32,919 nucleotides of DNA from assembly GCA_016186915.1 (NCBI GenBank), contig JACPKU010000002.1, positions 1 through 32,919 of the forward strand, read 5' to 3'. The position numbers and the translations under genes were made by a program. The stretch comes from Candidatus Doudnabacteria bacterium. Lineage in GTDB: Bacteria > Patescibacteriota > Doudnabacteria > UBA920 > O2-02-FULL-48-8. The notes under the pieces were generated by a model. It did not search any database and had not been told where the DNA came from. It worked only from the letters and a program-made list of their open reading frames with translations. This document shows, piece after piece, positions 1-32,919 of this stretch. Positions within the stretch are counted from its first letter, which is position 1, and each line of letters starts with the position of its first letter.

Positions 1-160
1 AGAGCAAGCTCGGTGCGGGGTAAACTCCGCTACCGCTTTGCGGCGACGCGGAGGTGTCGGTGCCGCGCCAAAGGCGCGGCACTTCTCTTTTTCAAAAATT
101 TTTGATAAAGTGAGTTCGAGCGAAGTTGTATAAAGACACCAAAACCATACTTTTCGGTTT

Positions 161-247
161 TGGTGGGCAGAGCAGGATTCGAACCTGCGTAGGACGAAGG
201 CCAGGTGATTTACAGTCACCCCTCGTTGACCGCTTGAGTATCTGCCC
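161..247 (-). tRNA. tRNA-Tyr (anticodon GTA), CCA encoded
   Basis: Reverse complement GGGCAGA...CTGTAAA...GGTTCGAATCC...TCTGCCCACCA: 7-bp acceptor stem, GTA anticodon, long variable arm, T-loop. Confidence 0.93.
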
Positions 248-267
248 GTGAAACGTCTGACGTTTCG

Positions 268-342
268 TGGAGCCGAGAAGAGGACTCGAACCTCCAACCT
301 ACGGTTTACAAAACCGTTGCTCTACCGTTGAGCTATCTCGGC
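268..342 (-). tRNA. tRNA-Thr (anticodon TGT), discriminator U, CCA encoded
   Basis: Reverse complement GCCGAGATAGCTCAACGGTAGAGCAACGGTTTTGTAAACCGTAGGTTGGAGGTTCGAGTCCTCTTCTCGGCTCCA; complete cloverleaf. Confidence 0.93.
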
Positions 343-435
343 ATCATGTTTATCCCGACGTTACAGTTGGGACTCCGATCCCGACGCCGACCGGTACGGG
401 ACGCCGACTAACGCGTCGGCGCCGAAGCGTCGGAG

Positions 436-469
436 CAAAACCGTTGCTCTACCATTGAGCTAAGCTGGC
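436..469 (-). pseudogene. 5'-half of a tRNA-Thr-like gene, truncated in the anticodon loop
   Basis: Reverse complement GCCAGCTTAGCTCAATGGTAGAGCAACGGTTTTG closely matches the 5' half of the adjacent tRNA-Thr; no 3' half follows, only a GC-rich palindrome. Confidence 0.6.
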
Positions 470-621
470 GATAATAATAAATCCCGCACATTCATTCATC
501 CCACAGTAAGCTACGGGGCATTCTGGAAAGGTGCGGGATAAACAACTCATAGTAGCAGAAAATTGCATTCCTGGCAACCCCGCCTTTCCCCTGCTAGCGA
601 GAATGCTGTACAAAAAAGAAT

Positions 622-657
622 CTCGGAGTTCTGTCCTTTTTGCCAAGGACAGAACGA
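622..657. terminator. Strong stem-loop (TTCTGTCCTT/AAGGACAGAA)
   Basis: Perfect 10-bp inverted repeat plus outer CTCG/CGAG, downstream of the minus-strand TPR gene. Confidence 0.4.
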
Positions 658-722
658 GAGCTTAGGTGCAAATTTTGTGTCTAGCAAAATTTGACGCCGT
701 CTTTTTTTACAGTACTCGAGCG

Positions 723-1568
723 TTATATCTTTAACTTCATCAATTTCTGTCTGGCCGCATTGTTCGTCGGCTCCAGTTCCAAAATCTGCTCGAGCATTTC
801 TTCGGCCCTGACAAAATTTTCTATCTTAATGTAAATATTGGCCAGAAACATCATATACCCAACATTTCTTTTGTCCAACTGCAAGGCTTGTGAAGTTGCC
901 TTGATTGCTTTGACCGGTTCGTCCAAGGCCTCAAAACATAAGGCCAGATTAATCCACCGCGCCGGTATTTTATTATTAATATTCAAAGCTTTCTCATAAG
1001 CTTCCGCGGCTTTATCGAATTTCTTTAAGGAATAAAAACACAGGGCCAAATTGCTCCAGTAAATATCTTTCTGCGGCTTGTGGACTGTCAAATATTGAAA
1101 AATTTCAAAAGCTTCCTCAAAATTTCTTTCCTGCAAATACAATCTTCCCAATCCTTCGTAAGCGCTGATGTCCAAAGGATCGCTTTTTATCGCCTCGAGA
1201 TATATGTCTTCCGGGGACCTCTCCTTGACCTGCTCGCTTTTCTGCAACACCAACTCGGTTGCTTCCGGCAGCCACTGCGGATCGCTGTCTGACTTTCTGA
1301 CTCGAATGCGAAAGGCTTGCCTTACTCTATCGACCTGTTTGGTAATTTGTTTCGAAGGCGTTAAATCTTTCGCTTCAAGTATAAAATGCCAGATCTTGCC
1401 CAGAGCATTTTTCAGCAAGTGCCAGAAATAGCTCAGCAGGTTTTCGCCTGAAGTTTTTTTTATCTTCCGCACCACCGGAGTTTGTATTACCTGCGGAATT
1501 TTGGCGAAGATTAAAGCCAAAAACCACAATCCCGCTGACAAAAAAATGATCCAAAGGAAAATTGCCAT
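723..1568 (-). CDS. TPR-repeat membrane-anchored protein
   Basis: 281-aa ORF; N-terminal hydrophobic segment, then tandem TPR-like repeats (YWSNLALCFYSLKKFDKAAEAYEKAL...ARWINLALCFEALDEPVKAIKATSQAL). Confidence 0.8.
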   Translation of the reverse strand: MAIFLWIIFLSAGLWFLALIFAKIPQVIQTPVVRKIKKTSGENLLSYFWHLLKNALGKIWHFILEAKDLTPSKQITKQVDRVRQAFRIRVRKSDSDPQWLPEATELVLQKSEQVKERSPEDIYLEAIKSDPLDISAYEGLGRLYLQERNFEEAFEIFQYLTVHKPQKDIYWSNLALCFYSLKKFDKAAEAYEKALNINNKIPARWINLALCFEALDEPVKAIKATSQALQLDKRNVGYMMFLANIYIKIENFVRAEEMLEQILELEPTNNAARQKLMKLKI

Positions 1569-1571
1569 TGA

Positions 1572-2159
1572 TTATTGGCTTCCAAGCGCAAAACGAGTAA
1601 ACCTACGCACTTGGATATTTTCGCCCAATTTATTGACCTGTTCGGCGATCAGATCTTTAATCTTTTTGTCTTGGTCTCTCACCCAAACCTGCTCAAGCAG
1701 ACAAACTTCTTCATAAAATTTATCCAACTTGCCCTCGACTATCTTAGCTCTCACATTTTCAGGCTTATCCTTGATCTGTTCAAGATAAATCTCTTTCTCT
1801 TTTTCAACCATGTCCTGGGGCACTTCTTCGCGGCTTATGAAACTGGGGTTAACCGCTGCGATTTGCAAAGCCAGCTCGTCGGCCAATTTTTTAAACTCCT
1901 CGTTGCGCGCCACAAAATCAGTCTCACAATTAAGCTCCAACAACACCCCTACTTTACCGCCGGCATGGACGTAAGAAACGATCAATCCCTCCTTGGCCGC
2001 TCGCGTTGATTTTTTAGCCAGAGTTGCCTGGCCTTTTTTTCGAAGCAGGACCCGGGCGGCTTCAAAATTTTCAGCTTCCTCAAGGGCTTTCTTGGCAACC
2101 ATCATGCCAGCGCCGGTAATTTCTCTGAGTTTTTTTACATCGTCCGAAGATGCTTTCAT
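1572..2159 (-). CDS. tsf: Translation elongation factor Ts
   Basis: VKKLREITGAGMMVAKKALEEA...LNCETDFVARNEEFKKLADELALQ; adjacent to rpsB. Confidence 0.96.
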   Translation of the reverse strand: MKASSDDVKKLREITGAGMMVAKKALEEAENFEAARVLLRKKGQATLAKKSTRAAKEGLIVSYVHAGGKVGVLLELNCETDFVARNEEFKKLADELALQIAAVNPSFISREEVPQDMVEKEKEIYLEQIKDKPENVRAKIVEGKLDKFYEEVCLLEQVWVRDQDKKIKDLIAEQVNKLGENIQVRRFTRFALGSQ

Positions 2160-2884
2160 GTTTGCTCCTGTTTGGACTCAACGGCCACTGCCTGCTGGTC
2201 AAATTTCGCTTTGCCTTCACTGACCGCCTCAGCAAAAACTTGCGTCATAAACGTAATTACTTTAATAGCGTCGTCGTTGGACGGGATGACGTAATCAACT
2301 TTTGACGGATCAGTGTTGGTGTCCGTAAGCCCAATAACTTTAATCCCACTCTGGTGAGCTTCTTCCACAGGAATTTTGTCGTATTTTACATCCACTATGA
2401 ATACCGCTTCCGGCAGCCTTTTCATATCCTTAATCCCGGAAAAAAATGTCTTCATCTTTTCGATTTCGCGCTTAATCATCAACTGTTCTTTCTTGGTGTA
2501 TTTGCTGATCTCTCCGTCAGCCACCAATTTTTCCAGCCGCTCCATTTTTCTGATACTCTTCTGCACAGTGCGAAAATTGGTAAACGTCCCGCCCAGCCAG
2601 CGCGTAACCACGTAAGGCATGCCGCAAGACTCCGCGGCCTTTCTCACTCCCTCCTTGGCTTGCCGCTTGGTGCCGACAAACAAGACAACACCGCCCTTAC
2701 TCACCAAATCCTGAACGTATTCCAACGCTTCAATTAATTTTTGTTTGGTTTTTTCCAAATCTAAAATATGAATGTTGTTGCGGGCAGCGAAAATATAGGG
2801 TTTCATTTTGGGATTCCACAAAGACGTCTTGTGGCCAAAATGCACCCCTGCTTTCAACATATCAATCAACGTAATCGGCTTCAT
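2156..2884 (-). CDS. rpsB: 30S ribosomal protein S2
   Basis: LKAGVHFGHKTSLWNPKMKPYIFAARNNIHILDLEKT...VGTKRQAKEGVRKAAESCGMPYVVTRWLGGTFTNF. Confidence 0.98.
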   Translation of the reverse strand: MKPITLIDMLKAGVHFGHKTSLWNPKMKPYIFAARNNIHILDLEKTKQKLIEALEYVQDLVSKGGVVLFVGTKRQAKEGVRKAAESCGMPYVVTRWLGGTFTNFRTVQKSIRKMERLEKLVADGEISKYTKKEQLMIKREIEKMKTFFSGIKDMKRLPEAVFIVDVKYDKIPVEEAHQSGIKVIGLTDTNTDPSKVDYVIPSNDDAIKVITFMTQVFAEAVSEGKAKFDQQAVAVESKQEQT

Positions 2885-3068
2885 GGTTGATCCTTAATAC
2901 TTCTGTTGTCTTCTTCTGCTTTTTGGGATCTCGGCTAGATTGCTCAATCTCTATGAGCATTTTAACCGGACAGGACCTTAAACATCAGACAACATGTATG
3001 ATTAATAGCTCTACTATCTTAACACACTCCGGACAAAAAAACAAGCCTTCCTTTGGATGGTTTTAAGT

Positions 3069-3140
3069 CCATACCGCTTGATTGAAGAGTTCAGCGAATT
3101 GGTACGTCATAGCACTATAGGTTAATAGTGAACCAATTGG
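3069..3140. repeat. Direct repeat R1 (left bracket of purN-purD cassette)
   Basis: CCATACCGCTTGATTGAAGAGTTCAGCGAATTGGTACGTCATAGCACTATAGGTTAATAGTGAACCAATTGG; aligns without gaps to 5386-5457 with 7 mismatches over 72 bp. Confidence 0.95.
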
Positions 3141-3196
3141 TAATAGTCCATTATTTGAAGAGGTTAAACCTGTTCACCCGTCCACCTGCCAGAGCG

Positions 3197-3234
3197 AAAA
3201 AAACAAGGGTGATCGACTTGGCAGTCAATCACCC
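3197..3234 (-). terminator. Rho-independent terminator of purN-purD
   Basis: Stem GGGTGATcGACT/AGTCaATCACCC (3207-3234), followed on the minus strand by TTGTTTTTTT. Confidence 0.88.
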
Positions 3235-3262
3235 GCTCCCCTCCCGCAACCCTCCTTCTTGC

Positions 3263-4534
3263 TTACAGGCCCGCGGCGATGTCGGTCCGCAAGTCCTTGC
3301 CTTCAAACTGGATCAGCGCGGCTGCCTCGTAGGCCCGGGTTCTGGCTTCATCGTAGTTCTTGCCCAGACCCTCGACGTCAAGCACCCGACCGCCGTCTGT
3401 AACCACAATGCCATCTTCGTTGAATTTCGTCCCCGCGTGGAACACCAGCACTCCAGGCAACCGCTCGGCGTCGGCAATCCCGCTGATCGGGAATCCTTTC
3501 TCGTATTTGCCAGGGTAGCCGCCGGAGACGAGCACCACGCAGACTACCACCTGATCAGACCACTCTGCCTGAACGCCGGACAGCTCTCCCTTTACCGCTG
3601 CCAGAAGCAGGTCGAGTGGATTCGAGCGAAGCAGCGGCCAGATTACTGAGGCTTCGGGGTCGCCCATCCGGGCATTGAACTCGATGACATAGTTTTTCCC
3701 TTCCTCCGTCATCATCAAGCCGCCATACAGGAACCCGACATACGGATTGCCTTCGCGTGCCATGCCGGACACGGCCGGCCTCATGATGTCAGACACGATC
3801 CCCTGAAGCGCCACGTCAGAAATCCCCGGCACCGGGGCGTAGCCGCCCATGCCGCCGGTGTTGAGACCCTGGTCGCCATTGAACCGACGTTTGTAGTCCC
3901 TGGCCGGCCGAAACGGCAGAAATGTCTTGCCGTCCGACAGCCCGATGCAGGAAGACTCGCGACCCGAAAGCCGCTCTTCGATGAGCAGACGCTTCCCCGC
4001 CTCGCCGTATTTGCCCCAGACCAACATATCTGCGATGGTCTCGCGGGCCTGTTGATAATCGTAAGGCAAGACTACACCCTTGCCTTCACAAAGCCCGTCT
4101 GCCTTCAGCACGATCTTGTTTGCGCCGATTTTGACCACGCGAGCCTGAGCCTGGTCCGCGTCTGTGTAGTCCCTGAACTCAGGGACTCGGATTCCGTTGC
4201 GCTTCATGAAATAGCGCGCCCACACCTTACTGGTCTCCAACTGCGCCGCCTGCTTACTCGGTGCGAGGATCAACAGCCCGAGGTCGCGGAACCGGTCCGC
4301 GATTCCGACAGCGAGTGCGGCTTCTGGCCCGATCACAGTCAGGTTGGGTTGTGTCCTGTAAGCGAATTTGAGCAGGCTCTCCACATCTTGGTGCTCAATC
4401 GCCACGCATCGGGCAAGCTGGGCGATCCCAGCATTCCCCGGCGCACAGAAAATCTCTGCCGAAGGGTTGTGTTGACGCAGAGCCCAGATGGTCGCGTATT
4501 CCCTCGCGCCCTTGCCTGTCATCAGTATCTTCAC
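3263..4534 (-). CDS. purD: Phosphoribosylamine-glycine ligase-like (ATP-grasp) protein, GTG start
   Basis: GPEAALAVGIADRFRDLGLLILAPSKQAAQLETSKVWARYFMKRNGI, KADGLCEGKGVVLP, LNTGGMGGYAPVP, EFNARMGDPEASVIWPLL; SD AGGAGG upstream of GTG. Confidence 0.9.
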   Translation of the reverse strand: MKILMTGKGAREYATIWALRQHNPSAEIFCAPGNAGIAQLARCVAIEHQDVESLLKFAYRTQPNLTVIGPEAALAVGIADRFRDLGLLILAPSKQAAQLETSKVWARYFMKRNGIRVPEFRDYTDADQAQARVVKIGANKIVLKADGLCEGKGVVLPYDYQQARETIADMLVWGKYGEAGKRLLIEERLSGRESSCIGLSDGKTFLPFRPARDYKRRFNGDQGLNTGGMGGYAPVPGISDVALQGIVSDIMRPAVSGMAREGNPYVGFLYGGLMMTEEGKNYVIEFNARMGDPEASVIWPLLRSNPLDLLLAAVKGELSGVQAEWSDQVVVCVVLVSGGYPGKYEKGFPISGIADAERLPGVLVFHAGTKFNEDGIVVTDGGRVLDVEGLGKNYDEARTRAYEAAALIQFEGKDLRTDIAAGL

Positions 4535-4543
4535 GGTGTCCTC

Positions 4544-5284
4544 CTATCCGTTCGGGTAAGCCTGCTTGGCTGTTTCGATTGCAGCAAGCCAAGCTTGGCG
4601 TTCGTTCCTCTGCACCAGGCGGTTTTCCCTTTTGATTGGCCTCAGCTTGCCGAACTCCGACCGCCGATACAGCACGTTAATCACCAACTTGTGCTCGTGC
4701 GGCAGGACACGGTCAGATAGAATCCCGGCGGTATCGTTCTCGTACAGCCGTACCGGATGGATCCCGACCAATGGCCCGCCGTCCACTTCGGCCGTGAGCA
4801 CATGCACCGAGGCTTCGGTGCAAAACGGCCGCTGGATCCGCTTGGCGAATTCCAGCACTGCCTGATGCACAGCCTTGCCGTGCATACCTTGTCCACCGAA
4901 GTGAAGGTGTCCCGGATCCAAGGGTCCCGGGTGCTGGTTGTAGGACTCAATCACATCCGTCACAAAACCCGGTACAGTTCGCAGAAAGCCGCACAGAACG
5001 AGCACGTCCATGCTACGTTGTACGCACTCGTGAAGCAGAGCCTCACCGAAAGACTGGTCCTCCGGGTACTCGCTCCTCGACAGCACGATCCGGTCCTTGT
5101 CCGCAACACCGCAGATCCTGGCCTTGTCCAAGCCGCCGGCCCCGGCGTTGTTGGAAACAATCAGTACCGGATTCACCCGTCGCAGCATGTTATCGCAGCC
5201 GCAAGCAAGCAGCACCGAGCGCATGGTCGTTCCACCGCCCGAGATGGCAATGGCCAAGTTCAACTTCTCAAGCGTTCTTTTCAT
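4544..5284 (-). CDS. purN: Phosphoribosylglycinamide formyltransferase-like (PurN family)
   Basis: LAIAISGGGTTMRSVL, NQHPGPLDPGHLHFGGQGMHGKAVHQAVLEF, VHVLTAEVDGGPLVG: N-x-H and D of the formyltransferase site are present. SD GAGGAGGG favours the start at 5284 over the ORF-track start at 5314. Confidence 0.85.
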   Translation of the reverse strand: MKRTLEKLNLAIAISGGGTTMRSVLLACGCDNMLRRVNPVLIVSNNAGAGGLDKARICGVADKDRIVLSRSEYPEDQSFGEALLHECVQRSMDVLVLCGFLRTVPGFVTDVIESYNQHPGPLDPGHLHFGGQGMHGKAVHQAVLEFAKRIQRPFCTEASVHVLTAEVDGGPLVGIHPVRLYENDTAGILSDRVLPHEHKLVINVLYRRSEFGKLRPIKRENRLVQRNERQAWLAAIETAKQAYPNG

Positions 5285-5385
5285 CACTCCCTCCTCGGGA
5301 TTGTCGGTGTTCAAACTTCAAGGTTTGCGCCTTGATCTTACAGGATATCAAAACCCCTGGTCTTGGTAAAGCATAAAACTACAGC

Positions 5386-5457
5386 CCATGCCGCTTGATT
5401 GAGAAGTTCAGCGAATTGGTACGTCATAGCACTATAGGTCGATCATGAACCAATTGG
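5386..5457. repeat. Direct repeat R2 (right bracket of purN-purD cassette)
   Basis: CCATGCCGCTTGATTGAGAAGTTCAGCGAATTGGTACGTCATAGCACTATAGGTCGATCATGAACCAATTGG; partner of 3069-3140. Confidence 0.95.
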
Positions 5458-5555
5458 CGATATTCCTAGCTATCCCCACCAACAAGGGCTTGATTTATGG
5501 GTCAATCCGTGCTATGCTTTTTTAGCTATTCGAATGTTCATTAAACTTAGGCTTT

Positions 5556-5792
5556 ATGCGAGCAAATATCCACCCACAATATCATACTGATGCCAAAGTC
5601 GTCTGCGCCTGCGGCAACACTTTCACCACTGGTTCCACCAAGCCAGAGATGCATGTTGAAATTTGCTCCAACTGCCACCCCTTCTACACTGGCAAGCAAA
5701 ATCTTTTGGACACCGCCGGCACCATCGAGAAATTCAAAACTCGCGCATCCAAAGCTCGCAAAAAAGTTGCTCAGCCTAAATCCAAAGCTTAA
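5556..5792 (+). CDS. rpmE: 50S ribosomal protein L31
   Basis: [60 protein letters not shown]. Confidence 0.97.
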
Positions 5793-5895
5793 CAGCGATC
5801 CGAAAGATCCGAATTTCATCCGAATGATCCGAATATTCGCGGCATTCGAATGTCGTTGCCTGCCGGCAGGCAAGTAGATTCGGATCGCTTTATTT

Positions 5896-6948
5896 ATGAA
5901 CAACTACGAACACCTGAAAAAAGAACACTTTGGCATCTTGGAACAACTAGCAAAAACCACTGACCAGGGTGAACGCAAACGGCTGGGACAGCGCCAAGCC
6001 GAGCTTTTGCCTGTGCTAGAAAAAATTGAGCGATTAGAAAAGATAGAAAAAGAAATTGCCGAACATAACCAGATGGTTGCCAGCGACTCTGAATTGGCAG
6101 AAGTTGCCAAAGCCGAACTCCCCTCTTTGCAAGCAGAACAGACAAGATTAACTGAGGATCTAAAAGCAGCACTGCTACCAAAAGATCCTTTTGATGACAA
6201 CAACATTGTATTGGAAATTCGCGCAGGGGCTGGTGGCGACGAGGCCGGGCTGTTTGCGGCAGAGCTTTTGCGAATGTTTACGAAATATGCTGAAAGCTTA
6301 GGTTTCAAGGTTTCAATCGCTTCTTCCAACCGCACCCCAGTTGGCGGGTTCAAAGAAGTAATTGCTGAAGCCAAAGGACAAGGGGCATACTCTAAATTCA
6401 AATACGAATCCGGCGTGCATCGGGTGCAAAGGGTGCCGGCAACTGAAAAATCAGGGCGGGTGCATACCTCCACAGTAACTGTGGTGGTTCTGCCTGAAAT
6501 CGAAGAGGCAGACTTCAAACTTGATCCAAAGGACGTGAAAATTGAAGCCACCACTTCTTCTGGACACGGAGGCCAATCCGTAAACACCACTTATTCCGCC
6601 ATCCGAGCAACCCACATTCCTACAAACATTATGGTGTCTATCCAAGATGAGCGCAGTCAGTCTCAAAACAAAGAAAAAGCCCTGAATATTTTACGTGCCC
6701 GGGTTTTGGCGCACGAAGAAGAAAAAAAAATCAAAGAGCTCCGAGACAAAAGACGCTCTCAAGTCGGCACTGGTGACAGATCAGAAAAAATTCGGACTTA
6801 TAATTTTCCGCAAGACCGGATCACGGATCATCGAATCAGCGAAAGCTGGACCCAAATTCAATCCGTTCTGGATGGCAACTTGAATGCAATCACCCATTCT
6901 CTTGCGAAAGAAGATCAAAAACGCAAATTGGAACAGCAGGCCAAATGA
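5896..6948 (+). CDS. prfA: Peptide chain release factor 1
   Basis: [38 protein letters not shown] (PxT motif), [11 protein letters not shown] (GGQ). Confidence 0.96.
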
Positions 6949-7973
6949 CTGTAAAAGAAGCACTAAGACTCCACGATGACGCGGCGATCCTGCTAGGGTT
7001 TGTACTGAAAAAAGACCCTGCCTACCGGCAGACGGGCAAGGTTTTTTTGTTTTCCCATCCGGAAAAACAACTGACAAGAAAGCAAACCAAAAAATTTGAC
7101 CGACTTATCAAAAGCCGTCAGGAAGGAGTGCCGCTAGCTTATTTAACTGGAGAAAAAGAATTTTTCGGACTGAAATTTTTCGTCAATAAAAAAGTGCTCA
7201 TCCCCCGCCCGGAAACGGAGACCCTGGTAGAGATAATTTTAAATAAAATTCGAGGCAGGCCTTATAAAAAGCGATCGCCTATTATAGAGCCGTTGAAAAT
7301 TCTTGATCTCGGAACGGGATCGGGGAACATTATCGTTTCCATTGCGAGGAATGTAATGACTAAGCCCGCCTACCGGACGGACAGGCAATCTCACTTAAGA
7401 GATCGCCACGCCCTACGGGCTCGCGATCGTTTCCTTTTCTTTGCTTCAGACATCTCAAAACGTGCTCTTGCCGTGGCAAAAAAGAATGCCCGTCGGCACC
7501 AAGTCTCCGCCAAAGGCGGAAAAATCACTTTCAAACAGGGTTCACTCTTGGAACCCTGGAAGAATCAAGGCTTTGATATAATCGTGGCTAATTTGCCTTA
7601 CGGCTGGAAAGAGTGGAAAAACAACACCTCGGCCGAAACCGTAGGGCTTAAGTTTGAGCCTCAAAATGCGCTATTTACAAAAAAGAACGGCCTGGCAATA
7701 TACGAAAAGTTTTTTGAGCAAATTGCTAAGTACTATAACCCCCCTCAATCCCCCCTTATATTAAGGGGGGATGAAACTGCGTCCACTCCCCCTCTTAAAA
7801 TAAGAGGGGGCCGGGGGGAGTTATTACCTAAGCTGATTGCTCTTGAGTTCGACCCTCGTCAACTTCAGCAAATCAAAAAGCTGGCGGAAAAATTTCTGCC
7901 AGCTTATGAAATTCAAATTTCCAAAGATTTATCCGGACGGCCTCGTTTCCTTTCCATTTTTTCAATTTCTTAA
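6945..7973 (+). CDS. prmC: Release factor glutamine methyltransferase (HemK/PrmC), with in-frame palindromic insertions
   Basis: [55 protein letters not shown]; overlaps the end of prfA. Confidence 0.92.
7738..7822. repeat. Tandem palindromes inserted in prmC coding sequence
   Basis: CCCCCCTTA-tat-TAAGGGGGG (7750-7770) and CCCCCTCTTA-aaa-TAAGAGGGGG (7788-7810), encoding [28 protein letters not shown]. Confidence 0.9.
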
Positions 7974-8085
7974 CGAGGCGATGGGCTGCAAATTAACCCG
8001 CGCAGCGCGACGGCGCGAGCGAGTAGGCTGCAAAATCAGCAGATTTTGACAGCCGGTAATTTGCAGACTGTCGCCGAGTTATTCT
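7973..8085. repeat. Long nested inverted repeat between convergent prmC and rplY
   Basis: AACGAGGCGAtgggCTGCAAATTA...TAATTTGCAGactgTCGCCgagTT, with inner hairpins GCGC/GCGC and AAAATC/GATTTT. Confidence 0.75.
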
Positions 8086-8798
8086 TTCTTCTCGGCCGCG
8101 GGTTGCTCTTTTGGAACTTCCATAGGCTCGCCTTCCTCACCCTCTTCCCCTTCTTTCGGCTTCTCCGCCACCCCTTCCACGGTACTCACATCCACGGCCA
8201 CGGGCGCTTGCTCCAACTCCGCCAACTCGGCTTCTGAACGAGGCGCTGCGACATTGACAATCATCTCTTCAGGATGAGCCAAAATTTTTACTTTGTCCGA
8301 AACTGCGATGTCAGAAACTCGAATCTCGTCTTCAAAAGTGTTTAAATTAGACACATCAATCTCAAAATACGGCGGGAGGTCAGCTGGCAAACATTCAACT
8401 TCTACTTCAGAGATGTTTTTAACCAAAACCCCACCCAAAGATTTGACTGCCGGCGACTCCCCCACAAAATGCACCGCCACATGAGCTCTCAGCTTTTCTT
8501 TCATATTCACAGCATAAAAGTCTACGTGAATAGGTTTGTTAGTCAAAAAATGGCGCTGCACGTCATGGATCAAAACCGGTCGGGATTCTCCATTCAGTGT
8601 CAAAGAAACCAGCGTGCTTTCCCCGGCTTGTTTAAATGTTTTGATAAAATCCTTCTCGCCCACCTCGATTGACTGGCTTTGAAGTTCGTGTCCATATAAA
8701 ACCCCGGGAAGTTTTTCTTCCTTCCTCAGCTTATTTGCGTGTTTGCCGGTAAGCTCGCGCTTGGTGGCAGTTAGGGTTATTTGTTCCATAGCCTGCAT
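8079..8798 (-). CDS. rplY: 50S ribosomal protein L25 (CTC family)
   Basis: LTATKRELTGKHANKLRKEEKLPGVLYG...KPIHVDFYAVN; acidic C-terminal tail. Confidence 0.94.
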   Translation of the reverse strand: MQAMEQITLTATKRELTGKHANKLRKEEKLPGVLYGHELQSQSIEVGEKDFIKTFKQAGESTLVSLTLNGESRPVLIHDVQRHFLTNKPIHVDFYAVNMKEKLRAHVAVHFVGESPAVKSLGGVLVKNISEVEVECLPADLPPYFEIDVSNLNTFEDEIRVSDIAVSDKVKILAHPEEMIVNVAAPRSEAELAELEQAPVAVDVSTVEGVAEKPKEGEEGEEGEPMEVPKEQPAAEKKE

Positions 8799-8830
8799 AT
8801 ACTAACAATTTTTCTTCGCCTAGTCAATAT

Positions 8831-8853
8831 AAAAAGTCCCGATTAATCGGGAC
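8831..8853 (-). terminator. Rho-independent terminator
   Basis: GTCCCGATTAATCGGGAC perfect palindrome followed on the minus strand by TTTTTATATT. Confidence 0.75.
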
Positions 8854-8868
8854 GTCTAATGTTTTGTA

Positions 8869-9231
8869 TTACGTCCTGAGAGCCGAGATAAAATCCCCGT
8901 CGGAAGCAGTTAAAAACTGGTGTATGGCCAGCACGTCGTCAGCTGATAATGATTTGCTGTTCTTAAACCTGTGTGTATCTGATGAAGTCAGATCCGTGAC
9001 CATGCCGACTGAAAATACTTCTGGCCCATCCACAGCGATGCTGAACACCACGGAACTTTTACATCTATCACAATCGGTATGAACCAAAAGATTGGCTCCC
9101 AATGCCGGCCTGTTCTCTTTCGAATCAATAATCTTGGTCTGCTCCAAATTATACCTATGTCCACAAATAGGACAGCGCAGGATATGGGCTAACCACTCGA
9201 TTATCTTTTGAAAATCAACTCTTTTTGCCAT
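8869..9231 (-). CDS. Hypothetical zinc-ribbon protein
   Basis: 120 aa with CPICGHRY and CDRCKSSVV Cys pairs; terminator directly downstream. Confidence 0.7.
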   Translation of the reverse strand: MAKRVDFQKIIEWLAHILRCPICGHRYNLEQTKIIDSKENRPALGANLLVHTDCDRCKSSVVFSIAVDGPEVFSVGMVTDLTSSDTHRFKNSKSLSADDVLAIHQFLTASDGDFISALRT

Positions 9232-9315
9232 TTTTTTATCAACCCAGCTACGTTATATTCGCTTCTAACTTAATTTTAGAGATTTTAAAACAGCGCGTCA
9301 ATAGACGCACCACGA

Positions 9316-10419
9316 TCAGCCGGCAAACCGCACTGCCTTTTGCCGCGCCACGATGCTTTGAATGATTCCGAGAGCCAAAAAAGTGGTCAGCAAAGAGCTC
9401 CCGCCATAGCTCAACAAGGGCAGAGGAATCCCCGTAACCGGCAGAAGACCAATATTCATGCCTACGTTCACCACCACTTGAATCAAAAGCATAAACAGAA
9501 TACCGGTTCCCAAATACATCCCGAAATTATCCCGCGCCTGGATGATTGTTTTAAGCAATCGAACAAATAAAAGTAAAAATAAACCCAAGATAAAGAGACT
9601 GCCGAAGAATCCTAGTTCTTCAGCCGTGGAAGCAAAAATAAAATCCGTTTGGCGCTCAGGCAAAAACTTCAGTTGAGACTGCAGTCCCCGCCCAAGGCCG
9701 CGGCCAAACAATTCTCCTGAGCCCACGGCAATGATGGATTGCAAAACATTATAGCCTTGTCCCTGTGGGTCTTGATAAGGATCAAGAAACGTGTGGAGCC
9801 GCTGTTTCTGATAATCCTGCAAAACAGAGGCCCAGGAAAAAATCGAGAGCAGAGTAAAAATCAGGATTAAGATTGCCAAATGTTTCTTGCTAATCCTAGA
9901 AAACAAAAGCATGGCAAACCAAGTCAAAAACACAACCACGGCTGAACCCAAATCAGGTTCGATCAAAATGAGCACAACCGGAAAGCTGACGTATACCAGG
10001 GACAAAAAAACATAGCGGAAGGCCTTAAGTTTTTCCCCTTGTTGGTCCAAGTATTTCGCCATCACAATCACCATGATCAGTTTGGCAAACTCCGCCGGCT
10101 GGAACCGAAAAAAACCGAGATCTATCCATCGGGCCGATCCTCTGATTGTCGGACCTAGAAGCCAGACAGCCAGCAAGCTCGCGATCATTAACAGGTACAG
10201 CCAAGGGGTAATTTTTTTTAAATTCCTGTAATCGTAAAATGCCAAACTAACCATTCCCAAAAGGCCCCCGCCCGCAAAAATAATCTGTCTTAGTAAAAGA
10301 TTGCTCTCGCTCTCCAAAGTGGTCGAATAAATCATGAGCAACCCCAAAAACAGCAGCAAAATGCTGCTGCCAAAAACATAAAGGTCAAAATACCGGAAGA
10401 GTGCTGAAAAACTTTTCAT
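9316..10419 (-). CDS. rodA: Rod shape-determining protein RodA (SEDS family)
   Basis: Polytopic; PDLGSAVVVFLTWFAMLLFS, GSGELFGRGLGRGLQSQLKFLPERQTDFIFASTAEELGF, GLLPVTGIPLPLLSYGGSSLL. Confidence 0.95.
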   Translation of the reverse strand: MKSFSALFRYFDLYVFGSSILLLFLGLLMIYSTTLESESNLLLRQIIFAGGGLLGMVSLAFYDYRNLKKITPWLYLLMIASLLAVWLLGPTIRGSARWIDLGFFRFQPAEFAKLIMVIVMAKYLDQQGEKLKAFRYVFLSLVYVSFPVVLILIEPDLGSAVVVFLTWFAMLLFSRISKKHLAILILIFTLLSIFSWASVLQDYQKQRLHTFLDPYQDPQGQGYNVLQSIIAVGSGELFGRGLGRGLQSQLKFLPERQTDFIFASTAEELGFFGSLFILGLFLLLFVRLLKTIIQARDNFGMYLGTGILFMLLIQVVVNVGMNIGLLPVTGIPLPLLSYGGSSLLTTFLALGIIQSIVARQKAVRFAG

Positions 10420-10427
10420 AAACCAGC

Positions 10428-11267
10428 TTAAAACAGCCTGTTATCAATCTCGGGAACATCAAACTGCTGCGATGGAGGTCCGGTATAAATAATTCCGCGA
10501 TCAAAAATATTAATTTCTGCTCTGACCTCGGCTCGAACAACTCCAGCCACCAGATTCGGCCAGACAACCCGGAAGGACCGCGACTCCAAAGATTCCAAAT
10601 CATTAATGTTGGTTAGATTAACCCCGATTATTTCATTCGAACTATTATACAAAACCACAGGCAAATACACCTGGCTGATTATAAACGGGGTTAAATTTTT
10701 AATCACGGCCGAAACAGCGAATTCAGAGTCCAAATTCTGAATCTGCACTCTTTGGATCTCCACCTTAAGAGGCGGCAGCTCCGGCTCATACACAAACCTC
10801 GAGTCAAGCAAGGTAAACTCTATTTCAGTTGGCTCTCGCTCCGAAGCAAACCGACTGAACACAATCAGTTTTTCTTGGGCTGGCAAAACAAATGTCCTGC
10901 CTTCGACTTTGCTTACCATTGTCCCGCCAGTGGTTTTAAATTCCGCAACAAATTTCTGCTCCGGCACCCCCCGCTCCAAATTAATATTTCTCAGCTTTAC
11001 AAAACCCGAATAAATATTGCCGTTGAGTCTAAATATTTTTCGATCCACGACTTGTAAGGGCTCAACCTGTACGGGCTGATAAATAATTTCCGGGCCCTGA
11101 TAGCTGCTATAAAAGGCCTGATAGAAACCGAAACGAAAGATAAAAAACAAAGGAATACTCAAAACAACAGCGGCAATAAGCGCATACCCCCATTTTTTAT
11201 GAGTTCCCCCTATCCGGTTGCCGAGAAGGAAAAAAAACTCCTGCAATCTGTCGTTGTTTTCGAACAT
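10428..11267 (-). CDS. Hypothetical single-pass membrane protein
   Basis: 279 aa; N-terminal TM (YALIAAVVLSIPLFFIFRFG), beta-rich extracytoplasmic part; abuts rodA. Confidence 0.75.
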   Translation of the reverse strand: MFENNDRLQEFFFLLGNRIGGTHKKWGYALIAAVVLSIPLFFIFRFGFYQAFYSSYQGPEIIYQPVQVEPLQVVDRKIFRLNGNIYSGFVKLRNINLERGVPEQKFVAEFKTTGGTMVSKVEGRTFVLPAQEKLIVFSRFASEREPTEIEFTLLDSRFVYEPELPPLKVEIQRVQIQNLDSEFAVSAVIKNLTPFIISQVYLPVVLYNSSNEIIGVNLTNINDLESLESRSFRVVWPNLVAGVVRAEVRAEINIFDRGIIYTGPPSQQFDVPEIDNRLF

Positions 11268-11342
11268 GTTATCTTTTGTTAATTATACCACTGTCTTAAG
11301 CACCTTGCCTAGCAGACAAAATTTTTGCATAATGAAAACAAC

Positions 11343-14300
11343 ATGTCCAAGTTTACCCACCTCCATGTCCATTCGCATTATTCTCTGCTGGATGGGCTGC
11401 CGAAAATTGACGACCTAATAAACAACGCCAAACAAAAGCAGTTTGAGGCTTTGGCCTTAACTGACCACGGCGCAATGTACGGCGCCATCGAATTTTACAA
11501 GAAAGCCAAGGTTGCTGGACTTAAACCGATTGTTGGCATGGAGGCATATTTAGCTATAGACTCCATCCACGACCGCCGTTCAAAAATCGATAATGATTAT
11601 TACCATTTGATTCTGTTGGCCAAAAACTTTGCCGGCTACAAAAATCTGATGCGCCTGACTTCCAAAGCGCACTTGGAGGGATTTTATTACCGGCCGAGAA
11701 TCGACAAAGAACTTTTAAAAGACCACGCCGCAGGCCTGATTTGCCTTTCCGGCTGCATGCGAGGAGACATCCCCCGCGCGATTCTAAACTCTGACTTTGA
11801 AAAAGCCTCACGATTGGTCCAGGAATACAAAAATATATTCGGCGAAAAAAACTTTTTTTTGGAAATTCAGAGACACGAAGGCAGTGATACCGCGTTTCTG
11901 CAAAAAGAAAAATTGCTCGGCCAAGGATTGATCAAACTTGCCAAAGACACTCAAACGCCGCTAGTGGCAACTGATGACTCTCACTACCTTGAACCGACTG
12001 ATGCTGAAGCCCAAGATCTTTTGGTTTGTGTGGGGTTGGGAAAAACTGTCACTGATAGCGACCGGCTGGACATGAGAGGCATTAACCTCTCCTTAAAAAA
12101 CGAAAAAGAAATGAGTGAATTGTTCACGGACTTGCCGGAAGCTTTGGAGAATTCCCAAAAAATAGCTGATGAATGCAATTTGGAAATCAATCTAAACGAA
12201 AGATTTTTTCCGCTCTACGAAGTGCCCCAAGATTCAAATGCCGACAGCTACCTAAAAGATCTGACTTATCAAGGACTGGCCCAAAAATTTCCCGAGCCTC
12301 TAGATCCGGTTATTAAAGAACGGGCAGACTATGAGTTAGAGGTAATCACTTCTAAAAATTATTCTACTTATTTTCTGGTGGTGGCTGATTTTGTCAACTG
12401 GGCCAGGAAACAAGGAATAATCACCACCACCCGAGGATCAGCCGCCGGCTCCTTGGTTTCCTATGTCTTGGGAATTACCACGGTCAACCCGCTTGACTAT
12501 AAATTGCCGTTTGAACGATTCTTAAATCCTCTGCGGCCCTCCCCTCCTGACATTGACATTGATTTTGCTGACAACAGGAGAGACGAGGTGATTGAATACG
12601 TCACCCAAAAATACGGCCAAGATCGAGTTGCTCAGATAGTAACCTTCGGAACCATGATGGCCAGAGCGGCAGTGCGGGACATGGGCCGGGCGTTGGCCAT
12701 TCCATATGCCAAGTGCGACAAAATTGCCAAGATGATTCCTCTGGGCAAACAGGGATTCCATATGACGATTGAAAAAGCCATGACCCTCAATCCGGATCTG
12801 AAGGATGCTTTTGAACGCGACCCGGAAACCAAAAGACTCATCGAGCTGAGCATCAAAGTGGAAGGAGCGGCTAGACACGTCTCCGTGCACGCCGCGGGGC
12901 TGGTTATCTCCCCGACCGCTTTAACTGACTACACTCCCCTGCAAAAAGACCAAAACGGCAAAACCATTACGCAGTATGAAATGCACTCGGTGGAAGAAGC
13001 CGGGTTGGTGAAAATGGATTTTTTGGGCATTCGCAACTTGTCCATCTTAGGCAATACTATCGAAATCGTCGAACATACAAGAAACACAAAAATTGACCTT
13101 TTAAGCATTCCCCTGGATGATAAAAAATCGTTTAAACTGCTCACAGAAGGTAAAACCATGGGGTTGTTTCAGTTGGGCGGCAGCGGCATGACCAGATATA
13201 TGAAAGAACTCGGACCGACCAGTATTTTCGATATCATGGCCATGATATCGCTTTACCGCCCGGGTCCAATTGACTCGATTCCGGAATACATCAGGCGCAA
13301 ACACAACCCGAAGCTAATCTCTTTTTCCGATCCTAGGATGAAAGACATTCTTTCTCCATCCTACGGCATTATTACTTACCAAGACGATGTCCTCTTAATT
13401 GCCATCCAAATCGCAGGCTACTCTTGGGAAGAAGCGGACAAACTGAGAAAAGCTATGGGCAAAAAAATCCCGAAAGAAATGGCCGCGCAGAAAGAAAAAT
13501 TTATTCAAGGCTGTATCGATCATTCGCGATACGACGAGACCAAGGCTCAAAATTTATGGAACCTGATTGAACCGTTCGCCGCGTACGGCTTTAACAAAGC
13601 GCACGCCGCTTCTTATGCGATCGTGGCCTACCAAACTGCTTACATGAAAGCTAATTTTACAGTTGAGTTCATGGCCTCTGTTATGACTGCTGAATCAGGA
13701 GATCCTGCCACTGTCGCTGATGCTGTTGAAGAATGCCAGGGCCTGAATATTGAGGTTTTGCCCCCAAGCATCAATGAGAGCCTGGCCAACTTTACGGTCA
13801 TTGACAACAACCACATCCGGTTTGGTTTAAATGCCATTAAAAATCTTGGGTCTGATATAATCAAAACCGTTATTTCGGAGCGAAAACAGAACGGCAAGTT
13901 TCTCGACGTCACAGACTTTGTCGGCCGAATAAATTCCAGAAATTTTAACAAGCGGTCGTGGGAAGCGCTGGCCAAATCTGGGGCCCTGGACGTGTTTGAT
14001 GAACGCGCGAAGTTGCTCGCGAACACCGACGCCGTGCTTGAATTTGCAAAGGAACAAAATAAACTGAAAAATTCTCAGCAGGAAAGCCTGTTCGGCAGCA
14101 CTCCAGTAGGAAACATAAGGCTCACGCTCCGTGATGTTGAGCCGGCAGGTAAAAAAGAATACATGGCTTGGGAAAAAGAACTGCTGGGACTTTATGTCTC
14201 CGCACATCCTTTGGAAGATCACAAAAGCAAATTACAAACTCTAACCCAACCGATAAAAGAGATTGAAAAACACCAAGGCAATGTTACGATTGGCGGGATC

Positions 14301-14747
14301 ATCACCCGTGTCCAAAAAATTATTACCAAAAAGGGAGAGCAAATGGCCTTCTTTGATTTGGAAGACCTCGGGGGGACTATTGAAGTCCTGGCCTTCCCTT
14401 CACTCTACAGTAAGCACCAAAATTTGATCAATCCTGAAAAAATCGTCCTGGTCAACGGCAAGGTTTCTGATAAAGACGGGGTGCCCAAGTTTCTGGCTGA
14501 TGAAATCAAAGAGTTCGGCTCAGAAGCTCCGCCTGTTTCGAATACGGCTCCAGTGCCTGCTGTAACCATTAAGATTCCTCAATCGACGTCTGAAGAAATA
14601 TTTATGGAGCTTAAACAACTGTTCGAAGTTTCCCCAGGACAGACAGCGGTCAGTCTTTTGATTAATGGCCAAAAAGTCAAAACGCCTTTCAAAATTAACT
14701 TAACCGACGATCTCTCTGATAAAATCAAAAAAATTATAGAACCCTAA
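11343..14747 (+). CDS. dnaE: DNA polymerase III subunit alpha
   Basis: PHP domain HLHVHSHYSLLDG, TTRGSAAGSLVSYVLGIT, PPDIDIDFADNRRDEV, SLYRPGPIDSIPEYIRRKH, FNKAHAASYAIVAYQTAYMK. The ORF track starts at 11325; ATG 11343 (MSKFTHLHVH) is likelier. Confidence 0.97.
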   Translation: MSKFTHLHVHSHYSLLDGLPKIDDLINNAKQKQFEALALTDHGAMYGAIEFYKKAKVAGLKPIVGMEAYLAIDSIHDRRSKIDNDYYHLILLAKNFAGYKNLMRLTSKAHLEGFYYRPRIDKELLKDHAAGLICLSGCMRGDIPRAILNSDFEKASRLVQEYKNIFGEKNFFLEIQRHEGSDTAFLQKEKLLGQGLIKLAKDTQTPLVATDDSHYLEPTDAEAQDLLVCVGLGKTVTDSDRLDMRGINLSLKNEKEMSELFTDLPEALENSQKIADECNLEINLNERFFPLYEVPQDSNADSYLKDLTYQGLAQKFPEPLDPVIKERADYELEVITSKNYSTYFLVVADFVNWARKQGIITTTRGSAAGSLVSYVLGITTVNPLDYKLPFERFLNPLRPSPPDIDIDFADNRRDEVIEYVTQKYGQDRVAQIVTFGTMMARAAVRDMGRALAIPYAKCDKIAKMIPLGKQGFHMTIEKAMTLNPDLKDAFERDPETKRLIELSIKVEGAARHVSVHAAGLVISPTALTDYTPLQKDQNGKTITQYEMHSVEEAGLVKMDFLGIRNLSILGNTIEIVEHTRNTKIDLLSIPLDDKKSFKLLTEGKTMGLFQLGGSGMTRYMKELGPTSIFDIMAMISLYRPGPIDSIPEYIRRKHNPKLISFSDPRMKDILSPSYGIITYQDDVLLIAIQIAGYSWEEADKLRKAMGKKIPKEMAAQKEKFIQGCIDHSRYDETKAQNLWNLIEPFAAYGFNKAHAASYAIVAYQTAYMKANFTVEFMASVMTAESGDPATVADAVEECQGLNIEVLPPSINESLANFTVIDNNHIRFGLNAIKNLGSDIIKTVISERKQNGKFLDVTDFVGRINSRNFNKRSWEALAKSGALDVFDERAKLLANTDAVLEFAKEQNKLKNSQQESLFGSTPVGNIRLTLRDVEPAGKKEYMAWEKELLGLYVSAHPLEDHKSKLQTLTQPIKEIEKHQGNVTIGGIITRVQKIITKKGEQMAFFDLEDLGGTIEVLAFPSLYSKHQNLINPEKIVLVNGKVSDKDGVPKFLADEIKEFGSEAPPVSNTAPVPAVTIKIPQSTSEEIFMELKQLFEVSPGQTAVSLLINGQKVKTPFKINLTDDLSDKIKKIIEP

Positions 14748-14754
14748 GCCAGAC

Positions 14755-14784
14755 TTGCCAAAAAAACAACATTTAGACTATAAT
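14755..14784 (+). promoter_or_regulatory. Promoter of the thrS leader
   Basis: TTGCCA-18 nt-TATAAT. Confidence 0.7.
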
Positions 14785-14790
14785 TAATGT

Positions 14791-14948
14791 ATTGATAAGA
14801 ATAAGGATATTGATGCGGCCCCACCAACCGCGGAGTCCTAGGTCTATCCGGAGCCTTAATCCGGAACAACGAAGTAAAAAATTGGGTGGAACCGTCCAGT
14901 CGGATGACTGGGCCCCAAGCAGAATCCTCTGTTTGGGCTTTTATTTTT
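14791..14948 (+). ncRNA. T-box riboswitch-like leader of thrS
   Basis: Antiterminator A1 TTGGG(14882-14886)/CCCAA(14914-14918), bulge TGGAACC(14887-14893), A2 GTCCAGTC/GACTGGGC with GGAT loop. Mutually exclusive terminator CCCAAGCAGA(14914-14923)/TCTGTTTGGG(14928-14937) followed by CTTTTATTTTT. Confidence 0.88.
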
Positions 14949-14992
14949 AAATTTGTTTCGTGCTTCGATATTAGTGCTTCGCGCTTAACCAT

Positions 14993-16753
14993 ATGAATAA
15001 ATCAAGCAATCAAGAATATCTTAACAACCTCCGCCATTCATGCGCCCATCTCTTGGCAGCGGCGGTTATGAAACTTTGGCCAAATGCTAAACGCGCCATC
15101 GGGCCGGCAATAGAAAACGGCTTCTATTTTGACTTTGATTTTGGAGGGATAAAAATTTCAGAAAAAGACTTCCCTAAAATTGAAAAGGAGATGCGCGAAC
15201 TGGTTAAAAATTGGTCAAAGTTCGACAGACAGGAATTGACTGCTGCGCAAGCCAAAAAAGATTATCCGAACAATCCTTACAAGCACGAAATGATTGACGA
15301 GTTTTCAGAAAAAGGCAAAAAGAAAATTTCTTTTTACAAATCCGGCGATTACCGCGATCTTTGCCGCGGCGGGCACATAGACAATCCCAAAAAAGAACTG
15401 CAGCATTTCAAACTCCTGTCCGTGGCCGGCGCGTATTGGCGAGGCTCAGAAAAAAACCAGATGCTCACCCGCATCTACGGCACTTGCTGGCCGTCGAAAG
15501 CGGAGTTGGAAGCATATCTCAAACAGCAAAAGGAGGCTGAAAAAAGAGATCACAAAAAATTGGGCAAAGAACTTGATCTATATGCTTTCAGTCCTTTAGT
15601 TGGCGCGGGGTTGCCCCTGTTTCTACCCAAAGGCGAAACTATCTTTCATGAATTAGAAGAATTTATGCGGGAAGAAAAAGAAAAATTAGGATACAAATTT
15701 TTGCACATCCCTCATATCGCTAAGGCCGAATTATTTAAAAAAAGCGGGCACTTGGGCAAGTATGACGCGATGATGCCGATAATGACAGATAATGAAGGCA
15801 ACGAGTTTGTCCTCAAAGCTATGAATTGCCCTCATCACTTTGAGGCATACCTGGCCCAACCTCACAGCTACCGCGACCTTCCCTATCGCATGGCGAGTAC
15901 GGCCACGGTTTACCGAAACGAAAAAAGCGGAGAACTAAGTGGACTAACAAGAGTAAAATCACTAACCATAGATGATACTCATCATATCGTCCGCCCGGAT
16001 CAGATTCAATCAGAAATCGAGATGATTCTTAAACTTATGAATAAAATCTATAAAACTTTTGGCTTTAAAGACTACAGTGTGCAAATCTCTGTGAGGGATC
16101 CTGACAATAAAAAGAAATACTTTGGCAATGATAAGGTATGGGAAAGATCAGAAGCAATTTTGATTGAGAGTGTTAAAAAATGGGGTCGTCCCTATGTGAT
16201 CGAAAAAGGTGAGGCGGCTTTCTATGGCCCCAAAATCGACATTATGGTGAAAGATTCGATAGGTCGCCCTTGGCAACTAACCACGGTTCAGCTCGATTTC
16301 AACCAGCCGGAAAATTTTCATCTACGTTTTACGGGAAAAGATGGAAAAGAGTATCCTCCCTCAGTGTTACATGTAGCTATTCTCGGTTCAATCGAACGAT
16401 TTATGGGAGTACTTATCGAACACTTTGCCGGCGCCTTTCCGCTCTGGCTTTCCCCCGTTCAAGTGGCCGTGCTGCCAATCTCTGACAAACAGGTCAAATT
16501 CTCTCAAGGTGTTGTGGACGAACTAGAACAGAATAATATCCGCGTAGAATTTTACAACAAGGCGGAATCCATCGGCAAAAAAATCCGGGAAGCTGAAATT
16601 AATAAGATCCCTTACATGCTGATTGTCGGGGAAAAAGAAGCTAAGAGTAAATCTGTTTCAGTCAGGGCGCGTAACCACAAAGACTTGGGCAATATGAAGA
16701 TAGACAAATTTGTCCAAAGGGTTAGCAGGGAAATCGAGACCAAGAAGATATGA
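14993..16753 (+). CDS. thrS: Threonyl-tRNA synthetase (no N-terminal TGS domain)
   Basis: LRHSCAHLLAAAVMKLWP, YRDLCRGGHIDNP, LKAMNCPHHFEAYLAQPHSYRDLPYRMA, GRPWQLTTVQLDFNQPENF. Confidence 0.97.
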   Translation: MNKSSNQEYLNNLRHSCAHLLAAAVMKLWPNAKRAIGPAIENGFYFDFDFGGIKISEKDFPKIEKEMRELVKNWSKFDRQELTAAQAKKDYPNNPYKHEMIDEFSEKGKKKISFYKSGDYRDLCRGGHIDNPKKELQHFKLLSVAGAYWRGSEKNQMLTRIYGTCWPSKAELEAYLKQQKEAEKRDHKKLGKELDLYAFSPLVGAGLPLFLPKGETIFHELEEFMREEKEKLGYKFLHIPHIAKAELFKKSGHLGKYDAMMPIMTDNEGNEFVLKAMNCPHHFEAYLAQPHSYRDLPYRMASTATVYRNEKSGELSGLTRVKSLTIDDTHHIVRPDQIQSEIEMILKLMNKIYKTFGFKDYSVQISVRDPDNKKKYFGNDKVWERSEAILIESVKKWGRPYVIEKGEAAFYGPKIDIMVKDSIGRPWQLTTVQLDFNQPENFHLRFTGKDGKEYPPSVLHVAILGSIERFMGVLIEHFAGAFPLWLSPVQVAVLPISDKQVKFSQGVVDELEQNNIRVEFYNKAESIGKKIREAEINKIPYMLIVGEKEAKSKSVSVRARNHKDLGNMKIDKFVQRVSREIETKKI

Positions 16754-16802
16754 AGAAACGCACGGAACATAATCTAAAAGCTGAAAAAAGAGAGATAAAA
16801 AA

Positions 16803-16831
16803 ACGCCCCAGAATGCGCCTAAGTGGGGCGT
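16803..16831. terminator. Stem-loop ACGCCCCA/TGGGGCGT downstream of thrS
   Basis: 8-bp perfect stem; the T-run lies on the minus-strand side, so its function as a thrS terminator is uncertain. Confidence 0.5.
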
Positions 16832-16983
16832 CTTTGAAACGCCCATCAAAATTCTCAGGGATGGCTTTGGTAAAGATCAAAAATCAAAGATCAAAAATCA
16901 AAATGTAATTAAAAATGCAAAGAGAATAATTTTAAATTTTGCTTTGTCGTTTTGCATTTTGACTTTTGCATTTTGAATTCTCC

Positions 16984-17880
16984 ATGAATAAACTGATAGT
17001 CATCCTCGGTCCCACCTCGTCCGGCAAGTCGGCCCTTGCTATTAAATTGGCCAAAAAATTCAAGGGAGAAATCATCTCCGCTGATTCCAGACAAGTGTAT
17101 AAGGGGATGGATATCGGAACCGGCAAGATCACAAAACGGCAGCAAAAGCTCGTTCCTCATCATTTACTCGACGTCATTTCTCCCAAAAGGCAACTTACGG
17201 TTGCTGACTACAAACGACTGCTAAAACGTGCGATCGCACAAATTAGACGTAAAGGCAAACTCCCCTTTTTGGTGGGCGGCTCGGCTTTTTATATTTACGC
17301 GGTGATTGATGATTGGAAAATACCAGAGATTAAACCCAATTTAAAACTGCGAAAACAACTGGAGGGAAAATCGACTCAACAGTTATTTCAAATGTTGAAA
17401 AAATTGGATCCTCGACGCGCCCAAACCATTGACCGCCATAATCCCAGACGGCTGATCCGAGCACTTGAAATTACCAAGGCCACCGGCCAACCAGTGCCTT
17501 ATTATACCTATCAAACCTATTATCCTTATGACCTATTAATCCTCGGAATAAAAAAAGGCCCTCAAGAACTTAAAAAACTAATCAAGCAGCGTCTGGAAAA
17601 TCGCCTGCGAGCCGGCATGGTGGCCGAGGTTAAACGATTGAAACGACAGGGCTTAAGTTTCAAACGCTTGGAATCGTTCGGTTTGGAATATCGTCTGATC
17701 GCGGAGTATTTGCAGGGCAAACTTAACTATGACGAGATGGTGGCCAAACTAAAAACCGCCATCTGGCGATTTTCGAAAAGACAAATGACTTGGTTTAAGC
17801 GCGACCGACGAATCAAGTGGATCAAAAACCAGAAGCAGGCCGAAAAATTAACCAAAGCATATCTAAGCACTAAGGCTTGA
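16984..17880 (+). CDS. miaA: tRNA dimethylallyltransferase
   Basis: LIVILGPTSSGKSALAIKLAKKFKGEIISADSRQVYKGMDIGTGKIT. Confidence 0.96.
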   Translation: MNKLIVILGPTSSGKSALAIKLAKKFKGEIISADSRQVYKGMDIGTGKITKRQQKLVPHHLLDVISPKRQLTVADYKRLLKRAIAQIRRKGKLPFLVGGSAFYIYAVIDDWKIPEIKPNLKLRKQLEGKSTQQLFQMLKKLDPRRAQTIDRHNPRRLIRALEITKATGQPVPYYTYQTYYPYDLLILGIKKGPQELKKLIKQRLENRLRAGMVAEVKRLKRQGLSFKRLESFGLEYRLIAEYLQGKLNYDEMVAKLKTAIWRFSKRQMTWFKRDRRIKWIKNQKQAEKLTKAYLSTKA

Positions 17881-17882
17881 TT

Positions 17883-17916
17883 GGACAACTACCCACCTAT
17901 CGCATGGTAGTTGTCC
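17883..17916 (+). terminator. Hairpin downstream of miaA
   Basis: GGACAACTACC...GGTAGTTGTCC, perfect 11-bp stem, right after the miaA stop. Confidence 0.6.
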
Positions 17917-17941
17917 TAAATAAAAAAGAGCTGGTCAGGCT

Positions 17942-18346
17942 CTACTTGCGTTCTTGTAGCATGTGGAGCGGGGCTGCCTCCTTGGTATGAAAGCCCTGCC
18001 ATTTCTTGAACACAAAATCAGGTTCGACCGTGGTGAGAAACGAAACCTGGACCACGAAAATCTTCCGAGGCTTGATCCCTTGGGGATATTCCCTCCCCGA
18101 GAGGAGCTCGAGAGAAACCCCATAGTTGCGGTCCTCTTGTGCTCTCAGCCAAACCAGAAACTCTTTGATGGCGTGCCGTATCACCCGCCGGCGGAAAAAA
18201 CCAGGACCGCTGGCGAATTCCCCCTTGACTTTGACGAGTGTGGAACCGCCCTTTACCGTGCTTGGATGCTTCTCTATATACATCCAATCGGAAGCAAACA
18301 CGCACAACCGACTCAGCTCGAGAAGCTTGCTATTCAAGTCCTGCAT
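17942..18346 (-). CDS. Hypothetical protein (134 aa)
   Basis: Preceded by SD AAGGAGG and followed on the minus strand by AGAGC-ctgacca-GCTCTTTTTT terminator; GC-rich relative to flanks; no family recognised. Confidence 0.6.
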   Translation of the reverse strand: MQDLNSKLLELSRLCVFASDWMYIEKHPSTVKGGSTLVKVKGEFASGPGFFRRRVIRHAIKEFLVWLRAQEDRNYGVSLELLSGREYPQGIKPRKIFVVQVSFLTTVEPDFVFKKWQGFHTKEAAPLHMLQERK

Positions 18347-18367
18347 GCAGTCCTCCTTCAGGACTGC
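18347..18367 (-). promoter_or_regulatory. Perfect hairpin over the SD, abutting the start codon of the 134-aa ORF
   Basis: Minus strand: GCAGTCCT-GAAGG-AGGACTGC-ATG. Confidence 0.6.
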
Positions 18368-18375
18368 AGTATAGC

Positions 18376-18403
18376 AAAAAACCCGGATTCATGCCGGGTT
18401 TTT
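18376..18403 (-). terminator. Terminator of the gat operon
   Basis: AAAAACCCGG-attcatg(c)-CCGGGTTTTT with flanking A/T runs. Confidence 0.85.
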
Positions 18404-18417
18404 CCATAAGACATTTT

Positions 18418-19956
18418 TTATATTTTTCGCAATTCGTCCTTTAGCAACTCATTGATCACCTGCGGGTTGCCTTTGCCTTTCAACTCTTTCATTGTTTGGC
18501 CCACTAAAAACCCAAACGCCTTTGGGCCTTTTGTTTTTGCGTCTGCCACGGCCTTGGGGTTTTCTTTAATCACCTTTTTTACCGCCGCCACGATCACGGC
18601 CTCGTCACTGACTTGAGCCAAACCCAATTCATCTAAAATATTCGACGGGTCGCCGCCGGTTTCAAACATCTTATTAAGCACGTCTTTGGCAGAAAGCTGG
18701 GAGACTCGTGCTTCGGCGATAAGCTTGATCAGCTCGGCAAAATTTTCCGGCGTTATTTTTGACTCCTTTGCTCCAACGACTTTGGCGTTGAGCAGTGACA
18801 AAAATTGTCCCAGCACCCAATTAGCGGCGAGTTTGAGATACTCAGTCCGATCGTCGATATTGAACTTAAGATCTTCCGCTTCCACCCAGGCATCAAACTC
18901 TGAAACTACCTGCTCGAAGTAATCTGCCAAGTCTTTGTTGCCAATCAGAGTTTGAGCGTCAGCTGGGGTTAGTTTAAACTCTCGCAAAAATCGTTCAAGC
19001 CGGGCAGCTGGAAGCTCGGGCAGTGTTCTCTTGATCTCGCTAACCCACGCTTCGGTAAGATGCAAAACCGGTAAATCAGGCTCGGGGAAATAGCGATAAT
19101 CCTGGGACTCTTCTTTCGATCTCTGCAAAACAGTTATGCCCTTGTCCTCCACCCACCCGCGCGTCTCGCTCGCCAATACTTCTCCTCTGTCTAATACTTT
19201 AGCCTGGCGCTGAATCTCATAATTCAGCGCGTTGCTTACAGCTTTGAACGAATTCATGTTTTTGACTTCCACTTTATACTCCGGGAAACCGCTCTCGCCT
19301 GATTCGCGCAGAGAAATATTGGCATCACACCTCAAATGGCCTTTCTCCATGTCTGCGTCCGAAGCTCCCAAATAGCGCATCATATTCTGCAGTTGCTGCA
19401 AATAAATTTTCGCCTCGTCAGCGCTCTTTATTTCCGGCTCGCTGACTATCTCAAGCAGTGGCACGCCCGCTCGGTTGTAATCAACCAGCGAATAACCATG
19501 ACTTTTTACTTTTGACTTTTGACCACTGCGGTCATTGTCATCGTTATTGTCATAGTGGATCAACTTCCCCGCATCCTCTTCTAGATGCGCTCTGGTTATC
19601 CCAATAGTTTTCTTCTCTCCTGTCATTGTCATCGTTATTGTCAACTGTCCCTTACCGTTAATGGGCATATCAAACTGGGAAATCTGATACCCTTTCGGCA
19701 GATCGGGATAAAAATAATTTTTTCGGTCAAACTTGGAATACTCGGCAATCTCGCAATTCAAAGCCAAGCCCACCTGCACGGTCTTTCTTATTGCTTCCCG
19801 ATTGATCACCGGCAACACCCCGGGTTGTCCGGTACAAACCTCACAAATATGAACATTGGCCTGGTCGCTCTCGGCATTTTTTGAGCGGCAAAACATCTTG
19901 CTCTCGGTTTTAAGCTGCACGTGGACCTCTAGTCCAATCACTGGTTCAAAATTCAT
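18418..19956 (-). CDS. gatB: Asp-tRNA(Asn)/Glu-tRNA(Gln) amidotransferase subunit B
   Basis: MNFEPVIGLEVHVQLKTESKMFC, YFYPDLPKGYQISQFDMPI, EEDAGKLIH, DYNRAGVPLLEIVSEPEI. Confidence 0.96.
   Translation of the reverse strand: MNFEPVIGLEVHVQLKTESKMFCRSKNAESDQANVHICEVCTGQPGVLPVINREAIRKTVQVGLALNCEIAEYSKFDRKNYFYPDLPKGYQISQFDMPINGKGQLTITMTMTGEKKTIGITRAHLEEDAGKLIHYDNNDDNDRSGQKSKVKSHGYSLVDYNRAGVPLLEIVSEPEIKSADEAKIYLQQLQNMMRYLGASDADMEKGHLRCDANISLRESGESGFPEYKVEVKNMNSFKAVSNALNYEIQRQAKVLDRGEVLASETRGWVEDKGITVLQRSKEESQDYRYFPEPDLPVLHLTEAWVSEIKRTLPELPAARLERFLREFKLTPADAQTLIGNKDLADYFEQVVSEFDAWVEAEDLKFNIDDRTEYLKLAANWVLGQFLSLLNAKVVGAKESKITPENFAELIKLIAEARVSQLSAKDVLNKMFETGGDPSNILDELGLAQVSDEAVIVAAVKKVIKENPKAVADAKTKGPKAFGFLVGQTMKELKGKGNPQVINELLKDELRKI
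19501..19643. repeat. Two exact copies of GTCATTGTCATCGTTATTGTCA inside gatB
   Basis: Copies at 19531-19552 and 19622-19643; the first sits in a palindromic context (TGACCactgcGGTCA). Confidence 0.9.
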
Positions 19957-20411
19957 GGGTTTGGATTGACGTTAATATTACTTCCTGCTGGCAGAGGTGT
20001 TTGCTGAAACGGGTCAGTGGATAAATTACTGAAGTCTACCAAGTCAGGATTAATCGTATTGAGAATCAGATAGGCGGCAAATAAAATACCCAATCCCACA
20101 ATTGACGCCCAGATCATTTCTTTACCTGTGCTTGATTGCTGCGCATTGCCAGCCGCGGTCATAACCATGTAGCCGCCAAAAACCATCATCAACATTGCAA
20201 GCAGTGCGGCAATCCCCAAAGACCAAAGGTAGATTTGGTTGATACAAAGGGGCAGACTACCGCCACCGCTAGCATCAGTCCCAGCCCCAGCGTCAACATT
20301 AGAGCATGGATTGCTGGTTGGTTGCTGTGGTGGCTGATTTGTCTGGGCAAATCCCAAAACTGGACTGAATATTAGAAAGAAAACAATAAGAACATATAAA
20401 ATCTTGCTCAT
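19953..20411 (-). CDS. Small secreted/membrane protein, pilin (VirB2/TrbC)-like topology
   Basis: Signal-peptide-like N-terminus, then two TM helices (LWSLGIAALLAMLMMVFGGYMVMTAAG; MIWASIVGLGILFAAYLILNTI). Confidence 0.7.
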   Translation of the reverse strand: MSKILYVLIVFFLIFSPVLGFAQTNQPPQQPTSNPCSNVDAGAGTDASGGGSLPLCINQIYLWSLGIAALLAMLMMVFGGYMVMTAAGNAQQSSTGKEMIWASIVGLGILFAAYLILNTINPDLVDFSNLSTDPFQQTPLPAGSNINVNPNP

Positions 20412-20421
20412 AATTTTGGTT

Positions 20422-21876
20422 TTACCCCGTCAGACGGGGTTTTAGTTTAAGACCCAAGGCTTGCTCGAACGCATGCCCTGCCTGGATCAATTTCTCTTCT
20501 TGGAAATGAGGAGCCACTAACTGTAAATTAACTGGCAGTCCTGACTCTGTTGCCCCCGCTGGCACTGAGAGTCCCGGCACTCCTGCTAAATTCAGCGGCC
20601 CGGTAAACACGTCTTCCAAATACATGGCCAAAGGATCAGCCTTCTCCCCAATTTTAAATGCAGCGTGGGGAGAAACCGGGGTCAGCAACAGATCCACTTT
20701 TTCAAAGGCCTTAGTAAAATCATCGCGAATTAAAGTCTGGATTTGTTTGGCTTTTTTGTAGTAAGCATCGAAGTAGCCAGCGGACGAAGCGTACGATCCA
20801 ATCATTATCCTTCTTTTTACTTCCGCGCCAAAACCTTTTGATCTGGATTTAAAATAGACTTCATCCAAGGACTTTCCGGCAACAGACAAACCGTAACGGA
20901 TACCGTCGAAGCGCGAGAGATTTGCCGAGATCTCAACCGGCGTGATGATATAGTAAGCAGCCACTGAATAAGGAACATTGGGCAAGCTAGTTTCAATAAT
21001 TTCCGCACCCAAAGTTTCGAACTGTTTAATCGCTGACTGAATAATATTTCTCACTTCCTGATCCAGGCCTTCTATAAAAAATTCTTTCGGTATGCCGATC
21101 TTAACACCTCGTACGTCTAGATTTAAAGATCTAGTGTAATCTGGCACGTGTTTGGGCAGGGTGGTGGTGTCAAATTCGTCTTGACCGGCAAGCAACTGAA
21201 ACGAAATCGCTGTGTCCTCCACGGTTTTGGTCAGCACCCCGATTTGGTCCAGCGAAGAACACATGGCAATCAAACCATAGCGGGATACCCGGCCATAGGT
21301 TGGTTTTAATCCGACCACCCCGCAAAAAGACGCTGGCTGCCTGATAGAACCGGCAGTGTCTGAACCCAGAGCAAAAATCGCCTCGTCAGCAGCCACTGCC
21401 GCGGCTGAGCCGCCAGACGATCCGCCGGCAACCCGTTCTAAATCAAAAGGATTTCTAGTCGGGCCAAAAGCGGAATTTTCAGTGGACGCACCCATAGCAA
21501 ACTCGTCCAAATTAGTTTTACCTAGCATCACGGGAGCCGCTTGACTGAGCCTCTTAATCACAGTCGCGTCATAAGTAGATTCATAATTTTCTAAAATCTT
21601 GGAAGCGGCAGTGGTTTTCGTTCCTTTCACTAAAATGTTGTCTTTGACCGCATAAGGAATCCCGGTTAAAAATGTGTTGGCGTTGTTGGCGATCTGCTTG
21701 TCTGCTTCTTTCGCGGCCAGCATCGCAGACTGTTCAGCCAAAAACAAAAAGGCGTTGAGTTTGGGATCGACTTTCTTCACTCGATCTATACAAGCTTGAG
21801 TCAACTCCACCGAAGAAATTTCTTTCTTGGCAAGTTTTTCAGACGCTTCTTTAATCGTCAATTCATTCAGCTTCAT
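20422..21876 (-). CDS. gatA: Asp-tRNA(Asn)/Glu-tRNA(Gln) amidotransferase subunit A
   Basis: GIPYAVKDNILVKGTKTTAASKILENY, GGSSGGSAAAVAADEAIFALGSDTAGSIRQPASFCGVVGLKPTYGRVSRYGL. Confidence 0.97.
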   Translation of the reverse strand: MKLNELTIKEASEKLAKKEISSVELTQACIDRVKKVDPKLNAFLFLAEQSAMLAAKEADKQIANNANTFLTGIPYAVKDNILVKGTKTTAASKILENYESTYDATVIKRLSQAAPVMLGKTNLDEFAMGASTENSAFGPTRNPFDLERVAGGSSGGSAAAVAADEAIFALGSDTAGSIRQPASFCGVVGLKPTYGRVSRYGLIAMCSSLDQIGVLTKTVEDTAISFQLLAGQDEFDTTTLPKHVPDYTRSLNLDVRGVKIGIPKEFFIEGLDQEVRNIIQSAIKQFETLGAEIIETSLPNVPYSVAAYYIITPVEISANLSRFDGIRYGLSVAGKSLDEVYFKSRSKGFGAEVKRRIMIGSYASSAGYFDAYYKKAKQIQTLIRDDFTKAFEKVDLLLTPVSPHAAFKIGEKADPLAMYLEDVFTGPLNLAGVPGLSVPAGATESGLPVNLQLVAPHFQEEKLIQAGHAFEQALGLKLKPRLTG

Positions 21877-22160
21877 TCCAAAACACTCCTTACCTTGACG
21901 TAATTACCTTCCCTTTCTGGGGCTTGCGCGATAAACTCTTCTGGGTTTGCATTTGGCTCTGCCACATCCTCGCGCATCAAATTAAGCGCTTCCTCATCTT
22001 CGAAGTGCCTGATCTTAACTTCTTCCTGAACCTCTTTCAGTTTATCAACGTAACCTAAAATAGAGCTTAGCTCTTTTTGTAGTTTTTCTTTCTCTGCGTC
22101 AGAAAATTCCAATCTCGCCAGCTTGGCAATTCTTTCAACTTCTTCTTTTGAAATACTCAT
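21873..22160 (-). CDS. gatC: Asp-tRNA(Asn)/Glu-tRNA(Gln) amidotransferase subunit C
   Basis: MSISKEEVERIAKLARLEFSDAEKEKLQKELSSILGYVDKLKEV. Confidence 0.94.
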   Translation of the reverse strand: MSISKEEVERIAKLARLEFSDAEKEKLQKELSSILGYVDKLKEVQEEVKIRHFEDEEALNLMREDVAEPNANPEEFIAQAPEREGNYVKVRSVLE

Positions 22161-22179
22161 AAGCGCACTATACCATATT

Positions 22180-22208
22180 TTGCGCGATTATTCCACTTAT
22201 CCTATAAT
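22180..22208 (+). promoter_or_regulatory. Promoter of lemA-htpX
   Basis: TTGCGC-17 nt-TATAAT. Confidence 0.6.
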
Positions 22209-22236
22209 ACCTAGAGGTTATTAATGAAAGGAAAAT

Positions 22237-22785
22237 ATGATATTTTTTTGGATAATATTGGCCATTGTGGTGATTGGCCTGATTGGCCTGTATAACAGCC
22301 TGATCACTTCCCGCAACCGCGCGGACGAAGCTTGGTCTGATATCGAAGTCCAGCTCAAAAGAAGATACGATCTAATACCCAACTTGGTCAATACAGTCAA
22401 AGGTTATGCCAAACAGGAATCCAGCGTTTTAGAAAATGTGACCCGAGCGCGCAATATGGCCATGGCCGCCGGCAGTATGCAAGAAAAAGCAAAAGATGAA
22501 AACCTGCTCTCAGGCGCTTTGAAAAGTTTGTTTGCAGTGGCCGAAGCCTATCCTGATCTAAAATCAAACCAGAACTTTATGCGGCTGCAGTCAGATTTAA
22601 CTGACACAGAAGATAAAATTCAGGCAGCGAGAAGATTCTACAACGGCCAGGTCAGAGATTTTAACACCAAACTGCAGGTCTTCCCCACCAATCTGATTGC
22701 CGGGATGTTTGGATTTAAAACGCGAGAATTTTTCGACATTGATGAAAAGGGGGTAGAAGGCCAGCCGGTTGAGGTGAAATTCTAA
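22237..22785 (+). CDS. lemA: LemA family protein
   Basis: YNSLITSRNRADEAWSDIEVQLKRRYDLIPNLVNTVKGYAKQESSVLENVTRARN. Confidence 0.95.
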   Translation: MIFFWIILAIVVIGLIGLYNSLITSRNRADEAWSDIEVQLKRRYDLIPNLVNTVKGYAKQESSVLENVTRARNMAMAAGSMQEKAKDENLLSGALKSLFAVAEAYPDLKSNQNFMRLQSDLTDTEDKIQAARRFYNGQVRDFNTKLQVFPTNLIAGMFGFKTREFFDIDEKGVEGQPVEVKF

Positions 22786-22790
22786 AACTA

Positions 22791-22844
22791 TTGACTGTTG
22801 ACTATTGACTTTTGACCGGTCAATCGTTAATCGTCAATTGTCAA
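22791..22844. repeat. 54-bp imperfect palindrome in the lemA-htpX spacer
   Basis: TTGACTGTTGACTATTGACTTTTGACC|GGTCAATCGTTAATCGTCAATTGTCAA, ending 2 nt before the htpX ATG. Confidence 0.9.
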
Positions 22845-22846
22845 AC

Positions 22847-23755
22847 ATGGTTTACACTGAGATTGCCCGCAACAAAAGAAAAACCGCTTTATTTATGACT
22901 TTTTTCCTAGTCCTAATTATCGGGCTGGGATATGTCTTTGGTTTGTACTTTGAACAACCGGGAATTTTGCCGGTTGTAGTTGTTTTTTCGGTTGCGATGA
23001 GTTTGTTCAGCTATTTTTTTTCTGACAGAGTAGCGCTGGGAATCTCTCACGCCAAACAAATCAATCGATCAGATGACGAAGACCTTTACCGCACTGTGGA
23101 AAATTTAAGCATTGCCGCAGGTCTGCCTACTCCCAAAATTTACCTAATAAACGATACTGCTATGAATGCCTTTGCCACGGGGAGAGACCCCAAGCATGCA
23201 ACGGTCGCCATCACTTCCGGACTTCGCTCCCAGCTTAGCAAACCAGAATTGGAAGGCGTTATGGCACACGAACTTTCACACATTGGCAATTATGACATCC
23301 GGCTCTCTACCATAATCGTGGTTTTGGTTGGAATCATTGCCCTCATTTCCGACTGGATGCTAAGGATTAGTTTTTATGGCGGCAGGAGAAGAAGCAACAA
23401 TAATTCCGGCGGTAATGGCATTATTTTGTTAATTGGCGTTGTGCTGGCATTCCTCTCTCCTCTAATCGCTACACTTATTCAACTGGCCATTTCCCGAAAG
23501 CGCGAATATCTGGCAGATGCTTCCGGGGCATTGCTCACCCGCTACCCCCAAGGATTGGCCCAAGCACTAGAAAAAATTTCCCATGACCATGAGCCTTTGG
23601 AAGTGGCCAACAAAGCCACGGCTCATTTGTATTTTTCCGATCCGCTCGATGAACATAAAAGAAAAAAAGACGGCATAGGAAAATTCGCGTCACTTTTTCA
23701 AACCCACCCGCCGATTGCCGATCGAATTACTAGGTTAAGGCAAATGAATTTTTAG
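22847..23755 (+). CDS. htpX: Zinc metalloprotease HtpX
   Basis: GVMAHELSHIGNYDIRLSTI (HExxH), KREYLADASGALLTRYPQGLA; start set at MVYTEIARNKRKT rather than the ORF-track 22805. Confidence 0.95.
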   Translation: MVYTEIARNKRKTALFMTFFLVLIIGLGYVFGLYFEQPGILPVVVVFSVAMSLFSYFFSDRVALGISHAKQINRSDDEDLYRTVENLSIAAGLPTPKIYLINDTAMNAFATGRDPKHATVAITSGLRSQLSKPELEGVMAHELSHIGNYDIRLSTIIVVLVGIIALISDWMLRISFYGGRRRSNNNSGGNGIILLIGVVLAFLSPLIATLIQLAISRKREYLADASGALLTRYPQGLAQALEKISHDHEPLEVANKATAHLYFSDPLDEHKRKKDGIGKFASLFQTHPPIADRITRLRQMNF

Positions 23756-23870
23756 TTATTAGTTCATCGTTATTCGGCGTCACTGCTCGTATCGTTGTTG
23801 GACGGTGTTGTGCTTCTTATCCCATCCCCGAGGCGAGAGCTCGGTCTTGTAATCGGGGATCTTAACTAAG

Positions 23871-23931
23871 ATTCCCGCCTACGATAGCATTATGGCTTGG
23901 GCTGAGCCCAAGCCAAGCTAATATCGGGAAT
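23871..23931. repeat. Nested palindrome at the recX 3' end
   Basis: ATTCCCG...GGCTTGGGCTGAGCCCAAGCC...CGGGAAT. Confidence 0.7.
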
Positions 23932-24373
23932 GGGTAGAAAGGATATTCTTTATCACCTCGCTCCGAAATCCCCTACTGTTCAAACTACGCGCTAACTTTT
24001 CCCTGTCAGTCGGGGATTTTTTGTTTATAAATTTTTGGGCTAAGGCTTTTTCTTGTTCTAGAGACAGAAGCTCATTCAGCATATTTTCTGTCATACTTTT
24101 CTCTATCCCCCGCTCTAAAAGTTTCTTCAACAGCATAAAATATCCAAAAGTTTTATACTTGATCAAATTATCCAGATAAACTTCGGCAAATTGCTGGTCA
24201 TTGATCAGCCCCTGTTCAGACAATTTTCCGAGCACTTGCTCAGTAATTTCAGGCTCAAATCCTCTCAGCTTCAACTTCTGGCTAAGTTCAAATTCAGTAT
24301 GCAGCCGGATTTCCAAGAGTTTAACAGCTTTTTCATAAGCCTTGACAAACTCTTGTTTTATTATTCTTGACAT
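23918..24373 (-). CDS. recX: RecX family regulatory protein
   Basis: AYEKAVKLLEIRLHTEFELSQKLKLRGFEPEITEQVLGKLSEQGLINDQQFAEVYLDN; start MSRIIKQEF. Confidence 0.85.
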   Translation of the reverse strand: MSRIIKQEFVKAYEKAVKLLEIRLHTEFELSQKLKLRGFEPEITEQVLGKLSEQGLINDQQFAEVYLDNLIKYKTFGYFMLLKKLLERGIEKSMTENMLNELLSLEQEKALAQKFINKKSPTDREKLARSLNSRGFRSEVIKNILSTHSRY

Positions 24374-24405
24374 AACTGATATAATAATAACATAAGACAA
24401 ACTTT

Positions 24406-26952
24406 ATGAACCATTTCTCATTCATTCTAGAACGGCTGTCTTCCAGAGCGAAAAACGCGCTCATCACCTCTCAAAAGCTCTCGGAAGAACTTCATCATAA
24501 CCACATCGGCTCTGAACACTTGCTCTATGGCATTGTTCAAGAGATTTCTTCATTTGCCTCTGAAATTCTCCTGAAAAACAAAATTACTCCTGAGGTTGTT
24601 AAACAAGAGATCATTCAACTTAATAAATTTAATCCTTCGACTTCGCATCAAAGTAAACTTTCAAACAATCTCAAAGAGGTTATTGAAAAATCCGCGATTG
24701 TGGCCACCCGCTATCAATACCAATTTATCGGCACCGAACATTTTCTTTACGGCATTACAGAGATGGAAAACGACGAAGCCAAGACCATACTTTTGAATCT
24801 CAGGGTCTCAGTCCAAGAGCTTAAAAAAAACTTGGTTTCGATTTTTGAAAATGTTTCCAAGTTTCCGGATATTCTTAATGTCGAGGAACAACCCTTGATG
24901 GACGAGCGCTCGTCTGGCAAAACCCCGGCCCTTGACTACTTCGCCGCTGACCTGACCAAAAAAGCCCAACGCGGCAAAATTGATCCAGTGATTGGACGCA
25001 AACACGAAATCGAAAGATTGATTAGCATACTCAATCGCCGCACCAAAAATAACCCCGTGCTCATCGGGGAGCCCGGGGTCGGAAAAACCGCAATCGTAGA
25101 GGGCTTGGCGCTGGCCATAGTAAAACACGAAGTTCCGGATTCTTTATTGGATAAAAAAATTATCACGCTGGACATGGCTTTGGTGGTGGCAGGCTCTATG
25201 TTCCGCGGGGAGTTCGAACAACGCCTCAAACAAGTGATTGATGAGGTGAAAGCCAACCCTGAAATTATTTTATTCATAGACGAACTCCACACCATTGTCG
25301 GGGCCGGCGCCACTACCGGCTCTTTGGACGCCGCCAATATTCTCAAACCAGCGCTCGCTCGCGGCGAGATCAGAGTGATTGGGGCCACTACGCTTTCGGA
25401 ATACAAAAAACACATAGAACACGACGCGGCTCTGGAACGCCGGTTCCAGCCGATTCTGATCGAAGAACCCAACGTGGAAGAAACTCTCAAAATTTTGGAG
25501 GGGTTACGACCCTCATATGAAAAGCACCACGCGGTCACAATCACCGACCAGGCTTTGAGAGCAGCCGTGGATCTGTCCACGCGCTACATTAACGACCGAT
25601 TCTTGCCTGACAAGGCATTGGACCTGATTGATGAAACAGCAGCCTACTCCAAAACCATTAATGTCAAAACCAAAAACATCCGGGTGATCAAAAAAATTGA
25701 GTCTGAACTGCAAAAGCTGGAAGAAGAAAAAAACAAGGCCGTCATGATCCAGGATTTTACCACTGCCCTGCACCTTAAATCCCAAGAAGACAAATTAAAA
25801 AAGCAGATAACCGATTACCAAAAAATATCAGTGAGAAAAATCGGGAAAGAACTGCAGATAACAGACGAGGACATTGCCCGCACAGTTTCCAGTATTACCA
25901 AAATTCCCCTTAATAAACTGCTCCGAGCAGAAGCCAGGAAACTCGCTAACTTGGAAAAAAACCTGCAAAACAGAATCATCGGCCAAGAAGAGGTAACCAG
26001 AATCATCGCCGCTGCAGTCAGACGTTCTCGCGCCGGCATCAATTCGCCTGCCCGCCCGATCGCCTCTTTCCTCTTCTTAGGCCCCACGGGAGTGGGCAAA
26101 ACCGAAACCGCCAAAGTGCTGGCTCAAGAAGTGTTTTCCGCCGGAGGCGGATCCGCCTCTGGCGGAGAAAACCCCGCTACCCCCTTGATCCGCGTGGACA
26201 TGTCAGAATTTATGGAACGGCACAATGTCGCCCGCCTGATCGGCGCGCCCGCCGGCTATGTCGGCTACGAAGAAGGCGGCAGGCTCACGGAAGAAATCAG
26301 AAAAAAACCCTACGCCGTGGTGTTGTTTGACGAAATCGAAAAGGCTCACCCGGATGTGTTTAATATCCTTTTGCAAATCCTCGAGGAAGGCGAACTGACC
26401 GATGCCGCGGGCAAACGGGTAAACTTCAAAAACACCATCATAATTATGACTTCAAACATTGGGGCGCAAGAACTAACCCGCCAAGCTGGATCTTTGGGCT
26501 TCTCTCTTGACCGGACCAATGAGTCGGTTTTAGCCCGGACCGAAGCAGAAGCAGAATACGACCAGACCAAAGAAAGCGTATTGGGTAAATTGAAAGAAAC
26601 CATGCGGCCAGAACTGATAAACAGGATCGACAAGGTTTTGGTTTTTCGGCCTCTGAATATGGAAACAATCAAAAAAATAGTCAGTTTAGAGCTTCTCAAA
26701 CTGGTTGAACATATTTATCGCCAGCAAGGAGTACGGCTTAGCGTCGATCGGGAAGTCACCAAACTGATCGCGGAAAAAAGCTATGATCCGGCGCAAGGCG
26801 CGCGGTTTGTCAGAAGGAAAATTCAAGAGCTGATCGAGGATCCGCTGGCGGAAAAAATCATCACGGGAGAAATCAAAAAAGATTCATTCGTTAAAATTTC
26901 TACAGAAAAGGACAAGATTGAAATCAAACAGTTGGACTTGGCCAAAGTATAA
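24406..26952 (+). CDS. clpC: ATP-dependent Clp protease ATP-binding subunit ClpC
   Basis: Clp N-domain, two AAA+ modules (GEPGVGKTAIVEGLA; GPTGVGKTETAKVLA), UVR-like motif (LQKLEEEKNKAVMIQDFTTALHLKSQEDKLKKQ). Confidence 0.95.
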   Translation: MNHFSFILERLSSRAKNALITSQKLSEELHHNHIGSEHLLYGIVQEISSFASEILLKNKITPEVVKQEIIQLNKFNPSTSHQSKLSNNLKEVIEKSAIVATRYQYQFIGTEHFLYGITEMENDEAKTILLNLRVSVQELKKNLVSIFENVSKFPDILNVEEQPLMDERSSGKTPALDYFAADLTKKAQRGKIDPVIGRKHEIERLISILNRRTKNNPVLIGEPGVGKTAIVEGLALAIVKHEVPDSLLDKKIITLDMALVVAGSMFRGEFEQRLKQVIDEVKANPEIILFIDELHTIVGAGATTGSLDAANILKPALARGEIRVIGATTLSEYKKHIEHDAALERRFQPILIEEPNVEETLKILEGLRPSYEKHHAVTITDQALRAAVDLSTRYINDRFLPDKALDLIDETAAYSKTINVKTKNIRVIKKIESELQKLEEEKNKAVMIQDFTTALHLKSQEDKLKKQITDYQKISVRKIGKELQITDEDIARTVSSITKIPLNKLLRAEARKLANLEKNLQNRIIGQEEVTRIIAAAVRRSRAGINSPARPIASFLFLGPTGVGKTETAKVLAQEVFSAGGGSASGGENPATPLIRVDMSEFMERHNVARLIGAPAGYVGYEEGGRLTEEIRKKPYAVVLFDEIEKAHPDVFNILLQILEEGELTDAAGKRVNFKNTIIIMTSNIGAQELTRQAGSLGFSLDRTNESVLARTEAEAEYDQTKESVLGKLKETMRPELINRIDKVLVFRPLNMETIKKIVSLELLKLVEHIYRQQGVRLSVDREVTKLIAEKSYDPAQGARFVRRKIQELIEDPLAEKIITGEIKKDSFVKISTEKDKIEIKQLDLAKV
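26137..26166. repeat. 30-nt palindrome inserted in frame in clpC
   Basis: TCCGCCgGAGGCGGATCCGCCTCtGGCGGA, encoding the SAGGGSASGGE stretch. Confidence 0.9.
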
Positions 26953-27666
26953 ATGAGCGTAATAAGTCAATTTAAAACACTAGGTCAATTTATATTTGAC
27001 CTAGTGTTTCCAATTAACTGCGCTGGTTGTGGTCGGGAAGGAAGATATTTGTGCGCCGCGTGCCTGCCAAAACTTAAAAAATTTGACAATCAAATATGCA
27101 TTGTCTGCCGCCAGCCCTCACCATACGGCAAAACCCATACTGGCTGTGTGAGTAAAAACACCATTGATGGAATTGTTTCAGCGCTCTCCTATAAAGACCC
27201 TCTGGTTAAGCGCGTGATAGAGCTATTTAAGTATAAATTTATCCAAGAATTATCCGAAGATTTAGCTGCGGCGCTGCTAAATGAAATCAGCGCTCAAGGT
27301 TTGGGCGATTATTTTCGAGAATTTATCCTTATTCCGGTTCCTCTACATAAAAAGCGATTCAATTGGCGGGGCTTCAACCAAGCGGAACTGCTGGCAGCAA
27401 GCCTGGCAAAGATAAACGGCATAGAAACTAACACGGATTTGATTATTAGAAGCAAGAATACCAAACCGCAAACCAAGTTAAGCGCCACTGAACGGAAACA
27501 AAATTTAACTGACGCCTTTCGCGAACAGGCCGCCCAAATTGCGGGTAAAAAATTTTTGCTGGTGGATGATGTGGTTACCACCGGAGCGACGCTTAACGAG
27601 CTTGCCAAGCTCTTAAAAAAATCAAAAGCCCAGGAAGTCTGGGCTGTGACGGTGGCGCATGGGTGA
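26953..27666 (+). CDS. comF: ComF family phosphoribosyltransferase
   Basis: DLVFPINCAGCGREGRYLCAACLPKL, LIPVPLHKKRFNWRGFNQAELLA, KKFLLVDDVVTTGATLNELAKLLK. Confidence 0.93.
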   Translation: MSVISQFKTLGQFIFDLVFPINCAGCGREGRYLCAACLPKLKKFDNQICIVCRQPSPYGKTHTGCVSKNTIDGIVSALSYKDPLVKRVIELFKYKFIQELSEDLAAALLNEISAQGLGDYFREFILIPVPLHKKRFNWRGFNQAELLAASLAKINGIETNTDLIIRSKNTKPQTKLSATERKQNLTDAFREQAAQIAGKKFLLVDDVVTTGATLNELAKLLKKSKAQEVWAVTVAHG

Positions 27667-27670
27667 CTTG

Positions 27671-27772
27671 TTCACATAACGTTTCTGGCTATGCGATGTC
27701 CGCCGAAGCTTTAGCGTAGGCGGGGATATGGGTGAAGCGGAGCGGAACCGCATACACGTTGTTATATGATGT
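27671..27772 (-). repeat. attC-like imperfect palindrome, copy A
   Basis: CACATAACGTTTCTGGCTATGCGATGT...CCGCATACACGTTGTTATATGATGT; ends match copy B at 29681-29813. Confidence 0.6.
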
Positions 27773-27829
27773 AATAATATATTCTTAATCCCGAGGAGCC
27801 ACAGCGAGAGATATGTCATCGGGGCATTT

Positions 27830-28783
27830 TTATTTTGAAATTTTTCTCTGTCTGGTTCGATTCTTAAGGTATCGCTCAATGGCTTCTTTCGAAGTCAGCC
27901 AGTTCCTGCCCTCTTTGTGTGCTTCTAGTTTTCCTTGTCTGGCAAGCAAATTTAAATATTTAGCAGAAAAGGGAGTATATTTAGATATTTCAGCGAGCGT
28001 CAAAAAATTTTCCTGTTTTCTGGTTGCAGGAGTTAAGGTTTTAAGATAAATGTCGAGCGAGCGCTCTATGGATTGAGTGATAAATTTTATCAATGGTTCG
28101 TATTTGTTGTTATCCGCTTTATCTAGCACATCATAATATTTTTTGCGGTCATTTTTTAGAATAATAACCAATGGATAGCCGGCTTGCATGAGCAACAAGT
28201 TCATTATTAAACGCGCTGTTCTGCCGTTGCCGTCAAAAAATGGGTGAATGTGGACTAATTTATGATGTAGTAGGGCGGAAAGCTCAATGATGTTTATTTT
28301 GTTTTTTTGCGTCTTGAGCCAACTGATTAAATCTCTCATTCTTTGGGGAACCTGCAAAGCGTCAGGTGGCGTGTGTTTAGCTCCGCCTATGATTACTTTG
28401 GCGTTTCTGTAACGGCCAGCCCATTCTCTGTCAGTTTCTTGAGTAATAATTTGATGTAGATTTCTGATCAACATTTCAGAGATAGTATGCCGTTTATTTT
28501 TATCAATTAAATCATAAAGATATTCCAAAGCTGCGTGGTGGTCTTTCGCTTCTAAGTGATCTTTTAAGGGTTTGCCTTTTATTGTTATGCCTTCGCTAAT
28601 AACCAAAAAAGTCTCTTTTAAAGTCAAAGAGTTGCCCTCTATGGCGTTTGAATTATAGGTCATTTCTATCTGAAATTTTTCCCGCAGTTTTTGCACTGCT
28701 GATTTTGGCAAGGGGCGGAGCTTGTTGAGTTTGGTCAGTTTTTCCTCCAAACGATTTTTTATGATTGGTGATAGGTGGGTCAT
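27830..28783 (-). CDS. Fic family protein (adenylyltransferase-type) with C-terminal HTH-like region
   Basis: Fic motif HPFFDGNGRTARLIMN; N-terminal inhibitory-type motif SNAIEGN. Confidence 0.95.
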   Translation of the reverse strand: MTHLSPIIKNRLEEKLTKLNKLRPLPKSAVQKLREKFQIEMTYNSNAIEGNSLTLKETFLVISEGITIKGKPLKDHLEAKDHHAALEYLYDLIDKNKRHTISEMLIRNLHQIITQETDREWAGRYRNAKVIIGGAKHTPPDALQVPQRMRDLISWLKTQKNKINIIELSALLHHKLVHIHPFFDGNGRTARLIMNLLLMQAGYPLVIILKNDRKKYYDVLDKADNNKYEPLIKFITQSIERSLDIYLKTLTPATRKQENFLTLAEISKYTPFSAKYLNLLARQGKLEAHKEGRNWLTSKEAIERYLKNRTRQRKISK

Positions 28784-28791
28784 AGCAAATA

Positions 28792-28834
28792 CTTAATATG
28801 GTTTAGTTAATTATTTATAGTATACCATATTAAG
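28792..28834. promoter_or_regulatory. Inverted-repeat operator candidate upstream of fic
   Basis: CTTAATATGGT(28792-28802)...ACCATATTAAG(28824-28834), perfect 11-bp arms. Confidence 0.6.
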
Positions 28835-29067
28835 GAAATTGGTCAAATTTTTGGGATTTTGGGCAGGAGGGGTTGTTGGGGTGCATGTCCGTTCACCCGC
28901 CTCTGGCAGGCCTCTTGCGGGAATGCCCCTACGCCAAGACAAAAATAAAATTTGTTCATTACAGAAAAATGGTCTCGCTAAGGCGAGACAAAAAGAAAAG
29001 CATATTTCATATAACATCTGGAATAAAAGAAGTCGCGAAGCGACCGACAGTATGACGCAGAGCCCGC

Positions 29068-29613
29068 CTACTTTTTCAAAAATTCTTTTGCTTTGAGAAT
29101 AAGAACACAACTAGGACCATGGGTGATTTTACTTTCCATCACCATTCTCACCGCATCACCAAACTTAACTTTAACTAGTTTTATGTTTTCTGTCCCCTCT
29201 TGATTGGTTTTTATAAAATTAAGTTTTCTAGCGAGGAATAAATAGGCAGGAGATTTAATAACTGTTGTAAATGGATTAACGATTCCAAGTCCGATCCATT
29301 CTTCAGCTTTGATTCCGAGTTCTTCTTCCAGTTCTCTTTTCGCTGTATCAAGCGGTTTTTCATTTTCGTCAATGGCACCACTTACAACTTCAATGCTATC
29401 CTGTTCGACGGCATAGTGGAATTCATCGGTTAAATATGCATGGTCATTATCATCAAGAGGAAGAACAGAAATACCTGGTTTCATACTAACAACGCCAAAA
29501 ATACCTGGCTTTCCATCGGGTCTAGTAACTTGGTCTTCTTTCACTTCTATCCATAAATTTTTGTACTTCAGGGCAGTTTCGTTTACTGTCCAAGGACCAT
29601 TTTTTCTTATCAT
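29068..29613 (-). CDS. NUDIX hydrolase
   Basis: Nudix box GAIDENEKPLDTAKRELEEELGI (GX5EX7REUXEEXGU). Confidence 0.94.
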   Translation of the reverse strand: MIRKNGPWTVNETALKYKNLWIEVKEDQVTRPDGKPGIFGVVSMKPGISVLPLDDNDHAYLTDEFHYAVEQDSIEVVSGAIDENEKPLDTAKRELEEELGIKAEEWIGLGIVNPFTTVIKSPAYLFLARKLNFIKTNQEGTENIKLVKVKFGDAVRMVMESKITHGPSCVLILKAKEFLKK

Positions 29614-29680
29614 TTAAATACTAATCTAGTTAAAGTTTATAAAATGTATGATTCGTAGTAGGCGGGCTCGAGTAATATTG

Positions 29681-29813
29681 CACATAACGTTCCAGAATAT
29701 GCGATGTTTGCCAGCGGTATAATATCGCAAAGCGGTACAGCCAGCAAATATGGGCGGAGGATTGCGGAGGTACGGAGCAAGCCGTAGCCGCATACACGCT
29801 GTTAGGCGATGTG
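29681..29813 (-). repeat. attC-like imperfect palindrome, copy B
   Basis: Minus strand CACATCGCCTAACAGCGTGTATGCGG...CGCATATTCTGGAACGTTATGTG, directly abutting the stop codon of the HATPase gene. Confidence 0.62.
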
Positions 29814-30371
29814 TTATTCAAAATTTTTAATAAAAGTTATTTTTGAACCCGCTGTTATGTCAGATGCTCCCATGTCAGCTAGTTTTCTTTTGCCCCTTGT
29901 CTTAGCATATTTTTTTCCACCGGTTTCAAGTGAAAACTCATCGGCATATCGTCTGACTTGAGATAAGCCGTGGCCGTATTGTGAGGAGGTTAAATACTCA
30001 ACACCTTCTTGACCTCCAAATCCTTGACCTTGATCAGAAACCTCAAATGTAATTTTTTTAGGTTCAAAAATAATTTTTATTTCTCCGCTTCCAACATTTT
30101 CAAAAGCATTTCTCGCGACTTCAATGAAGTGATACAGCATGTTTTGTAATTTTTTCTCATTAGGGTTCAGATTATTTTCAGCGCAAATCTGTGACCACCA
30201 TTCGTTTATTGCTCCCGGAATCCAGCTTGAGCCATGTTCTGTTTGGAAACGAACAACTTCTGGGTCTATTTCGCGATCGCCGAAGTGTGATTCGTCAAAT
30301 CTAATACTATACATTTTTGGTCCATGCTCATGCTGTTCAATATCTTGCGAGAAATACTTTTCGTTTTCCAT
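29814..30371 (-). CDS. Stand-alone GHKL/histidine-kinase-like ATPase domain protein
   Basis: MLYHFIEVARNAFENVGSGEIKIIFE...KITFEVSDQGQGFGGQEG...SQYGHGLSQVRRYADEF (N and G1/G2-like boxes). Confidence 0.8.
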   Translation of the reverse strand: MENEKYFSQDIEQHEHGPKMYSIRFDESHFGDREIDPEVVRFQTEHGSSWIPGAINEWWSQICAENNLNPNEKKLQNMLYHFIEVARNAFENVGSGEIKIIFEPKKITFEVSDQGQGFGGQEGVEYLTSSQYGHGLSQVRRYADEFSLETGGKKYAKTRGKRKLADMGASDITAGSKITFIKNFE

Positions 30372-30474
30372 AAAAATTTTGAATAATATTTCGCCTAACT
30401 GGTTTTTATCTGGTCTATATATTATATCCTAACAATAATTTGTTGGTTATGCAAACTTTTGGTATAATATCCAC

Positions 30475-30781
30475 ATGGAAGATATTTTAGACAAAACTGA
30501 ACGCTCGATGCGCTTGCGCAATTATAGCCCCCAAACCATCAAGGCATATCTGCTCTGTATAAGAGAGTATATCATTTTTTCAAAAGAAAGTGGCGCCACA
30601 AACAAGCAAAAAGCGATTGAAGAATTTTTGCTTAATAAGCACCAACGGAAACAATCGCCTGGAAAATGAGGTTGACGTGCGTTATGTCCAAGAGCTCCTT
30701 GGGCATACAAACATACGCACGACTCAAATCTATACCCGAGTGACAAATCCGAAACTTAAGAATATAAAAAGTCCTCTGTAA
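30475..30781 (+). pseudogene. Internally deleted tyrosine recombinase (Xer/phage integrase family)
   Basis: N-terminal SAM-like part MRLRNYSPQTIKAYLLCIREYIIFSKES, then after a frame change the C-terminal end DVRYVQELLGHTNIRTTQIYTRVTNPKLKNIKSPL; the catalytic core between them is missing. Confidence 0.85.
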
Positions 30782-30801
30782 AAAATATGGCTGTGAGTGA
30801 T

Positions 30802-31410
30802 TTACTTCAGAGGTACAAAGGCGAAGCCGGGAAATTCTTCCATCTCGGTTTCTTTTTCTGAAATTTTCTTGATTTTCCAAACCGAATACCCAATCGGGGT
30901 CACCATCACTCCCCCAACTTTCAGCTGGTCAATTAGTTGTTGCGGCAATTCAGCGGCAGTGGCGGAAACTAAAATTTTGTCAAACGGAGCGGATCGCGGC
31001 AATCCCACCGTTTGGCCAGCGGCCGATATTGCTGCCTGTTTAAATTTATATTTAGCCAAATTCTTCCGTCCAAACTCCACTAATTCAGGCACAACCTCCA
31101 CGCCCTGCACTTCTCCCCTACTCCCAACTATTTGCGCCAGCAACGCCGTGGTCCAGCCAGAACCTGAGCCCACGTCCAAAATTTTCTCGCCTTTTTTGGG
31201 ATCCAGCAAATTTAACATAAACAAAACAGTGCTCGGCTGAGAGATTGTTTGTTCCTCGGCAATCGGTAACGGGTAATCAAAATAAGCTTCTTCTCTGAAA
31301 CTTATTGGCACAAAGTCCGCCCGGTCCACAACCTTAAAAACCTGAGCAATTTCTTTGGATCCAAACCCTACTGATTGGTCTAAATAATTATACAAATCCC
31401 GCTGGTTCAT
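30802..31410 (-). CDS. pcm: Protein-L-isoaspartate O-methyltransferase
   Basis: DRADFVPISFREEAYFDYPLPIAEEQTISQPSTVLFMLNLLDPKKGEKILDVGSGSGWTTALLA. Confidence 0.93.
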   Translation of the reverse strand: MNQRDLYNYLDQSVGFGSKEIAQVFKVVDRADFVPISFREEAYFDYPLPIAEEQTISQPSTVLFMLNLLDPKKGEKILDVGSGSGWTTALLAQIVGSRGEVQGVEVVPELVEFGRKNLAKYKFKQAAISAAGQTVGLPRSAPFDKILVSATAAELPQQLIDQLKVGGVMVTPIGYSVWKIKKISEKETEMEEFPGFAFVPLK

Positions 31411-31430
31411 AATTAAACTATAACAGTTTT

Positions 31431-31474
31431 ATACATTTGACACATCTGATACACTTTTGATACACTTCTGATAT
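31431..31474 (+). promoter_or_regulatory. Iterated operator-like repeats before the antitoxin gene
   Basis: ATACATTTG ACACATCTG ATACACTTTTG ATACACTTCTG, running into the ATG at 31473. Confidence 0.55.
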
Positions 31475-31694
31475 GTCTACAACTAAAACTAGGATCAATA
31501 TAAGTTTGTCAGATGACATAACTGATGCACTTGCGAAGTTGGCCCGACGCGACGGGATGCCTCAAGCAACTAAAGCCGCCAGGCTTTTGGAAACAGCCCT
31601 GGAAATAGAAGAAGATCAGGTTTGGGATAAGATTGCTAAAAGGCGCGATACCAAAAACGCGCGCTATCTCTCCCATAAAACCGTCTGGAAATAA
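31473..31694 (+). CDS. Ribbon-helix-helix antitoxin (type II TA)
   Basis: TRINISLSDDITDALAKLARRDGMPQATKAARLLETALE; overlaps the downstream RelE/ParE-like gene. Confidence 0.85.
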   Translation: MSTTKTRINISLSDDITDALAKLARRDGMPQATKAARLLETALEIEEDQVWDKIAKRRDTKNARYLSHKTVWK

Positions 31695-31981
31695 TGTCTG
31701 CGTTTAAGATTGCCTACCATCATCAGGTGGTTTCTCTGGACCTCCCTAAACTTTCAAGTGAATGGAAAGCAAAAATCAAGCGGGCAGTTGAAGAACGTTT
31801 GACCATTCATCCCGATCTTTACGGCAGACCCCTGCGCCGTTCCTTGAAGGGGTATCGAAAACTACGCGTGGGCGACTACCGAGTCATTTTTAAAATTGAG
31901 AAAAATACTGTTAAAATTTTGATTATTGAGCATCGATCGGTGGTTTACAGTAGGATTGACAAACGAGTCAAGAGTAACTAA
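31694..31981 (+). CDS. RelE/ParE family toxin
   Basis: LPKLSSEWKAKIKRAVEERLTIHPDLYGRPLRRSLKGYRKLRVGDYRVIFKIEKNTVKILIIEHRSVVY. Confidence 0.92.
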   Translation: MSAFKIAYHHQVVSLDLPKLSSEWKAKIKRAVEERLTIHPDLYGRPLRRSLKGYRKLRVGDYRVIFKIEKNTVKILIIEHRSVVYSRIDKRVKSN

Positions 31982-31996
31982 TCTGAACCAGAGAAT

Positions 31997-32087
31997 GGAG
32001 AGGTGCCCGAGTGGTTTAAGGGAACGGTTTGCTAAACCGTGGCGCCTAATAAGTGCCCCGTGGGTTCAAATCCCACCCTCTCCGCCA
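31997..32087 (+). tRNA. tRNA-Ser (anticodon GCT), CCA encoded
   Basis: GGAGAGGTGCCCGAGTGGTTTAAGGGAACGGTTTGCTAAACCGTGGCGCCTAATAAGTGCCCCGTGGGTTCAAATCCCACCCTCTCCGCCA. Confidence 0.95.
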
Positions 32088-32239
32088 CTTCTTCGCTCCT
32101 AACAGAGCTACTCCGCCTGCGCCTGAAGCTTCGGCGGATCCTGCGAAGCCTTGTGCGAAGTAGGAGAAGTGCAAGCACCTTGCACTCATTGGGAGCGAAG
32201 AAGTGTCCTACGAAGCTTTAGCGTAGTAGGACCAATACT

Positions 32240-32479
32240 ATGTATTACGTTTATATTTTACAAAGCCGGAAGGATAGAAGTTATTACACTGGTTCGACTC
32301 AAGACATAAAAAGTCGAATTACCAAACATAACAATAAAGAAGTTAAATACAGTGCAACAAAAGCACCCTTTGATCTTGTCTGGTACTGTGCTTTCAAGGA
32401 TAAAGAAAAGGCACTAAGTTTCGAAAAATATTTAAAAATCGGATCAGGTTTTGCTTTTGCAAGAAAAAGATTAGTTTAA
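32240..32479 (+). CDS. GIY-YIG nuclease family protein
   Basis: MYYVYILQSRKDRSYYTGSTQDIKSRITKHN...YSATKAPFDLVWYCAFKDKEKALSFEKYLKIGSGFAFARKRL. Confidence 0.93.
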   Translation: MYYVYILQSRKDRSYYTGSTQDIKSRITKHNNKEVKYSATKAPFDLVWYCAFKDKEKALSFEKYLKIGSGFAFARKRLV

Positions 32480-32666
32480 TAAAAACAAATCAGCTCGCCT
32501 GTCCGCCGACTTGTCCGCCCAAGCTTCAGCGTCGGCGGAAGCCTCGGCGAAGGTGGGAATAAAGTCAAGGCCAATAGCAGGCGTTTCTTTACTGAATTAA
32601 GATTTTTTGATATCATAATTTTGAAAGCATCTTATGAGTTGATGATATCAAAGTTTTGAAACTAGT

Positions 32667-32729
32667 GTCCAAGTTATAGCAAAAATCGCTAAAGCGTTAG
32701 GTATTCACGTTGAAGATTTGCTGAAATAA
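32667..32729 (+). pseudogene. C-terminal remnant of an XRE-type HTH protein
   Basis: Translates as VQVIAKIAKALGIHVEDLLK*, typical C-terminal end of a Cro/C1-type HTH; no upstream start. Confidence 0.5.
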
Positions 32730-32828
32730 TATGAAGAGTCAAACAATAACTTTCTAGTCTCTTCAGCAAGTGATATAGTTAATCAAAGGTCGATGATTTA
32801 ATCAATAAAATAATGAGGTCAAAAATCT

Positions 32829-32919
32829 ATGGCATTATTTCTTGGAGTCCATGATCTAAAAAAGAATATGGGCAGTGGCTGGGAAGGTTATAAAAAGGCC
32901 TGTGCCGAGCTTGGCTGCC
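32829..32919 (+). CDS. Partial CDS running off the window, hypothetical
   Basis: MALFLGVHDLKKNMGSGWEGYKKACAELGC..., open to the end. Confidence 0.5.
   Translation, partial: MALFLGVHDLKKNMGSGWEGYKKACAELGC

Follow-up and report, generated by a model that had tools for sequence, protein, structure and literature searches.

Direct copies of a dispersed palindrome, also found around a PaaX-like gene, bracket a compositionally foreign purN-purD cassette in Candidatus Doudnabacteria

The divergent genes rpsB (2156..2884, minus strand) and rpmE (5556..5792, plus strand) of a Candidatus Doudnabacteria bacterium (Patescibacteria) are separated by a purN-purD gene pair that lies between two direct repeats, R1 and R2. 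This arrangement raised the question of what these repeats are and whether they had any part in the arrival of the genes between them. The locus was analyzed in the window (the whole stretch of 32,919 nucleotides, contig JACPKU010000002.1, to which all positions without a contig prefix refer), in the rest of the genome (728 kb, 7 contigs) and in related genomes.

The purN-purD cassette and the repeats around it

The gene purD (3263..4534, minus strand), encoding phosphoribosylamine-glycine ligase, matched TIGR00877 with 450 bits. The purN-like gene (4544..5284, minus strand), for a phosphoribosylglycinamide formyltransferase, matched PF00551 with 51.9 bits and scored 68 bits against TIGR00639, under the cut-off of 150; its start was placed at the ATG at 5284, after GGAGGGAG, instead of the TTG at 5314 where the mechanical open reading frame begins. 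A preliminary description, made from the sequence of the window, had called the pair GC-rich and had seen a terminator just inside R1. Both observations were borne out. The GC content was 0.60 for purD and 0.59 for purN (GC3 of 0.73 and 0.71), compared with gene medians of 0.456 and 0.50 over 433 genes, which places both genes in the top 3–4%, and an intrinsic-terminator-like structure of the unit (3197..3234, minus strand), with its hairpin at 3207-3234 and a T-run, was found between purD and R1. Homologues of PurD were present in 18 of 49 genomes of the order (this one included), with 31–45% identity for the longer matches, so the distribution of purD is patchy.

Most family and order relatives have rpsB-tsf divergently beside rpmE(-prfA), with no purN or purD. 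The purN-purD cassette is a compositionally foreign insertion in a conserved divergent rpsB/rpmE gap, and the horizontal acquisition proposed in the preliminary description agrees both with this composition and with the gene neighbours in relatives. The gap is a hot spot, occupied in most family relatives by various other small GC-richer ORFs (loci L105-L117), and direct repeats of the R kind flanking these ORFs were found in none of them; therefore, the filling of the gap does not need R. These relatives are too distant for the exact junctions, or a target-site duplication, to be read at the rpsB-rpmE locus or at the greA-lysS locus described below.

GC-rich DNA was not confined to this locus, as about 10% of the sampled genome lay in islands with a GC content of at least 0.57 (mean 0.457), and short genes that were GC-rich and had strong SD sequences were numerous, as if acquired repeatedly. 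Elsewhere in the window, a broken tyrosine recombinase remnant (30475-30781), made up of N- and C-terminal pieces in neighbouring frames, the latter matching PF00589, was located about 1.2 kb from a tRNA-Ser gene (31997-32087). A possible toxin-antitoxin pair (31473-31981; a 73-aa antitoxin-like and a 95-aa RelE-like protein, assigned by eye) directly preceded this tRNA gene.

A repeat search of the window returned R1 (3066-3149) and R2 (5383-5466) as two direct copies of one family, 87% identical over 84 nt and spaced by exactly 2317 bp. The 7 mismatches in 72 bp claimed previously at this offset were reproduced exactly in the core (3069-3140 and 5386-5457), with 11 mismatches over the longer stretch, and the pair scored 58.7 in a self-comparison of the window versus 11.4 for the runner-up direct match. 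Nevertheless, the homology was longer than had been described, as R1 and R2 shared 84 bp with each other and each shared about 100–125 bp with a third, at C2:64.1 kb, and R was not private to the locus. Several other identities were considered for R. No Rfam or tRNA match was found at R, and the predicted RNA folds disagreed between copies, so it was discarded as an RNA family or a tRNA fragment; matches to a possible internal promoter (TATAGT, spacer 18) were not above chance expectation; and an rpsB/rpmE leader was rejected since R is missing from that locus in relatives.

The core of R, GCACTATAGGTNNAT, occurred exactly six times in the 728 kb, compared with 0–1 for the reversed control. 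The sites of this type (A-type) and of the B-type described below were counted genome-wide by pattern search, and some other dispersal counts come from about 588 of the 728 kb. Apart from R1 and R2, four further cores lay elsewhere: at C2:64.1 kb beside a tRNA-Glu gene, at C2:102.6 kb beside a tRNA-Lys gene, and twice on C5, 621 bp apart. Hence, the repeat is not specific to the locus, and the suggestion that it merely marks the target of the insertion, or was doubled when the cassette came in, is not supported, as the six genome-wide copies rule out a target-site duplication and the core also brackets another gene. An empty rpsB-R-rpmE site with a single R, which would be expected under that suggestion, was not found, as the A-type core was absent from all of the 59 relatives searched.

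Aligned A-type sites were 42 bp long, with a 14-bp arm, a 14-bp middle (AGCACTATAGGTNN or its complement) and a 14-bp opposing arm. R1 (3066..3149, plus strand) and R2 (5383..5466, plus strand) were annotated as solo extragenic palindromes of this type, with cores at 3097-3138 (AATTGGTACGTCAT-AGCACTATAGGTTA-ATAGTGAACCAATT) and 5414-5455, respectively. The homology with the C2:64.1-kb copy extended rightward from R1 to about 3185 and leftward from R2 to about 5369 (CATAAAACTAC). The four A-type solos, R1 and R2 included, were all upstream of a gene and in a single orientation (rpsB, purN/rpmE, tRNA-Glu and tRNA-Lys), and the tRNA-Glu and tRNA-Lys genes began 86 and 87 bp from theirs.

PaaX-like genes, each with its own palindrome pair

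The two copies on C5 bracketed a gene (C5:44399-44962) for a protein of 188 aa, with the ATG within one site and the stop codon just before the other. The only Pfam match of this A-type protein was PaaX_M, the Cas2-like central domain of PaaX. A GC-rich pyrE-like gene, a small ORF and a terminator (C5:45000-45788; 9000-9789 in locus L010) adjoin the A-type unit and run into the contig end; the pyrE-like gene is another nucleotide-metabolism gene next to an R site.

This gene was one of nine PaaX-like genes in the genome, all nine of which were flanked by their own palindrome pair, and 46 of the 60 genomes searched (this one included) carried one to ten of them. A flank test was applied to the PaaX-like loci with enough flank, a pair being counted when the upstream and downstream stretches shared a repeat scoring at least 13.5. 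Matching repeats just outside the gene were found in this way at 28 of 31 loci from this genome and its relatives, whereas the background was 1.25% of random positions and 10% of rpsB/purD loci. Among other families of the phylum, several PaaX-like loci were bracketed and some were not, and no flanking pair was detected around E. coli paaX (score 10.0, background).

The flanking repeats were near-perfect palindromes of 28–44 bp, with centres such as CGATCG, CGGCCG, CATATG and CCATGG, placed 0–100 bp before the start codon and mostly 0–60 bp after the stop codon; the second copy came just past the stop in almost every locus. Their sequence varied from gene to gene, related proteins having related sites, as in the case of the A and B proteins, which were 66% identical and whose sites shared ACCTAT..GC. 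The closest named relatives of the PaaX-like proteins came from Candidatus Doudnabacteria. Up to nine or ten gene/palindrome pairs were present in genomes of only ~0.7–1.2 Mb. Additionally, in the genome G022, CACGGCCGTG was found 14 times, versus 2 for the reversed control, with several copies paired about 600 bp apart, as bracketed PaaX-like genes would predict.

One of these units, element E, consisted of a palindrome, an ATG 2 bp later, a 192-aa gene and a second palindrome 7 bp past the stop codon, and was situated between greA and lysS. In most of the relatives in which both genes were seen, greA is closely followed by lysS without the unit, which indicates that E was inserted whole between these two genes. 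Several PaaX units had a shared context in related genomes (L186/L187, L188/L189 and L190/L191), and these units are therefore stable rather than hyperactive.

The AlphaFold2 model of a close relative of the protein (locus L184; pLDDT 78, with a poor N-terminal part) predicted a winged helix followed by a ferredoxin-like domain, so that the PaaX-like protein would combine, by prediction, a winged helix with a Cas2-like ferredoxin domain. A Foldseek search of the PDB with this model returned E. coli PaaX first (8a39, E 9.5e-6), then an Rv0674 entry and Cas2-type proteins. In NCBIfam, A4 members weakly matched PaaX/Cas2/VapD models, and the score against the PaaX equivalog TIGR02277 was 26.3 bits, below its cut-off of 264.55. 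The Asp of the FDIPE motif was invariant across the alignments. The HUH/Y1 transposase domain (PF01797) was not found in the protein by Pfam, NCBIfam or the fold search. E. coli PaaX, the characterised PF20803 protein, is a transcriptional repressor.

Solo palindromes and covariation of their arms

Gene-free solo palindromes were present in five of the families considered, namely A (4), B (6), G (4), E (1) and F (1), and C had 0; one D-type solo inside ychF (C2:77785) was taken as chance and left out of the counts. The B and G copies were sharply bounded palindromes. One solo of the B type (TTGGACAACTACCCACCTATCGCATGGTAGTTGTCCTA; 17881..17918, plus strand) lies in the window directly past the miaA stop codon, its cognate PaaX-like gene being at C4:5.5 kb. 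The B-type gene was found only in this genome and in G003 (of 60 genomes), with 63–66% identity, and the B-type site followed the same distribution, with 8 copies here, 5 in G003 and 0 in the 58 other genomes. All of the G003 sites shared the outer arms GTAAC..GTTAC, compared with GACAAC..GTTGTC here, and the solos of G003 were at other genes. A B-like palindrome was also noted in the rpsB/rpmE gap of one family relative (L116).

Solos were often placed straight behind a stop codon. Four of the six B solos started at most 5 bp from a stop codon, compared with 1.4% at random (P ~6e-7), and B solos and some G solos were directly behind the stop codons of ruvC, miaA and mnmA. The 3' end of mnmA carried a G-type palindrome here, a B-type one in G003 and a further palindrome in G006; most of the other relatives read had none. 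The three mnmA palindromes (L253, L255 and L264) were all within 8 bp of the stop codon. Intrinsic termination was rejected as the role of the B-type sites since no T-run was seen by eye behind the stem, and no common tetranucleotide (GTAG/CGTC head) was seen by eye beside the sites.

Furthermore, the arms of the palindromes changed together. Among the 13 B sites, the covariation score of the arms was 0.296, compared with 0.143 ± 0.025 after shuffling (reached in 0 of 500 shuffles), and pairs changed on both sides filled 18 cells versus 6.8 ± 2.0; T-G pairs were included, and shifting the pairing partner abolished the covariation. In 24 selected site pairs of the palindromes, 20 compensatory changes were counted versus about 2 expected, a figure that is biased upward because the pairs had been picked as palindromes. 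Bracketing, dispersal, co-occurrence of gene and site, and covariation of the arms are thus properties of these palindromes.

Arrival of the cassette and comparison with known systems

The third copy of the long repeat, at C2:64.1 kb, allowed the two halves of R1 and R2 to be compared separately. The left half of R2 had 0 mismatches to this copy in 46 positions and beyond, and the right half of R1 had 3 in 36, with homology running past the palindrome, whereas the outer halves diverged more (4 mismatches for the left of R1 and 7 for the right of R2), with the switch within the invariant core. On this handful of differences, R1 and R2 appear to be mosaics, the halves facing the cassette deriving from one R lineage and the outer halves from another. 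Because the inner half-repeats match the third R and the outer ones do not, the cassette most likely recombined in at a resident R, either by homologous or by site-specific recombination. A circle carrying one R and integrating into the resident copy would give the observed mosaic, and homologous recombination between repeats would leave an identical one.

On balance, R1 and R2 are probably solo palindromes of a PaaX-like gene/palindrome system that behaves like REP/RAYT. In such a system, the PaaX-like protein would bind its cognate palindrome as a dimer, and perhaps nick or process it, and the unit and its solo palindromes would spread, or would once have spread, in RAYT fashion. Such a system may mobilise DNA. 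A bolder version, proposed here tentatively, is that PaaX/Cas2-fold proteins of Patescibacteria are the enzymes of undescribed minimal mobile elements, made of one gene and two cognate palindromes, which could move themselves, their gene-free palindromes and, through pairs such as R1/R2, foreign cargo like purN-purD.

Other explanations overlap with this one in part, and the probabilities attached to all of them do not sum to one. PaaX-type transcription factors that regulate themselves could use the palindromes as operators. In that case R1, R2 and the tRNA-linked copies would form the regulon of protein A (rpsB, purN-purD or rpmE, tRNA-Glu and tRNA-Lys), R2 would regulate the cassette and the repeats would be unrelated to its arrival. 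This is suggested by the PF20803 match, by the repressor PaaX as the best structural match, by the position of one member of each pair shortly before the PaaX-like gene and by the uniform upstream placement of the A-type solos, with its similar distances to the two tRNA genes. We nevertheless regard it as doubtful, since the second copy falls just past the stop codon, the solos behind ruvC, miaA and mnmA are not at promoters, the arms covary pairwise instead of preserving one half-site sequence, and R1, R2 and the C2:64.1 copy are homologous far beyond the 42-bp core. The pairwise change of the arms, T-G pairs included, would also fit RNA hairpins at mRNA ends that are bound or cut post-transcriptionally by the Cas2-like protein; the sites at both the 5' and 3' ends of the cognate gene and behind the stop codons of others agree with this, as does, weakly, the presence of RNases in the Cas2/VapD fold. 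Many centres (CGATCG, CGGCCG, CATATG), however, are perfectly palindromic, which a hairpin loop would not need, and this explanation seems unlikely.

Two further explanations concern the cassette itself. R could be a plain repeat whose copies are incidental, with the cassette brought into a hot spot by homologous recombination of the ordinary kind between conserved flanks, as the GC-richer ORFs without flanking repeats in the gap of relatives and the abundance of GC-rich windows (~10% of the sampled genome) would allow. Against this, two of the four solo A copies flank this one insert in direct orientation, the cassette-facing halves are closer to the C2:64.1 copy than the outer halves, and solo sites were enriched near GC-rich islands (7 of 15, versus 18% of random intergenic positions; P ~0.01 in a window-based test whose observations are not fully independent); incidental copies are possible, but we lean against them. 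Direct copies of R around two different gene units, and a mosaic resembling attL/attR, also recall an integron-like attC or a tyrosine-recombinase site, with purN-purD and the PaaX-like gene as cassettes. However, the single full-length tyrosine recombinase (PF00589, C4:354.4 kb) is not beside R, no array was found, and the pairing of palindrome and PaaX-like gene accounts for the sites without an integrase, making this a very improbable origin.

The near-constant link between a PaaX-like gene and its private palindrome suggests that a repeat system is widespread in Patescibacteria. Should the protein act on the palindrome, the REP/RAYT problem would have been solved a second time by unrelated means, and the system would shed light on how Cas2-type domains acquired the handling of DNA ends and would offer a concrete route by which reduced genomes gain foreign metabolic genes. 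No such system was found described in the literature on PaaX with CPR/Patescibacteria, Cas2 or palindromes, a search with most subscription journals outside its scope that does not prove novelty.

Among known systems, REP/RAYT also has one small gene between two palindromes, with cognate solos scattered over intergenic positions and 3' ends, a palindrome preserved by complementary changes, and several families per genome; every RAYT gene has a REP on either side, with complementary mutations (PMC2817692). The system described here differs in its protein, a winged-helix and Cas2-like PaaX relative (PF20803) without a PF01797 match, in the lack of the GTAG/CGTC head, in having 0–6 solos per family compared with >100 for REP, and in flanking sites that may be direct or inverted. 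PaaX repressors (E. coli PaaX, 8a39) have the same fold of winged helix and Cas2-like domain, and the Patescibacteria set likewise has a near-palindromic site adjoining its own gene. Nevertheless, the A- and B-type proteins have 187–204 aa (174–225 aa over most of the loci read), compared with the 316 codons (951 bp) of E. coli paaX, and the Patescibacteria sites flank the gene on either side and also follow the stop codons of unrelated genes, whereas E. coli paaX lacks a flanking pair.

MITEs and composite elements resemble the present case in the non-coding copies of element ends (R1, R2 and C2:64.1, ~100 bp) and in passenger genes between two copies, but here the unit has no DDE transposase and no target-site duplication was identified. 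Integron cassettes also place a gene unit between two direct near-palindromic attC sites, yet the sites described here form no array, have no integron integrase beside them and are linked instead to PaaX-like genes.

Follow-up and report, generated by a model that had tools for sequence, protein, structure and literature searches.

A predicted minimal T-box riboswitch upstream of thrS in Candidatus Doudnabacteria pairs an ultrashort Stem I with a transcription terminator

T-box riboswitches have been sorted into four classes (PMC10482949). Transcription is the target of Classes I and II, whose Stem I is long. In Class III, Stem I is short and carries an apical loop of 5–6 nt, and control is mostly translational; Class IV resembles Class III except for a Stem I of intermediate length (PMC10482949). 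In published models, a long Stem I grips the tRNA elbow, which makes binding fast enough during transcription, and a short Stem I, as in Class III, needs Stem II (PMC7583486, PMC10482949). Transcriptional T-boxes generally require the long form, and T-boxes have a k-turn at the base of Stem I (PMC7583486). In TBDB, the class II model was searched in Actinobacteria (PMC7778990). A search of the open-access literature found no paper joining T-boxes with CPR, Patescibacteria, Parcubacteria or Doudnabacteria. Here, we analyzed a stretch of 32,919 nt (the window; positions 1 to 32,919 of contig JACPKU010000002.1, assembly GCA_016186915.1) from a Candidatus Doudnabacteria genome of 728 kb that is 97% complete. 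Judged from its sequence and that of its relatives, the leader of thrS in this window is very probably a minimal tRNA-Thr-sensing T-box riboswitch controlling thrS transcription.

The whole leader (14804–14948) lies directly before thrS (14993–16753), the putative regulated gene, which encodes threonyl-tRNA synthetase (TIGR00418, 670 bits against a cutoff of 384); all features of this locus are on the plus strand. Stem I is only 36 nt long (14804–14839). It consists of a C-stem (AGGAU/GUCCU), a 3-nt bulge (AUU), tandem GA/GA and an NC stem (GCGG/CCGC), the last forming a hairpin (GCGG-CCCCACCAA-CCGC, 14815–14831) with an apical specifier loop at 14819–14827. The loop holds the specifier ACC (Thr) at 14823–14825, followed by A. 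Stem I runs straight into helix IIA of an IIA/B pseudoknot (14840–14865), with no Stem II; IIA pairs AGGU (14840–14843) with GCCU (14853–14856), and IIB pairs UCCGG (14847–14851) with CCGGA (14861–14865). A purine-rich linker, ACAACGAAGUAAAAAA (14866–14881), occupies the usual site of Stem III and is followed by the antiterminator (14882–14918), made of A1 (UUGGG 14882–14886/CCCAA 14914–14918) and A2 (GUCCAGUC 14894–14901/GACUGGGC 14906–14913). Between A1 and A2 is the 7-nt T-box bulge UGGAACC (14887–14893), in which UGGA is complementary to the UCCA-3' end of tRNA-Thr. The intrinsic terminator, CCCAAGCAGA-AUCC-UCUGUUUGGG with a U-run, spans 14914–14948 and has a 10-bp stem at 14914–14937. Because CCCAA is common to A1 and the terminator, the two folds are mutually exclusive. 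The window leader measures about 115 nt against the 219 consensus positions of RF00230, and the smallest relatives about 86 nt, counted from Stem I to the end of the antiterminator. An earlier note on this DNA had named the hairpins, the bulge, both antiterminator helices, the terminator and the CCCAA common to two folds, and each was found where it had been placed.

The element is conserved well beyond this genome. A nucleotide search of 61 relatives picked up seven genomes from the window's own family, with all matches upstream of thrS, and reading of further regions upstream of thrS revealed the same element in other letters; some relatives, G002 and G016 among them, have no such leader before thrS at all. 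We aligned 18 thrS leaders, trimming long linkers and long A2 tips by hand and leaving the helical arms untouched. Standard pairs fill 97.3% of the pair cells over the 19 pairs of the C-stem, NC stem, A1 and A2, compared with 79.7% in a shuffled control (0 of 500 as good) and 27–54% when partners were slid by 1–3 columns. Two-sided changes occur at 14 of the 19 tested pairs. The Stem I helices are 97% paired with two-sided changes in every Stem I pair, and A2 covaries in all four tested pairs; A1 hardly varies and is thus uninformative on its own. The leader structure is not a product of chance. The bulge UGGAACC is invariant in all 18 leaders, as is the 5' GA after the Stem I bulge, and the opposing GA is nearly so. 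These GA letters lie between two covarying helices, and a Stem I base with a 3-nt bulge and tandem GA/GA is the k-turn arrangement, as in T-boxes. Conservation and covariation in relatives were what the earlier note had made its reading depend on, and the element shows both.

Downstream of Stem I, the earlier note had described UCCGG/CCGGA (14847–14865) as a short stem. The pairing stands, but a single hairpin at this site was dropped in favor of the covarying pseudoknot, which is of the H type and of which this pairing is helix IIB. In 16 sequences, with the pseudoknot blocks set by hand and each verified as present in its source sequence, 53 of 54 IIA pairs and 74 of 75 IIB pairs are formed (0 of 5000 shuffles as good). 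The earlier note had recognized neither the pseudoknot nor the k-turn, and the T-box conclusion is unaffected by them. At the F-box position, formed by the 3' strand of IIA and the next letters, most relatives have CCGUUA or GCGUUA, which resemble the T-box F-box (CCGUCA in Nocardia farcinica); the window has drifted to CCUUAA. One family (G015, G020, G024, G028 and G032) and G017 have no pseudoknot; their leaders keep only Stem I and the discriminator, with UGGN reached about 58 nt from Stem I. In T-boxes, the purine string of Stem III reads RRRxG-stem-AA; the window has CGAAGUAAAAAA but no stem there, AAAAG-stem-GAA is seen in some relatives, and an AAG motif recurs at the linker site in relatives. 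The purine-rich linker may thus take the place of the Stem III purine string.

The leader begins almost at the promoter. A sigma-70-like promoter (TTGCCA-18-TATAAT, 11 of 12 consensus matches) occupies 14755–14784, which places the expected transcription start near 14791 and makes Stem I, 20 nt beyond the promoter end, the expected first structure in the RNA. With the promoter so close upstream, there is no room for a longer Stem I. Relatives are organized similarly: 45 of 56 related leaders have a -10 box with at least 5 of 6 matches within 45 nt of the model start, where shuffles lead one to expect 21, and the median gap from the -10 box to Stem I is 12 nt. In the mechanism that we propose, RNA polymerase would start about 12 nt before Stem I, the k-turn would bend Stem I, and the adjoining pseudoknot would set the geometry. 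The UCCA end of an uncharged tRNA would then pair with UGGA in the bulge and hold the antiterminator, blocking the terminator and allowing thrS to be transcribed; with charged tRNA, the antiterminator would not be held and the terminator would form. We infer tRNA binding, charging dependence and readthrough, the charging dependence from the T-box family, and the anatomy fits charging-dependent antitermination. The folding energies of the antiterminator (-16.8 kcal/mol) and the terminator (-14.6 kcal/mol), each taken as an isolated hairpin, are close, which leaves the default state uncertain.

The specifier follows the identity of the downstream gene. A covariance model, R1, matched in 40 of 50 genomes of the order (E up to 1) and in 61 of 384 genomes of the phylum (E up to 0.01). 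Its weak matches within the order are T-boxes of other synthetase genes (ileS, valS and glyS), and the phylum search yielded additional thrS and glyS leaders. The model matched 86 times in 80 loci, and all matches with an assignable downstream gene precede an aminoacyl-tRNA synthetase gene; the gene names of representative leaders were confirmed with NCBIfam. In the model alignment, the apical loop reads ACC, ACG or ACU in thrS leaders and GGC or GGA in glyS leaders. The same loop contains AUC before ileS and GUC before valS, most of these codons having been identified by eye, since the ileS and valS Stem I align poorly to the thrS model. The earlier note's proposal of a minimal T-box in a CPR genome that reads its codon from an apical loop is thus supported by conservation, covariation and codon–gene matching. 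At one further locus (L200), a T-box with an apical AUC precedes an open frame that resembles no synthetase, and similarity to IleS starts about 800 nt further on.

The acceptor end of the tRNA is matched in a similar way. The tRNA-Thr at 268–342, to which the earlier note had pointed, does have U73, but it is the UGU isoacceptor and not the cognate of ACC. The cognate tRNA-Thr(GGU) lies on another contig of the same genome (G000:C4:6315-6387), and it ends in UCCA with U73 both here and in more than 30 relatives. In this genome and in G005, scanned with the Rfam tRNA model, the Thr and Gly tRNAs have U73 and the Val and Ile tRNAs have A73; matching these discriminators, the T-box of thrS and glyS leaders reads UGGA and that of ileS and valS leaders UGGU. 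One exception is the valS leader of G005 (L205), whose UGGC is a mismatch with A73. Loop and anticodon may also pair beyond the codon. In relatives with the loop CUACCAA, UACCA could form five pairs with UGGUA of the anticodon loop AUGGUAA, and the window loop allows four pairs with the anticodon loop. These pairings suggest that a kiss between the specifier loop and the anticodon loop could stand in for the elbow and Stem II contacts that these leaders lack.

Other forms of thrS control have to be weighed against the transcriptional T-box. The E. coli thrS operator imitates the anticodon arm of tRNA-Thr. The hairpin in the window resembles such an arm and stands before thrS, as it would if ThrRS bound its own mRNA leader and repressed it. 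However, its loop displays the codon ACC rather than the anticodon GGU, versions of the element with the matching codons stand before glyS, ileS and valS, and the leader has a transcription terminator and a conserved UGGN bulge, all of which make a ThrRS operator very unlikely. Leader-peptide attenuation, in which ribosomes stalling at Thr codons would control the terminator, strikes us as extremely improbable. Although a frame from an ATG at 14813 runs through the leader, its one Thr codon is located in the T-box bulge, the Stem I pairs covary with two-sided changes, and the -10 boxes stand so near to Stem I that little room remains for a ribosome site. Both explanations were rejected on the codon, covariation, terminator and promoter evidence.

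It is also conceivable that the element is a T-box that acts on translation, like the known ultrashort actinobacterial T-boxes, given that Class III, whose members mostly control translation, is recognized by an apical specifier on a short Stem I (PMC10482949). We consider this highly doubtful, since the 10-bp hairpin and U-run end 44 nt before the thrS start codon and, in 44 of 46 relatives, the T-box is followed by a terminator-like hairpin, which in some of them lies hundreds of nt ahead of the gene. The preferred reading, a T-box controlling transcription, has its own points on the other side: the window leader has no elbow-binding module and no S-turn Stem II, features considered important for tRNA affinity (PMC7583486, PMC10482949), and the thrS leaders of a sister family of the order lack UGGN.

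Set against the published classes, the window leader shares features with several of them. In common with Class I and RF00230, it has a k-turn, IIA/B with an F-box, an antiterminator with UGGN-ACC, a terminator and an aminoacyl-tRNA synthetase gene, but it is without the distal Stem I, the internal specifier loop and the S-turn Stem II. Class II (Bacillus subtilis glyQS) is similar in being transcriptional and having no S-turn Stem II, whereas its long Stem I, internal-loop specifier, elbow-binding double T-loop and specificity for glycine have no counterpart in the window. The closest likeness in Stem I is to Class III (Nocardia farcinica and Mycobacterium tuberculosis ileS), with a k-turn at the base of a short Stem I, an apical specifier, no elbow-binding module, an IIA/B pseudoknot and a UGGN discriminator. 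In contrast to Class III, however, the apical loop of the window leader measures 9 nt (7–9 nt in thrS relatives), Stem II is missing and a transcription terminator is present. Short T-boxes before ileS and valS in the same phylum likewise have a short hairpin with an apical specifier (AUC or GUC), and their terminators were noted by eye. They keep the S-turn Stem II, with the motif in 13 of 14 leaders, whereas it was found between Stem I and the bulge in none of the 34 thrS and 7 glyS leaders (0/41). By their sequences, the thrS and glyS leaders are thus a Class III-like Stem I joined to a Class II-like lack of Stem II and a transcription terminator. This combination fits none of the four published classes, and the architecture is what is new.

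The standard RNA model largely passes over these leaders. Applied as the earlier note had suggested, the Rfam T-box model RF00230 did not detect the window element: no T-box was found in the window at the gathering threshold (93 bits), in 14740–15000 at E up to 10, or at the thrS locus in a whole-genome search at E up to 10. Relatives' leaders gave weak matches, which speak independently for the T-box reading, reaching at most about 40 bits (thrS, 31.4 bits, E 0.0018, and 28.3 bits, E 0.011; valS, 23.7 bits, E 0.18; glyS, 40.4 bits, E 8.9e-6). A pattern search of the window's own genome for GGNTGGNACC returned the thrS site as the sole GGGTGGNACC match, the rest looking like chance, and a strict pattern scan of 85,462 species found at least six loci, which is a lower bound given its strictness. 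Elsewhere in the phylum, RF00230 matched T-boxes in 100 of 290 genomes (9 above the cut-off), several of them with a long Stem I; canonical long-Stem-I T-boxes occur at L248–L262 in other Patescibacteria families. A T-box in CPR was therefore dropped as a novelty in itself, and what we claim as new is the architecture alone.

We think it reasonably likely that these leaders represent a fifth T-box architecture found across the Patescibacteria, with an ultrashort Stem I, a 7–9-nt apical loop kissing the anticodon loop by 4–5 pairs, no elbow contact, no S-turn Stem II, sometimes no IIA/B, and action on transcription. If so, a codon–anticodon kiss together with contact to the acceptor end would suffice for cotranscriptional tRNA sensing, and because these leaders have neither a long Stem I nor Stem II, the minimal requirements of a T-box become testable. 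Control of aminoacyl-tRNA synthetase genes by tRNA sensing would also be spread through a small-genome phylum, in leaders that the standard model mostly scores below its cut-off. The smallest of these tRNA sensors are offered for structural work.

Several neighboring and divergent loci deserve mention. In the sister family, f2, thrS leaders with the same Stem I have the bulge ACGGAAAC or ACGGAAUC replacing UGGAACC (L042–L046, L048, L049, L050, L054, L074, L077, L078, L128, L134, L137 and L138), and GACG-GAAA-CGUC in these leaders could close as a small hairpin. The tRNA-Thr of the family still ends in UCCA, and glyS or valS leaders in some of its genomes keep UGGN. Six leaders (L128, L133, L134, L136, L137 and L138) carry a further hairpin, placed between Stem I and the antiterminator, whose loop has a conserved CUAGAG motif (mostly UUCUAGAG); this hairpin could possibly be an additional tRNA contact. 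In the window's own genome, the valS leader (L195, C2:60232-60323, minus strand), directly after tsaD, is T-box-like, with an S-turn motif and IIA/B as well as UGGUACC, but no clear GUC-bearing Stem I could be found in it. Near a valS locus of a CPR genome, a Cyclic di-GMP-II riboswitch scores 62.6 bits, above the gathering score (L197:1888-1971, minus strand). Finally, the isoleucyl-tRNA synthetase encoded at L204:263-2998 appears to have a histidine-phosphatase (phosphoglycerate mutase-like) domain inserted at residues 502–652.
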